Notes under the pieces: model-generated
The model's database searches: none
What the model was told of the DNA's origin: nothing
Seen by the model: only the letters and a program-made list of their open reading frames with translations
Assembly: GCA_025128025.1 (NCBI GenBank)
Contig: JAHLYR010000068.1
Location: 62,001-126,000, forward strand
Origin: Synechococcus sp. CS-1330
GTDB taxonomy: Bacteria; Cyanobacteriota; Cyanobacteriia; PCC-6307; Cyanobiaceae
Direction of reading: 5' to 3'
DNA length: 64,000 nucleotides
Part shown: positions 1 through 64,000 of the stretch, one piece after another
How positions within the stretch are numbered: position 1 is the first letter of the stretch
Layout: the number at the start of each line of letters is the position of its first letter
Program-made: the position numbers and the translations under genes

Positions 1-1069
1 GGATCTGGGCTGCGACGCCAGTGAAGGCCAGGATCACCACCATCAATATCAAGGCCCGGCTTATGCCTGAGAGGGCACTGCGACCGCCGGCTTGAATGTT
101 GACCACGGTGCCCATGGTGGCGCCGGCACCGGCGATGCCACCGAACAGGCCAGAAGCGATGTTGCCTAAACCCTGGCCGATCAGTTCCTTGTTGGAATCG
201 TGCTCGGTGCGGGTGATGCTGTCGGCCACCACGGCTGTCAGTAGGGCATCAATGCAGCCGAGCATGCCCAGCACGGCGGCATCGATCAGCATTTTGCTCG
301 CCTGGCTTAGCTCGAAATAGGGCATGCGCAGCTGGGGGAAGCCCGAGGCGATTTCGCCGATGCGGCGAATCTCCTCGCCACCAGCGCCACCGCTGAGCAG
401 GGTGAGAGAGAGCACCGTGCCTGCGATCAGGGCAATCAGCTGGGGTGGGGCGATTTTTTTGATCGCCGCCGGGGTGAACCAGAGAATGGCCAGGGTGATC
501 AGAGCCAGAACCACTTCCGGCTGGCGGGCGTTCTGAAGCAGCTGGGGCAGGGCGCTGAGGGTGCCCATCACACCGCCCTTGGGGATGGCCTGGCCGAGGA
601 AAGGGCCCAGCTGCAGGATGATCAAAATGAGCCCGATGCCGCTCATGAAGCCCGAGATCACCGTGTAGGGCATCTGGGTGACGTAACGCCCCAGCTTCAG
701 GAAGCCGAAGACGATCTGGAACACGCCGGCCAGCATCACTACGGTGAAGGCCATAGCCAGGCCGTTTTCCGGATCGGCAGCGGTCAAACTCGCGATGACG
801 GCGGTCATCACCACCGTCATCGGCCCTGTGGGCTCAGAAATCAGGGAAGGGGTGCCGCCGAACAGGGCGGCAAACAGGCCCACCAGCACGGCCCCCCAGA
901 GGCCGGCGGCGGCACCTGCACCCGAGGCCACTCCGAAGGCAAGGGCCATCGGCAGGGCGATCACCGCTGCCGTGACGCCGCCAAATAGATCGCCTTTGAT
1001 GTTGTTGGTGCTGATGTGGTTCAGCAGCCGCAGGGCCGGGCGCTGGGGCGGCGACGGAGCGGATGTCAT
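1..1069 (-). CDS. SulP-family anion transporter, C-terminus cut off
   Basis: Membrane anion permease of the SulP family, which includes sulfate carriers and the cyanobacterial bicarbonate transporter BicA. The reading frame starts at the ATG complementary to 1067-1069 and runs off the window, so only about 356 residues are seen. Family landmarks are the N-terminal NNIKGDLFGGVTAAVIALP segment, the region around EPTGPMTVV, and a long series of hydrophobic helices with FGGIAGAGATMGTVVN near the visible end. The expected cytoplasmic STAS domain would lie outside the window. Whether it moves bicarbonate or sulfate cannot be told from this part; BicA-like is plausible in a cyanobacterium. Confidence 0.9.
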   Translation of the reverse strand, partial: MTSAPSPPQRPALRLLNHISTNNIKGDLFGGVTAAVIALPMALAFGVASGAGAAAGLWGAVLVGLFAALFGGTPSLISEPTGPMTVVMTAVIASLTAADPENGLAMAFTVVMLAGVFQIVFGFLKLGRYVTQMPYTVISGFMSGIGLILIILQLGPFLGQAIPKGGVMGTLSALPQLLQNARQPEVVLALITLAILWFTPAAIKKIAPPQLIALIAGTVLSLTLLSGGAGGEEIRRIGEIASGFPQLRMPYFELSQASKMLIDAAVLGMLGCIDALLTAVVADSITRTEHDSNKELIGQGLGNIASGLFGGIAGAGATMGTVVNIQAGGRSALSGISRALILMVVILAFTGVAAQI

Positions 1070-1257
1070 TTATGTATGTATTGGTTGGCACAGAACCTTA
1101 GGTAGGGGCCAATGCCGGTTGGGTACTAGCTGCATGCTCTTGATATTGCTTGTGGCAATGCGGGTGAGAAGCGGCGCTGATCACAGCAGATAAACCACCT
1201 CTGCGCCCCAATAAGAGATAGGTCGATCCATGCTTTCTTGGCTATTCGGTGGTCTCG

Positions 1258-1416
1258 ATGACCGTGCTGATCCTGCTGGTGTTGGCCTGGTGCGGTTTGC
1301 GCACCTGGCTGATGCTGGCCCAGGTGCTGCGCCATTCCCCGGAGGCCCGGCTCGGGATGGCCTTTCAGCAGGAACTCAAGGATCGGGGCCTGATCGATGC
1401 CCCTGCTGACCACTAG
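1258..1416 (+). CDS. Small single-pass membrane protein, unknown
   Basis: A 52-residue reading frame in the divergent gap between the SulP transporter and the antiporter. It begins MTVLILLVLAWCGLRTW, a hydrophobic N-terminal segment, followed by a polar tail with arginine, glutamate and lysine. A GTG nine bases upstream is in frame and could also serve as start. Third positions are G/C-rich as in neighbouring genes. No family is recognised; support is the TM-plus-tail layout and its fit in an otherwise empty gap. Confidence 0.4.
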   Translation: MTVLILLVLAWCGLRTWLMLAQVLRHSPEARLGMAFQQELKDRGLIDAPADH

Positions 1417-1497
1417 AAAAATCTCGGGACTCCTTGGCTTTTCCACCCCAAACGCAATGTCACCGTCCCTATAAATCCACAACCTTGTTCATTGCCG

Positions 1498-2838
1498 ATG
1501 TTGCCGATCTCTCCGCTGTTACTGGAGTTCAGTTCTCACCAGCTTGAGGTGGCGGAAACCCTGATTCAGGTGGGCCGCTTTGTGGTGATCTTCCTAGCTG
1601 CAAGGGCCATCGCTGAAGTGATGGTGCGCTTGCAGTTGCCCACGATCCTCGGTGAGCTAGTGGCTGGGGTGCTGATTGGTGTTTCGGGACTGCATCTGAT
1701 CGTGCCGCCAGAAACCCAGGCCCAGCTCAGTGCCGGAGTCGCCGACCTGCTTGCCTCCTTGGCCCAGATCAGCCCCGACGCGGCACGAGAGGTTTACAGC
1801 GAAACCTTCCCGAACCTGCAGGCTGTATCCCAGCTAGGCCTGTTTGCTCTGCTTTTTCTTACTGGTCTGGAGAGCGAACTCGACGAACTGGTGGCCGTGG
1901 GCGTCCAGGCCACCACGGTGGCTGTGGCCGGCGTCGTGCTGCCCTTTGCCCTAGGCACTGCTGGCCTCTACTTCATCTTTCATGTGCCGTTAATTCCAGC
2001 TGTTTTTGCCGGGGCCGCCATGACGGCCACATCCATCGGTATCACCGCCAGTGTTTTCGGCGAGCTGAAATGGCTGAAGCGCCGCGAGGGCCAGATCGTC
2101 ATCGGTGCCGCCGTGCTCGACGACATCATCGGCATTGTGATCTTGGCGGTGGTGGTGGCGATTGTTGGTGGTGGCGCCTTCAGTCTGGGCCCGGTGCTGA
2201 AGCTGTGTCTGGCGGCGCTGGCGTTTGTGGCGGTGGCCTTGGTGTTGAGCCGTAAGGCGGCACCCGCCTTCGACTGGGTAGTGGATCAGCTCAAGGCCCC
2301 CGGCGATGTGGCCGTGGCAAGCTTTCTGGTGCTCACCGTTTGTTGCTTTGCCGCCCAGGCGATTGGGTTAGAGGCGGCCTTGGGTGCTTTCGCCGCTGGC
2401 TTGATTCTCAGCGCCTCAAAGCACACCCACGACATCGACGCGGCGGTGAAGCCCTTGGTGGCCCTGTTTGCCACCGTATTTTTTGTGCTGATCGGCACGG
2501 GCCTGGATCTCTCGGTGCTCAACCCTTTCGATCCCGCCAACAGAGAGGGCCTGATCGTGGCCGCTTTCCTGCTGGTGGTAGCCATGGCTGGCAAGGTGGC
2601 TGCCGGCTGGAGCTACTTCAGTAAGGAACCCACTAACCGCCTGGTGGTTGGGCTGGGAATGATGCCCCGCGGCGAGGTGGGCCTGATTTTCCTGGGGCTC
2701 GGCAGCCAGGCCGGCATTCTCACGCCGGCGCTGGAAGCCGCAATTTTGTTGATGGTGATCGGCACCACCTTCTTGGCCCCGATCCTGCTGCGGCTGGTGA
2801 TTCCGCCCACTTTGGAGGAGGCCCAGCCTGCCAGCTAG
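1498..2838 (+). CDS. Cation:proton antiporter, CPA2 (NapA/NhaS3-like)
   Basis: Integral membrane monovalent cation/proton antiporter of about 446 residues, in the usual size range for CPA2 proteins without a regulatory domain. The sequence shows the conserved early helix around LGELVAGVLIGVSGLHL and the paired aspartates of the ion-binding site in AAVLDDIIGIVILAVV (about residue 205). A third landmark is a late PRGEVGLIFLGLG motif typical of the family. A TTG six bases upstream is in frame, but the ATG at 1498 is preferred. No RCK or TrkA-N domain is attached. Expected role is Na+ or K+ and pH homeostasis in plasma or thylakoid membrane; the ion cannot be decided from sequence. Confidence 0.88.
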   Translation: MLPISPLLLEFSSHQLEVAETLIQVGRFVVIFLAARAIAEVMVRLQLPTILGELVAGVLIGVSGLHLIVPPETQAQLSAGVADLLASLAQISPDAAREVYSETFPNLQAVSQLGLFALLFLTGLESELDELVAVGVQATTVAVAGVVLPFALGTAGLYFIFHVPLIPAVFAGAAMTATSIGITASVFGELKWLKRREGQIVIGAAVLDDIIGIVILAVVVAIVGGGAFSLGPVLKLCLAALAFVAVALVLSRKAAPAFDWVVDQLKAPGDVAVASFLVLTVCCFAAQAIGLEAALGAFAAGLILSASKHTHDIDAAVKPLVALFATVFFVLIGTGLDLSVLNPFDPANREGLIVAAFLLVVAMAGKVAAGWSYFSKEPTNRLVVGLGMMPRGEVGLIFLGLGSQAGILTPALEAAILLMVIGTTFLAPILLRLVIPPTLEEAQPAS

Positions 2839-2844
2839 TCAAGC

Positions 2845-3003
2845 TCAGCCGTTGCTGGAGCGACCCGGTGCCCACTGGTGGATCAGCTGTTCGAGGCGCA
2901 CCAGCTGGTAGCGGGTCTGCTCGTTGGGCTGTTGGATATAGGCGCTGCGCAGGTGGTCCAGTTCGGCGTCAAGCGAGAGCAGCACGGGGTGGTTCTCGTT
3001 CAC
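2845..3003 (-). CDS. Small hypothetical protein (52 aa)
   Basis: Short reading frame just past the antiporter and convergent with it. The GTG complementary to 3001-3003 gives VNENHPVLLSLDAELDHLR at the N-terminus, and the middle half is a predicted amphipathic helix rich in leucine, arginine and glutamate. Extending the frame further upstream adds low-quality sequence, so the GTG is chosen. It looks like a soluble helical cyanobacterial protein; no family or function is recognised. Confidence 0.5.
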   Translation of the reverse strand: MNENHPVLLSLDAELDHLRSAYIQQPNEQTRYQLVRLEQLIHQWAPGRSSNG

Positions 3004-3064
3004 GAAGCAAATCCAGGGCTTACTCGCAAATCCTAAGCCTTTATTAAATTTCGGGGATGGCCGG

Positions 3065-3436
3065 TCAGGCTCCGATGGGCAATGGGCCGTCCCGGTCGGA
3101 GCGGAAGGTGAGAGGCATAGATGGCACATGCCGCTGAATTAACTCCAGCAGCAGCTTGAAAACCTCGCGGGTGTGGGGTGCGGTAGTGCCCATGGCTTCG
3201 CGGCTCAGCAGCACGAGCTCCAGCACCTTGCCATCTGCTTTTGATTGCACATCGGCAAACAGCTGCATGCGCTGGCTTTCACCGCCACCGCGGATCATGG
3301 CGCTGAGGTGGGCTGGGGTGCGGTGCTCGATCTCAGCTCTGAGCCCCTCTAGTACAGGTTGGAGGGCCCCCAGCATGGCGGCGGCCTCCAGCGGCACGCC
3401 GGGTTTGAGCACCACTAAAAACCGCGCCACAGCCAC
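3065..3436 (-). CDS. Conserved-looking hypothetical protein (123 aa)
   Basis: Soluble alpha/beta-looking protein starting MAVARFLVVLKPG, with no signal peptide or membrane segment. It lies 7 bases downstream of the DUF393 gene on the same strand and is probably cotranscribed with it. Composition and codon use match the surrounding genes, which argues that it is real. The family is not recognised and there is no catalytic motif that could be assigned. Confidence 0.65.
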   Translation of the reverse strand: MAVARFLVVLKPGVPLEAAAMLGALQPVLEGLRAEIEHRTPAHLSAMIRGGGESQRMQLFADVQSKADGKVLELVLLSREAMGTTAPHTREVFKLLLELIQRHVPSMPLTFRSDRDGPLPIGA

Positions 3437-3443
3437 TCCCTTA

Positions 3444-3872
3444 TCAATTCACGCTACCTGTTGCAGCCTGCCCAGCTGGTTGGTCTTGATCCAGAGGTAA
3501 CCCCCGCACGGCCAGGGCGAGGCGCCGGGCCAGCAGCAGCACTGGATAGAGCCGCCTCGCTCTCCCTGGTGTGGCGAGCAGCGGGCCGAGCAGCTGCAGC
3601 AGGGTGGCGCTGGGCTCCAGCCGGCTGCAGATCCACTGAATCGCCTCGGCTCCATGCAGCACCCGGCCCTCTGCCAACACCACGGCACCCCGGCTCAGAT
3701 CCCAGCCCTGCTGCCGCAGCTGCCGCCGCAGTTCGTGATCGCTGCGGCCATCGCGGATCGCCAAGTTCGGGATGCCACTGCGCAGTTCCGCCAGCTCAGC
3801 GAAATGGCGGCAGAAGGGACAGCCGCCGTCAAACACCAGTACCGGATGCTCAAGTGCCGGGAGGCCAATCAT
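3444..3872 (-). CDS. DUF393 (DCC1-like) thiol-disulfide oxidoreductase
   Basis: Small thioredoxin-like protein of 142 residues. The family signature DGGCPFC stands near residue 16 in the context VLVFDGGCPFCRHFAEL, giving a CxxC redox pair, and the rest follows the family pattern with a conserved LRQQGW and a hydrophobic C-terminal half. Such proteins are thought to act in thiol-disulfide exchange, although substrates are largely unknown. It is divergent from the FAD oxidoreductase beginning at 3931, so the two may share a regulatory region. Confidence 0.82.
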   Translation of the reverse strand: MIGLPALEHPVLVFDGGCPFCRHFAELAELRSGIPNLAIRDGRSDHELRRQLRQQGWDLSRGAVVLAEGRVLHGAEAIQWICSRLEPSATLLQLLGPLLATPGRARRLYPVLLLARRLALAVRGLPLDQDQPAGQAATGSVN

Positions 3873-3930
3873 CGGCTGCAGCCTTGGAGATCGCTGTCAT
3901 CCTGAAGGCCTAGCGGTCTATTTGTTGTGT

Positions 3931-5121
3931 ATGCCCAGTTCGGGCCCTGATTCCATCGCCGTGATCGGGGCCGGGGTATCGGGCTGCGCTTTCGTTGCCC
4001 AGCTGCGCCGCTTGGGTTACACCGGAACCCTCAGCCTTTGGGAGACAGGGCGAGGCCCGGGCGGACGGGCCAGCACCCGGCGCTCCCGCCAGGATCATGG
4101 CCTGCGCATCGATCACGGGGCGCCCCTGCTCAACATCACCGGCGCAATGGAGCCGCTGTTGTTGCAGCCCCTGCTGGCGGGAGGCTGGATTGAGCCGTGG
4201 CCTGGTTTGATCGCCCAGCTCCAGGGGGAGGCGACCCTGCGGCCAGGCCAGGCTGATGCCCTAGGGCTCGGCCAGCTCTACCGGGGTCGGGGTGGCATGG
4301 ATCATCTCTGCAAAGGACTGTTGTGCCTGGCTGGCGAAGCGTGGCAGCCCCACTACGGCACCCTGGTGCGCTACCTCGATTGCAAGGATGGCCTCTGGCA
4401 GTTGCTTGGTCGGGAGGGGGATTTGCTGGGGCAGGCCAATTGGCTTGTGCTGAGCAGCACCCTGCTGGCCCATCCGCGCAGCCGCCAGATCTTTGGCTGG
4501 CAGGAGGTGCCCCTCAAGCAGGCCGCAGAACGGCTCGGCGACCTCCGGCTGGAGCATGCCCTCACTGTGATCGCCGGCATCCGCACCGAGGCTCGTAGCA
4601 ATCTGCTGGTGCTGCTTGACGCAGCCGCGGCAGGATCTTGGACCACTCTTCCTTTCAGCTTGCTCCATTTCGATGCTGCTGCTCAGCAGCGCTGGGGGCT
4701 GCAGCGGATCACCGTCCAGCCCTTGGCTGACGGTCGCTGCGCCGTGGTGGCGCATTCCAGCCACTCCTTTGCCGCCGATCACCTTGATGTCTATGGCACC
4801 CATTCCGCCGTGGCCCGCATGCTTCAGCTGCCCCCCGATGAGGGCCGCGAAGATACGGTTATCTCCGCTCTCACCACCGCGCTTGAGCAGGTGATGGCCC
4901 CCTGGTTGCCTGGCCTTGATCTGGCTGCGGCTGATCGCCAGTTGATGCGCTGGGGTGCCGCTTTTCCCCTGGCGCCCGGACTGCCCTCCGAACTCAGTTG
5001 CTGCCCAAGTAGTCGGGTGGGGTTTTGCGGTGACTTCATCGCCGGGGTGGGATTTGGGCGGATTGAGGGTGCCCTGCGCAGCGGCGAACAGCTGGCCCAC
5101 GAGCTTTGTGCACTTGCCTAA
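3931..5121 (+). CDS. FAD-dependent amine oxidoreductase, renalase-like
   Basis: Flavoprotein of about 396 residues. It starts with a Rossmann dinucleotide-binding motif, IAVIGAGVSGCAF, close to the N-terminus, followed by the ETGRGPGGRASTRR segment seen in renalase-like and amine-oxidase-like FAD proteins. A C-terminal FAD segment, VGFCGDFIAGVGFGRIEGA, is also present. The start is set at the ATG at 3931 because the GxGxxG motif must lie near the N-terminus; the same frame stays open upstream but codes for low-complexity sequence. Family members oxidise amines or reduced nicotinamides; the substrate here is unknown. Confidence 0.83.
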   Translation: MPSSGPDSIAVIGAGVSGCAFVAQLRRLGYTGTLSLWETGRGPGGRASTRRSRQDHGLRIDHGAPLLNITGAMEPLLLQPLLAGGWIEPWPGLIAQLQGEATLRPGQADALGLGQLYRGRGGMDHLCKGLLCLAGEAWQPHYGTLVRYLDCKDGLWQLLGREGDLLGQANWLVLSSTLLAHPRSRQIFGWQEVPLKQAAERLGDLRLEHALTVIAGIRTEARSNLLVLLDAAAAGSWTTLPFSLLHFDAAAQQRWGLQRITVQPLADGRCAVVAHSSHSFAADHLDVYGTHSAVARMLQLPPDEGREDTVISALTTALEQVMAPWLPGLDLAAADRQLMRWGAAFPLAPGLPSELSCCPSSRVGFCGDFIAGVGFGRIEGALRSGEQLAHELCALA

Positions 5122-5275
5122 AGCTGCGTGCTGTCGATCATTGCGATAGGTGCAGCCTTGCTACAGATCGCCCAAACGGTGTTGATTGAGATTGCAGCCA
5201 TCGCTGCGGTGGGGCTATGAGTTGGGAGAGAAGACGTTTTTTAATGTCTTGCAGGCGATCACCTCCTGGAGTGCG

Positions 5276-5728
5276 ATGCGGCCCCTTTCACCACAAGCGG
5301 CACTCATCAATGTTGTTCACGGCCCGCCGCGCCGTTGCCCAAGCGTTCCCGTGGTTCCTGCCCAGCAACTCGAAGTAGTGAACCGGGCTGCCCGTTACTT
5401 CGCCCATCACTTTTCCGAGCAGATCGAGCTGGAGCTGGTGGCCGATTCGATCGGGGTGAGTGCTGAGTGGCTCGATCTCTGCTTTGACCACTGCCGCGGT
5501 AAGACACCGTTTCAGACGCTCCAGCACATTCGACTCAGCCGGCTCTTTGAGGGCATCGCAGCCCAACCGCAAACCACCCTTGAGCAGCAGGTGCACCGCT
5601 GTGGCCTGGCTTCGGTGATGGCCGCCAATCGGCTGTTTGAGGAGTTGTTCGGCATTGGTCTTGCACCCTTTCGTCGGGTGTGCCGGCGGGCCGAGGCTGA
5701 TCGCTTGCTGCGACAGCGGAGCTGCTGA
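5276..5728 (+). CDS. AraC-type HTH DNA-binding protein without sensor domain
   Basis: About 150 residues covering the double helix-turn-helix domain of the AraC/XylS family. The segments around VNRAARYFAHHFSEQIELE, a first HTH near LVADSIGVSAEWL, and a second around QQVHRCGLASVMAANRLFEELFG ending in APFRRVCRR fit the family. The usual N-terminal ligand-binding domain is missing, so this is a stand-alone DNA-binding domain or a truncated regulator. The frame is open further upstream to a TTG at 5186, but no domain is visible there, so the ATG at 5276 is preferred. The glycosyltransferase frame follows directly after its stop codon. Confidence 0.65.
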   Translation: MRPLSPQAALINVVHGPPRRCPSVPVVPAQQLEVVNRAARYFAHHFSEQIELELVADSIGVSAEWLDLCFDHCRGKTPFQTLQHIRLSRLFEGIAAQPQTTLEQQVHRCGLASVMAANRLFEELFGIGLAPFRRVCRRAEADRLLRQRSC

Positions 5729-5803
5729 ATCCTGGGACCTTCCGCCTCCATCTGGATCACGCTGGCCAGTGGCTGGGGGCTGATTTCTTGCCTTGGTCTG
5801 GCG

Positions 5804-6928
5804 GTGATGCTGGCCCTCTTGGAGCGCAGCTTCAGTGCGGCTCCAACTCTTCAGCCAGCTCCCTCAGGAAGCTCCCTTGCCCCTACTTCCTGCACCGTGG
5901 TGGTGCCGGCTTACAACGAAGCGGACAACATCAGCGACTGCGTGCGGGCAATCCTCGCCAGCGAGGCGCCATGTGAGCACTGGGCGCTGCTGGTGGTCGA
6001 CGACGACTCAAGCGACACCACTGCCGCCTTAGCTCTGGAGGCGGGCGCAGGCGATCCACGCTTTGGTCTGCTTTCGGCGGGTGCCCGTCCCCCGGCAGAG
6101 CGCTGGGTGGGTAAAAACTGGGCCTGTTTTCGAGCCAGCAGCGAGCTCGAAAGCGACTGGTTGATCTTCATCGATGCGGATGTGCGCGTCGCTCCGGGAG
6201 CGCTGCGGGCCGCCTTGACAGACGCCATGGCCCACGGGTCAGATTTGCTCACCCTGGCGCCGCGGCTCACCTGTGGCTGCCTGGCCGAGTGGCTTGTGCA
6301 GCCGATCATCGCCAGCTTGCTGGGCCTGGGTTTTCCCATTGAGCGCGCTAATGATCCCGCCGATCCCCTGGCCTTTGCGGCGGGTCCGTTTCTGCTGTTC
6401 CGCAGCCAGGCCTACAGAGCTATTGGTGGCCACGCTGCCGTGGCCGGCGAGGTGGTGGAGGATCTCGCCCTGGCTCAGGCGATCAAGGGCCAGGGATTCC
6501 GCCTGCGCTATCTGCTGGGGCTCGACTGGTTGACCCTGCGCATGTACCGAGACTTCGCTTCGCTCTGGGAAGGCTGGACCAAAAACTGGCTGCTGGGCCT
6601 CGATGGTGATGTGGCGAAGGCCTTGGCAGCGGGTGCGGTGGTGGTGCAGCTCTACGCCGTTCCCTGGTTGTTGCTGCCCCCAGCCCTTCTGTTGGCCTGG
6701 CGATCGCCCCTGCCCCTGTCCTGGTTGCCGGCCCTGGTGGCCCTGCTGGCCATCGCTCTGCAATTGACGCTCCGGCTCTGGAGTCGTCGCCATTTCGGCA
6801 CTCCCCTCAACTGGTGGTGGTTGGCGGGTCTGGGCGGGCTGGTGATTGGCGCCATGGCCCCGGTGTCGGTGTTCAAGACCCTCAGCGGCCGGGGCTGGAC
6901 CTGGCGGGGTCGCTCCTTGCACATGTAG
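5804..6928 (+). CDS. GT2 glycosyltransferase, HpnB/CruG-like
   Basis: Membrane-associated family 2 glycosyltransferase of 374 residues. It has the nucleotide-sugar fold start TVVVPAYNEADNI, the DDDSSD motif, WVGKNWA, and the metal-binding aspartates in FIDADVRV. EVVEDLALA and a RMYRDFASLWEGWTKN motif come next, then several C-terminal membrane helices. This layout is known from the hopene-associated HpnB family and from carotenoid glycosyltransferases of the CruG type. The first helix appears to extend upstream of the GTG at 5804, yet no ATG, GTG or TTG exists before the preceding stop, so the start is uncertain. Acceptor is unknown; a carotenoid or lipid is likely. Confidence 0.8.
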   Translation: MMLALLERSFSAAPTLQPAPSGSSLAPTSCTVVVPAYNEADNISDCVRAILASEAPCEHWALLVVDDDSSDTTAALALEAGAGDPRFGLLSAGARPPAERWVGKNWACFRASSELESDWLIFIDADVRVAPGALRAALTDAMAHGSDLLTLAPRLTCGCLAEWLVQPIIASLLGLGFPIERANDPADPLAFAAGPFLLFRSQAYRAIGGHAAVAGEVVEDLALAQAIKGQGFRLRYLLGLDWLTLRMYRDFASLWEGWTKNWLLGLDGDVAKALAAGAVVVQLYAVPWLLLPPALLLAWRSPLPLSWLPALVALLAIALQLTLRLWSRRHFGTPLNWWWLAGLGGLVIGAMAPVSVFKTLSGRGWTWRGRSLHM

Positions 6929-6977
6929 CAATAGCCCCATACGTTGAGTGCCCACCGCCAGCGGGGTTTCCCCAGGC

Positions 6978-7250
6978 ATGCCCAGCCCATTCAACGAATG
7001 GATGCCCGAAGTGGTGGTGTTTCACCCCACCCGCTTCGAGGAGGCGCAGTGGATCGTGCATCACCTGCGCGAGCGCAAGACCGTGCTGGTCCACGCCGGG
7101 GCGATGGAGCGCAGCGAGGCCCAGCGGTTGATCGATTTTGTGGCTGGTGGTGTCAGCGCTATCGACGGACAGGCCGAATGCCTCGACGAGCTCACCTTTG
7201 TTTTCGTCCCGGAGATGGTGGCCTTGCGGCGGGATCCCGCACCGCTGTGA
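6978..7250 (+). CDS. Short SepF-domain protein
   Basis: A 90-residue protein consisting almost entirely of the SepF (DUF552) core. PTRFEEAQWIVHHLRERKTV, followed by AQRLIDFVAGGVSAIDGQ and FVFVPEMV, matches the order of the core of the cell-division protein SepF, which bundles FtsZ filaments. It lacks the N-terminal amphipathic membrane-binding helix and linker of full SepF, so it is a short paralogue rather than the main division protein. An in-frame GTG at 6948 is an alternative start. Its neighbours are lipid or carotenoid enzymes, which gives no clue to its role. Confidence 0.75.
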   Translation: MPSPFNEWMPEVVVFHPTRFEEAQWIVHHLRERKTVLVHAGAMERSEAQRLIDFVAGGVSAIDGQAECLDELTFVFVPEMVALRRDPAPL

Positions 7251-7305
7251 CTCAGGCTGCAGCGCTCTGCCTTCTAGGCTCAAACCCATTCTGGGAGTGG
7301 GCTGA

Positions 7306-8157
7306 GTGCCCCGTCTACGTCGCTTTCTGTACTCCCTCGGGCCCGTCCTGACCATTGCAGCCCACCTTGGCTGCCTGCTGCTTTTTTGGACCGGTCTCAG
7401 CCTCGGTGCGGCCCTTTGGGCTTTGGGGCTCTACTTGGTGCGCATGCTGGCCACCACGGCCATCTATCACCGCCTGATCACCCACTCCAGCTACAAGGCG
7501 CCCCGTCCCGTTGCCTGGATCGGTGCCTTTGTGGGAGCTTCGGCAGGTCAGATGGGGCCTAGCTGGTGGAAGGCCCACCACCAAACCCATCACCGCCACG
7601 TCGACACTTGCGCCGACCCCCATACCCCCCTTGCTCCTTCAGCGGGATGGCGAGGCCTGTGGCGCTCCCAGGTTGGTTGGTTGTTGTCTTCGAGTTTTTT
7701 CCCCGCAACCCTGCCGGCCGATGTGGAGGCCGATCCCGTATTGCGCCTGATCGACAGGCTCCATTTTGTGCCTGTGCTGCTGCTGGCCGGCCTGTCTTGG
7801 CAGCTCGGCGGGCTGCCTTGGCTGGCGGCCTTTTGCCTAAGCACAACAGTGCTGTATCACGGCGTGGCCAGCGTTAATTCCCTGGCCCACCTGCAAGGCG
7901 ATCAGCCCTTTGCCACCGGAGATGCCAGCCGCAACAACCTGTTTGTGGCCGTGATCACCCTGGGCGAGGGCTGGCACAACCTCCACCACGCATTCCAAGC
8001 ATCGGTGCGTCAGGGCATCACCTTGCGGCAAGGGCGAGTGCGGTTGTTGCCAGATCCCACTTACCGCTTTATCCGTCTGCTGGAGCGTTTTGGCTGGGCC
8101 TGGGATCTAAGGATCCCCAGCAACCACGCCCTGCTTGCTCGCGGGGCTGATAGCTAA
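7306..8157 (+). CDS. Fatty acid desaturase (delta-9 type)
   Basis: Integral membrane desaturase of 283 residues with all three histidine boxes of the acyl-lipid/acyl-CoA delta-9 class: HRLITH near residue 53, HHQTHH near residue 95 and HNLHH near residue 225. They bind the di-iron centre. Hydrophobic helices lie between the boxes as expected. The start codon is GTG. The product would place a double bond in membrane fatty acids and help adapt membrane fluidity to temperature. It follows the SepF paralogue closely and could be read from the same transcript. A DesC-like assignment is reasonable but the exact regiospecificity is inferred. Confidence 0.87.
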   Translation: MPRLRRFLYSLGPVLTIAAHLGCLLLFWTGLSLGAALWALGLYLVRMLATTAIYHRLITHSSYKAPRPVAWIGAFVGASAGQMGPSWWKAHHQTHHRHVDTCADPHTPLAPSAGWRGLWRSQVGWLLSSSFFPATLPADVEADPVLRLIDRLHFVPVLLLAGLSWQLGGLPWLAAFCLSTTVLYHGVASVNSLAHLQGDQPFATGDASRNNLFVAVITLGEGWHNLHHAFQASVRQGITLRQGRVRLLPDPTYRFIRLLERFGWAWDLRIPSNHALLARGADS

Positions 8158-8375
8158 ATAGCGCAGGCCACGAGGCTCAACTGCAGCCAGCAACCTCCTG
8201 GTGCCAGCTTTTCGACAACCACATTCTGGAGTCGATCGTGGGCTACCAGCTGGGCGAAGGTCTCTGCGTCGTCTCTGGTGTTGAAGCGAGCCGCTTGCAC
8301 TTGCAGTGGCACGCTTTGTTCGCGCTCTACGGCAGCGCGTACGCGATAACGACCCGAAGTGATGGGATCAACCAT
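8154..8375 (-). CDS. Small hypothetical protein (73 aa)
   Basis: Reading frame convergent with the desaturase, overlapping its last bases. The protein starts MVDPITSGRYRVRAAVERE and ends with a hydrophobic stretch. The middle section (AARFNTRDDAETFAQLVAH) vaguely resembles SPOR-like or tryptophan-rich small domains, but no family can be named. The frame is open for about 90 bases upstream with plausible protein-like sequence and no other start codon, so the N-terminus is uncertain. Confidence 0.45.
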   Translation of the reverse strand: MVDPITSGRYRVRAAVEREQSVPLQVQAARFNTRDDAETFAQLVAHDRLQNVVVEKLAPGGCWLQLSLVACAI

Positions 8376-8461
8376 GGCCAGATTCTGGATCCAATTGCCG
8401 GAAATCGCGCCAGCCTTCAGAGTTTCAGAGGGATTGATGGCTAGGGCCTATCTGCGCCGGG

Positions 8462-9559
8462 TTAACGGGTGGGGAATTGGCGGCCTTTCCAGCTAATCGA
8501 TCCCCGCTCCAGGTTGAGGATCGCCAGCAGGAACACCCCCAGAAAAAACAAGACCGGAATCGGAAACACCAAATTGATCCAGCCAAAGCTGCCAATGCGG
8601 CGGGTGATCAGCAGTAGTTGCAGGGCGTAACCGCCGTAGAGCACCAGGTTGGGCTCGAGGGAGTGGTCGCCCACCATCGGCCAGTTCAGCAGGGCGGCGG
8701 GCAGGCACCAAGCGGCCCAGAACAGGCCCGAGAGCCATAGCAGCACTGCAAGCATCCAGGGCCAGTGCACCTCACCGGCGGCGGTGGCGAAGTTTTTGTC
8801 AAACCCAATCACCATGTCGCCAAGACCGCCGGGATACATGCGGTAGGCCAGGCTGCCGTGGCCTAAAAAAGCGCTTACCGGCAGTCCTGCTGCTTCATAG
8901 CGGTGAGCCAAAAACCAGTCTTCGACCACCTTGTCTGCCACCGAGGCGTGGCCGCCGATGCGGTAGTAGTCGCAGCGGCTAGTCACCATCGCTGGGCCAA
9001 AGGCCACCCCACCGTTTGCCCCCAGGGGAACCGCCATCAACCCCACCAGGTTGAACAGCACAGAGAGTTGTTCGTAGGGCTTTTCGGTGCGGTGGAAGGG
9101 CTGAACCGACACCAGACCGCCCTGGCGCTGCTGGTTGGCGATCAGGTGGGCCAGGAAGCTGGGATTGGGTTCGGTGTCGGCATCTAGGAAAACAAGTAGC
9201 TCCCCAGAACTTGCCGCGGCGCCTTGATGAAGCGCCCAGGTTTTGCCGCACCATCCCGCTGGCAGCGGTTCTGATGCCAGCACTGTGACTCCGGCGGCGG
9301 CTGCAAGGGCTGCGGTGGCGTCGCTGGAGTGGTCGTCGATCACGATCACCTCTAGGGGCTGCAGGCTCTGCAGGGCCAGGGCCTGCAATAGCCGCGGCAG
9401 GGTGAGGGCCTCGTTGCGGGCGGGAATTAATACCGACACTCGCGGCTCACCGCTCGGCGCCAGCCCAGGCAGGGCAGGCATGGGCTGGCACAGCAACCAG
9501 CCCAGCAACCAGCGCACCAGCAGGGAAATAGCCAGGGGGTCTGGAATCACTAGGGTCAT
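8462..9559 (-). CDS. GT2 glycosyltransferase with membrane helices
   Basis: Second family 2 glycosyltransferase of the window, 365 residues. It shows VSVLIPARNEALTLPRLLQ, VIVIDDHSSDAT, PLPAGWCGKTWAL and FLDADTEPNPSF, and later DKVVEDWFLAHRYE. Hydrophobic helices stand before and after the catalytic domain. The architecture is like the enzyme at 5804 and like carotenoid or lipid glycosyltransferases. The start is the ATG complementary to 9557-9559; the frame continues upstream but there it overlaps the lipase gene, which lies 14 bases away on the same strand. The two GT2 genes flank the desaturase on opposite strands, suggesting a small envelope-lipid neighbourhood. Confidence 0.8.
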   Translation of the reverse strand: MTLVIPDPLAISLLVRWLLGWLLCQPMPALPGLAPSGEPRVSVLIPARNEALTLPRLLQALALQSLQPLEVIVIDDHSSDATAALAAAAGVTVLASEPLPAGWCGKTWALHQGAAASSGELLVFLDADTEPNPSFLAHLIANQQRQGGLVSVQPFHRTEKPYEQLSVLFNLVGLMAVPLGANGGVAFGPAMVTSRCDYYRIGGHASVADKVVEDWFLAHRYEAAGLPVSAFLGHGSLAYRMYPGGLGDMVIGFDKNFATAAGEVHWPWMLAVLLWLSGLFWAAWCLPAALLNWPMVGDHSLEPNLVLYGGYALQLLLITRRIGSFGWINLVFPIPVLFFLGVFLLAILNLERGSISWKGRQFPTR

Positions 9560-9573
9560 GCTCGGGTTCCAGT

Positions 9574-10170
9574 TCAGGGGCGCAGCAATTCGGCAACCAG
9601 TGGCTCCAGCGCCGCGGGATGTTGCAGCAGCTGCTGGTGGGTGCGCACGGGCAAGGGATGCTGCGGACCCAGCGGCAATACGGCGCGCCAACCAGGCAGC
9701 ACCATCAGGTCGGCAGCGCAGAAGAAGCTGCAGCACTCCACGCCGTCTAGTCCCTCGAGATTGGTGTTGAGCTTGCGCAGCAGCGGGCTGCCCCACTTCA
9801 TGTCGGCGATGCCAGCCAGTAGCCAGCTGGGCCAGGGCTGAGCCGTGAGAGTGCCCTGCTGGGGGCTACCGACGCTGATGAAGCGGCGGGTGCGGGATCG
9901 GCCGCCCTGAAGTTGGATCCAGGTACGGCCGATCACGCCGCCCATTGAGAAGCCCAGCAGGTCGATTTGGGTGTGGGGACCAAAGGTTGCTTCGATTTGG
10001 CTGCCCAGCCGGTGAGCTAGCTCCAGGATCGGAGTGGCACCAAGGCGATTTGGTAGGTAAGGGATCAGCAGTGGAGAACGCCTCTCATCCAGCTGGATTT
10101 TGAGGCGATCAAAAAGGCGTGGCGTGTCCCACAGACCATGCACCAGCACCAAGGGGGGAGCGCTTGCCAT
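9574..10170 (-). CDS. Alpha/beta hydrolase (lipase/esterase-like)
   Basis: Protein of 198 residues with the alpha/beta-hydrolase pattern. The oxyanion-hole start LVLVHGLWDTPRLF is near the N-terminus, and the nucleophile elbow GFSMGG near residue 74 gives the catalytic serine. The layout resembles small triacylglycerol lipases and EstA/PGAP1-like esterases. No signal peptide is seen, so it should be cytoplasmic or membrane-associated. It sits just upstream of the second GT2 gene and is probably cotranscribed. Substrate is unknown. Confidence 0.8.
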   Translation of the reverse strand: MASAPPLVLVHGLWDTPRLFDRLKIQLDERRSPLLIPYLPNRLGATPILELAHRLGSQIEATFGPHTQIDLLGFSMGGVIGRTWIQLQGGRSRTRRFISVGSPQQGTLTAQPWPSWLLAGIADMKWGSPLLRKLNTNLEGLDGVECCSFFCAADLMVLPGWRAVLPLGPQHPLPVRTHQQLLQHPAALEPLVAELLRP

Positions 10171-10203
10171 GGGATCAGGCTAGGAAGCCGGTTGGTTCCC
10201 ATC

Positions 10204-10228
10204 AAAAAGCCGCCCCCGTAGGGACGGC
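10204..10228 (-). terminator. Rho-independent terminator of the RNA-binding protein gene
   Basis: Read on the minus strand, an eight-base-pair GC-rich stem (GCCGTCCC pairing with GGGGCGGC around a TACG tetraloop) is followed by five T residues. It lies about 50 bases after the stop of the RRM gene. A second perfect hairpin, GGGTCAC-N4-GTGACCC, occupies 10233-10250 between the stop codon and this terminator. Confidence 0.85.
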
Positions 10229-10275
10229 CTATGGGTCACCGGAGTGACCCTGAAATCAACCTTTGTGAGCGGGGC

Positions 10276-10611
10276 TCAGTAGCGGCTGCCGCCACCGCCG
10301 TAGCCACCACCGTTGTAGCCACCGCCACCGCCGAAGTCGCGGCGACCGCCGCCGCCGCCACCGCCGCTGCCGCGTGGCTCAGCTTTGTTGACGCGGATGG
10401 CGCGACCCATCCACTCAACGTCTTGGAGGTCTTCAATTGCCTTGGTCTCTTCGGCCTCGTTGGCCATTTCGACAAAAGCGAAACCGCGCTTGCGGCCGGT
10501 GTCGCGGTCGAGGGGGAGGCTGCACTTGCTCACCTGTCCGTACTGGCTGAACAGATGCTGTACATCTTCCGCTTCTGCATCGAAGGAAAGATTGCCGACG
10601 TAAATGGTCAT
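10276..10611 (-). CDS. Glycine-rich RRM RNA-binding protein (Rbp family)
   Basis: RNA-binding protein of 111 residues. A single RRM covers about residues 1-80, with RNP2 (IYVGNL) at the N-terminus and RNP1 (KRGFAFVEM) near residue 43. The tail is made of glycine, tyrosine, arginine and serine. This is the architecture of cyanobacterial Rbp proteins, which bind mRNA, are often cold-induced, and in some species help place photosystem mRNAs at thylakoids. A long leader of more than 200 bases upstream is common for these genes; here the region 10612-10819 has no other clear feature. Confidence 0.93.
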   Translation of the reverse strand: MTIYVGNLSFDAEAEDVQHLFSQYGQVSKCSLPLDRDTGRKRGFAFVEMANEAEETKAIEDLQDVEWMGRAIRVNKAEPRGSGGGGGGGRRDFGGGGGYNGGGYGGGGSRY

Positions 10612-10819
10612 GAACTCAGAAACTATGAATTGATCCTTCGACGGCCCAACAGAAAGTGGTCAGCTCGCTAGAGAGAAATCTTTGAATCACTTTTCACCAT
10701 ACATGGCCGCCTAACCCGTCTGTCGAAACCGCCCCTAACGACGTGTGCTTTGACCAGCGGTGTGATGCCAGATGCCCAAACCCTGGCTAGGGATGGGGTG
10801 TCCCAAGCCATGCATCGCC

Positions 10820-10984
10820 ATGTCGAAAGCCCAGCTCACAGCCTTCATGGTCAAGGTTGATGCTGATACGGCCCTAAGGGCCCGGGTTGATGCCGCCGGC
10901 AGTGTCGATGCGGTAGTGGCGATTGCCCTAGAGCAGGGCCATGCCTTTTCTCCAGCTTCCTGGTCTCGCGCCCAGCGCCTCTGA
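10820..10984 (+). CDS. Nif11-domain small protein
   Basis: A 54-residue protein resembling the Nif11 family, with the start MSKAQLTAFMVKVDADTALR, then VDAAGSVDAVVAIALEQGH and a short polar tail. Nif11 domains are found in leader peptides of cyanobacterial lanthipeptides and in stand-alone proteins of unknown role. There is no Gly-Gly cleavage site with a cysteine-rich core after it, and no lanthipeptide synthetase is nearby. It is therefore best seen as a stand-alone Nif11 protein. The frame is open upstream, but the conserved part begins at this ATG. Confidence 0.75.
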   Translation: MSKAQLTAFMVKVDADTALRARVDAAGSVDAVVAIALEQGHAFSPASWSRAQRL

Positions 10985-11000
10985 GCGCAGTCGCGCCTGC

Positions 11001-11384
11001 TTAGGTCCAGGGCCTGAAGGTGGCGGGCTGGTATTTGACAATGCCAATCCGCCAGCGCCGCTCGGCCAGTTGCTTCAGGCTGGCCAGCAACTCTTCAGTT
11101 GTGCCGCCGGCGATCCAGTCGGCCTTGATCAATGGCAACCGCTCGCTCATCACCTCGAGCGGCATCTCCAATAGCAACAGGCTGTCTTCAGCAGCGGCGC
11201 GCCGCAGGGGCCCCTCGTCACTGCGCTGCCACAGCCTCAGCAGCAGCTCCAGGGCCAGGGTGAGGCCTGCTTCGCCGGGTTCGCCGTCGCTGTCTTCCCG
11301 CTGGGACTTGCCGGTTAGGGGCAGGGCCCGCTTGCCATCGAGTTCGACTAGGGCCAGGGCCACCAGGTAGGGAGCGTCAGCCAT
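11001..11384 (-). CDS. Hypothetical protein (127 aa)
   Basis: Soluble protein convergent with the Nif11-like gene, starting MADAPYLVALALVELDGKRALP. It has a helical middle and an ending rich in tryptophan and arginine (LAERRWRIGIVKYQPATF). An ATG nine bases upstream is also possible. Codon use is like that of neighbours. No family is recognised, and no motif suggests a reaction. Confidence 0.6.
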   Translation of the reverse strand: MADAPYLVALALVELDGKRALPLTGKSQREDSDGEPGEAGLTLALELLLRLWQRSDEGPLRRAAAEDSLLLLEMPLEVMSERLPLIKADWIAGGTTEELLASLKQLAERRWRIGIVKYQPATFRPWT

Positions 11385-11552
11385 GGAATTCAAATTGCTT
11401 CTTTCACCATGGCTGACGAGGCTGCCTTGGTGTGGAAACTGACACTTATCAGGTCTTCTGTTGCCGTTGGCGGATCGAGCAGCCCCACCGGCATTTGCCG
11501 GGACTAAGTTTTCAGCCGTTCGTTTTCAACTCCTTTCAAGGGAGCCAGCGCC

Positions 11553-11771
11553 ATGTCGAGCATTGCTGACCAGTTGGTGACCTATCGCTCAGCTCTGGCG
11601 GAGGCCACGGAGCGGGGAGATCAGGCCGTTGCCCGCAAGCTTGAGCAGCAGATCAAGGAGCTGCAGGATTTTCAGGTGCGCCATCCGGAGGAAACCGAGG
11701 CTCCAACACCGTTTGAGGTGTTCTGTGATCTCAACCCATCGGATGTCAATTGCCTCGTCTACGACGATTGA
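11553..11771 (+). CDS. CP12-like Calvin-cycle regulatory protein
   Basis: A 72-residue protein whose C-terminus, FEVFCDLNPSDVNCLVYDD, carries the CP12 pattern of two cysteines eight residues apart, an NP between them and a final YDD. In CP12 this tail binds GAPDH, and the cysteine pair senses redox state to assemble the inactive GAPDH-CP12-phosphoribulokinase complex. The N-terminal half is helical (LAEATERGDQAVARKLEQQ) and lacks the AWDxVEE core and N-terminal cysteine pair of plant CP12, as in picocyanobacterial variants. It has a clear terminator after it and is a one-gene unit. Confidence 0.78.
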   Translation: MSSIADQLVTYRSALAEATERGDQAVARKLEQQIKELQDFQVRHPEETEAPTPFEVFCDLNPSDVNCLVYDD

Positions 11772-11795
11772 GCTCTGGCTCAATTTTCGTTTTTG
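11768..11795 (+). terminator. Rho-independent terminator after the CP12-like gene
   Basis: Perfect six-base-pair stem TTGAGC-TCTG-GCTCAA starting within the stop codon region, followed by TTTT CG TTTTT. It separates the CP12-like gene from the convergent potassium channel gene. Confidence 0.85.
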
Positions 11796-11807
11796 TAGGG
11801 GTAAGGG

Positions 11808-12941
11808 TTATGTGGACATCACGTCCACACTTTTAAGGGCGTTGCCAAGCAGCCGGGTGAATAGGTCCAGCTGCTCCTGACTGCCCATCACAACAAGCAT
11901 CTGGCCCGGGGCCAGGCGAGTGTCGCTACCGGGATTTGCCAGCAATTCCGGCCGCTGTGGGGAGTACTGGGACCCCCGGTACTGCTTCGGCACATCGTTG
12001 CCTGCCCGCTGGGGCGGCACGATCGCCAGCACTAGGGCCCCAGAGCGCGAGCCGAGCTGGAGTTCCGCCAGGGATGCGCCATTGAGGCTGCCAAGGTCAG
12101 CTGGGTCGCTGCTTAGCAGAAATTCCTCCACCTCGCAGCCAGAGCCAGCCAAAAGGTCCATGAAGGTCACTGCCAGGGGCCGTAGGGCGGTGGCGGCCAT
12201 GGTGCGCCCCCCACTGACATATGGGCTCACCACTTGATCGGCGCCTGCTAGGCGCAGCTTGCGTTCCGCTTCCTCACTGTCGGAACGGGCTATGAGCCGG
12301 CAGTTGGGCGCCATACCCCGGGCGCTCAGCACCACGTAGAGGTTGGATGCGTTATTGGGTAGGGCCGCCACCAAGGCACGGCAGCGGTGGATGCCGGCAT
12401 CCAGCAGGGTTTCATCGAGGGTGGCGTCGGCCATCAGCACGGCCAGCCCCCGCTCTTCGGCTGCCTCGCGGCGCTCCGCGTCCATCTCCACCACCAGCAG
12501 GGGAACGTTTTCCCTGGCAAGTTGTTCGGCGATCTCGCGGCCGATGCGGCCATAGCCGCAAAGGATCACATGGTTCTGCATGGTGGATAGCCAACTGCGG
12601 AATCGGCGCTCGCGCAGGCGCCGGAAGTACCCGGATTCAGACAGACCCAGCACCCCTTGGATACTGATCTGCACCACCACCAGACCGCCCAGGATCAGCA
12701 GGGTGGTGACCACCCGCCCACCGGCGCTCAGGATCTGGGTGTGCCCGTCGCTGAATCCCAGGGTGCTGAGCGTGATCAGCACCATCCAGTAGGAATCCCC
12801 CCAATCCCACCCCTCACTGAGGTGGTAGCCGATGGCGCCGGCATTTACCAGCATGGCCAGCGACAGGGGAGCCCGCCAGGGCTTGCGCGCTCGCCGAGAG
12901 GGTGGTCGTCTGGGGACGATTGACCAGAAAGGCTTGGGCAT
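11808..12941 (-). CDS. Potassium channel with RCK/TrkA-N domains, unusual filter
   Basis: Two-helix pore followed by a cytoplasmic RCK unit, 377 residues. The pore lies at about residues 25-85, and its filter reads TLSTLGFSDG instead of the canonical TVGYGD. The second helix leads into HVILCGYGRIGREIAEQLA (about residue 128), the NAD-binding Rossmann start of TrkA-N. A TrkA-C-like part follows, ending in APGQMLVVMGSQEQL. Such channels open in response to nucleotides or Ca2+ and control K+ flux. The missing second filter glycine suggests relaxed selectivity or a divergent branch. It has no obvious operon partner. Confidence 0.85.
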   Translation of the reverse strand: MPKPFWSIVPRRPPSRRARKPWRAPLSLAMLVNAGAIGYHLSEGWDWGDSYWMVLITLSTLGFSDGHTQILSAGGRVVTTLLILGGLVVVQISIQGVLGLSESGYFRRLRERRFRSWLSTMQNHVILCGYGRIGREIAEQLARENVPLLVVEMDAERREAAEERGLAVLMADATLDETLLDAGIHRCRALVAALPNNASNLYVVLSARGMAPNCRLIARSDSEEAERKLRLAGADQVVSPYVSGGRTMAATALRPLAVTFMDLLAGSGCEVEEFLLSSDPADLGSLNGASLAELQLGSRSGALVLAIVPPQRAGNDVPKQYRGSQYSPQRPELLANPGSDTRLAPGQMLVVMGSQEQLDLFTRLLGNALKSVDVMST

Positions 12942-13064
12942 GGGACCTGGACCCGGTGCTCCAGATCACGAATCCCAGATTATCGGCTGCAATTAGTTAC
13001 GGCCTGTGGGCTGATCCCGAACATTTGTAGTCGTTGTCGACAGTTGGCCTGCCAGCTCCGTTAA

Positions 13065-14387
<1,323 letters not shown>

Positions 14388-14409
14388 CCACCCGTCTCAT
14401 TAATCAGTC

Positions 14410-16074
14410 ATGGAACTCACCCTCTGGACCTACGAAGGCCCCCCTCACGTGGGTGCCATGCGCATCGCCGCCTCGATGGAGGGTGTGCACTACGTGCTGC
14501 ATGCCCCCCAGGGCGACACCTATGCCGATCTGCTGTTCACGATGATTGAACGGCGCGACCGGCGCCCGCCCGTTACCTACACCACCTTCCAGGCCCGCGA
14601 CCTGGGTGGCGATACCGCCGAGCTGGTGAAGCGTTCGATCGCTGCAGCCGTGGAGCGCTTCCAGCCCGAGGCGCTGCTGGTGGGCGAGAGCTGCACGGCC
14701 GAACTTATCCAGGACCAGCCTGGCTCCCTGGCGGCGACCATGGACTTGGGCGGCATCCCGGTGGTGAGCCTGGACCTGCCGGCCTACTCCAAAAAGGAGA
14801 ACTGGGGTGGCGCTGAAACCCTCTATCAACTGGTGCGAGGCCTGCTCAAGGCTCAGGTGCCGCCACCCGGCGAGCCCAAGCCCGATCCGACTCGCTGGCG
14901 TGCCGAGGGCCGGCGGCCGCGGGTGAATCTGCTGGGACCCAGCCTGCTGGGTTTCCGCTGCCGCGACGATGTGGGCGAGATCAGCCAGTTGCTGGCTGGC
15001 TACGGCATTGATGTGGCGGTGGTGGCGCCCCTGGGGGCCCGTCCGGCCGACCTCATGCGTATCCCCACGGCTGACGCCAATGTGAGCCTCTATCCCGAGT
15101 TGGCAGGCCCGGTATGCAGCTGGCTGGAGCGCAGCTTCGGCATGCAGACGGTGAAGACAGTGCCGATCGGTATCGGCGCTACGGCCGCCTTTTTGCGGGA
15201 GCTCCACGGGGTGCTGGGTTTGGAGCTGCCCGCTGAGCTTGAAACCGCAGCCGACGGCACCTGCGCCGCTGAACGGCGCTCGCGGCTGCCTTGGTATTCG
15301 CGCTCGGTGGACTCCACCTACCTCACCGGTAAGCGGGTATTCATTTTTGGCGACGCCACCCACGCCATCGCTGCAGCCCGCATCGCCAGCCGCGAGCTGG
15401 GCTTCAAGGTGGTCGGCCTGGGGAGCTACAGCCGCGAGCAGGCCCGGGAGGTGCGGGCGGCCGCCCAGGAGCTGGGGCTGGAGGCGTTGATCTCTGATGA
15501 CTACCTAGCCGTGGAGGCGGCGATGGCGGAGGCGGCACCGGAGCTGGTGCTGGGCACCCAGATGGAGCGCCACAGCGCCAAGCGCCTCGGCATCCCCTGT
15601 GCCGTGATCAGCTCACCGCTGCACGTTCAGGATGTGCCAGCGCGCACCTCGCCCCAGATGGGTTGGGAGGGGGCAAATGTGATCTTCGACAGCTGGGTGC
15701 ATCCGCTGATGATGGGTCTGGAGGAGCACCTGATCGGCATGTTCCGCCACGATTTTGAATTCGTGGATGGACACCTCAGCCACTTGGAGGGTGCCAGTGC
15801 CCCCGCCAAGCACCCCACTGCTACTGCCACGGCCACTGCGACTTCTACTGCTACAGCAACTGCTGCCCCCCCAGCTAATGGCACTGCGCCAGCCAGCATT
15901 CCCGGCGATGGGGTGATCGTTTGGAGCCCGGATGGTGAAGCTGAGCTGGCCAAGATCCCCTTCTTTGTGCGGGGCAAGGTGCGTAAAAACACGGAGGCCT
16001 ACGCCCGCGAGCAGGGCCTAGCTCTGATCGACAGCGAAGCCCTTTATGAGGCCAAGGCCCATTTCGCTCCATGA
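14410..16074 (+). CDS. chlB: Light-independent protochlorophyllide reductase subunit B
   Basis: ChlB partners ChlN, supplies the aspartate ligand to the NB cluster and holds the substrate pocket. The N-terminus [18 protein letters not shown], the [12 protein letters not shown] segment and HVQDVPAR are clear ChlB features. After a catalytic part of about 465 residues comes an unusual alanine-threonine linker (residues about 474-495, repeated TA units). The C-terminal PCP_red domain, with [15 protein letters not shown], follows the linker. At 554 residues it is longer than most ChlB proteins, and the linker explains the extra length. Confidence 0.97.
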
Positions 16075-16092
16075 TGGCTTGGATGGCAATAG

Positions 16093-17120
<1,028 letters not shown>

Positions 17121-17121
<1 letters not shown>

Positions 17122-17831
17122 TGGATGGGGGATCCAACCCGCGCCAGCAGAGCTACGGCCAGCTGCTGATCGTCTGTCTGTTGGTGCTGATCACCTTCAC
17201 CCTGCCCCAACCCTGGAATCGTCTTTCCTCCTTGGGCTATCTGCTCATGGCTCTTGTGATGATCCGGGGCCTGGGTAATCCCACCGGCAGCCTGCAGTTC
17301 GGCACTCTGCCGCGGCGGCTATTCAAGGGGCTAGGAGTTGCGGCAATTGCCGTTGGTCTGCTCTGGTATTTCACCCCGCTGGAGCTGCGCAGCACCGGCA
17401 TCCCGTTGATTGCCCTGTGGGCCTTATTTAGCGGTTGGAGTGCTATCCGCCTAATCAGGGGCCTGGCCCAAGAGCGACGGGTGTCGGATGTGGTGTTGCG
17501 AGGGGCGCTGGCGGGCTACCTGATGCTCGGCTTGGCGGCCGGCTTGCTCTGTTGTGCTCTGGAGACGATTGATTCAGCCAGCTTCAGCAATGTGCAGTTA
17601 CTGCCGGAAGATCTTGGTCAGACAAGTCCAGTTTGGGGCCTCAATTTTGTGCGACTCAACTACTTCGCCTTTGTGAGTCTCACCACGATGGGCTATGGCG
17701 ATGTGATTCCCGAGAGCCCCCAGGCCCAGATGGTGAGCGTGGCCATCGCCATAGCGGGCACGTTTTATGTGGCCGCAGTGATGGGGGTGTTGATTAGCCG
17801 TCTTACGGTGCAGGAAAGTAAGCAGCCTTAG
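17121..17831 (+). CDS. Ion channel family protein (K+ channel pore)
   Basis: Membrane protein of about 236 residues with roughly six hydrophobic segments. A potassium channel pore lies near the C-terminus: the filter TTMGYGDVIPESP is followed by a helix ending VMGVLISRLT. The large N-terminal hydrophobic region has no recognisable voltage-sensor charge pattern. Its ATG overlaps the chlL stop (TGATG), suggesting translational coupling, although a link to chlorophyll synthesis is not evident. The 3' end overlaps the convergent RND gene by 29 bases. Selectivity for K+ is inferred from the GYGD filter. Confidence 0.82.
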
Positions 17832-20800
17832 GGGTGCCCCGCTCCCAGCCCTTGACGATTCGGTAAACCACCGGCACCGCGAACAGGCTGAGGACGGTGG
17901 CCACCAGTAGCCCCGAAAACACCACCGTGCCGATACTCACCCGGCTGCCTGAGCCGAAGCCACTGGCCAGTAGCAGGGGCACGAAGCCCGCCAGGGAGGA
18001 AATGGCCGTAAGCAGGATCGGCCTTAGGCGGGCGATAGCGGCCCCCCGGATCGCCGTGTCTAGATCCAGTCCTTCGGCCATGCGCTGGTTGGCAAACTCC
18101 ACGATCAAGATGCCGTTCTTGGCGGCCAGGCTTACCAGCACCAGTAAGCCCATCTGGCCATAAACGTCCAGGGGCAGGCCCCGCAGCATCAGGCCGCCGA
18201 TGGCCCCAAGCATTGCCAGTGGCACGGTCACCAGGATGATGAAGGGGTCGGCAAAGTTGTCGTAGAGGGCTGCCAGCACCAGCACCATCACCAAGATCGC
18301 CAAGGCAAACACCCTCACGTTGCCGCCACCGGCGCGCGACTCTTCCCGAGCCAGGCCGGCCCATTCCAATTCGGTGCTGCCGCCCAGCTGCCGCTGCACT
18401 TCCATCAGGCTGGCCATGGCCTGGCCACTGCTCACGCCAGGGCGGGGCAGGGCCCGGATGCTGATCGAACGCACCAGCCGGGTGTGATTGATCGATGTAG
18501 GGCCTGTTTCTTGTTCGATCCGCACCAATTGGGCCAGGGGGATTAGCTGGCCGTCACGGGTTTTCACCTGCAGGGCGAGCACGTCATCGGTGCTGCGACG
18601 CGAGGCGCCGTCGAGTTGCACAATCACCTTGCGCACCTGGTCGCTCTCGAAGCTGTCATTGACGTAGTCACTGCCGAAGCTGGCTCCGAGGGTGTCGACC
18701 ATGGTGCTGAGATCCACCCCAAGCGAGGCCATCTGCAGCCGATCTGGCACAAGCTGCACCAGGGGGGCACCGGCGGTGAAGCGGGTTGAAACCCGTTCAA
18801 AGCGATTTGTGGCTTGGGCGGCCTCGATTAAGGCCTGGGCTTGCTGCTCGAAGTCAGAGAGGCTGAGTTGACCGTTGCTGTTGTCCAGCAGTTCAAGCTC
18901 GAGCCCGCCCTCGGCACTAAAACCGCGCACAGAGGGGGCCTCGCTGATCTGCACCACTGCACCGGTGATGCGGCGGCGCAACTCGCCATTGAGGCGCTGT
19001 CCCACGACCCGAGTAGCTGACTCGGCGCTGCGGCGCTGCTCGATCGGCGCCAGACGCAGGTAGAAAATGCCTTTATTGGGGCTGCTGTCTCCAAAGGAGC
19101 GCCCTGCATAGAAGGTTGCCCGAGTGATCAGCGGCTCGTCGGCCACCACCTGGCGCACCTGGTCCAGCACCAGTTGGGTCTGCTGCAATCCGAGGCCATC
19201 GGCCAGAATCACAACCCCGCGCAGCTGACCGTTGTCCTCTTGGGGGATGAAGGCTTTGGGCAGGGCTTGCAGGGCGAATCCCGTGATAATTAAGCCAGCC
19301 AGCAGCAGGGACATCACCAGCCGCCGCCGCTCCATAGTCCAAGCCAGCCAGCTCCCGTAGGGCACCTCCAGTCCCTCGAGCCAGCGCCGCGGCGGGTCGA
19401 TCCAACGCAGCAACCAGGCCGGTTCGCGGCGCTTGGGGTTTAGTAGTCGGCTGCTGGCTACCGGCGTGAAGCTCAGGGCATTCAGGGTGGAGAAGGCGAT
19501 GGCGCCGCTGATCGTGATTGCGATCGGGGCGTACAGCCGGCCCAAGCTGCCCCCCAGGCCCCGCACCGGGATGAACACCACCACCAGGGCTAGGGAGGTA
19601 GCTACCACGGCCCCGCCCAGCTCGGCCATTGCTTCGCGGGCGGCTTGTAGGGGCGGCTTGCCAGCCTCCAGCCGGCGGCCAATGTCCTCGCTCACCACGA
19701 TGGCGTCGTCCACCACCAGCCCAGAGGCCAGCACCAAGCCAAACAGGGTGAGGGTGTTGAGTGATTGGCCGGCAAGCTTCAGCACGCTCAACGAGCCGAT
19801 CAAGGCCACTGGCACTGCGGCAGCTGTGATCAGGGCCAGGCGGCTGTTGCCAAGGCCAAGAAGTAGCACCAAGAACACCAGCAACACCGCATCACGCAGG
19901 CTGTCGAGGGTGCCCTGGATGCTGCCGCGCACAAAGTCGGCCTCATCAACAATCAGCTGCTGATCCACCCCGGGCGGAAATTGGGGTGCAAGCTCATCGA
20001 GAGCTGCATTAACCGCTTTGCTAACGGCGATGGCGTTGCTGCCGTCGCGCTGGTTGATCAGCACGGCTACCGCTGGTCTGCCTTGCAGGTTGGTGGCGAT
20101 CGTGTCGTAGCTCTCGCTGCCCAGGCTCACTCGGCCCACATCCCGCAGCAGGGTGACGCCGCCATTAGTGCTGCGGGCCACCACCAGCTGCTCCAATTCC
20201 GCCGGACTGCGCAGGCGCCCCTCCATGCGCAGCGGCAGGGTGAGCTCCTGGCCGCTGGGGCTGGGGGCTTCACCCATTTGGCCCAAGGCAGCCAGCACGT
20301 TTTGCTGCTGCAGGGCCGTGCGCACATCGGCGATGGTGAGGCCTCGCTCCTCGAGTTGGGCCGGGTTGAGCCAGAGCCTGAAGGCCAGGCTGTTACCACC
20401 TGCAAGGGTGACGTTGCCCACCCCAGGCACTCGCTGCAGCTTCTCTTTCACCACCTGATCGAGCCAGCCGCTCAAAAAGGTTTCGCCATAGAGCTTGGGA
20501 TCGGCACTGAAGCTCAGAATCATCAGCAGGTCGTCGGAGCTGCGCCGCACCTGCACCCCGAAGCGCGCCACCGGTGCTGGCAGCTGGCGGGTTATCACCG
20601 CCACTTCGTTCTGGGTGTTGATCTGATTGAGCTCGGGGTCGCCGCCCTCGAATCCCAGGGTGATGGAGCTGCCGTTGGCTGAGCTGGTCGAGCGGATGCT
20701 GTCGAGCCGCTCGAGGCCATTGAGCTGTTGCTCCAGCAGGGCGGTGACCCCCTGCTCCACCACCTCTGGGCCGGCGCCTGGGTAGGTGGCTCGCACCGTG

Positions 20801-20937
20801 ACCCTGCTGGGAGCAATCGGCGGCAGGTTTTCCACCTGCAGCAGCGGTAAACACACCAGCCCTATCAACAGCACCAGCAGGCTCACCACCAGGGTGAGCA
20901 CGGGCCGGCGCAGAAAGGGATCTGAGATCGATTTCAT
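17803..20937 (-). CDS. RND-family efflux pump (HAE1/AcrB-like)
   Basis: Inner membrane resistance-nodulation-division transporter of 1044 residues, the usual AcrB size. It begins FLRRPVLTLVVSLLVLLIG. It carries the two proton-relay aspartates in SGLVVDDAIVVSEDI and the matching lysine in SLAAKNGILIVEFANQR. PATYPGAGPEVVEQGVT-like porter sequences lie in the first periplasmic loop. It should export amphiphilic compounds together with a membrane-fusion protein and an outer-membrane channel, but neither lies next to it. Only a small unrelated-looking gene follows the upstream side, so the partners must be elsewhere. Confidence 0.93.
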   Translation of the reverse strand: MKSISDPFLRRPVLTLVVSLLVLLIGLVCLPLLQVENLPPIAPSRVTVRATYPGAGPEVVEQGVTALLEQQLNGLERLDSIRSTSSANGSSITLGFEGGDPELNQINTQNEVAVITRQLPAPVARFGVQVRRSSDDLLMILSFSADPKLYGETFLSGWLDQVVKEKLQRVPGVGNVTLAGGNSLAFRLWLNPAQLEERGLTIADVRTALQQQNVLAALGQMGEAPSPSGQELTLPLRMEGRLRSPAELEQLVVARSTNGGVTLLRDVGRVSLGSESYDTIATNLQGRPAVAVLINQRDGSNAIAVSKAVNAALDELAPQFPPGVDQQLIVDEADFVRGSIQGTLDSLRDAVLLVFLVLLLGLGNSRLALITAAAVPVALIGSLSVLKLAGQSLNTLTLFGLVLASGLVVDDAIVVSEDIGRRLEAGKPPLQAAREAMAELGGAVVATSLALVVVFIPVRGLGGSLGRLYAPIAITISGAIAFSTLNALSFTPVASSRLLNPKRREPAWLLRWIDPPRRWLEGLEVPYGSWLAWTMERRRLVMSLLLAGLIITGFALQALPKAFIPQEDNGQLRGVVILADGLGLQQTQLVLDQVRQVVADEPLITRATFYAGRSFGDSSPNKGIFYLRLAPIEQRRSAESATRVVGQRLNGELRRRITGAVVQISEAPSVRGFSAEGGLELELLDNSNGQLSLSDFEQQAQALIEAAQATNRFERVSTRFTAGAPLVQLVPDRLQMASLGVDLSTMVDTLGASFGSDYVNDSFESDQVRKVIVQLDGASRRSTDDVLALQVKTRDGQLIPLAQLVRIEQETGPTSINHTRLVRSISIRALPRPGVSSGQAMASLMEVQRQLGGSTELEWAGLAREESRAGGGNVRVFALAILVMVLVLAALYDNFADPFIILVTVPLAMLGAIGGLMLRGLPLDVYGQMGLLVLVSLAAKNGILIVEFANQRMAEGLDLDTAIRGAAIARLRPILLTAISSLAGFVPLLLASGFGSGSRVSIGTVVFSGLLVATVLSLFAVPVVYRIVKGWERGTPKAAYFPAP

Positions 20938-20977
20938 GGGAGCCTTTGCGTTGCGCTGCTCGGGCCGGGATTAATGA

Positions 20978-21193
20978 TCAGCCGAGATCGCGCTTCAGCA
21001 CAACGCAAAGATAATCAGGCGCTTTATAGCGACTAGGCAGGCAGATATGCAGTTGCTCCAAACGGCTCCAGCAGACGGTGCGCTGAATGGCGGCTACGGT
21101 TTTTCCTTCCTTTAGGAGCAGCCTCAGGGCCTTGCAATAAAGCGAATAATTGGCTTCGAGTTCCCCGATGGTGAGTCCCTGACTGCTGCTCAT
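20978..21193 (-). CDS. Small protein, paralogue of the one at 28095
   Basis: A 71-residue soluble protein of unrecognised family. It has the pattern LTIGELEANYSLYCKALRLL, then EGKTVAAIQRTVCW, then LHICLPSRYKAPDYL near the end. The same pattern appears in the 74-residue protein at 28095 on the other strand, including GxLEAxYSxxCKALRLLxxEG, the IxRTVxW motif and the RYKxPDYL ending. The two are clearly homologous. An upstream ATG would extend the N-terminus by 12 residues. The cysteine and tyrosine pattern and basic helices hint at a binding role, but this is only a guess. Confidence 0.75.
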   Translation of the reverse strand: MSSSQGLTIGELEANYSLYCKALRLLLKEGKTVAAIQRTVCWSRLEQLHICLPSRYKAPDYLCVVLKRDLG

Positions 21194-21229
21194 CGCACGG
21201 GTGGGCGTCCAGGAGTTGCAAAGACGCAA

Positions 21230-22594
21230 CTACAACCCTACGGCTTCAGGTGGCGCTGATATCAGGTTGAGCCGGCGGCAGAGCCACGGCAGGGTGAGGC
21301 CTTGGGCTAGCAGGTTGATCAGCACCACAATGAACACGATGCTTTGAGCGTTTTGACCTAGGGCAACGACGGAGCTTGGGTCGACACCGCGTAGGTAGCC
21401 GATCTGATCGACCGCGCTGTAAGAGAGAGCCAAAGGCACTGCCCCCCTAAGCCCACACCAAGACACCAGCACGCTGTCTTGCCAGCGTAAGGGGGAGAGG
21501 GGTTGGAACACCAAGACGCTGATTGGTCGCACCACCAGCATCAACACTGCCGCCGTTGTCAGGCCAACAGGCAGGGCGGGCAGCAGGCTGCTTGGATTTA
21601 TCAGTAGACCGAAGATCAAAAAGATACAGATCTCAGCCATGGCGTTGAAAGGCAGCAGTACCTCCTGAATTGATTCGTGATTTATATCGGCTTGGCGATA
21701 TATCATGTTGCTCATAATCGCTCCAGTTACGTATACCGAAATAAAGCCGGATCCCCCTAGGAAATGGCTGCAGCCATAATCCACTAGGGCAAGCGATATG
21801 GCGACAATAAGTAGCTGTGATTTGTCGTAAGCAAGCTCATTGATCACGAATCTGGCCACATAGCCGAATAGAGCGCCCACGATTAATCCGCCGCCCACCT
21901 GTTGTATGAAATTGCGCAGGCCGTTGAGAATCACTGCAACAGGGGCTGCTTGCTCGAGGCTGGCGCCGGCGCTGGAGGTGCTGAACAGCCCCACGATCAG
22001 GCCAAACATCAGCAGGGCGGTTGGGTCATTGACCGAAGATTCGAATTCGAGTAGGTGCCTGAGCCGCTCTGGCACCAGGTGCCGCACCGAACTCAGCACG
22101 TTTATGGTGGCTCCGGCATCGGTGGAGCCCAGGCAGGCGGCAATCAGCAGGGCAGCTCCCAGGGGCATGGTGTTGCTGAGTCCTGGTGCCAGTTGGTTTC
22201 CTCCAGCGGAGGAAAGCAGCCAGATCAGGGCGGCCAGCAGACCGGTGGCAATCGCCACCCCCCCTACCGCCAGGGCCAGGCCATATTTCAAAAAGCCCCG
22301 GATAGTTTTTATATCCGTTTTCAGCCCCGCATAGAAAAGCAGTAGGGCCAGGGCGAATACAAACAGGCTTTCGGCCTGTTCATGGGAGACGTTGAGGCTT
22401 TGGATGTTGATCGCTAGGCCCAGTAGCAGCACCCCGAGAATCGCTGGGATTCCGATCTGGACTGAGAACCGGCTGATCGCCAAGGTGCCTAGAAACAGCA
22501 GGCCGATGAACAGCAGCTGGCCCTCCAAGGGCACCCCATTAAGACCTGCTGCCTGAGCCAAGAGGGGTGCCTGAACCAAGAGGGTCGCGATCAC
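21230..22594 (-). CDS. Na+(K+)/H+ antiporter, CPA1 family
   Basis: Membrane antiporter of 454 residues. The segment LEFESSVNDPTALL contains the NDP motif with the essential aspartate of CPA1 antiporters, and SRFSVQIGIPAILGVLLLGL and a conserved GLRGAVPLALSYS late in the protein also fit. It should exchange Na+ or K+ for protons. Its ATG overlaps the stop of the upstream pyrFE-type gene in an ATGA arrangement, so the two form an operon even though their functions differ. No cytoplasmic regulatory tail is present. It is a second antiporter type in the window besides the CPA2 protein at 1498. Confidence 0.9.
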   Translation of the reverse strand: MIATLLVQAPLLAQAAGLNGVPLEGQLLFIGLLFLGTLAISRFSVQIGIPAILGVLLLGLAINIQSLNVSHEQAESLFVFALALLLFYAGLKTDIKTIRGFLKYGLALAVGGVAIATGLLAALIWLLSSAGGNQLAPGLSNTMPLGAALLIAACLGSTDAGATINVLSSVRHLVPERLRHLLEFESSVNDPTALLMFGLIVGLFSTSSAGASLEQAAPVAVILNGLRNFIQQVGGGLIVGALFGYVARFVINELAYDKSQLLIVAISLALVDYGCSHFLGGSGFISVYVTGAIMSNMIYRQADINHESIQEVLLPFNAMAEICIFLIFGLLINPSSLLPALPVGLTTAAVLMLVVRPISVLVFQPLSPLRWQDSVLVSWCGLRGAVPLALSYSAVDQIGYLRGVDPSSVVALGQNAQSIVFIVVLINLLAQGLTLPWLCRRLNLISAPPEAVGL

Positions 22595-24084
22595 GGCTGG
22601 GCTGAGTCGGCATGGGCCGAGCTGAGGCTCGCGGCCTGGGCATCGCTGAGCCGGCCGGCCCGCTGCAGCACAGCGGTGATCTGGGCGATGTCCAGCACGG
22701 AATGGCAGCTGTAGCCCGCCGCCGCCAGCCGCTCCCGGGCGCGTCGGTCATGGTCGCCGCCATGGTCGATGAACACCACCACGTCCTGCACCTTCAGGCC
22801 CGAGCTCTCCAACTTGCCTATGCCCTCAAGGACGCTGCCGCCGGTGATCAAGATGTCATCTACCACCACCACCCGGTCGCCCTCCTCGAAATCGCCCTCG
22901 ATCAGGCGCCTGGCGCCATGGGCCTTCACCTCCTTGCGGGGATAGATCAGCGGCTTGTGCAGTTGCAGTGAAAGCCCAGTGGCGGTGGGCAGGGAGCCGT
23001 AGGGGATGCCGGCGATGCGGTCAAATTCGAGGCCCTGCAGCTTGCCGGCATAGGCGTGGAGCACTCGGTGGAAGAGGTTTGGGTCGGAGATGATCTGGCG
23101 CAGATCGACGTAGTAGTTGAAGACCGCGCCCGAGGCTTGTACGTAATCTCCGAATAGAAGGCAGCCGATGTCGAACAGATCAACAATCAGGCTCTCGAGC
23201 GGGTTGGCGCTTGGTTGCTGCTCAGGGAGCCACAGGGCACAGGTATCTGGGTTGCCCTTGTCGTGATTTTCCAGCCACTGGTGCCGCTTAGCCGTGATCT
23301 GCTGTTTGAGCGCCTCGGCTCGACTGGCCATGTCGTCTTCTACCAGCAGGTTTTGAGGTAGGGGCAGCAGCAGCCCATCGGCGGCGGCCCCCAGGCCGGC
23401 CTGCAGCATGGCGTCGAGCTTTTCCTCTTCCCCCCAGAGGCTGCGCAGGATCAAGAAGCGCTCGGGCGCTTCGGCCCGCACACGCGCCAGGATTTGCGGA
23501 TCACTGGTGCCCACCTCCAGCAGCAGCTGGTCGGGGGTGGCCCACAGCTGGGTCTCGCGCACAATCTGCAGGTATAGAGGTGTCTCCTCATTGGGGTAGT
23601 GCTGGATCTGGCGCGCCGCCTGGTTCGAGCTGTGGCAGGTCATCACCACGGCCTTGTCTGGATAGAGCAGGAAGGGGGCAGCGATGTCCTGGCCAGCCAG
23701 GGGGGAGAGGGTCACCGCATCGGCGCCCAGATCTTTGAACAGGTAGTGAGCCAGGGCCGAGGAGGAGTTGAGATCGCCGTGTTTGGCGTCGATGATCAGG
23801 GGGAGATCGCGGGGCACCAGGTCGCGCACCTCCAGCAGCAGCTCCAGCCCCACCGGCCCCAGGGCCTGATAAAAACCAAGGCTGGGCTTGTAGGCGCACA
23901 CATGGGGCCCTGTGGCTTCGATCACCGCCTTGATCCAGTGGCGGGCCTGGCTGAGGAAGGAGCGGCCGGCTAGGCCTCGCCGCGCTGCCCAGCTCTGCAG
24001 CATCTCCGGGTTGGGATCAAGCCCAGTAACCAGCAGCGACTGGCGGTCGGCGATGGCGTCGGTGAGTTTTACGAAGAAGCCCAT
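22591..24084 (-). CDS. Bifunctional OMP decarboxylase / orotate phosphoribosyltransferase
   Basis: Fused UMP synthase of 497 residues that makes UMP from orotate. The N-terminal half is a group II PyrF (start MGFFVKLTDAIADR, GLDPNPEM, catalytic DAKHGDLNSSS near residue 93). The C-terminal half is PyrE, with the PRPP-binding loop VVVVDDILITGGS near residue 423 and an YPRKEVKAHG segment. The order PyrF-PyrE is opposite to that of animal UMP synthase and is known from cyanobacteria. It overlaps the downstream antiporter by 4 bases. Dihydroorotase, another enzyme of the same pathway, lies at 26907. Confidence 0.93.
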   Translation of the reverse strand: MGFFVKLTDAIADRQSLLVTGLDPNPEMLQSWAARRGLAGRSFLSQARHWIKAVIEATGPHVCAYKPSLGFYQALGPVGLELLLEVRDLVPRDLPLIIDAKHGDLNSSSALAHYLFKDLGADAVTLSPLAGQDIAAPFLLYPDKAVVMTCHSSNQAARQIQHYPNEETPLYLQIVRETQLWATPDQLLLEVGTSDPQILARVRAEAPERFLILRSLWGEEEKLDAMLQAGLGAAADGLLLPLPQNLLVEDDMASRAEALKQQITAKRHQWLENHDKGNPDTCALWLPEQQPSANPLESLIVDLFDIGCLLFGDYVQASGAVFNYYVDLRQIISDPNLFHRVLHAYAGKLQGLEFDRIAGIPYGSLPTATGLSLQLHKPLIYPRKEVKAHGARRLIEGDFEEGDRVVVVDDILITGGSVLEGIGKLESSGLKVQDVVVFIDHGGDHDRRARERLAAAGYSCHSVLDIAQITAVLQRAGRLSDAQAASLSSAHADSAQP

Positions 24085-24110
24085 CGCCCGCAGGCTGTTT
24101 GGGCTCGTTG

Positions 24111-25211
24111 TTAAGCCAGCCGTTGGCCTGTCCGCCGGCTGGTGACACAGCTCTTTGCAATCAGCCGCACCATCAACCCTTCCTCATCGGCGGCCACCCG
24201 CAGCCAGCGCAGCCCCGGCAACCAGGTCAGGGCCTGCTCTAGTTCGGTGGCGAGGGCGTCGTCGTGTTCGCCGATGCCGCCGCTGAGGGCGATGGCCTGC
24301 ACGCCTCCAAGGCTGGCTGCCATGGCCCCAATCCCTTGCAGTAGCCGGTGGCGGAACACCGCGATTGCCAGCTGGGCGCCGCGGTGGCCCTCGCCAGCCT
24401 GGAGGCGCAGCTCCCGCATGTCTCCGCTGAGCTCGGATAACCCCAGCAGGCCGCTTTGGCGGTTTAAGGCCGTATCCAGTTCGGAGACGCCAATTCCCTG
24501 GCGCAGCAGGTGCAGCAGTAGCCCTGGATCCACGCTGCCGCTGCGGCTGGCCATCACCAGCCCCTCCAGCGGCGTGAAACCCATCGTGGTGTCGACGCTG
24601 AGCGGCTGGCCCTGGGGATCGATTTCGATCGCGCAGAGGGAGCAGCCGGCGCCGAGCTGGCAGCTGATCAGGCGGCGTATGTCTGGCTCTCGGGCCGCCA
24701 CCGTTTCACCCACGTGCTGGTGGTTGAGGCCGTGGAAGCCGAAGCGGCGCAGGCCCTGCTGGCGCCAGGGTGCCGGTATGGCGTAGGTGGAGGCAGCTTC
24801 GCTGAGGCTGGCGTGGAAGGCGGTGTCGAAGCAGGCCCACTGCTGGATGGAGCTGCCCTCCAGCCGGCCCTCCAGCCAGGTGATGGCCTCCAGCGCTGGG
24901 CCGTTGTGCAGTGGGGCTAGGGGCACCAGATTTGCCAGCTCCGCCAGCACCTGCGGGCTCAGCAGGGTGGGAGCGCTGAAGTGGGCACCACCGTGCACGA
25001 TCCGGTGAATTACAAGCTGGGGTAGGGGCTCAAGGGCCGCGAGCAGGGGGGAGAGCCACTGCTCCAATAGTTCAGCCAGCTGCTGGCCGCCCGAATCGGC
25101 CTGGGGAAGCCCCCAGCTGCGCTGCTCTTGCCAGAGCCGTCGGCCGCTCGCATCGCAGAGGGCCAGCTTGACGCTGGAGCTGCCCGTGTTCACCACCAGG
25201 GCGTGGGTCAT
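24111..25211 (-). CDS. ackA: Acetate kinase
   Basis: Interconverts acetate plus ATP and acetyl phosphate plus ADP. The 366-residue protein shows the ASKHA-fold start ALVVNTGSSSVKLAL, HRIVHGG, the FDTAFH segment and GSVDPGLLLHLLR. SGGIGEHDD stands toward the C-terminus. It is somewhat shorter than the usual 390-400 residues, mainly in the last third. The start is the ATG complementary to 25209-25211, placing the conserved VNTGSSS close to the N-terminus. The stop is 26 bases before the fused pyr gene, so they may share a transcript. Phosphotransacetylase was not seen in the window. Confidence 0.92.
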   Translation of the reverse strand: MTHALVVNTGSSSVKLALCDASGRRLWQEQRSWGLPQADSGGQQLAELLEQWLSPLLAALEPLPQLVIHRIVHGGAHFSAPTLLSPQVLAELANLVPLAPLHNGPALEAITWLEGRLEGSSIQQWACFDTAFHASLSEAASTYAIPAPWRQQGLRRFGFHGLNHQHVGETVAAREPDIRRLISCQLGAGCSLCAIEIDPQGQPLSVDTTMGFTPLEGLVMASRSGSVDPGLLLHLLRQGIGVSELDTALNRQSGLLGLSELSGDMRELRLQAGEGHRGAQLAIAVFRHRLLQGIGAMAASLGGVQAIALSGGIGEHDDALATELEQALTWLPGLRWLRVAADEEGLMVRLIAKSCVTSRRTGQRLA

Positions 25212-25307
25212 GCGATCGGGTGCAGGCTGGTATCGGGCATAGCCTGGCAAGGCTGCGTTAATGCCGTCATAGATGCCAGTCCCTGGCGCAAGTAGCCGCT
25301 GGCTCCC

Positions 25308-26921
25308 ATGACGCTCTCCGGCAGTTCCCTGTTCAACGCTGCCGGCGGATTGGGACTGTTTTTGCTGGGGATGGGCTTGATGACGGAGGCCTTGCGCAGC
25401 CTGGCGGGCAACAGCCTGCGTCAGGCCCTGCTGCGCTTCACCCGATCCCCCTGGAGCGGTGCCGCCGCTGGGGCGATCGGTACGGCACTAGTGCAATCTT
25501 CAACCGCCACCACCGTGGCCACGGTGGGTTTTGTCAGCGCTGGGCTGCTCAGCTTCCAGTCTTCCCTGGGCATCATCTTCGGCGCCAACGTGGGCAGCAC
25601 GGGCCTGGGCTGGCTGGTGGCCCTTTTCGGCATCAAGTTTGAGCTAGCAGGGGTGATGCTGCCGCTGCTGCTGGTGGGGGCCGGCCTGCGGCTGCTGGGC
25701 CGCGGCCGCCAGGCGCTGCTGGGGCAGGCCTTGGCTGGGCTAGCGCTGCTGTTTTTGGGTATTGACGCGCTGCAGGAGGCGCTGGCTGGTCAGGGGTTGC
25801 TGCTTGATCCTGCCCGCTTTGATGCATCCCTGCCGGGGGGGCGGCTGCAGTTGCTGCTGCTCGGTCTGCTCAGCACGGTGATCACCCAATCCTCGGGGGC
25901 GGGGGTGGCCACCACCCTGGCGGCCTTGGCGAGCGGGGTGATCGGCCTGCCCCAGGCCTGTGCCCTAGTGATCGGCATGGATGTGGGAACTACCGTCACC
26001 GCCGTGATGGCCTCGTTTGGCGCCAGCCTTAGCGCCCGCCGCACCGCGGCGGCTCATGTGATCTTCAACCTCCTCACCGCCATCGGGGCCTTCCTGCTGC
26101 TGCCGGCCTACCTGGCGTTGCTACGGCTGGGTTGGCCAGTCCTGACCCAGCAGGACCCTGAATTTGCTCTCACCGCTTTCCACACCGGTTTCAACCTGCT
26201 TGGTGTGCTGCTTGTGCTGCCGTTCACCGCGCCATTTGCCGCTCTGATCCGGCGGGTGGTGCGGCCGGGGGAGGGACGCCTGATCGATGATCTGGCTGAC
26301 ACGCCCCCGGTCGATCCCGCTGCCGCCATCAGCTTGGCCGGCCAGTCCCTGGAGGCGTGTCTGCTGGAAATGCTCCAGTTGCTGAGCGATGGGCTGGCTA
26401 GGGGCAACGGCAGACCCGCCTCAGGCGCTCAGCGGCTGGCTGTGCTGCAGGCCGATTTAGATCGGCTCCAGCTTTATCTTGATCAGATCCATTTGGCGCC
26501 GGGGCCGCGTCCGGGCAGCGATGAAGCGGCAAAGGAGGCCCTGCTCCACCTGCTGCATGGTCTTGATCATCTGCAGCGTTTACATGAGCGTTGTGAAGAG
26601 GAGCAGGATCGCCTGCGCACCGCAGCCACAAGCTCGAGTTTGGCTAGCGAGCGACAGAAGCTCCTGGCCGCCCTTGAGCAGCTGCCCGGGCTGGTGCAGC
26701 AGGGCAGCTGGGCTCAAGCCAGCGCCCTGGTTGAGGCCTGTGCCCAGGCCTTACAACGCCGAGACGGGTCATACCGCCAGGAGGTGCTGGCTGCGGTGGC
26801 CAGGGGCGAGCTCGATGTCGATGCCGGTACAGCCCGGCTGGAGGCGATTCGCTGGCTGCGGCGGGTGAGCCAGCACCTGGGGCGGGCCTGCTATCACCTC
26901 GGTGGCTCAGGGCTGCACTAG
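25308..26921 (+). CDS. Na+/phosphate cotransporter (NptA/YjbB family)
   Basis: Membrane transporter of 537 residues. Two inverted Na/Pi cotransporter repeats are visible, each with the QSSTATT-type signature: GTALVQSSTATTVATVGF near residue 62, and STVITQSSGAGVATTLAAL near residue 190. The last 200 residues are soluble and helical, like the PhoU-like tails of this family. Expected role is sodium-driven phosphate movement across the cytoplasmic membrane; some relatives are exporters. It is divergent from ackA and convergent, with 15 bases overlap, with pyrC. It adds to the phosphate theme of the 32-40 kb region. Confidence 0.9.
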   Translation: MTLSGSSLFNAAGGLGLFLLGMGLMTEALRSLAGNSLRQALLRFTRSPWSGAAAGAIGTALVQSSTATTVATVGFVSAGLLSFQSSLGIIFGANVGSTGLGWLVALFGIKFELAGVMLPLLLVGAGLRLLGRGRQALLGQALAGLALLFLGIDALQEALAGQGLLLDPARFDASLPGGRLQLLLLGLLSTVITQSSGAGVATTLAALASGVIGLPQACALVIGMDVGTTVTAVMASFGASLSARRTAAAHVIFNLLTAIGAFLLLPAYLALLRLGWPVLTQQDPEFALTAFHTGFNLLGVLLVLPFTAPFAALIRRVVRPGEGRLIDDLADTPPVDPAAAISLAGQSLEACLLEMLQLLSDGLARGNGRPASGAQRLAVLQADLDRLQLYLDQIHLAPGPRPGSDEAAKEALLHLLHGLDHLQRLHERCEEEQDRLRTAATSSSLASERQKLLAALEQLPGLVQQGSWAQASALVEACAQALQRRDGSYRQEVLAAVARGELDVDAGTARLEAIRWLRRVSQHLGRACYHLGGSGLH

Positions 26922-27965
26922 CCGCCAGGGCAGGGTTTCTCCAGCATGGAAGGGCACCAGTTCGACGGCGGTACCGGCCGCATCATTGAGATGGAGCCGG
27001 CTGGGAACCTCCAGGGGCTGCCGCTCCAGGGTGACCTTGGCCTCGTTGAGCGGTAGCCCGTAAAACCGGGGTCCAAACTCCGAGGCGAAGGCCTCTAGCC
27101 TCTCCAGGGCGTTCTCCTGCTCAAAAACCGCCGCGTAGCTCTCCAACGCAAATGGGGCATTGAAAATGCCAGCGCAGCCGCAGGCCGCTTCCTTGGCAGT
27201 GCGGGCGTGGGGCGCGGAATCGGTGCCGAGGAAAAACTTCGGGTTGCCTGAGGTGGCGGCGCCCCGCAGGGCGATGCGGTGCAGTTCCCGCTTGGCCACC
27301 GGCAGGCAGTAGAGGTCGGGCCGCAGGCCGCCGGCAAACATGGCGTTGCGGTTGATGTGCAGGTGGTGGGGCGTGATCGTGGCCCCCAGGTTGGCCGGCC
27401 CGCTGCGCACAAAATCAACCGCATCACTGGTGGTGATGTGCTCAAGCACCACCTTCAGGCCGGGGTGGCGCCCCAGTAGGGGCTCCAGGTGGCGCTCGAT
27501 GAATACCGCCTCCCGATCAAAAATGTCGATATCGGCGCTGGTTACTTCGCCGTGGATCAGCAGGGGCATGCCGATGCGCTCGAGGATATCGAACACGGGC
27601 GTGAGCGCCTCGATTGAGCTGACGCCGGCGGCTGAATTGGTGGTGGCATGGGCCGGGTAGAGCTTGCAGGCCACCCAGGCCCCCTGGCGGAAGCCCCGTT
27701 CGATCTCGGCGGGATCGATGGCATCGGTGAGGTATGCCGTCAGCAGTGGTTCGAAGCGACTGCCGTCGGGCAAGGCTTCGCGGATGCGGCGGCGATAGGC
27801 CTCAGCGGCCGCAGCAGTGGTGATAGGCGGGCTCAGATTTGGCATCACGATCGCCCGGGCGAATTGGCGGGCCGTAGCCAGGGCGACGGCCTGGAGCATG
27901 GAGCCATCCCGCAGATGCACATGCCAGTCATCGGGTTGACGCAGGCTCAGCTGCTGGCTCGGCAT
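26907..27965 (-). CDS. pyrC: Dihydroorotase
   Basis: Zinc enzyme that cyclises N-carbamoyl-aspartate to dihydroorotate in pyrimidine synthesis. The 352-residue protein fits the E. coli PyrC (type II) class. Metal ligands appear in DWHVHLRDG near residue 14, the carboxylated lysine in ACKLYPA, and histidines in LLIHGEV and LEHITT. The catalytic aspartate is in LGTDSAPH. Its length and N-terminus MPSQQLSLRQPDDWH match the family. It is convergent with the Na/Pi transporter. With the fused PyrF-PyrE nearby, two of the pathway's steps are encoded within 5 kb. Confidence 0.95.
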   Translation of the reverse strand: MPSQQLSLRQPDDWHVHLRDGSMLQAVALATARQFARAIVMPNLSPPITTAAAAEAYRRRIREALPDGSRFEPLLTAYLTDAIDPAEIERGFRQGAWVACKLYPAHATTNSAAGVSSIEALTPVFDILERIGMPLLIHGEVTSADIDIFDREAVFIERHLEPLLGRHPGLKVVLEHITTSDAVDFVRSGPANLGATITPHHLHINRNAMFAGGLRPDLYCLPVAKRELHRIALRGAATSGNPKFFLGTDSAPHARTAKEAACGCAGIFNAPFALESYAAVFEQENALERLEAFASEFGPRFYGLPLNEAKVTLERQPLEVPSRLHLNDAAGTAVELVPFHAGETLPWRLVQP

Positions 27966-28094
27966 GGCGCGGGATCGGTGGTGGTGGAACTGGTAAGGAT
28001 TCGTGTCGGGAAGGCAGTGTTGCCTCGGGCACCCAGCCCTCTGTTTAGCGTTGTCTAGAGCTCGCCGGCGAGCATCCTTCCGAACCTTCCCAGC

Positions 28095-28319
28095 ATGACC
28101 GTTGCCCCCAAACCCACGATCGGAGCATTGGAAGCTGGTTACTCCGGCTGCTGTAAAGCCTTGCGGCTACTGATCCGGGAAGGGCGAAGTTTGGAGGCGA
28201 TCAAGCGCACCGTGGCCTGGGACCGACTCAGCCTGCTCCACTCCTGCCTACCCACCCGCTACAAGGAACCCGATTACCTCTACGCCCTGCTCAAGCGGGA
28301 GGTGACCGAAGCGGTGTGA
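28095..28319 (+). CDS. Small protein, paralogue of the one at 20978
   Basis: A 74-residue protein sharing length and the full motif order with the product at 20978: LEAGYSGCCKALRLLIREG, then IKRTVAWDRLSLLHSCLPT, then RYKEPDYLYALLKRE at the end. Identity by eye is around half of the positions. Conservation of the cysteine in CCKALRLL, the TVxW motif and RYKxPDYL suggests a defined fold. The gene stands alone upstream of the first SQR gene, about 100 bases away. No function can be assigned. Confidence 0.75.
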   Translation: MTVAPKPTIGALEAGYSGCCKALRLLIREGRSLEAIKRTVAWDRLSLLHSCLPTRYKEPDYLYALLKREVTEAV

Positions 28320-28418
28320 ATCCATAGCGGTGTGAACCCTTCGGGCTTGTCGATTTGACGCTTCCCGTCTAAAGCGGGGGAATGGCATCCAGCCGCTGCT
28401 CCACCAGCGGCCCTTTTT

Positions 28419-29660
28419 ATGGCCCAGCACCAAATTTTGATTGTCGGCGGCGGCGCCGCCGGCATCACCGCCGCCGCCCAGCTGAAACGGGCCCGTCCGG
28501 CCCTTGCGGTGACGATTCTCGAGCCCTCCAGCGATCACTACTACCAACCGGGCTGGACCCTGGTGGGTGCAGGTGTGTTCAGCCTTGAGGAGACTCGCCG
28601 CTCTGAGGCAGATCTCATCCCAGCGGGGGTGACCTGGATCCGGGATGCGGTGGCTGGCTTCGATCCCGATCGCAACCTGGTGAGCACGGCCAGCTGCCAG
28701 AGCCTCAGCTACGACGTGCTGGTGGTGGCCACTGGCCTGCAGCTCTGCTGGGACAAGATCAAGGGCTTGCCCGAGGCCCTTGGCCAGGGTGGGGTGTGCA
28801 GCAACTACAGCCAGCACCACGCCGCCTACACCTGGGACACGCTCCAGGCCTTCAAAGGCGGCCAGGGGGCCGACGGCAACGCCGTGTTTACTTGCGCGCC
28901 GATGCCGATCAAGTGTCCGGGGGCGCCCCAGAAGATCGCCTATCTGGCTGCCGATGTTGTTGCCAAGAAGCGACTGGCGGCAAAGGTGATCTATGCCACA
29001 GCCACGCCTGGCATCTTCGGGGTGCCCGTATATGCCGCACCGCTGCGGGAGGTGGTGAAGCGCAAGGGTATTGATGCCCGCTACAACCATGTGCTTACGG
29101 AGGTTCGTCCCCAGAGCCGGGAGGCGGTGTTCAAGGTGAGTGAGGGCGAAACCAGCCGCGAAGAAGTGATCGGTTACGGGATGCTGCACGTGACGCCGCC
29201 GATGGCTGCCCCCCAGGTGGTGGCCGATAGCCCGCTGGCAGCGGCGAGCGGCTTTGTAGAGGTCGACAAGTTCAGCCTGCAGCACACCCGATACGCCAAC
29301 GTGTTTTCGCTCGGCGATGTCAGTGGCATGCCGAACTCCAAGACGGCTGCGGCGGTGCGCGGCCAGGCGCCGGTGCTGGTGGCCAACCTGCTTGCCCTGC
29401 TCGATGGCCAGCCCTTCGCGGCGGCCTACGACGGCTACAGCTGTTGCCCCCTGATCACCGGCTACGGCAAGGCGATCATGGCTGAGTTCAACTATGAGCA
29501 GCAGCCGGTCCCCTCCTTCCCGCTCGACCCCACTAAAGAGCGCTGGAGCATGTGGTGGATTAAGCGCAAGCTGTTGCCTGGGCTTTATTGGAATCGAATG
29601 CTCACCGGTGCCCAGCACGAGCGGCGTTTTATTCCCGGGCTGAAGGGCTCAGCCGTGTAG
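28419..29660 (+). CDS. sqr: Sulfide:quinone oxidoreductase, type II (copy 1)
   Basis: Membrane-associated flavoprotein that oxidises sulfide to sulfane sulfur and passes electrons to the quinone pool. The 413-residue protein starts HQILIVGGGAAGITAAAQL (FAD-binding), then YYQPGWTLVGAG. The two redox cysteines of type II SQR stand in MPIKCPGAPQK and in YDGYSCCPLITGYG. A second FAD segment is VFSLGDVSGMPNSK. It is paralogous to the protein at 51341. The last 12 bases overlap the convergent AraC-type gene at 29649, which may control it. The promoter region contains GTCTAAAGCGG at 28367-28377. Confidence 0.9.
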   Translation: MAQHQILIVGGGAAGITAAAQLKRARPALAVTILEPSSDHYYQPGWTLVGAGVFSLEETRRSEADLIPAGVTWIRDAVAGFDPDRNLVSTASCQSLSYDVLVVATGLQLCWDKIKGLPEALGQGGVCSNYSQHHAAYTWDTLQAFKGGQGADGNAVFTCAPMPIKCPGAPQKIAYLAADVVAKKRLAAKVIYATATPGIFGVPVYAAPLREVVKRKGIDARYNHVLTEVRPQSREAVFKVSEGETSREEVIGYGMLHVTPPMAAPQVVADSPLAAASGFVEVDKFSLQHTRYANVFSLGDVSGMPNSKTAAAVRGQAPVLVANLLALLDGQPFAAAYDGYSCCPLITGYGKAIMAEFNYEQQPVPSFPLDPTKERWSMWWIKRKLLPGLYWNRMLTGAQHERRFIPGLKGSAV

Positions 29661-30659
29661 GCGTCGCCCTTCACGCAACATCTCTGAGGGGCGAATGCCG
29701 TAGGTGTTGTGGAAGTCGCGGCTGAAGGAGGAGAGGTTGCTAAAGCCCAGTTTTAAGGAGATGCCGGCAACGCTGTCGCACGGCGAGGGGTTGAGCAGGT
29801 GCTGCCGGGCTAGGCCAAGGCGCTGGCGGCGGATCCATTGGATTGGTCCGCAACCGAAGCGTTGGCTGAAGGCGAGCTGCAGGTTGCGCCTCGAATAGCC
29901 GCTGCGCTGCTCCAGCTGGGTGAGATTGATTGGTGATTGCAGATTGGCCCCAATCCACTCCAGCAGTTCTTCGAAGATCAGCTCCCTGGAGAGCCCCTTT
30001 CCCTGACCGCCATCGAGTTGGGGGCAGAGGGCCATCGCCAGGATGCGATAGATGAGATCGTCGATCTGCAGCGCCGCCAGATCGCCACGGGCTTGCAGCT
30101 CCGGCGCATCCAGCAGGGCAAAGGCCCGGCGCATGGTGATCAGCAGTGTGGACTGCCGGTCCTCAGTCATTGAGAGCACCTGGGGACGCTGCAGATCGGG
30201 GACGAAGCGTCGACCGGAGAGCCCCATGCCGCCGATGGCAGCGGCCGTGTCCTGTAATCGCTGTAGGTCTACGTGCAGCACCAGCCCGTTGTAGTGCCCA
30301 GTGGTGTAGTTGTAAGAGAAGCCAGGGTTGAAGTAGAGGGGTGCTTCAGCGTGAATGTGGAAGGTGTTTCCATCAACTCCGTAAGAAGACTTCCCCTGAT
30401 AGCAGATGTTGATTGCGCCTACGCCGGGGTTATCACCGATGCAGCCATGGATAGGGCTTGTATATCCAGAGGTGAGGGTGAGGTCTCCAGCCACAGCAGT
30501 GCTGGCCCGGTGCCGAAACGGGTTGAGCAAGGGGTTGCGAGGGGCAAAATCCTCTACAGGAAAGTGCTGGGCCAGCTTGGTAGCTAGAGCCTGGGGATCC
30601 AAATCCACCACCGCTTGCTGGTCGTGGAACACCAGGGGGAACTGGGAGACAGGATCCAA
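29649..30659 (-). CDS. AraC-family transcriptional regulator
   Basis: Full-length AraC/XylS regulator of about 336 residues. The N-terminal two thirds is a cupin-like sensing region (segment HIHAEAPLYFNPGFSYNYTTG). The C-terminal double HTH contains INLTQLEQRSGYSRRNLQLAF and the signature VAGISLKLGFSNLSSFSRDF, ending YGIRPSEMLREGR. No ATG exists near the N-terminus, so a TTG at 30659 or an inner GTG must be used. It overlaps the 3' end of the SQR gene in convergent orientation. The ligand is unknown. Confidence 0.85.
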   Translation of the reverse strand: MDPVSQFPLVFHDQQAVVDLDPQALATKLAQHFPVEDFAPRNPLLNPFRHRASTAVAGDLTLTSGYTSPIHGCIGDNPGVGAINICYQGKSSYGVDGNTFHIHAEAPLYFNPGFSYNYTTGHYNGLVLHVDLQRLQDTAAAIGGMGLSGRRFVPDLQRPQVLSMTEDRQSTLLITMRRAFALLDAPELQARGDLAALQIDDLIYRILAMALCPQLDGGQGKGLSRELIFEELLEWIGANLQSPINLTQLEQRSGYSRRNLQLAFSQRFGCGPIQWIRRQRLGLARQHLLNPSPCDSVAGISLKLGFSNLSSFSRDFHNTYGIRPSEMLREGRRLHG

Positions 30660-30749
30660 GCCAGACCAAAATCGATGCTCAGACCTTAATGAAAGCCGGC
30701 TGCGACGCCAGCGCCTGGGCAGCGGTATTAATGCTTAGTGATTTAGTGC

Positions 30750-30992
30750 TCAGCTCTGCTTTGGGAGCTTGAGCAGGGTGTCCTTGCTGTCCTTGAGATC
30801 CTTCCATATGCGGCGGATTTCGGCGTAGGCCTGCTCCTGACTCACCTTGCCATTGCTTTGCAGGCCCACCACAAGCCCGACCCTCTCGGCAAATGATTCG
30901 AGGTTTTGGTGAAACATCAAACGCTGAGGAGTCCAGTCCGAGCCTCGGTAGGTGGAATGGGGCTCCATGGGCGAGCTCAGGCCGTCGGCCAT
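30750..30992 (-). CDS. Small cyanobacterial protein, DUF7219-like
   Basis: An 80-residue soluble helical protein. The pattern TYRGSDWTPQRLMFHQNL, then ESFAERVGLVVGLQSNGK, then SQEQAYAEIRRIWKDLK resembles a widely conserved cyanobacterial family I recall as DUF7219; this name is from memory and not checked. The ATG complementary to 30990-30992 is preferred over a GTG 45 bases upstream. Function is unknown. Confidence 0.68.
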   Translation of the reverse strand: MADGLSSPMEPHSTYRGSDWTPQRLMFHQNLESFAERVGLVVGLQSNGKVSQEQAYAEIRRIWKDLKDSKDTLLKLPKQS

Positions 30993-31290
30993 GGCTCTCG
31001 GATCGGATGGGGTGGGCCGGGGCCCCGCACTAGACACTGGAATCTGATGAACTGGCCTTAATTTAGAAGGATTGGATTAAGGAGTGTTGAAGGGCGCTTA
31101 CGTGTCGTCAGGAGCACCGGCGGCATCAGGTCGGCGGCCGCAACATGCCAAATCCTCCGATCTGCGCTCTCATGGATCAGTCCACGGGTGGTAGGTGGTT
31201 ACAGGTGGTGATGTGTCTGCTGATCCAGGCCAGCATCGTTGCCGGTGGCCAACTCTTGATTCGCTGGCAGGCTCCTGATCTGACACCAAC

Positions 31291-32391
31291 GTGCTGCGCC
31301 CCACCCCTGGTGCTCTGAATTCCCATCTGCTGGAGGAGCGGCCTGCCAATTTGCCGGTCCACCTCTACGTCTCTGGCGGGCGGCACCACAGTTGTTTCAG
31401 CGCTGTGTTGTTTGAGCCAGACGGCCCCCGGCTGATATCCCTGCAAAACCCTGCCGAACTTTTGCCTTTGCAGGAGCTCGGCTATCCCATCTGGCTGCGG
31501 GTGATGGGCCTGGGCGATCCAGGGGCAGTTGAGGCCATGCTCGACATCGTCCAAGTGCCTCGCATGCTGCTGCCCCCCCTGCTGGAGGTGCCCCAGCGCT
31601 CGCGGGTTGATGGGCTAGGGGAGGCCGTGATCGTGGTGCTGCATCGGCTCAGCTTTGCGCGTGATCCCTTGCACCTGCTCAGCTCCCAGGTGGGTTTGCT
31701 GCTGCTGCCCAACCTGCTGGTCACCTTTGAGGAGGCGCCGGCGGGGGAGTCGTTTCCGGAGCTCACCGTCTGGCTGGAATCCAGGGTGGGTGCGGTGGAG
31801 CATCGCGACCTAGATGACATTCTCCACTTCCTGGTGGATGAGTTGCTCGATGCCCTTTTCCCCATGCTTGAGCAGATCGCCAATCGCCTCGACGACCTGG
31901 AAGAAGCGGCCCTGCGGGACCCCAAGCCGAAGTTATTGGCCCGGGCTTTTGTGCATCGCAGCAACCTGCGCACGATTCGCAACCAGGTGTGGCCCCTGCG
32001 CCACCAGATCCGGGTGCTGCTGCGCCAAGGGCAGCAGCTACTCGGCGCCGATGCCCTGGTTGGCTTCCAGGAGATGGCCGATCTGGTGGAGCTGCTGTTT
32101 GAAAACTGTGAGTTGTTGCGCCACCAATGTGATGCCATCACCCAGGCCTATGCGGCCAGTGTGGGCAACAGGATGAACCAGGTGATGAAAACCCTCACCA
32201 TCCTCACCAGCATCTTCGCACCGCTCACCTTTATCGCTGGGATCTATGGCATGAACTTCGCCAACATGCCTGAGCTGCGTTGGCATCTTGGCTACTTCTA
32301 CTGTCTGCTGTTGATGTCAATCGTGGCCGTAATCCAGACCTACTGGCTGTGGCGCCGTGGTTGGTTTGCGGATTGGACGGCACCGCGCTGA
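31291..32391 (+). CDS. corA: CorA-type Mg2+/Co2+ transporter
   Basis: Pentameric divalent-cation channel subunit of 366 residues. The large N-terminal cytoplasmic domain ends in a long helix with RSNLRTIRNQVWPLRHQIR. Two C-terminal membrane helices follow; the first ends in the signature YGMNF (GMN motif) near residue 325, and the second in a basic WLWRRGWF end. The start codon is GTG. The 255 bases upstream show no clear operator. It takes up Mg2+, essential for chlorophyll and ATP, and can also pass Co2+ or Ni2+. It stands alone at the head of the phosphate-binding region. Confidence 0.92.
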   Translation: MLRPTPGALNSHLLEERPANLPVHLYVSGGRHHSCFSAVLFEPDGPRLISLQNPAELLPLQELGYPIWLRVMGLGDPGAVEAMLDIVQVPRMLLPPLLEVPQRSRVDGLGEAVIVVLHRLSFARDPLHLLSSQVGLLLLPNLLVTFEEAPAGESFPELTVWLESRVGAVEHRDLDDILHFLVDELLDALFPMLEQIANRLDDLEEAALRDPKPKLLARAFVHRSNLRTIRNQVWPLRHQIRVLLRQGQQLLGADALVGFQEMADLVELLFENCELLRHQCDAITQAYAASVGNRMNQVMKTLTILTSIFAPLTFIAGIYGMNFANMPELRWHLGYFYCLLLMSIVAVIQTYWLWRRGWFADWTAPR

Positions 32392-32394
32392 AGC

Positions 32395-32424
32395 CACAAC
32401 CTGGCCTTAACCCCTAAAAGCCCT
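32395..32424 (+). promoter_or_regulatory. Possible Pho box upstream of the SphX-like gene
   Basis: Three 8-mers with an 11-base period, CACAACCT, CTTAACCC and AAAGCCCT, stand 37-66 bases before the SphX-like start. The cyanobacterial Pho box is described as tandem (C/T)TTAACCT-type repeats separated by three bases and bound by the phosphate response regulator. The central repeat fits well, the first fairly and the third poorly. Confidence 0.4.
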
Positions 32425-32460
32425 CGGGTCGCCCAGAGTTCTGTTGTGGTTGTGACCGTT

Positions 32461-33489
32461 ATGCGCCCTGTCTTGCGCTTTGCCTGGCTTCCTCTGGCTC
32501 TCCTTTCGCTGTTGCCCCTGGGAGTTGCCCAGGCGGCGACTCCGGCTCCGCTGCGCATCGGCGGCTCCAGCACAGTGTTTCCGGTGATGCAGGCAGCTAT
32601 TCAGGCTTATCAAAAAGCTGGCGCTAACCGCCAGGTGCGCTTTGAGCTCAAAGAAACGGGCACCTCTGCCGGCTTCCGCCAGTTCTGCAGCGGTCAGCTT
32701 TATCTGGCTAACGCCTCTCGCCCCATAAGCGCCAAGGAGCTCAAGGCCTGTGCCGCCAAAGGGGTGCGTTTCCTTGAGCTGCCGATCGGTTTTGATGCGA
32801 TCACGGTGGTGGTAAATCCAAAAAATACCTGGGCTACCCGCATCACCACCGCCGAGCTCTCCCGCCTCTGGAGCCAGGCGGCTGCTGGCAAGGTGACTCG
32901 CTGGAGCCAGGTGAACCTGGATTGGCCTGATCGCCCGATTCGGCTCTGCGGCCCTGGCAAGGATTCCGGCACATTCGACTATTTCAATAAGGCTATAAAC
33001 GGCAATGATAAAAATTCCCGTGCTGATGTATTTACCAGTGAAAACGACAACGATCTGGTTACCTGCGTAGCTGGCAACCCTGATGCTCTTGGCTACTTTG
33101 GCTATGCCTATTTCCAGGCCAACAGCAAGCGCTTAAAGGCCCTCAGCGTTGTGAGCAGTAAGGGTCCTGCCTATCCGTCCCCACAGTCGGTTCAGAAGGA
33201 GAGCTATGTGCCCCTATCTAGGCCTCTATTTATCTACGTGAACGATCAGGCACTGCGCAGTCAGCCTGAACTGCGTAAATTTGTTACCTACACAATGCAA
33301 AATGGTTTGAAGCTGGTCAATCAGGCGGGATATATCCCCATGCCTTCCAGCACCTACCGCTTGGTGGAAAGCAAGCTCTACCGCCATGTGCTCGGCACGT
33401 CTTTTGGCGGCGCTTTACCGGTAGGTCTTACCACCGGCCAAGCTTTGCAGCGCAGTCTAGATAGCATCAAAAAACCAGAATTCCGTTGA
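32461..33489 (+). CDS. Periplasmic phosphate-binding protein, SphX-like
   Basis: Secreted PstS-superfamily solute-binding protein of 342 residues. The signal peptide is RFAWLPLALLSLLPLGVAQA with an AQA cleavage site, followed by PLRIGGSSTVFPVMQAA, the phosphate-binding start. The other ligand loops are visible as LYLANASRPIS and CGPGKDSGTFDYF. Cyanobacteria carry SphX as a second phosphate binder besides PstS. An upstream GTG at 32446 is possible, but the ATG gives a proper signal peptide. The CHAD gene follows after 7 bases and is likely cotranscribed. A candidate Pho box lies just upstream. Confidence 0.87.
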   Translation: MRPVLRFAWLPLALLSLLPLGVAQAATPAPLRIGGSSTVFPVMQAAIQAYQKAGANRQVRFELKETGTSAGFRQFCSGQLYLANASRPISAKELKACAAKGVRFLELPIGFDAITVVVNPKNTWATRITTAELSRLWSQAAAGKVTRWSQVNLDWPDRPIRLCGPGKDSGTFDYFNKAINGNDKNSRADVFTSENDNDLVTCVAGNPDALGYFGYAYFQANSKRLKALSVVSSKGPAYPSPQSVQKESYVPLSRPLFIYVNDQALRSQPELRKFVTYTMQNGLKLVNQAGYIPMPSSTYRLVESKLYRHVLGTSFGGALPVGLTTGQALQRSLDSIKKPEFR

Positions 33490-33496
33490 GTTCCGC

Positions 33497-34480
33497 ATGG
33501 TGTTGATGGATCGCTGCCACGGTTTGGCCAGTGGTGCCTTTGCGCGGGAGCTGGTGCAGAAACAGGTCACCAAGCTGGTGCAATTGCAGACGCCGGTTGC
33601 GTCAGGAGAGGGCAGTGAGCCGCTGCATCAGATGCGGGTAGCAATGCGTCGGCTGCGCACCACCTTGATTCAGTTTGAGCCGGCCCTGCAGCTGCCAGCT
33701 GCTGTTAATGATCAGCGCCTGGCCAAATGGGTGCGCCGTTTGGGGATGGCCCGGGATCTAGATGTTTTACGCGAACGCCTAGAAGATGGCTTCCTGCCCC
33801 AGTTGCCGGCAGCGGAGGCAAAGGCCCTGCGCCCGGTGCTCAGGCAGTTGCGCCGTGAGCGTCAGTTAGCCCACGGTCATGTGGTGGAGGTGCTGCAAAG
33901 CCGCTCTTATCTAGAGGGGTTGGGTCAGCTACAGCGCTGGTTGAAGGAGCCCGCCTTCACCTCGCTTGGTGAGCAACCGATTTCACAGTGGGTGCTGGAG
34001 TGGCAGGGGCCCGCAGTTTCTGGTCTTTTTCTGCATCCGGGTTGGCAGATCAACAAGGATTCGGTTCAAAATAATGCCACTGAAACCGAGCAGTTGCATG
34101 AGCTGCGCCGCCAGCTCAAGCAGGTGCGTTATCTGCTGGAGAATCTTTCTCCCTTGCAAGGTGCCGCCACGGCAGTCTGGATTAGCCGCTTCAAGCAGGG
34201 CCAGGAGTTGCTGGGGGAGTGGAATGATCTGCAAGTGCTGCAAAGCGCCATCCACGATCAAGTGCCAGGACGGTTTGAAGACACCATGCCCCAACTGGAG
34301 TGGCTGCTGGTGCAACACCAACGCCATTGCTGGATGCAGTGGCGCGAGCTGGTGGATGAGTTGTTGCCCCACCGCCAGCGCCGCCGTCTGCGGCTTGCTT
34401 TGCTGGCGGAGCCGCTGCCTGCTGGGCCGCGATCTTGGTTTGGTGCTGGGTTAAGGCGCGCCCTGGCCTGGCTTGGCTAG
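33497..34480 (+). CDS. CHAD-domain protein (polyphosphate-binding type)
   Basis: Soluble helical protein of 327 residues belonging to the CHAD family. It has the basic helices with conserved histidine, LHQMRVAMRRLRTTLIQFEP near residue 43, and RRLGMARDLDVLRERLE. In its second half are the repeats LHELRRQLKQVRYLLE and LGEWNDLQVLQSAI. Both halves of the pseudo-symmetric CHAD fold are present. CHAD domains bind inorganic polyphosphate through these basic helices. Position directly downstream of a phosphate-binding protein supports a polyphosphate role. Confidence 0.88.
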   Translation: MVLMDRCHGLASGAFARELVQKQVTKLVQLQTPVASGEGSEPLHQMRVAMRRLRTTLIQFEPALQLPAAVNDQRLAKWVRRLGMARDLDVLRERLEDGFLPQLPAAEAKALRPVLRQLRRERQLAHGHVVEVLQSRSYLEGLGQLQRWLKEPAFTSLGEQPISQWVLEWQGPAVSGLFLHPGWQINKDSVQNNATETEQLHELRRQLKQVRYLLENLSPLQGAATAVWISRFKQGQELLGEWNDLQVLQSAIHDQVPGRFEDTMPQLEWLLVQHQRHCWMQWRELVDELLPHRQRRRLRLALLAEPLPAGPRSWFGAGLRRALAWLG

Positions 34481-34483
34481 CAA

Positions 34484-34503
34484 AATGTGTCTGGGAACAC
34501 ATT
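34484..34503. promoter_or_regulatory. Perfect inverted repeat AATGTGT-N6-ACACATT before the porin gene
   Basis: Seven-base arms separated by six bases, just after the CHAD stop codon and about 100 bases upstream of the porin start. There is no T run on either side, so it is unlikely to be a terminator. The core TGTGT-N6-ACACA has the geometry of CRP-family operators (TGTGA-N6-TCACA). Such a site could control the porin gene. Confidence 0.45.
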
Positions 34504-34598
34504 GTCTATGTCGCCTGGCTGCTCGTTTTGGCATTGCTTCATCGATAAATTGCCTTCGACTTCCTTTGTGAAGTCATCCCTATCGGTGTGAGGACCCG

Positions 34599-36149
34599 AT
34601 GAACCTTTCCAAAAAGCTGCTGCTGGCTTTAGCTGGCACCGGAATGATGGCTCCCATGGCCGCTTCGGCTCAAGAGCTGGCTTCGTTGAACGGCGCTGCC
34701 GCCATCAACGACTACATGCAACAGCAAGACGTTGATCGCTTCCGTGCTTGGGAATCCAAGAACCAAGTCACCAGCGTCACCCAGTTTTCCGACGTTCAGC
34801 CCACCGACTGGGCTTACCAAGCGCTGAGCAACCTGGTTGAGAAGTACGGCTGCGTTGCCGGCTACCCCAACGGCACCTACAAAGGCGGCCAGGCTATGAC
34901 CCGCTTTGAGGCGGCTGCCCTGCTCAACGCCTGTCTCGATCGCGTCACCGAAGTGACCGACGAACTGCAGCGTTTGATGGATGAGTTCAAAACTGAGCTC
35001 GCAGCCCTCACCGGACGCGTCACTGGCCTTGAGAAGAAAGTGGGCAAGCTGGAAGCTCAGCAGTTCTCCACCACCACCAAGCTGAAAGGTGAGGTGAATA
35101 TGGTGTTGGGTGGTGCGCCTGGTTTCGACACCACACGCGGTGGTGGCGACGCAAGCAAGACTGCTTTTAATTACGACTTGCGTTTGAACTTTGATACCAG
35201 CTGGACTGGCAAAGACCTGCTCAAGACGCGTCTAAGGAGCGGCAACTTCCAGTCTGATCCGTTTGGCAGCAGCTCCAGTATCTTTAAGCTTGACAAGGCT
35301 GAGAATACTCGTGATAATGTTATAATTGATCGTCTTTACTATACTTTTCCTGTAGGGAAAACGGTTAAGCTGACAGCTGGCGCTCAGGTCCGCAATACGG
35401 AAATGCTCGCCTTCTTGCCGACCGCATACAAGTCGGAAGTGCTCGACGTATTCGGCTTGGCTGGTGCACCGGGTACATACAACAAAGCTACTGGGCAAGG
35501 TTTCGGCTTTGTTTGGAAGCAAGATGTCAAAAAGGGTGACCCTTATCTTACTTTCTCCGCTAACTACGTTGTTAGTAGCGAGGAGTGTGGTGGTGATGAT
35601 GATGAAACACGGTGCGGTGCTGATTCCTCGGCTGGCATTTTTGATTCCGGCAGTGGACTTAATGCACTGGTTCAGCTCGGCTACCGCGGCAAGAACTGGG
35701 GTGCTGCACTTGGCTATCGCTACGGCACGGAAGGTTCGAGGATTCGCGATGGCAATTTCAGCAACACTCTCAGCGCCGGTGAAACTGTTAACAGTGTAGC
35801 TGTTAGTGCATTCTGGCAGCCGCTGGAAGCTGGGTTTATTCCTTCAATTAGTCTTGGCTACGGTTACAACGGTGGCCAAGGAGGTTTCGAGGATTCCAAC
35901 TCTTGGACAGTAGCTTTCCAGTGGGATGATGCTTTTGCCAAGGGCAATGCTGCAGGCTTCGCCGTAGGTCAGCCTGCGGTGGCAACTGGAGACAACGAGC
36001 TTGATGCATTTCTATATGAGATCTTCTACAAGTTCCGTGTGACCGACAATATCTCAATCACACCGGCTCTATTCTACGGAACTAAGATCCGCTCTAACGA
36101 TGGCAACGACAGCTGGGGTGGCGTAATTCAGACCAAATTCCTGTTCTGA
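34599..36149 (+). CDS. SLH-domain outer membrane porin (SomA/OprB type)
   Basis: Outer membrane protein of 516 residues. A signal peptide (KKLLLALAGTGMMAPMAASA) is followed by an SLH domain, FSDVQPTDWAYQALSNLVEK to MTRFEAAALLNACLDRV, that anchors the porin to peptidoglycan. A coiled-coil segment ending LEKKVGKLEAQ leads to a beta-barrel ending in phenylalanine (QTKFLF). It is the picocyanobacterial Som-porin architecture. From about 35250 to 35640 the DNA is clearly AT-richer than the ends, in the part coding for surface loops, which hints at a swapped or fast-evolving segment. A strong terminator follows. Confidence 0.93.
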   Translation: MNLSKKLLLALAGTGMMAPMAASAQELASLNGAAAINDYMQQQDVDRFRAWESKNQVTSVTQFSDVQPTDWAYQALSNLVEKYGCVAGYPNGTYKGGQAMTRFEAAALLNACLDRVTEVTDELQRLMDEFKTELAALTGRVTGLEKKVGKLEAQQFSTTTKLKGEVNMVLGGAPGFDTTRGGGDASKTAFNYDLRLNFDTSWTGKDLLKTRLRSGNFQSDPFGSSSSIFKLDKAENTRDNVIIDRLYYTFPVGKTVKLTAGAQVRNTEMLAFLPTAYKSEVLDVFGLAGAPGTYNKATGQGFGFVWKQDVKKGDPYLTFSANYVVSSEECGGDDDETRCGADSSAGIFDSGSGLNALVQLGYRGKNWGAALGYRYGTEGSRIRDGNFSNTLSAGETVNSVAVSAFWQPLEAGFIPSISLGYGYNGGQGGFEDSNSWTVAFQWDDAFAKGNAAGFAVGQPAVATGDNELDAFLYEIFYKFRVTDNISITPALFYGTKIRSNDGNDSWGGVIQTKFLF

Positions 36150-36205
36150 TCTCTTTTTAACGCTCCTCGCCACTGCCTCGAATCTGTTTCTCGCACACAA
36201 CTTCC

Positions 36206-36233
36206 AAGCCTCCCTTTAACGGGGGGCTTTTTT
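36206..36233 (+). terminator. Rho-independent terminator after the porin gene
   Basis: GCCTCCC-TTTAAC-GGGGGGC stem (seven pairs with one G-T) followed by six T residues, about 60 bases past the porin stop. Confidence 0.88.
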
Positions 36234-36250
36234 CATGTTTAGCGACTCGC

Positions 36251-36290
36251 TTCTGAACCATCTTGAACGCCTCTTAACCGCTTGATAACG
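36251..36290 (+). promoter_or_regulatory. AAC repeats resembling a Pho box upstream of pstS
   Basis: Four tandem units with AAC at 36256, 36266, 36276 and 36287 (TCTGAACC, CTTGAACG, TCTTAACC, TGATAACG). The spacing of 10, 10 and 11 bases is close to the 11-base period described for cyanobacterial Pho boxes. The array ends about 50 bases before the pstS start codon. Confidence 0.5.
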
Positions 36291-36342
36291 ACTGGCGGGG
36301 GGCGATCTTGCTATTAATGGATTGACCCCAAAGTCTTTTTCC

Positions 36343-37335
36343 ATGACCTTCGCAAAGAAGGCCCTGATTGTCGGCACCGTTGCAGCTATCGGTGCTGGCG
36401 CAACTTCAGCCGTCATCCCCGCGCTTGCCCAGGCCACCATCAATGGTGCCGGTGCAACCTTCCCTGCTGCTTTCTATCAGCGCGCCTTCGCTGGTGTGGC
36501 CAACAAGGTGCGCGTCAATTATCAGTCGGTTGGTTCCGGCTCGGGCGTGCGTCAGTATGTGGCCGGCACCGTTGAATTCGGTGCTACGGACGAACCAATC
36601 AAGGCAAGTGAAGCTGCCAAGGTAAAGCGTGGTGTGATTCAGTTTCCCGCTGTAGGCGGCACCATTGCGATCGCCTACAACAAGGCCGATTGCAAGAATC
36701 TAAAGTTGACCCAGCAGCAGGCTGTCGACATTTTCCTCGGCAAGATCAACACCTGGGATCAGCTCAAGTGCGGCAAGGGCAAGATCACAGTTGCCCACCG
36801 TTCAGATGGTTCCGGCACCACCTTCGCCTTCACTAACAGCCTCTCGGCCTTCTCCTCGGAGTGGAAGAGCAAGGTTGGTGAGGGTAAGAGCGTCAAGTGG
36901 CCAGTTGGCGTGGGTGGTAAGGGCAACGAAGGCGTCTCGGGTGTGATTCAGAACACCCCAGGTGCCATCGGCTACCTCAACCAGAGCTACGTCAAAGGTG
37001 CTATTAAGGCCGCTGCCCTGCAAAACAAGGCCGGCAAGTTCGTCATGCCCACAGAAGAGAGTGGCGCTGCTGCACTGAACAACATCAAGCTTGATTCGAT
37101 GCTGGCTGGGGAAGAGCCCAATCCCCCCGGTGCCAACAGCTACCCGATCTCGACCCTGACTTGGATTCTGGCCTACAAGACCGGCAACGGCGATAAGGCC
37201 CCCGCGATCCGCCAGGCGCTGATGTTCCTGCTAAGCCCTAAAGCCCAAGGTCAGGCTTCCAGCCTCGACTTCGTGCCACTTAAAGGCAGCATTCTCTCTG
37301 CGTCTAAGAAGGCCGTTGGGCAGATTGGCCGCTGA
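36343..37335 (+). CDS. pstS: Periplasmic phosphate-binding protein PstS
   Basis: High-affinity phosphate-binding protein of 330 residues. The signal peptide KKALIVGTVAAIGAGATSAVIPALAQ is followed by INGAGATFPAAFYQRAF. The phosphate loops VNYQSVGSGSGVRQY, FGATDEPIK and HRSDGSGTTFAFTN are all intact. A TTG at 36322 is in frame, but the ATG at 36343 gives the normal signal peptide. The cognate PstC, PstA and PstB genes are not adjacent. It is flanked by terminators on both sides and is thus a monocistronic unit, probably induced by phosphate starvation. Confidence 0.95.
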   Translation: MTFAKKALIVGTVAAIGAGATSAVIPALAQATINGAGATFPAAFYQRAFAGVANKVRVNYQSVGSGSGVRQYVAGTVEFGATDEPIKASEAAKVKRGVIQFPAVGGTIAIAYNKADCKNLKLTQQQAVDIFLGKINTWDQLKCGKGKITVAHRSDGSGTTFAFTNSLSAFSSEWKSKVGEGKSVKWPVGVGGKGNEGVSGVIQNTPGAIGYLNQSYVKGAIKAAALQNKAGKFVMPTEESGAAALNNIKLDSMLAGEEPNPPGANSYPISTLTWILAYKTGNGDKAPAIRQALMFLLSPKAQGQASSLDFVPLKGSILSASKKAVGQIGR

Positions 37336-37368
37336 CAGCAGCCTTTCTTCATCACACATATGAATTCT

Positions 37369-37393
37369 AAGGCCCCGCTAGGGGCTTTTTTTT
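37369..37393 (+). terminator. Rho-independent terminator after pstS
   Basis: AAGGCCCC-GCTA-GGGGCTTTTTTTT: five to seven pairs, a tetraloop and eight T residues, beginning about 35 bases beyond the pstS stop codon. Confidence 0.9.
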
Positions 37394-37458
37394 GGCTTAC
37401 TTTATGGAGGTTCCTGCTTTGGCCCCTTTCATCCAATGCTCAGAAGATGGCAGCTTAG

Positions 37459-37530
37459 CTCGACTACGTTCCCCTCAAGGGTCACACCCTGAAGCGTTCC
37501 AAGGCAGCTGTCGCCAAGATTTGCAGTTGA
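37459..37530 (+). pseudogene. Remnant of a second pstS: last 23 codons
   Basis: In the gap after the pstS terminator, 24 codons read LDYVPLKGHTLKRSKAAVAK and then ICS and a stop. The intact pstS ends with LDFVPLKGSILSASKKAVGQ, so this is the tail of another PstS gene. An in-frame TAG precedes it immediately and no start codon is available. It looks like the leftover of a tandem duplication or of an older copy, not a product of the neighbouring gene. Confidence 0.75.
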
Positions 37531-37577
37531 AATCAGAATCCTCTGGATCTGATCAATAGGCTTAATCTAGGGGTTCC

Positions 37578-38768
37578 TTGCAGGCCCCTTTTCTTTTGCT
37601 TAGTGTTTACCTTTTGCCTCGGCGTTCAGCCGTCGTTGTTCTCGCCGGCCTTCTAGTTGGTTCTGCGACGCTGCCAACTCCCGTGCGGGCTGAGGTGGGA
37701 GTTAGCTCCCGGTCAATTTTGATTGGCCAATCAGCTGCTTTTAGTGGTCCTTCGGGCCAGCTTGGCAGTGAGTTTCGTGAAGGTGCCCATCAGGTATTTG
37801 ATCAAGTGAATGCTCAGGGGGGAGTTCATGGGCGTCAGATCGTGATGGTGTATCGAGATGATCGCTACGAGCCCGAGCTGGCGAAGCGCAACACTGAGCG
37901 CTTCATACGCTCCGATAAAGTTTTTGGTTTATTTGGTTATGTTGGTACGGCTACTGTTAAGGCCTCGTTACCCCTGATTAATCAATATCGAGTGCCGTTG
38001 GTGGCTCCACTCACTGGTGCCCAGTTAATCCGCCAACCGGTTAAACCCTTGGTGTTCAATATTCGGGCCAGTTATCATCAGGAAATTGAGGCCACAGTTC
38101 GATACCTGCTCCGCTACGGGCGCCGCTCCATTGCTGTGGTCTATCAAAATGATGCTTTTGGTCGCGATGGTTTAGAGGGAGCCCGCAAAGCCCTTGCGTC
38201 TCGGCGCTTACAGCCAGTAGTGGCTGTTACGGTTGAACGCAATTCCGCAGACACGCTTGAGCCAGCACGACGGGTTGCGCTGGCGCGTCCCGACGCTGTG
38301 CTTATAGTTTCGTCCTATGGCACCGTAGCTAGTTTCATTACGAATCTGCGTCGGCAAGGCAATAAGGCCCAGGTAATGAATGTTTCATTTGTAGGAAGTA
38401 ATGCACTTGCAAAGGCCCTACAGCCTGAATATCGACATGGTGTGGGCATAAGCCAGGTGGTGCCATTCCCTTGGAACCCTCGGGTTCCTGTTGTGCGTGA
38501 TTACCAAAATACAATCCGCCGTAATCGTAGTGACGCACCTTACGGCTTTTCGAGCCTTGAGGGGTATATCTCCGCAACAATGCTCGTTCGTGCCCTTCAG
38601 GCTGCAGGGCCCAAGCTCACCCGCGAGGGTTTTCTAGCAGCCATGGAGACCATGGGGCCGGTGGATTTGGGTGGCTTTCCGCTTAGCTTTAGTGCCAAGC
38701 AGCATCAAGGGAGTGACTTCGTTGAGCTCACATTTCTAGTGGGTCGTGATGGCGCATTTATCCACTGA
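37578..38768 (+). CDS. LivK-like periplasmic binding protein
   Basis: Type I periplasmic binding protein of about 396 residues, related to branched-chain amino acid receptors. The start is a TTG; a hydrophobic signal segment ends near PVRAEVG. It is followed by ILIGQSAAFSGPSGQLGSEF, the classic family start, FGYVGTATVKASLPL and VPLVAPLTGAQLIR. No permease or ATPase genes lie nearby. Instead it is followed after 5 bases by a DUF4239 membrane protein and then a PstS-like lipoprotein, so it may sense rather than transport. Base composition is more AT-rich than the genome average here. Confidence 0.85.
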   Translation: MQAPFLLLSVYLLPRRSAVVVLAGLLVGSATLPTPVRAEVGVSSRSILIGQSAAFSGPSGQLGSEFREGAHQVFDQVNAQGGVHGRQIVMVYRDDRYEPELAKRNTERFIRSDKVFGLFGYVGTATVKASLPLINQYRVPLVAPLTGAQLIRQPVKPLVFNIRASYHQEIEATVRYLLRYGRRSIAVVYQNDAFGRDGLEGARKALASRRLQPVVAVTVERNSADTLEPARRVALARPDAVLIVSSYGTVASFITNLRRQGNKAQVMNVSFVGSNALAKALQPEYRHGVGISQVVPFPWNPRVPVVRDYQNTIRRNRSDAPYGFSSLEGYISATMLVRALQAAGPKLTREGFLAAMETMGPVDLGGFPLSFSAKQHQGSDFVELTFLVGRDGAFIH

Positions 38769-38773
38769 TTGTT

Positions 38774-39589
38774 ATGTATTTTACTCCTGCTTTTGCAATG
38801 GTAGCCACCAGGGTTCTTGATGATATTCTGCTCAATACTGGGGTTCTAATACTCTACCTCGGATTTGTGTCTCTAACCTTTGTGGCTTTGCTTTTGGCTC
38901 GTTGGGTGAAAGCACGCGGTAATATTCAGATCCAGGCAGCTTTGCTGAGCCCCATGGGCTCACTTTATACGCTTACCACTGCTTTTTTATTGTCTAATGT
39001 AATTTTTCAGTTTACAAATCTGCGTGGTGCGCTCACGCAGGAAGTGGTAACTATTAATAAGCTTGGCGCGGTTATGTCTGTTCTGCCTGCTGATCAACGC
39101 ATCGAGGGAAGAAGGCTTCTTTATGATTACGGTGAGTCAATTGCTAGGGATGAAGCGCAGACGATGCGTAACGGTGTTCGTAGCGAAGTAACCCAAGAGT
39201 CGATTGATCGCCTCAGGGATTTCCTGTCTACTCGTGATGCCTCGCCTTCTAAATCGATAGAGGTAACGCCTGAATCTGTGAATTATTTCCGCAAGGCAAG
39301 TGATTTTGGTTTTGACCTTATTGATGCCCGCGAGCGCCGTCTTTCCCTCGCTGCGCCCCAGCCATTCCCAGTGCGGCTAGTTCTTGCAATCGGTGTGATG
39401 TATCTTGCACTCGCCTTGTTATCTTTTCTGGTGCAAAGTGGTGCTTGGACAACTCTATGGGTGGCTATCATATTGCTATTGTCTGCGCCCGTGCCGGCTG
39501 TTATGTTGTTTGTATATTCGAATCCGATTGCCAGCGGTTTGATCAATATCACGGCGACGCTGGAAGCCGTTTTGGCTCGGAGTCTTTGA
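38774..39589 (+). CDS. DUF4239 integral membrane protein
   Basis: Membrane protein of 271 residues. Two hydrophobic segments lie near the N-terminus (TGVLILYLGFVSLTFVALLL and a second near residue 70), then a 130-residue cytoplasmic or periplasmic helical domain with EVVTINKLGAVMSVLP. Two C-terminal helices follow. This layout matches DUF4239 (bestrophin-like) proteins of unknown role, some of which are thought to form channels. It is the middle gene of a tight operon: 5 bases after the LivK-like gene and 2 bases before the PstS-like lipoprotein gene. Context suggests a membrane partner for the two binding proteins. Confidence 0.75.
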   Translation: MYFTPAFAMVATRVLDDILLNTGVLILYLGFVSLTFVALLLARWVKARGNIQIQAALLSPMGSLYTLTTAFLLSNVIFQFTNLRGALTQEVVTINKLGAVMSVLPADQRIEGRRLLYDYGESIARDEAQTMRNGVRSEVTQESIDRLRDFLSTRDASPSKSIEVTPESVNYFRKASDFGFDLIDARERRLSLAAPQPFPVRLVLAIGVMYLALALLSFLVQSGAWTTLWVAIILLLSAPVPAVMLFVYSNPIASGLINITATLEAVLARSL

Positions 39590-39591
39590 AG

Positions 39592-40584
39592 ATGATACTT
39601 ATTCGTAGTTTTGCTGTCTGCCTTGCTGCCTTAGCTTGCGGCTGCGTTAAATCTACTTACGCAGACTTGGATGGCACTGCGGCAGTGTCCTTAGAGGGAA
39701 CAACTAGTGCTGAGACTGCCAATGCTTACTATCGCTGGTTTAATCAGCTCGCGGTGCGCAAGGGTGTAAATGCTGAGCTTAAACTGGATGATCGCGGCCC
39801 TAATGTTCCCCGCCTTGCTGCCGATAAAATCCAGTTTGCTGGTGTTGATATTTCTCCGTCAGTGCAAGAGTTGAAGGCCTTGCCTGCGGAGATCTTGGCT
39901 TTTCCTGTTACTGGGATGGCTATAGCGGTTGCCTATAACCAGCCAAAGTGTCAGTTGCAACTGACCCGGAACCAGCTGGTTCAATTATTCCTTGGCAAGA
40001 TTCGCAATTTTTCTCAGTTGGGTTGCCCGGATCAGCCTATTACTCTTCTATATCGGGGTGATGCCTCAGCCGCTACCGCTCATTTCACGGCTTCCCTCGC
40101 TGCCGTAAGTCCAGCATGGCGCGACGGCCTTGGGTCCGGAAGGGTTGTTTCCTGGCCCTCAGGGACTGCAGTGCGGGGAGCAGATGCCATGGCGAATGCC
40201 TTAGAAGCTACTCCTGGCAGCATTGGCTACCTTGAATCACCATTCTTGCGCTCACCTTTGCAGTCGGCAGCTCTTCAAAATCGTAAGGGCGAGTTTGTTC
40301 GTCCGGATATAAGGGCAGCAGCCCTTTCCTTGTCTAGCATTTCCCTTGACAATAGATTGTTAGGTTCTAGCCCAGATCCATCCAATGGTTATCCAATTGT
40401 CAATCTTAGTTGGATGCTTGTGCCCCGAAAAGGCTTGTCGGCTAACCTGTCGGCTATTAAAACAAGTCTTACATACATACTAAGTGGAGAGGGCCAGGAT
40501 GATTCTGAGCTATTGGGTTATGTGCGATTGCCTGCCGACTTGCGGCAAAAATCCTTAGGTCAGCTTGGTAGCCTTAAGCGTTAG
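39592..40584 (+). CDS. PstS-like lipoprotein
   Basis: Divergent PstS-family protein of 330 residues with a lipoprotein signal, SFAVCLAALACGC, where the lipobox LACGC gives the lipid-modified cysteine. Family loops are recognisable: the domain with IQFAGVDISPSVQELK, FLGKIRNFSQLGC, YRGDASAATAHF in the place of the phosphate loop RSDGSGTT, and GYPIVNLSWMLVPRK. The serine-rich phosphate loop is altered, so its ligand may not be phosphate. The frame is open upstream within the DUF4239 gene, but the ATG at 39592 gives the signal. It overlaps the convergent arsJ by 4 bases. Confidence 0.82.
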   Translation: MILIRSFAVCLAALACGCVKSTYADLDGTAAVSLEGTTSAETANAYYRWFNQLAVRKGVNAELKLDDRGPNVPRLAADKIQFAGVDISPSVQELKALPAEILAFPVTGMAIAVAYNQPKCQLQLTRNQLVQLFLGKIRNFSQLGCPDQPITLLYRGDASAATAHFTASLAAVSPAWRDGLGSGRVVSWPSGTAVRGADAMANALEATPGSIGYLESPFLRSPLQSAALQNRKGEFVRPDIRAAALSLSSISLDNRLLGSSPDPSNGYPIVNLSWMLVPRKGLSANLSAIKTSLTYILSGEGQDDSELLGYVRLPADLRQKSLGQLGSLKR

Positions 40585-41837
40585 GTAATTTCTTGAAGCT
40601 GCCGTGGCGGCGTTGGCAAGCGAGTGCTCACCATGGTAGCAAGCGCTACCAACACTGCTGAGCTCCACAGGCAAGCCTGCAGCCCTCCAGCCATAAACAG
40701 GGCTCCAGATAGCACGGTGCCCAGCAGTCTGCCGGCTGCGTTGGCCATGTAATAAAAGCCCACGTTGAGGCTCACATCCTCCGTTTCCGTGTAGGCGAGG
40801 ATCATGTAGCTGTGGATAGATGAATTCATCGCAAATACCACGCCAAAGACAGCAAGTCCCACCACTACTGCGACCCCAGGCTGGCCAACCTCACGCCACA
40901 AGGCAACCGCAATCAGGGCTGGAATAGCGGTGAGAACCGCACTCCAAAACTGCACTGCTGCTACCCCTGGAGGGGCGCTCTGGCCCCAGGCCCGCCGCAG
41001 GGCAGGTGCCGATCCCTGCACGATTCCGTAGCCGATCACCCACAGGCCCATGAAGCCGCCCACCTCCCAGAAGCGCCAGCCGAGGGCGCTCTGCAGAAAT
41101 ACGGGTAGGGCCACCACAAACCAAACGTCGCGAGCACCGAAAAGGAAGAACCGTGCCAGCGAGAGCACGTTGATGCCGCTGCTCTTGGAAAACAGCGCTG
41201 TGAAGCTGGGCTTCTGTTTCATCCTGCCGATATCTGCTGGCAGCACCAGGGTTACGAGGAAGGCCAGAAACAAGCCGGCGGCCATTGCTGCTACTGCGGC
41301 GTTGAAGCCAATGGTGGTGAGCAACACCCCGCCAAGAAAAAAGCCCACTCCCTTTAGTGCGTTTTTGGAGCCGGTGAGAATCGCCACCCACTTGAATAGT
41401 TGACCCTCTCCCTTGCTGTGGTCTTCTGGCGTTTCGGCTACTACGGTTTTGATGGCGCTTTTGGCACTCATTTTGTTGAGATCTTTGGCTATGCCGCTGA
41501 TCGCCTGGGCCACCATCACATAGGCCACACTCCACCATTTGGGCCAGTCTTCAGCCACTGGGATCAGCATTAGCAGCGCCGCTACCTGCATTAAGGTGCC
41601 GCTCCAGAGAGTTAGCCGCAGACCAAAGCGTGCCCCCAGCCAGCCGCCATAGAGGTTGGTGATGATGCCAAAAAACTCATAAAAAAGAAATAGAAAAGCG
41701 ATCTCAAGGGTGCTGTAGCCAAGCTCGTGGAAGTGGAACACCACGAGCATGCGCAGGGCACCATCGGTGAGGGTGAAGGCCCAGTAATTGGCCGTCACGA
41801 TCATGTATTGCTGCAGGGCGGAAAGGGCGCGGCTCAT
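40581..41837 (-). CDS. arsJ: Organoarsenical efflux MFS transporter ArsJ
   Basis: Twelve-helix MFS protein of 418 residues. The sequence MIVTANYWAFTLTDGALRML, then HELGYSTLEIAFLFLFYEFFG, then AISGIAKDLNKMSAKSAIK is characteristic of ArsJ. It exports 1-arseno-3-phosphoglycerate, which hydrolyses outside the cell to arsenate and phosphoglycerate. The gene lies 9 bases downstream of a GAPDH gene that makes this substrate, the standard two-gene arsenate-resistance pair. Divergent ArsR and its operator lie upstream of the pair. Confidence 0.93.
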   Translation of the reverse strand: MSRALSALQQYMIVTANYWAFTLTDGALRMLVVFHFHELGYSTLEIAFLFLFYEFFGIITNLYGGWLGARFGLRLTLWSGTLMQVAALLMLIPVAEDWPKWWSVAYVMVAQAISGIAKDLNKMSAKSAIKTVVAETPEDHSKGEGQLFKWVAILTGSKNALKGVGFFLGGVLLTTIGFNAAVAAMAAGLFLAFLVTLVLPADIGRMKQKPSFTALFSKSSGINVLSLARFFLFGARDVWFVVALPVFLQSALGWRFWEVGGFMGLWVIGYGIVQGSAPALRRAWGQSAPPGVAAVQFWSAVLTAIPALIAVALWREVGQPGVAVVVGLAVFGVVFAMNSSIHSYMILAYTETEDVSLNVGFYYMANAAGRLLGTVLSGALFMAGGLQACLWSSAVLVALATMVSTRLPTPPRQLQEIT

Positions 41838-41846
41838 GGTTCTGGT

Positions 41847-42872
41847 TCAGCGCTCGTCGATCAGGGCCACATGGCTTACCAGATCGGCCATGCGAGAGCT
41901 GTAGCCCCACTCGTTGTCATACCAGGCGTACACCTTTAGCTGGGTGCCATTCACCACCATGGTCGAGGCGGCATCGACGATGGCGCTGCGATCATCATTT
42001 ACATAATCAACTGAGACCAGCGGCCTGGTTTCGTAGCCAAGAATGCCGCGCAGTGCCCCGTTGGCCGCGACTTTAAAGGCGCTATTTACCTCCTCCACTG
42101 TCACTTCGCGCATCAGTTCAAATACCGCATCCGTGAGGGAGGCATTTAGCAGCGGTACCCGCACGGCATGGCCGTTCAGTTTTCCTTGCAGCTCTGGGAA
42201 GATCAGGCCGATCGCCTTAGCTGAACCCGTGGTGGTGGGGATCAGGCTTTGCATGCAGGAGCGGGCCCGGCGTAGGTCGCTTTTGAAGCCATCCACTACA
42301 ACCTGGGTATTGGTGACGTCGTGCAGGGTGGTGATCGAGCCGTGCTTGATGCCAAAGCTCTCGTGAATCACCTTCACCACCGGCGCCAGGCAGTTGGTTG
42401 TGCAAGACGCGGCGGTCAGCAAGCGGTGCCGGCCTGGGTCGTAAAGCTGGTGGTTGATGCCGAAGACAAGGTTGAGAGCCTCGGCTCCGGCGATCTCACC
42501 CTTGACTGGGCAGGCCACCACTACGCGTTTGAGTCCCACCTTGTCGAAATAGGGCTGGAGCGTTTCCGGTGTTTTGAACTTGCCGCTGCACTCCAGCACA
42601 ATCTCCACGCCGGCTTCCTTCCAGGGCACGCCGGTTGGATTGCTCTCCCGTGTGTAGCTCACCGCCTGGCTACCCACGAAGAAGCCCCGCGTATTTCCTT
42701 GCACCGCCTGTTGCCAGCGACCATGAACGGAGTCGAAGGCGAGTAGGTGGGCTGCGGTTTGAGCATCACCGCCGCAGTCGTTGACGTGAACCAGCTCAAT
42801 GCCGGGACGGCCCCACAGGGCCCTAAACACCAGGCGGCCGATGCGGCCAAAGCCGTTGATGCCGATTTTCAT
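41847..42872 (-). CDS. ArsJ-associated glyceraldehyde-3-phosphate dehydrogenase
   Basis: GAPDH of 341 residues with the NAD-binding start [19 protein letters not shown] and the catalytic cysteine in [12 protein letters not shown] near residue 154. Sequence and position mark it as the arsenate-dedicated paralogue. It uses arsenate in place of phosphate to form 1-arseno-3-phosphoglycerate, which ArsJ exports. Residues such as [16 protein letters not shown] match the family. It is transcribed away from arsR from a promoter region containing two ArsR-type palindromes. The housekeeping GAPDH should be elsewhere. Confidence 0.92.
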
Positions 42873-42914
42873 GGAATAGAGCCGACAATGGCGGCACGGG
42901 TCGCGAGACCTTAA

Positions 42915-42938
42915 ATCAATATGAGTTGATTTATCAAC
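42915..42938. promoter_or_regulatory. ArsR operator between the GAPDH/arsJ unit and arsR
   Basis: Two overlapping palindromes: ATCAA-N6-TTGAT (42915-42930) and GTTGAT-TT-ATCAAC (42925-42938). They lie 12 bases before the arsR start and about 45 bases before the GAPDH start on the other strand. The 5-6-5 layout is typical of ArsR/SmtB sites, so one site array probably controls both directions. Confidence 0.75.
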
Positions 42939-42950
42939 TAAAATTGGTGC

Positions 42951-43277
42951 ATGAGTGTTCTAGATCACCCTGTGGCGCTTGAGTCCGACAAGGCTCGGGC
43001 CCTGCTGAAGGCCATGGCAGATCCCCTCAGGCTCCAGGTGCTTGAAGCCTTGGGGGGCGGTGAGCGCTGCGTTTGTGAGCTCACCAGTGAGCTGGGCCTG
43101 GCCCAATCGAAGCTCTCTTTCCATCTCAAGGTGTTGCGAGAGGCTGGTTTGATCGAGTCACGAGATGAGGGCCGCTGGGTGTACTACAGCCTGCGTACCG
43201 ATGCGATTGAGCAGTTGCGCGGCTGGCTAGGGGATTTGGCTACCAAATGCTCTACTCCTGCCCCCTCTTGTCGATGA
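42951..43277 (+). CDS. arsR: Arsenic-responsive repressor ArsR
   Basis: Winged-helix repressor of 108 residues. The DNA-binding domain begins around [17 protein letters not shown]; arsenite-binding cysteines stand as CVC in [13 protein letters not shown] near residue 41, as in ArsR of plasmid R773. The recognition helix is in [17 protein letters not shown], followed by the wing GRWVYYSL. Two further cysteines lie near the C-terminus. In absence of arsenite it should repress its own promoter and the divergent GAPDH-arsJ unit. Its stop overlaps the start of the acr3 fragment (ATGA). Confidence 0.93.
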
Positions 43278-43495
43278 CCTCCCCTGCTCAAGAGCCCGTT
43301 GTGGCTCGACTTTCTTTACTTGATCGGCTTTTGCTGTTGTGGATCCTTTTGGCGATGGCGAGCGGACTATTGCTTGGTCGCCTGTTGCCAGGTCTTCAGT
43401 CGCTGCTTGGCACCGTGCAGGTAGGCCACACCTCCCTGCCCATTGCGCTGGGGAATGTCTGGACAACTGCCAACAAAAAATATAAGTCACGATAG
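43274..43495 (+). pseudogene. Truncated acr3-type arsenite efflux gene, 5' end only
   Basis: The first ~60 residues match the start of the Acr3 arsenite permease: LSLLDRLLLLWILLAMASGL, a GRLLPGL segment, then VGHTSLPIALG. After codon 60 (about 43453) the sequence changes to unrelated AT-rich DNA (NVWTTANKKYKSR, stop), while real Acr3 continues for some 300 residues. The start overlaps the arsR stop, the normal arsR-acr3 coupling, so a functional gene was once here. A 13-base palindrome CATGAG-T-CTCATG lies just after the stop (43499-43511), possibly a trace of the event that cut the gene. Confidence 0.82.
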
Positions 43496-43579
43496 GGACA
43501 TGAGTCTCATGCGCAGGTCCGAACAAAACCCTTGGTTATCCAGATCCTCCTTAGCCAACCTGAACCCGTCTGTTCCACC

Positions 43580-44341
43580 ATGTCCTTAATTTGACGACCT
43601 GCCATATACATCGGCATCCCTGAGACCCACCGTGCCGCCATCGCCGAGGGACTCGGCCGCGTTCTGGCAGACAGCACTTCGCTCTACGCCAAGACCCACG
43701 CTTTCCACTGGAATGTCACCGGGCCGATGTTAAACTCGCTCCATCAGATGTTCATGGAGCAGTACACCGAGCTCTGGACTGCCCTCGATGGGATCGCCGA
43801 GCGTATTCGCTCTCTCGGCCATCTGGCGCCCTCCGTGCTTGCCAAGGCGGTGGATCAGATGGAGCAGCTCGACCGCATGCGCATCTCCTTGGCCTCCACC
43901 CTGGAGGGCAGCACCAAGGAGCCCACCATGGACACCATGCGTGAGGTCTACATGCCGGCGGGTAAGCGGGCCATGGCCATCGGCCAGGAGAACGGCTGGA
44001 CCGTGCGCCAGGTGGCCAGTAAATACCGCAATCCCGACCACGCGCCTGCTGATGCTCAAGAAACCGAGGTAATCGACCTGTTCGCCAAGCACCCCAAGAT
44101 CACCGGCCTATGGGAACCCGCCACCGCCGAGCAGGAGGCGGGCGTGAACTACTACCGCCGCATCGACGTTCAACCAAGTTGCCTGGCCTGCCATGGCAGC
44201 AACGACAGCCGCCCCGGCTTCTTGAAGGACAAGTATCCGGCTGATAAGGCCTTCAACTTCAAGCCCGGTGACATGCGGGGCATGTACGCCGTGTTCATCC
44301 CTGAGGTTCAGGCCGCCTTTGCGGCGCAGAGCCCCAATTAG
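43580..44341 (+). pseudogene. Chimera: Dps N-terminus joined to DUF3365 heme protein C-terminus
   Basis: From 43595 the frame encodes a Dps/ferritin-like start: [15 protein letters not shown], then the ferroxidase histidine region [13 protein letters not shown], then [18 protein letters not shown]. After about residue 75 it switches to a DUF3365 (Tll0287-like) protein with [18 protein letters not shown] and the heme motif CLACHG, ending [10 protein letters not shown]. The ATG at 43580 is followed by a TGA at codon 5 (43592), so only internal starts (ATG 43727) remain. The Dps ferritin core and the DUF3365 signal peptide are lost. It is probably non-functional. Confidence 0.82.
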
Positions 44342-44514
44342 GCGGTGCGCCAGTCGAGCCCAGGCAGGTGCGGAATAATTGCCGGCGTGCGTTGCCGGTA
44401 AGCCGCATAGTCGGGATGGCTGAGGCACAGACGCTGCTCTTCCCGCCGGGCCTTGAGCGCCATCTGGGCCAACACCCACCACTCGCCGTGGCGGTGCTTA
44501 AAGGTCTCCTGCAT
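44338..44514 (-). CDS. Small protein or fragment (58 aa), methyltransferase-associated
   Basis: Short reading frame whose ATG overlaps the stop of the methyltransferase gene (TGATG). The ending [20 protein letters not shown] resembles the C-terminus of NnrU or isoprenylcysteine-methyltransferase-like membrane enzymes, but the membrane part is missing. It may thus be a remnant. Its stop overlaps that of the convergent chimeric gene. Confidence 0.4.
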
Positions 44515-45215
44515 CACTGTTCCTCCTGGTTGGCTGCTGGGGCGGTGGTCTCGGGTTTGCGCCAGAGACCCAGCCACTCGTCGCTGCGCTTGGACAGAGA
44601 GCTCGCTGCCGGCTGCCAGACCTGCTCAACCAAGCCGGTTTCACACCACGCCTCCGCTATTGCTGAGGGATCGCTGCCGAACGGCGGGCCGCCTGGTCGG
44701 CGGTGGCAGAAAAAGAGACCGAGCAGCCAGCCAGCTGGCTTGAGCAGGGTTGTGACCGTGGCGCGGTAGGCGTCGCGCAGGGCTGGATCAATGGCGCAGA
44801 AGCAGGTGTGCTCCACCACTCCATCGAGGCTTTCCTCATCGAGTCCAGCGGCTTTGAGCGCGGCTGGAGCAAAGAGGTCGGCGTGCACCCAGCGCAGCTG
44901 CGGACGGTCGGGCCCGTAGAGGCGGCGTGCCTCCCTGATTGCTTCGGTACTGAAATCAAGCCCCACGACCGCAAATCCAAGCTCCGCCAACAGGGCAGCC
45001 TCATGCCCGCGGCCGCAGCCGGGGACCAGCACCTTGCCTGCCTTGCTGGGCGAGAGGGGGTGGTGACGCAGAAACTCCTCCAGGGGGGGTGCCGCTTGAC
45101 CCAGTTCCCAACCATCTCCGCCCTCGCGGTAGCGCTGGTCCCAACGCGCTGGATCACTCACTGGTGCGGCAGCTCCAGCCGAAGCTGGCTGGGAAGGGTT
45201 GTGGCGTGGGTGCAT
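44514..45215 (-). CDS. SAM-dependent methyltransferase, thiopurine methyltransferase-like
   Basis: Class I methyltransferase of 233 residues of the TPMT family. WDQRYREGGDGWELGQ at the N-terminus binds substrate and SAM, VLVPGCGRGHEAALLAELGF near residue 65 is the SAM motif I, GLDFSTEAIREARR holds motif II, and EHTCFCAIDPALRDAY follows. Bacterial members methylate thiols or selenium and tellurium compounds. Placement near arsenic, oxidative-stress and sulfide genes suits a thiol or metalloid detoxification role, but the substrate is not known. Confidence 0.85.
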   Translation of the reverse strand: MHPRHNPSQPASAGAAAPVSDPARWDQRYREGGDGWELGQAAPPLEEFLRHHPLSPSKAGKVLVPGCGRGHEAALLAELGFAVVGLDFSTEAIREARRLYGPDRPQLRWVHADLFAPAALKAAGLDEESLDGVVEHTCFCAIDPALRDAYRATVTTLLKPAGWLLGLFFCHRRPGGPPFGSDPSAIAEAWCETGLVEQVWQPAASSLSKRSDEWLGLWRKPETTAPAANQEEQ

Positions 45216-45224
45216 GACTTCACT

Positions 45225-45335
45225 GTGGTGGGGTTGGCGACCCTCGCCCAGGTACAGGTCGACTACGGCCAGGTATTGCTAAGCCCCTGGAGCGAGACCG
45301 ATTTCCGCGATGGCTCCCATTCCTGGTGGGCCTGA
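45225..45335 (+). pseudogene. Remnant of Rieske protein PetC: C-terminal tail only
   Basis: Thirty-six codons end with LLSPWSETDFRDGSHSWWA and a stop. Rieske iron-sulfur proteins of the cyanobacterial cytochrome b6f complex end in the same way (about LSTWTETDFRTDEDPWWA). The preceding part VVGLATLAQVQVDYGQV corresponds to the VVRGPAPL segment with a deletion. Nothing of the membrane anchor or the CTHLGC and CPCHGS cluster motifs is present. It lies between the methyltransferase and katG, and it is a different fragment from the PetC tail fused to D1 at 53757. Confidence 0.72.
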
Positions 45336-45403
45336 CCAGTGTCGGGCTACATCACGGGCTGTGACCGGCCAGAGACGGCCCTGATCGCGCTGCCTACGGT
45401 TGA

Positions 45404-47668
<2,265 letters not shown>

Positions 47669-47749
47669 CTGCCTGGTCAGCCCGGTTTCGGCTGTGCGTC
47701 ATGCACCACGCCGTCGCAGGTGGGTGAGATCGAAGGATTCGCTCATGGC

Positions 47750-48196
47750 TCAGCCCAGGGAGGTGAGTTCGATGCGCTTGCGCACCCCATCGGGCAGGTT
47801 GCGGGAGATGGGGCAGAGCTTCATACGTTCTTGTAAGTAAGCGATCGCGTCAGCATCGGCGAGGCCCCGTTCTGGTGCAGAGGCAGCCCCATCCAGGCGG
47901 ATGCGGAAGTCTCCATTCACGCTTGCCACGATCCAGTCGCTGCTGGTGTTGACGATGAAGTCGGCCTCCAGGTGCTGCAGCGGGATGGCCTTCTCCCTGG
48001 CATTGGCCACCAGATAGAAGTGTTGGCAAAGCAGCAGTGAGATCAGATAGATGCGGAAGCCCGGCATGGTTAGGCTGAGCTGCTGGGGTTCCCACTCGCC
48101 GGAGTCGCCGAGGAATTCCACCACAAGATCCTGAGTGGCCCGTTCTGGAGCGGCGTGGCTGCTGCGCAACCGGAACTGGAAGGTGCGTTCACTCAT
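47750..48196 (-). CDS. OsmC-like protein
   Basis: OsmC/Ohr-fold protein of 148 residues. The two family cysteine positions are seen in SLLLCQHFYLVANAREK near residue 57 and in MKLCPISRNLP near residue 127. OsmC proteins reduce organic peroxides or act on persulfides. Last gene of the PDO-rhodanese-TauE-OsmC operon: its start overlaps the end of the TauE/SafE gene by 8 bases. In this operon a role in handling reactive sulfane sulfur is more likely than osmotic stress defence, but that is inference from context. Confidence 0.8.
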   Translation of the reverse strand: MSERTFQFRLRSSHAAPERATQDLVVEFLGDSGEWEPQQLSLTMPGFRIYLISLLLCQHFYLVANAREKAIPLQHLEADFIVNTSSDWIVASVNGDFRIRLDGAASAPERGLADADAIAYLQERMKLCPISRNLPDGVRKRIELTSLG

Positions 48197-49076
48197 GGTG
48201 GGCCGGCATTGGGGAAGAGGGAGAGAAAGGTCGAACTGACCCCGATGGAAAGGGAGCGACCTGGCGACTGGCGGCAGCCCGCACCAGCGCGGCGAGCGGA
48301 CGGTGATGGCGCTCCCAGGCCTCGAAGCCGGTGAGTAGGGCCGAACCGATCAGCAGTGCTGAGAACCCCTGGCGCAGCCGCAGTTCTGGCAGGTGAGGCG
48401 CAAGTCGCTGGCCGATGATCGCGCCAATGGCGCCACCGCCGATCAACGGCAACATCAGCGGCAGATGGGCTCCTGGCCAGTGGCCCAGGGCGACAAAAGC
48501 CACCAGAGAGTTGAGGCTGATCAGCACCAGGCTGGTGCCGCTGGCTAGTTGCATCGGCAGGCCAGCCAGCAGCACCAGGGCCGGCACGATCGCGAAGCCA
48601 CCGCCGACCCCGGCGATGCCCGTGAGCAGACCCACCAGTACGCCTTGGCCAGCCAGAGCCATGGGCGAACCTGCTGATCTTCTGTCGCCGGAGGGTTGGG
48701 CCTGAGCACTCGGGCGGAGCAGCAGCCAGGAGGCCAGCAGTGCCGCTGCCGCGAGTATTCCAAGCTGCGCCGGCTCCGGGATGAGACCGGCCTTCACCAG
48801 CGAGCCGCCGATCCAGCTGCCCGCAAGGGCCGGGAGACCCAGAATCAGAGCCGGCTTGATCGCGACCAGGCGGCGGCGGATGTAAGGACCGACATTGCCG
48901 AGGGCCAGCAGGGTGACGACCAGCAGTGAGAGCGGTACGGCGACCTTGGTGGGCAGGGCTGCGCCACTGACAAGCAGGGGAAGCAGCAGGATTGAGCCCC
49001 CAGCCCCCAGCACCGCCAGCAGGAAGCCGATCAAGGCACCACCCGAGAGCAGCAGCACTGTGAGTGAGGTGATCAT
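48189..49076 (-). CDS. TauE/SafE-family sulfur-anion exporter
   Basis: Membrane protein of 295 residues with about eight helices. Two internal repeats begin with similar glycine-rich turns: [19 protein letters not shown] near residue 18, and [20 protein letters not shown] near residue 155. This is the TauE/SafE pattern, known for export of sulfite, sulfoacetate or thiosulfate. Its ATG overlaps the stop of the rhodanese gene (ATGA). As third gene of the operon it would remove the sulfite produced by the persulfide dioxygenase. Confidence 0.88.
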
Positions 49077-49618
49077 TCCCCCTGTGATCCGATCGACACC
49101 TGGTTCCAGGGCATGGCGGCCAGCAGCTGGGCCATGCCGCAAAAGCCACTGATGCCCGCGAAGGTGAGGCCAGCCCCCACGAAGCCACTCAGCCAGATCC
49201 AGCCTGGCGCCACGGTCTGGCTCAGGATCACCCCCAGCAGCACCAGGCTGCCGGCCGCGATCTGCACCTGACGCATCAGGGGAAGGGGTGCCCCCTTGAG
49301 CTTGCACACGTAAAAACCGGCCTGCTGCCAGGCGGGCAGACCACCCATCAGGTCGGCCACCGGGTGGGGGTGGCCCTGCTGGAGAAGTTGGCTCAAGGCC
49401 TTGGCACTGCGGTTACCGCTCTGACAGACCAGCACCAAGGGGCCGCGGGGCAGATCGGCCTGGGTGATGCGTGAGAGCGGCACGTTGAGGCTGCCGTTGA
49501 TGTGGCCGGAGGCGTACTCCATCGGTTCGCGCACATCAATCACGGTGACATCGCGGGCCGCCAGCTGGTCGGCCAGGTCGTGGGCGCTGATGTGATTGGA
49601 GTTCGTCATGGTGGTCAT
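49073..49618 (-). CDS. Rhodanese with membrane anchor (YgaP-like)
   Basis: Sulfurtransferase of about 181 residues. The N-terminal rhodanese domain contains TVIDVREPMEYASGHI and the active-site loop CQSGNRS with its catalytic cysteine near residue 75. A C-terminal pair of hydrophobic helices (DUF2892, GSLVLLGVILSQTVAPGW) anchors it to the membrane as in YgaP. It lies 37 bases after the dioxygenase gene. It should carry persulfide sulfur between SQR, dioxygenase and acceptors. An ATG nine bases further in is an alternative start. Confidence 0.9.
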   Translation of the reverse strand: MTTMTNSNHISAHDLADQLAARDVTVIDVREPMEYASGHINGSLNVPLSRITQADLPRGPLVLVCQSGNRSAKALSQLLQQGHPHPVADLMGGLPAWQQAGFYVCKLKGAPLPLMRQVQIAAGSLVLLGVILSQTVAPGWIWLSGFVGAGLTFAGISGFCGMAQLLAAMPWNQVSIGSQGE

Positions 49619-49655
49619 GAAGGTCTGAAGGAGGTCGAGTTGGTAGTGGAAGTGC

Positions 49656-50777
49656 TCAGGCCTGGACGGCGCCATCGAGCGGGTAGCCCTCGGCCGCCCA
49701 GCGACTGAGGCCGCCTCGGAGATTGGCCACCTGCATGCGGCCGGCCTTGAGCAGCTGCTGGGTGGCCAGGGCAGAGCGGCTGCCCGAATGGCAGACCACC
49801 ACCAGCGGGCGACCTGTGGGGATCTCGCTGGAGCGGCTTTCCAGCTCCGGCAGGGGGATCAACAGGCTGCCGGCCACTCGCCCGTCGGGTCCGTTGAATT
49901 CCTCATTGGATCGCACGTCGAGCACGGTGAGGTCCCCCAGGTGAGCGGCCACCCAGGCTGGGGTGAGTTCAGGTAGGCCGGCATAGCTGCGCGCCAGGGG
50001 CGCCCAGGCGGGAGCGGTGGTTGTGTCGCGGGGCTTGCCGGAGCGCATGTTGCCGGGAAGCGCCTCGGCGATCTTGTGGGGGTGGGGAAGTTTCATGTTC
50101 TCCATGTGACCCACGAAATCCCGTTCGGTAGCGTTGCCGCCAAGCCTTGAATTGAAGGCTTTTTCTTCCGCCACGGATGTGACGGCGCGACCGGTGTAGT
50201 CGTGGGCTGGGTAGAGCAGGCACGACTCCGGCAGCGTCAGCAATTGCTCCGTGATCGAGGTCCAGAGGCTGTGGGCATTGCCCTGCTGGAAATCACAGCG
50301 GCCGCAGCCCCGCACCAACAGGGCATCTCCGGTGAACGCCATCGACTGGTCATCGAGCACGAAGCTGATGCAACCGTCGGTGTGGCCTGGGGTACTGCGC
50401 ACTTCTAAGGAGCGACCGCCGAAGGCGACTCGATCCCCGTGGGAGAGGGGCAGGCTGACGTTTTCGGCGCGGACGACGGCGGCCAGGCCGATCTCACAGC
50501 CGGTGGCCTCGTGCATCAGCCAGCTCCCGGTCACGTGGTCGGCGTGGGCGTGGGTGTCGATCGACGCCACCAGTTCGATTCCCAGCTCGCGAATCAAGGC
50601 GAGATCGCGGCCGTGCTGCTCAAAGACCGAGTCGATGATCACCCCCTTGCCGCTGGTCACATCGGCCAGCAGGTAGGTGAAGGTGCCGGTGTCGCCGTCG
50701 AAGAGCTGGCGGAACAGCAGCGGGCCACCGCCGGCAGCGGCAGAGAGGGACAGGGCGGGAGCGGCAGCGACGTCCAT
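49656..50777 (-). CDS. Persulfide dioxygenase fused to rhodanese
   Basis: Bifunctional sulfur enzyme of 373 residues. The N-terminal 240 residues are an ETHE1/Blh-type metallo-beta-lactamase-fold dioxygenase. It has FRQLFDGDTGTFTYLLAD, the metal motif THAHADHVTG (HxHxDH), the histidine in STPGHTDG and the aspartate in FTGDALL. The C-terminal domain is a rhodanese with VLDVRSNEEFNGPDG and the active-site loop CHSGSRS. It oxidises glutathione persulfide to sulfite. The ATG complementary to 50775-50777 is preferred over a TTG further upstream. First gene of the minus-strand operon. Confidence 0.93.
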   Translation of the reverse strand: MDVAAAPALSLSAAAGGGPLLFRQLFDGDTGTFTYLLADVTSGKGVIIDSVFEQHGRDLALIRELGIELVASIDTHAHADHVTGSWLMHEATGCEIGLAAVVRAENVSLPLSHGDRVAFGGRSLEVRSTPGHTDGCISFVLDDQSMAFTGDALLVRGCGRCDFQQGNAHSLWTSITEQLLTLPESCLLYPAHDYTGRAVTSVAEEKAFNSRLGGNATERDFVGHMENMKLPHPHKIAEALPGNMRSGKPRDTTTAPAWAPLARSYAGLPELTPAWVAAHLGDLTVLDVRSNEEFNGPDGRVAGSLLIPLPELESRSSEIPTGRPLVVVCHSGSRSALATQQLLKAGRMQVANLRGGLSRWAAEGYPLDGAVQA

Positions 50778-50800
50778 GGGGTGATCGATCACCAACTCTT

Positions 50801-50816
50801 ATGAGTATACCCGCAT
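50801..50816. promoter_or_regulatory. Candidate regulator site before the dioxygenase operon
   Basis: ATGAG-N6-CGCAT, four of five positions palindromic, about 24 bases upstream of the dioxygenase start. It has the same 5-6-5 geometry and half-site (ATGYS) as the sites at 50920 and 52666. A perfect 8-mer ATGCGCAT lies immediately beyond it at 50818-50825. Confidence 0.45.
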
Positions 50817-50919
50817 TATGCGCATGAAGCGATTCGTGCTGGCTCTGACTCTTTTGGCGGAGGGCCTGGGGCGCGGTGCCTACCGCAGGCGGGGCCTTGG
50901 ATGCCTCTTTAGCTGCATA

Positions 50920-50935
50920 ATGTCTAAAGCGACAT
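50920..50935. promoter_or_regulatory. Candidate autoregulatory site before the ArsR-type gene
   Basis: Perfect inverted repeat ATGTC-TAAAGC-GACAT ending 11 bases before the regulator's ATG at 50947. Position and geometry fit an ArsR-family operator that represses its own gene. Confidence 0.55.
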
Positions 50936-50946
50936 ACAGCAATGCC

Positions 50947-51294
50947 ATGGCTGCACCCGCCTCCGGGACCCTGCCAAGCCCCCGGCTCTTAGAAGAGCTC
51001 AGCCAGTTTTTTCGTCTGCTGAGCGAGCCGGCCCGACTGCAACTGCTCTGCCAGCTCAAGCACGAAGGTCCCCTGGATGTGGCCAGCCTGATCGAGGCCA
51101 CCGGTTTCAGCCAGTCGCACATCAGCCGCCAGCTGGGTCAACTGCAACGCGCTGGCCTGGTTAGCTACCAGCGTGATGGAGTGCGGCTGGTGTACACCGT
51201 TGCCGACCCGTTAGTGCATGAACTCTGCATTTTGGTGCAGGGGCGCCTGAGGCAAAGGTTGGAGCAACAGTTGCTGCAGTTGCAGGCGGTCTGA
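50947..51294 (+). CDS. ArsR-family regulator of the sulfide module
   Basis: Winged-helix protein of 115 residues. It has LLSEPARLQLLCQLKHEGP, recognition helix FSQSHISRQLGQLQRAG, and wing GVRLVYTVADP. Cysteines stand at positions 35 (second helix) and 94 (last helix). Sulfide-responsive regulators of the SqrR/BigR type also carry one cysteine in each of these helices and form a disulfide or polysulfide bridge; the spacing here is 59 residues against about 66 there. It is divergent from the dioxygenase operon and convergent with SQR copy 2. Sulfane-sulfur sensing is inferred. Confidence 0.82.
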   Translation: MAAPASGTLPSPRLLEELSQFFRLLSEPARLQLLCQLKHEGPLDVASLIEATGFSQSHISRQLGQLQRAGLVSYQRDGVRLVYTVADPLVHELCILVQGRLRQRLEQQLLQLQAV

Positions 51295-51340
51295 TTAGCA
51301 CGACCTTTCTGCCTGTGTGCAATCGGCCTGAACGGGACCC

Positions 51341-52636
51341 TCAGGACTCCTTGAGAGCTAACCCAAACCAGCGCACCAAGGGCGCGAACGGCTTCAGGAA
51401 GCGGCTCTCGTGAAGGCGCCCCATCAGCACCCGGTGCCAGTAGACCCATGGGAACACCCGTGTTTCCACCAGCCACATGCTCCAGCGCTCCTGGGTGGGA
51501 TCCACCAGAAAGGAGCTGACCGGCTGCAGGTTGTAGTCGAACTCCGCCATCACCACGCTGTGGAAGCTGGTGATCAGCGGGCAGGCTGTGTAGCCGTCGT
51601 AGTGGGCCTCAAGCGGTCGCCCATCAAGCTGAGCCAGCAGGTTGGCCACCAGCACCGGCGCCTGACCCCGGATGGCGGCCAAGCTTTTGGCGGTGGGCAG
51701 GGAGCTCACATCGCCGAGGGCGAACACATCGGCAAAGCGCTTGTGCTGGCAGGTAAGGCGGTCCACGTCCACCCAGCCGCCCTGCCCCTTAATCGCCAGG
51801 GGGCTTTGGGCCACCACGTCCGGCGCCGCCATCGGCGGCACCACATGCAGCAGGTCGAAGCTGATCTCCTCCCGAAAGGGATCCCGGCCTTCCTGCCGCA
51901 CTTCGAACACCGCCACCTGCTCCTCGGGGCGCACCTCGATCAGGTTGTGGCGAAGGAGAACTTCGATGCCGCGCCGCGCCGCGACGCGCTCGACCGTGGC
52001 GTTGTAAGCCTTGACCGGATAGAGCTGCGCGAGGGCGCTGCAGAAGATAACGCGCGTGTTCACCCCCACACCGCTGGTGGCCTGAAAAATGTCGTCCGCC
52101 AGGTACATCACCTTCTGGGGGGCGCCGCCGCATTTGATCGGCGTGGCGGGGTGGGTGAACAGGGCGGTTCCCCCTTGGAAGCCGCGGATCGTCTCCCAAG
52201 TGGCGGCGATGTGGGCGTAGGAATAGTTGCTGACGATGCCATGGTGGCCGAGGCCCTCCGGGAGGCCTTTGATGGCGCTCCAATTGAGCTGGAGGCCCAT
52301 GGCCACTACGAGCACGTCGTAACTGAGCGTTTCCCCTGCCTCCGTGATCACTCGCTGGGCTTCGGGCTCGAAAGCAGTCGCGCGGTCTTGGATCCAGACG
52401 GCACCCGCCGGGATCACAGCGGACTCAGGGCGGTGGGTTGCTTCGTAGGGGAGCAGGCCGGCGCCGGCCAGGATCCAGCCCGACTGGTACTCGTGAACGG
52501 CAGCGGGCTCCAGGATTGCCACATCCAGGCCGGGACTGGCTCTGAGCAATTGGCTGGCGACGGTGATGCCACCGGAACCACCGCCCACGATCAGAACCTT
52601 GTGGTGGCGTTGGCCGCCGCCTTTGAGGTGAGCCAT
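51341..52636 (-). CDS. sqr: Sulfide:quinone oxidoreductase, type II (copy 2)
   Basis: Flavoprotein of 431 residues. It shows KVLIVGGGSGGITVASQL, YQSGWILAGAG, the redox cysteine in TPIKCGGAPQK, and the second cysteine in YDGYTACPLITSF. It also has FALGDVSSLPTAK for FAD. It shares the full layout of copy 1 at 28419 but is clearly diverged, so the two are old paralogues or come from different sources. It starts the sulfide oxidation pathway of the module and is divergent from the Kir channel gene, with an operator-like palindrome between them. Confidence 0.92.
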   Translation of the reverse strand: MAHLKGGGQRHHKVLIVGGGSGGITVASQLLRASPGLDVAILEPAAVHEYQSGWILAGAGLLPYEATHRPESAVIPAGAVWIQDRATAFEPEAQRVITEAGETLSYDVLVVAMGLQLNWSAIKGLPEGLGHHGIVSNYSYAHIAATWETIRGFQGGTALFTHPATPIKCGGAPQKVMYLADDIFQATSGVGVNTRVIFCSALAQLYPVKAYNATVERVAARRGIEVLLRHNLIEVRPEEQVAVFEVRQEGRDPFREEISFDLLHVVPPMAAPDVVAQSPLAIKGQGGWVDVDRLTCQHKRFADVFALGDVSSLPTAKSLAAIRGQAPVLVANLLAQLDGRPLEAHYDGYTACPLITSFHSVVMAEFDYNLQPVSSFLVDPTQERWSMWLVETRVFPWVYWHRVLMGRLHESRFLKPFAPLVRWFGLALKES

Positions 52637-52665
52637 GGGCGGGAAACAGCTTCAACGCAACTTTA

Positions 52666-52681
52666 ATGCGGCTATTCGCAT
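52666..52681. promoter_or_regulatory. Candidate regulator site between SQR copy 2 and the Kir channel
   Basis: Perfect inverted repeat ATGCG-GCTATT-CGCAT, 30 bases before the SQR start and 44 bases before the channel start. Same geometry as the sites at 50801 and 50920. It could control both divergent genes. Confidence 0.5.
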
Positions 52682-52724
52682 AAAGCGGCTAAAATTATGA
52701 CGTGTATCAATAGGGATACCTGCC

Positions 52725-53639
52725 ATGGCCATGCGAGCGCAGGGACAGGCCCAAGGAGAGCCTTCAAGGGCCGGCCAGGAGCGACTTGAAAAGCACGGCG
52801 GCATCGTTTCGGCTGTGAATCCGGCGAACTGGATCCGGCACTGGCGGTACCCCAATCACCTTTTGCTAGCCGTTCCCTGGCCCGTGTTCTTCGGCTTGGT
52901 TGCCTCCGGCTACCTGCTCCTCAACTTGCTGTTCGCCGGTCTTTATGTTCTCGATCCCCAGGGAATTGCCAGGGTGGATGGACCCACCACCAGCTTTGCG
53001 GAGGCCTTTTTCTTCAGCGTCCACACCCTGGGCTCGATCGGCTATGGGGCACTGTTTCCGACAAGTCTCTACAGCAATCTGCTCGTCACCGCCGAGTCCT
53101 TGCTGGGGTTATTCATAACCGCGTTGGTCACCGGTCTGGTCTTCAGCCGTTTTTCCCGCTCGACGGCTCGGATCCTGTTCTCTCAAGAGGCCACGATCCA
53201 CACCTATAACGGCCAGCCCACGTTGATGTTCCGGTTGGCCAATGAGCGTCGCAAGGCCATCATCGAGGCCCAGTTGCGGGCCTATCTGGCCATCGATGAG
53301 CGCTCCGCCGAGGGCCAGCGCATGCGTCGCTTGCTGCCACTCAGCCTGCTGCGCAACCACTCACCGCTTTTCCTGCTGACTTGGACGGCGATGCATCCGA
53401 TCGATCCGCAAAGTCCTTTGCTTGGGGCAACAGTCAACTCGCTCCGGGCAGGTAATGCCGAGATAGTGATTTCATTTTCCGGTATCGACGAAATCCTGGA
53501 GAGGCCGATCCATGCGCATCATCACTATCCGCTCACCCAGGTTCACTTCGACCATCGTTTCGTCGACATGATGATCGCCCAAGAAGACATGCCACCACAG
53601 CTTGAGTTTGCCAACTTCAATCAGATCGAGCCTTGTTGA
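52725..53639 (+). CDS. Inward-rectifier-type K+ channel (KirBac family)
   Basis: Channel of 304 residues with two membrane helices. The pore helix and filter read SVHTLGSIGYGALFPTS near residue 105. The second helix is followed by a large immunoglobulin-like cytoplasmic domain containing FSRPxAR-like FSRSTARILFSQ, TLMFRLANERR and HPIDPQSPL. This is the KirBac architecture. The first filter residue is serine rather than threonine. It is divergent from SQR copy 2 and may share its regulator, though a physiological link between K+ and sulfide is not established. Third K+ channel type of the window. Confidence 0.88.
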   Translation: MAMRAQGQAQGEPSRAGQERLEKHGGIVSAVNPANWIRHWRYPNHLLLAVPWPVFFGLVASGYLLLNLLFAGLYVLDPQGIARVDGPTTSFAEAFFFSVHTLGSIGYGALFPTSLYSNLLVTAESLLGLFITALVTGLVFSRFSRSTARILFSQEATIHTYNGQPTLMFRLANERRKAIIEAQLRAYLAIDERSAEGQRMRRLLPLSLLRNHSPLFLLTWTAMHPIDPQSPLLGATVNSLRAGNAEIVISFSGIDEILERPIHAHHHYPLTQVHFDHRFVDMMIAQEDMPPQLEFANFNQIEPC

Positions 53640-53646
53640 AATAGTT

Positions 53647-53697
53647 TGATCCCGCCTATTCAGCCGGGTGGTACCTGCGCCTAACGGCCCGCTCACC
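53647..53697 (+). pseudogene. Fragment of a DUF3122 gene, repeat of 54967-55017
   Basis: Fifty-one bases after the Kir stop codon align with the inside of the intact DUF3122 gene with seven mismatches, encoding DPAYSAGWYLRLTARSP against DPAYPAGWRLRLTARSP. The two copies are in the same orientation and bracket the D1-PetC gene, 1.32 kb apart. The rest of the gene is missing. Confidence 0.7.
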
Positions 53698-53756
53698 CAT
53701 AGCCCCTTGCCTGAACCCTGAGGGGGCTGGCCACCAGCGGGTTCAGAAGCTTCGGT

Positions 53757-54623
53757 TCAACTCCACCAAGGCTGCTGCCCGGTGCGGGGATCGGTTTCGC
53801 TCCAAGTGCTGAGCTGCACCCGTTCGCCCTGCACGGCCACATGGGCCAGGGCCAGGGGCAGCGGGGCGGGACCGCGGACCACGTTGTAGGTCTCCTCCTC
53901 CTGGCCAAACTTGTAGCCCCGGTTCTGGGATTCGGTTTCGGTGGTCTCCCGCACCAGGGAACTGGTGACGAGCGAGCCGTGCATGGCGGAGAACAGGGCG
54001 CCGCCGAAAACGCCCACCACACCGAGCATGTGGAAGGGGTGCATCAGCACGTTGTGCTCGGCCTGCAGCACCAGCATGAAGTTGAAGGTGCCGGAGATGC
54101 CGAGTGGCATGCCATCGGAGAAGGAGCCCTGGCCAATCGAATACACCAGCAGCACGGCAGTGGCGGCGGCCATGGGAGCGGAGTAGGCCACGGCGATCCA
54201 GGGGCGCATGCCGAGTCGGTAGCTCAGCTCCCATTCACGCCCCATCCAGCAGAAGATGCCGATCAGGAAATGAAAGATGATCAGTTGGTAGGGGCCACCG
54301 TTGTAGAGCCACTCATCGAGGCTGGAGGCGGCCCAGATCGGGTAGAAGTGCAGGCCGATGGCGTTGGAACTGGGCACCACCGCGGCCGTAATGATGTTGT
54401 TGCCGTAGAGCAGGCCGCCGGAGACGGGTTCGCGGATGCCGTCGATGTCGACGGGCGGGGAGCCCACGAAGGCGAGCACAAAGCAGATGGTGGCCGTCAG
54501 CAGGGTGGGAATCATCAGCACGCCGAACCAGCCCACGTAGAGGCGGTTTTCGGTGCTGGTGACCCAGTCCTTGAAGGACTCCCAAGGATTGCCCCTGGAA
54601 CGCTTGAGGATGGTTGTCGTCAT
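53757..54623 (-). CDS. Fusion of photosystem II D1 (residues 1-249) with Rieske PetC tail
   Basis: A 288-residue uninterrupted frame. Residues 1-249 are D1, in exact D1 numbering: GREWEL with E130, tyrosine Z (Y161), D170, E189, H190, H198 and iron ligand H215. At the end of [11 protein letters not shown] it passes into [19 protein letters not shown] and [18 protein letters not shown], the end of the cytochrome b6f Rieske protein. It lacks helix E of D1 with S264 and H272, the C-terminal Mn ligands H332, E333, D342, and the Rieske cluster motifs. Unusual changes include E98A and P162S. It cannot replace D1; it is a chimeric relic or something new. A normal start and leader are retained. Confidence 0.9.
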
Positions 54624-54754
54624 AGCTAGGAATGAAGACGGGACTGGAGAGAGCTGCGAAGACGAGGCGGCCCATCGCGATGGATGACAAGCCGAGCGCC
54701 GACTCTTCCCAATAAAACAGTAGCGTTGAAATCTTTTATGATGCGAGAGGCGTT

Positions 54755-55300
54755 ATGAGCATTTCTTCTCAAAGTGCTGGCGCGGGTTGCCGCCCTGCTG
54801 CTCACCGGTTGCATCGACCCAGCTGGCGACCCGTCTTCGCCGCTGTTCTGCTTGCCCTGACCCTGATGGTGCTGCCGCTCCAGGCCCAGGCAGCAGTCGA
54901 TCCACAGCGCTGGACCCTCACGGATTCCTCGGGTCATTACTGGGGCCTGACCCTGTTCGAGCAGCCTGATCCCGCCTACCCAGCCGGCTGGCGCCTGCGT
55001 CTGACGGCCCGCTCACCAGGACAGGTGGTGGATCACCAAAGGCCGCTGCTCCTGAGTGATGGCCTTGGCGGTGCCTGGAACCTGCCAAACTGCAGTGAGG
55101 AACTGGTGCGACAAGGGGAAGAGGTGATCCCCGAGTCCTCGGCCCAGTTCGACGCCCATCACCTGGATCCCAGGCCCAGCGAAGTGCTGCCGTTGCAACT
55201 GGAGGTGCCGACCGACAATCAAGAGGGCACGACCTTGGTCATGCTGCAACCTGAAGTGGTGCAGGCGCTCCATGAGCTGTCACCGAGCCTGGCGACCTGA
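54755..55300 (+). CDS. DUF3122 secreted protein
   Basis: Protein of 181 residues with an N-terminal hydrophobic export segment (FAAVLLALTLMVLPLQAQA). It is followed by a compact beta-rich domain: WTLTDSSGHYWGLTLFEQ, WRLRLTARSPG, LLLSDGLGGAWNLPN. This pattern is known from the cyanobacterial DUF3122 family of unknown function, probably located in the periplasm or thylakoid lumen. Divergent from the D1-PetC chimera. Its 3' end overlaps the decayed DUF5615 gene by 82 bases. A 51-base piece of a second copy lies at 53647. Confidence 0.78.
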   Translation: MSISSQSAGAGCRPAAHRLHRPSWRPVFAAVLLALTLMVLPLQAQAAVDPQRWTLTDSSGHYWGLTLFEQPDPAYPAGWRLRLTARSPGQVVDHQRPLLLSDGLGGAWNLPNCSEELVRQGEEVIPESSAQFDAHHLDPRPSEVLPLQLEVPTDNQEGTTLVMLQPEVVQALHELSPSLAT

Positions 55301-55618
55301 TTGCCTTGGGCTTCCGGGCTGTCAAGCGACAGCACCAGGTGCCCAATCGCTTCGGGCAGCCCGATCAGGCAACGCACCTGCTCCACGCATGGTCCATTGG
55401 TGCCGCTGAGGGCAAGCATCTTGCCGAAATCCAGGTCGTGGGTGAAGACGGCATAGCCGTTGGCAGTGGCCCACTGCATCAAGGCCGAATCTGGCGCCAT
55501 CGGATCGCCCACCTCGGACCAGAGCACCGCCTCATGGCCGGCGGCCCGCAACAGGAGCATCCATTCGGTCGAGAGGCTGTTGCGTTGAAACAGCCATGTC
55601 GACTAGCAGCCTGACCAT
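55219..55618 (-). pseudogene. Decayed DUF5615 PIN-like toxin
   Basis: The ATG at 55618 begins MVRLLVDMAVST, a normal start for DUF5615 proteins. The rest continues in another frame: LSTEWMLLLRAAGHEAVLW, then the nuclease motif FTHDLDFGKMLALSG. A frameshift thus lies around codon 11 (near 55585). After SLDSPEAQ (about 55310) the ending does not look like the family and is antisense to the DUF3122 gene, so the 3' end is lost as well. The start overlaps the ancestral stop of the DUF433 gene (TGATG). Confidence 0.75.
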
Positions 55619-55845
55619 CAGCTCAGGACGAGTGCTTCTTCCCGTTCTTCTAGGCGCTAGGCGGTATGGGCCAGCGCCTCATCACTGTCGGCAGGATCCA
55701 GTTGCGGATAGGCCTGCAGGATCCGCTCGCGGCTGCTGCCACTGGCGATCAGCCCCACGACCGCGCCCACCGTGATGCCGAGCCTGCGGATGCAGGGTTT
55801 GCCGCCCATCACGGCGGGATCGTGGCTGATACGGGGAAACGCCAT
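55618..55845 (-). pseudogene. Decayed DUF433 antitoxin
   Basis: The first 62 residues are a good DUF433 protein: ISHDPAVMGGKPCIRRLGIT, then VGLIASGSSRERILQAYPQL, then ALAHTA. A TAG at 55657-55659 then interrupts the frame, but reading through gives RLEEREEALVLS and a TGA exactly overlapping the toxin ATG. The family normally continues with such a charged tail, so the stop is a recent nonsense mutation. The 62-residue product might still fold. Confidence 0.75.
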
Positions 55846-55881
55846 AGGCCAAGCGTAGGCAGAGGGAGCGGATTCGCCGGC

Positions 55882-56575
55882 TTAGGTGAAGGACTCGGCA
55901 GCCCGACTGGGCTGGCGCTGATTTGCAGAGCGCACCGATAGGTGCGACACGGGAAACGTTTCGATCCAGTTCTGGTGGCGCCGCTGCTAGATCCGATCGG
56001 CGATAGCAGCAGCACCGGCCGGCATCTGAAAACGCTTGCGGAAGGCCTTAGTGAACCCTCCAGAGCAGGGAGGGGCCGGCCCCAAACGGTGGCGAGGATC
56101 TGCTGGATGGTGCCTGAATCGAGCGGTGCAACCCCTGGATCAGGGTCCTGCTGCGCAGGTGATTGGGGCTGCTGCCGGGGAGCCGCTTCTGCTGGCCTGC
56201 TTCTGGTGTTTGCGTTGGGGGCCGCAGTGGCTGAACTGGTGACCTCCCTCTGCTGCTTGTCGTAGAGGGCCAGACCAAAGGGATTGCCAAAGGTCATCAG
56301 CGACCGTTTCATCGCATCGGTCTCGGCCTCCTTGATGGCGGACTCATGGGCCTGGCCCAAGTCCGCGTCGATGCCGTGGCCAGCGCCAGTGCCCTCCAGA
56401 AACAGGGGCGTAAGGCCTCCGTCTCTGACGTTGATGCGTACGCGGGCGGTGTAGGTGACGCCCCAGCCGGGCTTCTGGTCACGGCCGATGGGGCGCTCGG
56501 TTTGGCTGACTCAACTGGTGGCCAAGGTCTGGCGCTGCCCGCCAGTCAAAGCCGACGCTTGCTGCAGCCGCGCTC
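55882..56575 (-). pseudogene. Broken Rad52/22-family recombination gene
   Basis: Pieces of a Rad52-type single-strand annealing protein are spread over frames. They are GFDW and RQTLATS; a TGA at 56511-56513; then VSQTERPIGRDQKPGWGVTY with GTGAGHGIDADLGQAHES and KEAETDAMKRSLMTFGNPFG in one open stretch (to about 56100). After LDSGTIQQILATV a frameshift leads to FTKAFRKRFQMPAGAAAIAD, a TAG, and RRHQNWIETFPVSHL. The 5' end is cut at the neighbouring GST gene. The gene carries at least two stops and two frameshifts, so it is inactive. Confidence 0.72.
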
Positions 56576-56585
56576 CGTTCTGCGT

Positions 56586-57200
56586 TCAAGCCCTGCCCAT
56601 GCCGCGTTGGTAGGCCGGTCGGGCCTGGGTGGCCGCGATCGTGGCCTGCACGTTGGGGTAGTGAGTTAGATCGATCTGGGGAAAGAAGATCGGCAGATAG
56701 GCCAGGTAGGCATTTACGGCACAGTCGGCAACGCTCCAGGCCGGATCGCCCCAGGGTCCTGCCAGCAGGGAGCGGCCGCTTGCCAGCAGCCCATCGAGCA
56801 CCCCCAGCAACTGGGGGAACTCCCGCTCGCGGTTGGCAGGCACAAACAGCGCCACCGCCAGGGTGGCATTGGCAAACAGGATCCACTGGTTTGCCAGGGC
56901 CCGCTGGGCCGCCACCTCAGCTGCTGTGCCAGTGAATTCGTGGGCGTGGTGATCGGCTAGATGCAGCATGATTGCGCCGCTTTCAAACAGCTGCAGCGGT
57001 TGGCCGCCCGGTGCGCGCAGGGTTTCATCCACCAGGGCTGGCACCTTGGCGAAGGGGTTGATGGCACCAAAGGTCTCACCCTTGTGTTCGCCTGCCTCCA
57101 TGTCGAGCTGAATCCAGTCGTAGGCAATCCCCTTCTCCTCCAGATACCAGCGGGGCATGGAAGCGCGGCTGCGGGCGCCGCCGTAGAGCTTCAGGGTCAT
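56586..57200 (-). CDS. Glutathione S-transferase family protein
   Basis: Cytosolic GST of 204 residues. The thioredoxin-fold N-terminal domain starts MTLKLYGGARSRASMPRWYL, with the serine pair as possible catalytic residues. It includes the cis-proline segment NPFAKVPALVD and the glutathione gamma-glutamyl-binding LFESGAIMLHLAD. The helical C-terminal domain contains WSVADCAVNAYLAYLP with the conserved N-capping box aspartate. The start is the ATG complementary to 57198-57200; an open frame upstream is not protein-like. Could detoxify electrophiles or peroxides, suited to the KatG and sulfide neighbourhood. Confidence 0.88.
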   Translation of the reverse strand: MTLKLYGGARSRASMPRWYLEEKGIAYDWIQLDMEAGEHKGETFGAINPFAKVPALVDETLRAPGGQPLQLFESGAIMLHLADHHAHEFTGTAAEVAAQRALANQWILFANATLAVALFVPANREREFPQLLGVLDGLLASGRSLLAGPWGDPAWSVADCAVNAYLAYLPIFFPQIDLTHYPNVQATIAATQARPAYQRGMGRA

Positions 57201-57217
57201 GGATTGCGCTGACTTGC

Positions 57218-57352
57218 TTAGGAGTTGCGGCAGAGCCGTTGGATGTCGGGGATGCGATAAAGGCTGTTGATGTCGCGGGGCTGAGCCTCGGCCAGCTTTG
57301 TGTTCTTGGTGAGACCGTTGCTTGCCCCAAGCCTGTTGGCGAGGCTGGCCTT
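57218..57352 (-). other. Open stretch with coding-like codon use, possible gene remnant
   Basis: Forty-four codons between two stops read KASLANRLGASNGLTKNTKL and then AEAQPRDINSLYRIPDIQRL, with third positions strongly G/C. It has no start codon. It may be the tail of a lost gene upstream of the GST gene. The family is not recognised. Confidence 0.25.
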
Positions 57353-57490
57353 TTACGCACCTCGGGCTGAGCGCCATTGGGCGCAGAGCTCCAGGTTGCC
57401 AGGTGCCGATGGAGCAACCAGCAATAATGACATCAAAAGGGGGATGGCCTTGACCCTTCAGCGGCGATAATTGTTGCAGTAGTAGACACG

Positions 57491-58086
57491 TCAGCCATGA
57501 CCATCGCCCTGTTGATTGCTCTGGCTAGTTCTTTGGCCCTGATGGCTGTGATCGTCAAGCGCCTGGAGCAGGCCTGAGTTAGCGGTTGTCTGAGGTTGGG
57601 AGCCACGGCTCACCTGCACAGGTTTGGTTTTGGCCCGCTTGGCGGCGTACATGGCGTTATCAGCTGCTGCAAGTAGCTCTTCGCATGTGTTGCCATGCTC
57701 CGGAAAGCGGGCTACACCGACGCTGGCAGAAATCTCAATGCTCTTGTCGAGCTCGAGGAAGGGAGCCCGGCTGGCTTCCACCAGTTTTGAGGCCATGCCC
57801 TCAAGTTCCTCGCTGCTACCGGCCTCAGGTACCAACACCACGAATACATCGCCCCCCTGCCGGCAGAGCAGGTCGCCGTCGCGGATGACCTTGAGAAACC
57901 GCTGCGCCACGATCTGCAGCACCTGATCCCCCACGTTGTGGCCGAACCGGTCATTCACGGTCTTAAAGCCATCGAGATCAAGGTAGAGCAGGGCCACCCC
58001 ATGGCCATGGCATCGGCCAGCACGAAGGGGCAATCGCCGTTTTGAAGTGCCTCAATGCTGACCTCTGCTGGGGGAGGCTTGTCCAC
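57491..58086 (-). pseudogene. PAS-GGDEF diguanylate cyclase remnant with internal deletion
   Basis: The C-terminal part is a GGDEF domain: ALLYLDLDGFKTVNDRFGHN, then the active-site loop RQGGDVF (GGDVF instead of GGDEF), then ISASVGVARFPEHG and ADNAMYAAKRA. Its normal start, the DxLTGLPNR segment, is missing. Directly upstream, in another frame, SIEALQNGDCPFVLADAMA (to 58086) looks like the beginning of a PAS domain. A deletion thus seems to have joined the first strand of a PAS domain to the middle of the GGDEF domain out of frame. A shortened product could start at a TTG at 58033. Cyclase activity is unlikely. Confidence 0.65.
57497..57577 (+). CDS. Possible 26-residue single-helix membrane peptide
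   Basis: ATG at 57497 opens MTIALLIALASSLALMAVIV followed by KRLEQA and a stop: one transmembrane helix with a short basic-acidic tail, the size class of small photosystem subunits. It does not match any of the small photosystem or b6f subunits that I can recall. It lies opposite the tail of the GGDEF remnant. Weak evidence only. Confidence 0.25.
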   Translation: MTIALLIALASSLALMAVIVKRLEQA

Positions 58087-58308
58087 TGCTCCTGTTTGGA
58101 GATTCGCTGCAAAGCCCTTCAGCATTCGACATAACGGGGGGGGTGATATTAATTTCTTCCATTATATCGGCTTCCCCAATTAAGAGTGGCAATATAGCGG
58201 AAAGTTGCGTAATTGCTTGCCTGGAAATATGTTCCACTGCATCGGGGTTGGCTGGGCTCCGGGTGCTTGCTAGTAACAGAAGGGGTATCAATGGGGGGCT
58301 GACGTCCT
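58087..58308. other. AT-richer gap between the GGDEF remnant and the helicase
   Basis: About 220 bases, noticeably richer in A and T (58140-58200) than its surroundings. An open minus-strand frame of 86 codons crosses it, but its composition is not convincingly protein-like. Most likely the decayed 5' part of the PAS-GGDEF gene. Confidence 0.35.
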
Positions 58309-60804
58309 TCATGCCTTAGCGATGGTGCCTTCGGCACGCTCAGCGTCATGGCGCAACCGTTGCAGGCGCTCCAGCAGGGATTCATTGCTCATCCGGTTGT
58401 TGAGGCGCTCGGCCAGCAAGGGAAAGGCCAGGGGGCCGGGCCGGGGGGTGGCCTCCAGCTGCAGGGTGCAGCGTTGGAGGCGCTCGAGGGCACCGGTGAT
58501 TCGGGGGAGGTCCAACTGGTCTGAGAGCACCTCAGAACGGGCCTGGGCCAGTAGGAGATGGCCCGGTTCGTGGCGGCTGAACACATCGAAGAGCAGGGCG
58601 GCGCTGATCTGCAATTGGCCCCCCGACTTGGCCTGGCCGGGATAGCCGTTGCGCACCAATCCACTGATCTGGGCAATCGCCCGGAAGCGGCGGCGGCAGA
58701 GCTCCGAGAGGTTGATAGCCCGCTCGAGATCGTCCTGCAAGTGGGCGCCGTCGAGTAGGTCGTCGCTGTGCAGGCTGAACAACTCCTCGAAGGGGTAGCC
58801 CTTGAGAGCCAACAGCTCAAAGCCGTAGTCGTTCACCGACACGGTGATCGTGCTGGGCTGCTGGCGGGCCAGGCGCCAGGCCCACAGAAAGCCCAGGCCC
58901 TCATGCACGAAGCGGCCCTCAAACGGATAGGCGTAGAGATGGCTGCCCTCACGGCTGTTGCACACCTCCACCAGCAATTCGTGTTGCCTTGGTAGCCGGG
59001 AGAGCTGCACCTGGCGCTGCAGCAGGGGCTCCAGGGCCACAAGTTCGGGGCTATCGAGTTTGGCTTCCCCTGCCAGGGCGCGGCTGCAACGATCCACCTC
59101 GGCGCGTAGGTGGCGGCTGAGCAGATCGGAGAGGGCCATCTGGCCGCCGGCCCAGGCGGGAACGGTGGAGCTCTTTTTGGAGCTGGCCTTGACCTGGGCC
59201 GTCATCTCCCGCAGCCGCACGAATTCCAGTTGGCGGCCGGCAAAGAAGAACACATCACCGGCTTTGAGCCGGCCGATGAAGGCCTCCTCCACGTGGCCGA
59301 GTACGGCGCCGCGTACGAAGCGCACGGTGACGGCGCGATCGGCGGTGATCGTGCCGATGTGGAGTCGGTGCAGCCTGGCGATGGCCTTCTCCTTCACCAG
59401 ATAGAGATCGCCTTCGCGCTCGAGCTTGCGGTAGCGCGGATAGGCACCAAGGCAGTCGCCACCGTGCTCAAGGAAGCGCAGGCACCACTGCCAGTCGCTA
59501 TCGCTGAGCTGGCGGTAGCTCCAGGCCGTGCGTACCGCCGCCAGTGCCTGTGCCGGTTCGAATCCCGGGCCGCAGGCCAGGCTGGTGAGGTGCTGGAGCA
59601 GCACGTCGATCGGGGCGTTTGGCTGGCGCCTTTCCTCCACCAAGCCCGCGGCCAGGCCGCGCCGCAGGGCACTGAGTTCCAGCAATTCCAGGGCATGGGT
59701 GGGCATGAACAGCACCTGGGAGGTGCCGCCGGGGAGGTGGGCGCTGCGGCCAGCCCGCTGCAGCAGCCGGGCCACATTTTTGGCTGAGCCGATCTGCACC
59801 ACCCGCTCCACCGGCTGGAAATCCACGCCCAGATCCAGGGAGCTGGTGCACACCACCCAGCGCAGGGCCCCGTTTTTGACGCCGGCTTCGATCGCCTCGC
59901 GCTCGGCCCGGTCGATGGCGCTGTGGTGGAGCGCTAACGCGTGTTCCATCTCAGGGCAGGCGTAGCGGAGGCACTGGTGCCAGCGCTCGGCTTGGTTGCG
60001 GGTGTTGGTGAACAGCAGGGTGGAGACGCCGGGCTCCAGGGCCGCCACCAGATCCTCATAGCGGCGCAGACCGAGGTGGCCGGCCCAGGGAAAGCCGTCG
60101 ATCGACTCGGGCAGCAGGCTGCGGATCTCCGTGGCCCGTGCAATCACTGCGGTGATCAGGCGGGGTTCGCTGGCGGCGCCAAGGGCGCTGCGGGCCGCCT
60201 CGTCGAGATTGCCGATCGTGGCGCTGATCGCCCAGGTGCGCAGACCGGTCCGCTGGCTTCGCAGCCAGCTCAGGCAGAGCTCGGTTTGGCTGCCGCGCTT
60301 GCTGCCCATCAACTCGTGCCACTCATCGATCACCACCGCCCGTAGGCCGTCAAATAGGGCAGGGGCCTTGGGGTTTGCCAGCAGCAGGCTGAGCGATTCC
60401 GGCGTGGTGATCAGGATCTCGGGGGGGCTGCGCAGTTGCTTGCCGCGCTCGTAGCTGGAGGTGTCGCCATTGCGGATGCCCACACGCAGCGGCCAGCCCA
60501 TCGCCTCGATCGGCTGCTGGATCGCCAGGGCCAGATCGCGGCTCAGGGCCCGCAGGGGGGTGAGATAGAGCAAGCGCAGGCCGGGGCTGGGCTCGGCCAG
60601 CAGCTCGGCGATCGGCCCCATCACGGCGGCATAGGTTTTGCCCGAGCCGGTGGGCACCTGGATCAGGCCGCTCTCGCCGGCCAGATAGGCCTGCCAGCAC
60701 TGGCGCTGAAAGGGTAGGGGCGTCCAGCCCTGAAGCTCAAACCAGGCTTCGATCGGGGCCAGGAGATCGCAGGACTTTGGTTGGCCAGGGGGCTTGCGGC
60801 TCAT
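58309..60804 (-). CDS. Lhr-type DEAD/DEAH helicase, ligase-associated
   Basis: Superfamily 2 helicase of 831 residues corresponding to the Lhr core. Walker A is QVPTGSGKTYAAVMG near residue 55, the Walker B box reads VVIDEWHEL, and motif III is ISATIGN. Motifs of the second RecA domain include LALHHSAIDRAEREAIE and LLQRAGRSAH. A long C-terminal winged-helix and Lhr-specific region follows. It overlaps the ligase gene by four bases (ATGA) and forms with the ligase and MBL exonuclease a three-gene DNA repair operon known from many bacteria. Lhr-core enzymes move 3' to 5' on DNA and unwind RNA:DNA hybrids. Confidence 0.92.
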   Translation of the reverse strand: MSRKPPGQPKSCDLLAPIEAWFELQGWTPLPFQRQCWQAYLAGESGLIQVPTGSGKTYAAVMGPIAELLAEPSPGLRLLYLTPLRALSRDLALAIQQPIEAMGWPLRVGIRNGDTSSYERGKQLRSPPEILITTPESLSLLLANPKAPALFDGLRAVVIDEWHELMGSKRGSQTELCLSWLRSQRTGLRTWAISATIGNLDEAARSALGAASEPRLITAVIARATEIRSLLPESIDGFPWAGHLGLRRYEDLVAALEPGVSTLLFTNTRNQAERWHQCLRYACPEMEHALALHHSAIDRAEREAIEAGVKNGALRWVVCTSSLDLGVDFQPVERVVQIGSAKNVARLLQRAGRSAHLPGGTSQVLFMPTHALELLELSALRRGLAAGLVEERRQPNAPIDVLLQHLTSLACGPGFEPAQALAAVRTAWSYRQLSDSDWQWCLRFLEHGGDCLGAYPRYRKLEREGDLYLVKEKAIARLHRLHIGTITADRAVTVRFVRGAVLGHVEEAFIGRLKAGDVFFFAGRQLEFVRLREMTAQVKASSKKSSTVPAWAGGQMALSDLLSRHLRAEVDRCSRALAGEAKLDSPELVALEPLLQRQVQLSRLPRQHELLVEVCNSREGSHLYAYPFEGRFVHEGLGFLWAWRLARQQPSTITVSVNDYGFELLALKGYPFEELFSLHSDDLLDGAHLQDDLERAINLSELCRRRFRAIAQISGLVRNGYPGQAKSGGQLQISAALLFDVFSRHEPGHLLLAQARSEVLSDQLDLPRITGALERLQRCTLQLEATPRPGPLAFPLLAERLNNRMSNESLLERLQRLRHDAERAEGTIAKA

Positions 60805-62432
60805 GGCGGGGCTGCCAGCAGGGCTAGAGCCATGGCCAAGGTGTCCGCCTCTGCGGCGGGTTTGTCTTGGCGCCAGCGAGCGATGCGGGGGAAGCGCACG
60901 GCGATGCCGCTCTTGTGGCGGCTGGAGCGCTGCAGCCCCTCAAAGGCCAGCTCAAAAACCTGCAGGGGCTGCACGGCCCGCACCGGCCCGAAGCGCTCAG
61001 TGGTGTGACTGCGGATCCAGCGATCCAGCGCCGTGATCTCGCCATCATTTAGGCCGGAGTAGGCCTTGGCGAAACTCACCAACTCGCCCTCGGCATTCCA
61101 GAGCCCAAAGGTGTAATCGGTGAACAGGTTGGCGCGGCGGCCGCTGCCGGCCTGGGCGTAGAGCAGTACCGCATCGAGCCTGAATGGATCGCGCTTGTGC
61201 TTCCACCACTGGCCCCGCTTGCGGCCGGCCAGGTAGGGCGAGGCAAGGCCCTTGAGCATCAGTCCTTCTGCGGCGGCGCTGGCGGCCTGCTGGCGCAGCG
61301 GCTCTAGCTGCTCCCAGGCCGTTAGGGGTAGGCGGGGGGATAGGCGCAGGAGCCCGGCTGCGGGGGTGGGTGTCGTTTCAGGCAGGTCTTGGAGCATGTC
61401 CTCCAGGGCTGAACGGCGCTGGCTCAGGGGTTGCTGGCGCAGGTCGTAGCCCCCCAGCTCCAGCAGGTCGTAGGCCACAAAGGCCGCCGGACACTCGGCC
61501 AGCAGCTTGCGCCCTGGCGCCTTGCGGCCTAGGCGGCGCTGCAGCTGGGCGAAGGGGGCCGGCTGGTCGGAGCCGGCTGGCCACACCAGGATCTCGCCAT
61601 CGAGCACGGTGCCGTTGGCCAGGCACCCTGCCGCCTCAAGCAATTCTGGGAAGGCGGCACCTATTAATTCTTCGCCGCGGCTCCATAAAAAAACCTCGTT
61701 GGCGCGGCGGATCAGCTGGCCGCGGATGCCGTCGAACTTCCACTCCGCTTGCCAGTCGCTGGCGGGGCCGGCAGGCTGCTGCTCCAGGGGTGAGGCCAAA
61801 AAGAAGGGGTAGGGGCGGCTGGGAACCGCTTCGGCTACATCGGCTGGTGCCAGCAGGGCGGTGAGGGCGGCAGCACTGGGCTTGAAGCCGCCCATCAGCC
61901 GGTGCTGCAGCTGCGCTTCCTCCAGCCCGCTGAGGCGTGCCAGGGCGCGCACCACCAACCCCTGGGCCACGCCCACCCGCAGGCCGCCGGTGAGCAACTT
62001 GTTGGCTACCAGCAGCTCGGCCGGGCTCAGTCCCCGCCAAAGCTGCCGCACCGCTTCTGCCTGCTCGCTGCCCTCCAGGGCGGCGGCGGCCGGCAGCAGC
62101 TGCTCCATCCAATGGTGCAGGGAGTGGTGCAGGGGTTCGCTCGCCCCAGCTTCCATCTGGGCCCAGAGCAGGGTGATCGTTTCGGCGGAATCGCCTACAT
62201 GGGCATAGCAGTCGTCGAACAACCACTCCGGCAGGGGGGATTCCTCCAGGCAGATCTGGCGCAGCCTCCGCCCGGTGATCAGGCGCTTGCCCTGCTTGCC
62301 CAGCAGCACGTGCAGGGCCCAGGCGCCATCGGCTGCATCAACACCACTGAAGTAGGCGACGAGGGCATCCACCCGGGCCTGGGTGCCGCTGCTGGCATCA
62401 AGGGCGCTGTAGAGATCGGCGAAGCGACGCAT
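60801..62432 (-). CDS. ATP-dependent DNA ligase
   Basis: Ligase of 543 residues. The N-terminal DNA-binding domain is followed by the nucleotidyltransferase motif I EWKFDGIRGQLI, with the catalytic lysine near residue 230. VFLWSRGEELI is motif Ia/III-like, LDGEILVW is motif III, EGLMLKGLASPYL is motif IV, and WWKHKRDPFRLDAVL is motif V. The OB-fold domain at the C-terminus contains a family-typical ending with VRFPRIARWR. It is the middle gene of the exonuclease-ligase-helicase operon. Such enzymes act in repair beside the NAD-dependent LigA. Confidence 0.94.
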   Translation of the reverse strand: MRRFADLYSALDASSGTQARVDALVAYFSGVDAADGAWALHVLLGKQGKRLITGRRLRQICLEESPLPEWLFDDCYAHVGDSAETITLLWAQMEAGASEPLHHSLHHWMEQLLPAAAALEGSEQAEAVRQLWRGLSPAELLVANKLLTGGLRVGVAQGLVVRALARLSGLEEAQLQHRLMGGFKPSAAALTALLAPADVAEAVPSRPYPFFLASPLEQQPAGPASDWQAEWKFDGIRGQLIRRANEVFLWSRGEELIGAAFPELLEAAGCLANGTVLDGEILVWPAGSDQPAPFAQLQRRLGRKAPGRKLLAECPAAFVAYDLLELGGYDLRQQPLSQRRSALEDMLQDLPETTPTPAAGLLRLSPRLPLTAWEQLEPLRQQAASAAAEGLMLKGLASPYLAGRKRGQWWKHKRDPFRLDAVLLYAQAGSGRRANLFTDYTFGLWNAEGELVSFAKAYSGLNDGEITALDRWIRSHTTERFGPVRAVQPLQVFELAFEGLQRSSRHKSGIAVRFPRIARWRQDKPAAEADTLAMALALLAAPP

Positions 62433-62439
62433 GCCGGTA

Positions 62440-63426
62440 TCAGCCCTCCAGCGGTTCGGCGCTGATGCCTTCCACCTCGCTCAGGTAGCGGGCCAGGCCG
62501 TCGCTGTTGCCGTGGGTCACGTACACCTGGCGGGCGCCGCTCTGCTTGACGCTCTGGATCAGGCCAGGCCAGTCGGCGTGGTCTGAGAGCACGAAGCCGC
62601 GCTCATAGCCCCGGCGGCGGCGAGCGCCGCGCACGGCCATCCAGCCGCTCACAAAGGCCGTTTGCGGCAGCTTGAAGCGCTTCATCCACAGCGAGCGGTG
62701 GGCTGAGGGCGGCGCGATCACCAGGCGTCCCGCCAGGGATTCCCCCTTGGCGATTGCGCTCACCGGCAGGGTGGGCGGCAGCCGCACCCCCGCCTCCCGG
62801 TAGGCCGGCATCAGCGCTTCCACGGCGCCGTGCAGCAGGATCTCGTCTTTGACAGAGATGGCTGCGAGTTCGGCCAGCAGCCGCTGGGCCTTGCCGAAGG
62901 CATAGGCAAACAGGATCGAGGGCCGCTGCGGCGTCGCCTGCCACCAGCTCAGGATCTCGCCGGCCACCTCGGCGCCGCTCTGCCAGCGATAAATCGGCAG
63001 GCCGAAGGTGGCCTCAGTAATAAATACGTCTGCCTGCACCGGCTCAAACGGGGCGCAGCTGGGGTCGGCGCAGCGCTTGTAGTCGCCGCTCACCAGCCAG
63101 CTCTCGCCGCCCGCCTCCAGTCGGATCTGGGCACTGCCCAGCACATGCCCGGCGCTGTGAAACGACACCCGGGCCTCACCAATGCTATTTGCGGCGCCGT
63201 AGTCGACCGGGATCAGGTTGATCGTGCTCCCCAGCCGTTGCCTCAGGATCGCTTCGCTAGCACCCACCGCCCAATATTCGCCGCAGCCGGGCCGGGCGTG
63301 ATCGGCGTGGGCGTGGGTGATCAGGGCCCGGGGCACCGGCCCCACAGGATCGATCCAGGCCGCCGCCGCCCGGCAGTAGAGCCCCTGGGGGGTGTGCTCC
63401 AGCAGGCTGCCGGCGGGAAGGGGCAT
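62440..63426 (-). CDS. Ligase-associated MBL-fold exonuclease
   Basis: Metallo-beta-lactamase/beta-CASP-like nuclease of 328 residues. The metal motif is ALITHAHADHARPG near residue 38, a further ligand stands in VSFHSAGHVLGSAQI, and LVSGDYKRCADPSC provides the bridging aspartate. FVLSDHADWPGLI and VYVTHGNSD occur late. It is the first gene of the operon, 7 bases before the ligase. The fourth partner known from Pseudomonas-type operons, a metallophosphoesterase, is not present on either side. Expected to trim DNA or RNA ends before ligation. Confidence 0.92.
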   Translation of the reverse strand: MPLPAGSLLEHTPQGLYCRAAAAWIDPVGPVPRALITHAHADHARPGCGEYWAVGASEAILRQRLGSTINLIPVDYGAANSIGEARVSFHSAGHVLGSAQIRLEAGGESWLVSGDYKRCADPSCAPFEPVQADVFITEATFGLPIYRWQSGAEVAGEILSWWQATPQRPSILFAYAFGKAQRLLAELAAISVKDEILLHGAVEALMPAYREAGVRLPPTLPVSAIAKGESLAGRLVIAPPSAHRSLWMKRFKLPQTAFVSGWMAVRGARRRRGYERGFVLSDHADWPGLIQSVKQSGARQVYVTHGNSDGLARYLSEVEGISAEPLEG

Positions 63427-63533
63427 CTACCCATGCTGCACCTCATCACGGCACCTCACCAGGTCCATTGCCGCTGATGCTGTGATGCGTTGATTCCTTG
63501 ATGTAACATCGAAATCTGGTCCGTTGTGCTCTG

Positions 63534-63782
63534 ATGCGCACCACGCTGGATATCGAAGACGACGTGCTGGCGGCAGCCAAGGAGCTCGCTCGTCGTCAAG
63601 GCACCTCGGCCGGTCAGATGGTGTCGCTGCTGCTGCGTGCCGCCCTCACTGGCACCGGGGATTCAGCCCAGCCCCCAGCGGCTGAAGCAGCTGGAATTGC
63701 GGGTTTCCGGCCGTTCCCTGCCCGCGGTCAGGTGGTCACCAACGACACGATCGATCGCTTGCGGGATGAGGCGGGCCTCTGA
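63534..63782 (+). CDS. VapB-like antitoxin (ribbon-helix-helix)
   Basis: An 82-residue protein. The N-terminal RHH DNA-binding motif is MRTTLDIEDDVLAAAKELAR, and SAGQMVSLLLRAAL forms the second helix. The C-terminal part, with FRPFPARGQVVTNDTIDRLR, is the usual toxin-neutralising tail. Its stop overlaps the ATG of the next gene (TGATG), the typical antitoxin-toxin arrangement. It should bind both its own promoter and the PIN toxin. A short AT-rich promoter lies just upstream. Confidence 0.88.
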   Translation: MRTTLDIEDDVLAAAKELARRQGTSAGQMVSLLLRAALTGTGDSAQPPAAEAAGIAGFRPFPARGQVVTNDTIDRLRDEAGL

Positions 63783-64000
63783 TGGCTCACGCCCTGCTCG
63801 ACATCAACGTGGTGATCGCCTTGCTGGATCAGGGCCATGTGCTGCATCGTGCGGCCACGCGTTGGCTCGAGCGCGAGATTCAGCACGGCTGGGCTACCTG
63901 TCCGATCACGGAGAACGGAGTGGTGCGGATCATGGCCCAGCCGGCCTATCCCAACGCTCAGCCCACCGCCCAAGTGGCTGAGCGCTTGGCAGAAGCCTGT
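63782..64000 (+). CDS. VapC-like PIN-domain toxin, cut by window end
   Basis: First 73 residues of a PIN-domain ribonuclease. LLDINVVIALLDQGHVLHRA gives the first catalytic aspartate, and WATCPITENGVVRIM gives the conserved acidic residue and asparagine of the family. The frame continues beyond the window. It is translationally coupled to the antitoxin. It would cleave specific RNAs when the antitoxin is degraded; in contrast to the DUF433/DUF5615 pair at 55.2 kb, this pair looks intact as far as seen. Confidence 0.88.
   Translation, partial: MAHALLDINVVIALLDQGHVLHRAATRWLEREIQHGWATCPITENGVVRIMAQPAYPNAQPTAQVAERLAEAC

Follow-up and report, generated by a model that had tools for sequence, protein, structure and literature searches.

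Bestrophins form homopentameric channels that include a cytosolic domain (PMC8496536), and Tasneem et al. (PMC549065) have described periplasmic binding proteins that are fused to bacterial pentameric ligand-gated channels (pLGICs) or share an operon with them. As a kind, binding-protein-linked bacterial channels are already known, by prediction. The locus described here lies in a 64,000-nucleotide stretch of DNA from Synechococcus sp. CS-1330, the whole of which is called the window. It resembles the pLGIC systems of PMC549065 in that a binding protein is tied genetically to a channel-like gene and not to an ABC transporter, and at other places in this genome, as in the family Cyanobiaceae, the same LivK subfamily is found with a pLGIC. 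It differs in that the partner is a DUF4239 membrane protein, the genes run in one direction and not divergently, and the operon additionally encodes a PstS-like lipoprotein; no Cys-loop type channel gene was found at the triple, whereas such genes are present beside the LivK paralogues.

Searching the open-access literature for the function of DUF4239, or for a bestrophin together with a periplasmic binding protein, we found nothing on such a system. The combination of binding protein and bestrophin therefore seems new. The conserved operon, which lacks an ABC transporter, suggests that periplasmic binding proteins switch an ion channel or sensor not described before.

The operon, its surroundings and its distribution

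The three-gene operon of the preliminary description, at 37578-40584, was confirmed: the open reading frames are collinear on the + strand with intergenic gaps of 5 and 2 bases. The first gene (37578..38768) encodes a LivK-like type I solute-binding protein (PF13458, Peripla_BP_6, 222 bits), the second (38774..39589) a DUF4239 membrane protein with four transmembrane (TM) segments, of which PF14023 ("Bestrophin-like") is the sole Pfam match (59.3 bits, cut-off 32), and the third (39592..40584) a PstS-like predicted lipoprotein, here called PstS3, which is a type II binding protein (PF12849, 67 bits) and scored 142.5 bits against TIGR00975, below the equivalog cut-off of 205. The two binding proteins belong to different classes, as had been proposed. 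Position 37578 is merely the first in-frame TTG, and the genuine start of the LivK-like gene may lie downstream of it; the N terminus of the product was judged by eye to carry a Sec-type signal sequence.

No ABC permease or ATPase gene adjoins the triple in the window, in agreement with the preliminary description, and the closest pstC, pstA and pstB that were found lie at a distance of about 79 kb on this contig. Upstream of the triple are an OprB-type porin gene, two further PstS-like genes and a CHAD gene, and downstream are convergent arsJ with its GAPDH gene, followed by arsR; arsJ and the PstS-like gene overlap by 4 bases at 40581-40584. Between the intact PstS gene at 36322-37335 and the triple, positions 37459-37530 hold an in-frame leftover of a PstS C terminus (LDYVPLKGHTLKRSKAAVAKICS, then a stop), as if a tandem pstS copy had been deleted, and at the M_surface_10_m2_119 locus a PstS-like C-terminal end likewise lies immediately upstream of the LivK gene. 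No match to a Pho box upstream of the LivK gene, and hence of the operon, exceeded those obtained with shuffled sequences. The sole Pho-box-like match in the window (32395-32413, 3 mismatches, a score reached by 8 of 100 shuffles) lies about 30 bases ahead of a PstS-like gene at 32446.

The window DUF4239 protein was found in 7 of 201 Cyanobiaceae genomes, and in a sample of 386 genomes from the phylum a protein of this type was present only in the genome of the window itself; none was found in plasmids or viral contigs. The seven loci and two more from a scan of named genomes give nine independent loci, all in Cyanobiaceae where placed. In addition to the window they come from Synechococcus sp. 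CS-1331, a La Plata metagenome-assembled genome (MAG), M_surface_10_m2_119, M_surface_10_m2_179, Cyanobium sp. Morenito 9A2, a Vulcanococcus MAG and two genomes designated G183 and G084. The LivK gene is directly upstream of the DUF4239 gene on the same strand in all nine, with a spacing, where measured, of -1 to 40 bases; the LivK copy of the M_surface_10_m2_119 MAG has a broken frame. A PstS-like gene follows in seven of the nine, in some with an overlap of 1-4 bases, and is missing from Morenito 9A2 and G084, whose loci diverge most (41% DUF4239 identity). Therefore, the core unit is the LivK-DUF4239 pair, to which the PstS-like gene has been added, and the triple, present as it is in other Cyanobiaceae, is not unique to the genome in which it was noticed. 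The arsJ-GAPDH genes adjoin four of the nine loci (the window genome, G183, CS-1331 and M_surface_10_m2_119), and so the arsenic neighbourhood is frequent, yet not required; the Vulcanococcus-type and Morenito-type loci have neither ars nor pho neighbours. Because the PF14023 members viewed elsewhere in the phylum have no LivK neighbour, the LivK pairing seems specific to the PF14023 subgroup of the window.

The membrane protein and its predicted likeness to bestrophins

The DUF4239 protein of the window has no match to the bestrophin Pfam families PF01062 and PF25539. An AlphaFold2 model built from this protein and six relatives had a moderate pLDDT of 65.5, and a Foldseek search of the PDB with it returned only Klebsiella bestrophins among the best 50 matches (best E 5e-4). 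The model aligned with the Klebsiella bestrophin KpBest over the full length at a TM-score of about 0.6-0.67, with a very low sequence identity of about 10-16%. Because this model was of moderate quality and low alignment depth, such that Foldseek could mislead, a second member, the 41% identical DUF4239 protein of Morenito 9A2, was also modelled (pLDDT 76.9), and its best 50 PDB matches were all bestrophins (KpBest and VCCN1; best E 0.012). The two runs are not fully independent, as they drew on one shared set of aligned sequences, and both Foldseek E-values are modest. That both models match bestrophins first argues that the window DUF4239 protein is probably a divergent bestrophin.

With sequence alone, the window DUF4239 group gave no PDB match and no hhalign match to a bestrophin. 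When wider PF14023 members were included, the profile aligned with a PF25539 bestrophin of another cyanobacterium over 227 columns (E 1.4e-5, probability 80%), and the stretch SNPIASG of the DUF4239 profile, all that stands for the C-terminal NPFG-like motif, fell on the ENPFG region. The sequence link needs these wider members, and therefore the assignment of the fold rests on structure prediction.

The likeness to bestrophins (KpBest; PF25539 and PF01062) thus consists of a predicted full-length fold with four TM helices and a central helical domain. Unlike bestrophins, the DUF4239 protein is tied to binding proteins, has no recognisable acidic calcium clasp and possibly has the opposite orientation. 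Neither the residues of the hydrophobic neck of the pore (IIF/IFF) nor the calcium clasp could be assigned, and no acidic cluster was seen. The TM1-TM2 loop of the DUF4239 group contains 3-4 Lys or Arg residues and the central domain is net negative; on these charge counts, the positive-inside rule would place the loop in the cytoplasm and the central domain in the periplasm, opposite to known bestrophins, whereas homology predicts the reverse, a cytosolic central domain. The preliminary description had called this a membrane protein of unknown function and the membrane component of the system; it is the membrane component, but its fold is probably that of a bestrophin according to the two models. 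A DUF family would in this way gain a concrete structural identity, a predicted bestrophin fold, and a partner.

The LivK subfamily and the PstS-like lipoprotein

The LivK protein was found at 35 places in 27 of the 201 Cyanobiaceae genomes. At 7 of these its partner is the DUF4239 gene on the same strand, and at 28 it is a divergent gene on the opposite strand, of about 410-460 codons, with weak matches to PF02932. The profile of this divergent partner matched ELIC over both the ligand-binding and the TM domains (E 8e-11), a match that identifies the partner, at the level of sequence profiles, as a pLGIC homologue. The genome of the window has two such divergent pairs on another contig (C47; 11903-14306 and 16045-18439 of the excerpt), in which the pLGIC homologues carry about 60-80 residues ahead of the ligand-binding domain and, at the N terminus, one extra TM segment. 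Outside Cyanobiaceae, four distant cyanobacterial LivK relatives adjoin transducer genes, namely one MCP gene, one PilJ-HAMP gene and two Cache-HAMP-PAS-SpoIIE genes (L106 3839-8027, L107 1766-3776, L108 6684-10006 and L109 6905-10256). The partners of this subfamily are exclusively of the channel or transducer kind: no ABC genes were found beside the LivK family at the 39 places examined (35 in Cyanobiaceae and 4 distant), and the pairing with ABC genes that the preliminary description had named as contrary to its reading was not seen for LivK at these places.

In a phylogenetic tree, the DUF4239-paired LivK proteins form one group with moderate support (86/91) among the pLGIC-paired ones, and the LivK and UrtA of the ABC type in this genome are placed well away from the subfamily. 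The window LivK protein has the type I fold of LivK and LivJ; it scored 46 bits against the NCBIfam Liv model, for which the cut-off is 477. Relative to the LivJ sequence and its pocket numbering, the subfamily differs in having Ser at E226 in all members, Thr at S79 in most and Gly at T102. It differs further in its channel or transducer partners and in an RxSYxxE motif that is common to channel-paired and transducer-paired members; a similar stretch is shared by the best PDB sequence matches, 3lop and 4kv7, with Lys for Arg in 3lop. Therefore, from the partners, the tree position, the pocket and the motif, it is most likely that the subfamily consists of sensor-type binding proteins that serve different membrane machines and are not of the ABC type. 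This defines the subfamily as an evident sensor for interchangeable membrane machines, not for transport. Its pairing with pLGIC homologues in many Cyanobiaceae also supplies native candidate regulators for bacterial pLGICs, the ligands of which are, to our knowledge, mostly unknown.

The N terminus of the PstS-like protein fits a lipobox (ALACGC, judged by eye) and its orthologues have a lipobox-like Cys as well, which bears out its earlier description as a lipoprotein, by prediction. It is like PstS and SphX in having a PBP_like_2 domain, in its closest PDB entries (7xg8 and 7xg7) and in the phosphate ligands that its orthologues keep, and unlike them in being a predicted lipoprotein with a score below the family cut-off, no adjacent PstCAB, ligands that are partly lost in this genome, and a distinct clade: all the triple-borne PstS-like proteins group together in the tree with support of 100/100, and the top matches to one of them among the 201 genomes were the other triple-borne copies. 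The best-ranked phage PstS proteins were about 37-39% identical to PstS3 and no closer than the paralogues of the host itself, and a cyanophage origin was rejected.

At the eight phosphate-ligand positions of E. coli PstS, the window protein has the changes T10A, F11E, S38R, G140A and T141A and keeps three of the eight (D56, R135 and S139). These changes are confined to the window genome and its close relative G183, whereas in five orthologues (CS-1331, La Plata, M_surface_10_m2_119, M_surface_10_m2_179 and Vulcanococcus) 7-8 of the 8 ligands are identical or conservatively replaced. The retention of these residues in the orthologues and their change here indicate that PstS3 began as a phosphate-type binder and that this ligand was probably lost in the window lineage. 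The changed phosphate loop noted earlier is real in the window copy and in G183 but does not extend to the system, and as judged from the aligned residues it is a recent lineage-specific loss and no design feature. Between the window and G183, dN/dS was 0.04 for DUF4239, 0.10 for LivK and 0.22 for the PstS-like gene, which is under weaker yet present purifying selection than the other two. Decay of PstS3 to a pseudogene was ruled out by the value of 0.22 and the open frame.

A possible mechanism and its alternatives

The reading that we prefer, at about even confidence, is that the LivK-like protein binds a ligand and acts on the DUF4239 protein as a bestrophin-like channel or sensor, and that the PstS-like lipoprotein is anchored and serves as a second binding subunit. 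The LivK-like protein would capture a small molecule in the periplasm and, bearing this ligand, would dock on the DUF4239 protein, probably a pentamer with the predicted divergent bestrophin fold; we infer that this contact would open or close an ion path or relay a signal. In most lineages a membrane-held PstS-like lipoprotein would have been gained as a second binding subunit, ancestrally phosphate-type and degenerate here. A bolder form of this reading, which we advance tentatively and hold to be somewhat improbable, is a ligand-gated channel made of a bestrophin-fold pore with separate soluble LivK-type and lipid-anchored PstS-type binding proteins, possibly inverted so that the vestibule is periplasmic, and belonging to a sensor family that swaps pLGIC, bestrophin, chemoreceptor and SpoIIE-type phosphatase partners. 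If true, this would give bacteria an equivalent of those receptors in which a type I binding-protein domain and an ion channel are joined, here with the parts still on separate genes, and the gating of a pore by a binding protein would be open to study by mixing purified components.

The surroundings of the locus invite a different explanation, in which phosphate or arsenate would be sensed by LivK and PstS3, and DUF4239 would transmit the signal to the ars and pho genes nearby. The arsJ-GAPDH genes beside four of the nine loci, a region crowded with PstS-type proteins and the retention of most phosphate ligands in the five orthologues fit this explanation, and there is a precedent in the AioX family, periplasmic binding proteins that act as sensors of arsenic oxyanions (PMC5908839). 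However, such neighbours are missing at the Vulcanococcus-type and Morenito-type loci, no Pho-box-like site above chance lies upstream of LivK, and five of the eight phosphate ligands are gone from PstS3 in precisely the two loci richest in pho and ars genes, so that we regard this explanation as unlikely. The preliminary description had suggested an undescribed sensing or uptake system, and is supported as to a conserved operon without ABC genes; we do not favour uptake, since channels and transducers are the company that the LivK subfamily keeps and the shape of DUF4239 is probably that of a bestrophin. In one form of uptake, both binding proteins would pass substrate to DUF4239 as a permease of a non-ABC secondary transporter, much as TRAP or TTT systems do, and the presence of a binding protein and a small membrane protein in one operon without an ATPase fits this form. 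DUF4239 resembles bestrophins, not the DctQM or TctAB families, the partners of the LivK subfamily elsewhere are channels and transducers, and it would be odd for one permease to use two binding proteins of different fold; we consider this form quite improbable.

It could also be that both are orphan binding proteins for distant ABC importers, PstS3 for PstCAB and LivK for a Liv-type importer, with DUF4239 functionally unrelated. The contig of the window does have PstCAB, and contig C65 has a Liv-type importer, but the latter comes with its own binding protein gene, the product of which is placed in the tree at a great distance from the LivK of the window; the LivK-DUF4239 linkage is invariant over nine loci and none of the 39 LivK family places is beside ABC genes, which leaves this explanation with little probability. 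PstS3 alone may act with the distant PstCAB transporter.

The preferred reading, a binding protein acting on a channel or sensor, concerns the triple; another pairing of a binding protein with a channel was observed on contig C65 of the same genome (9215-12394 of the excerpt L018), where the genes of an SBP_bac_8 lipoprotein-like protein and of an MscS-like channel share 4 bases, and the pair adjoins a PF14023-like open reading frame with a TAG in frame.
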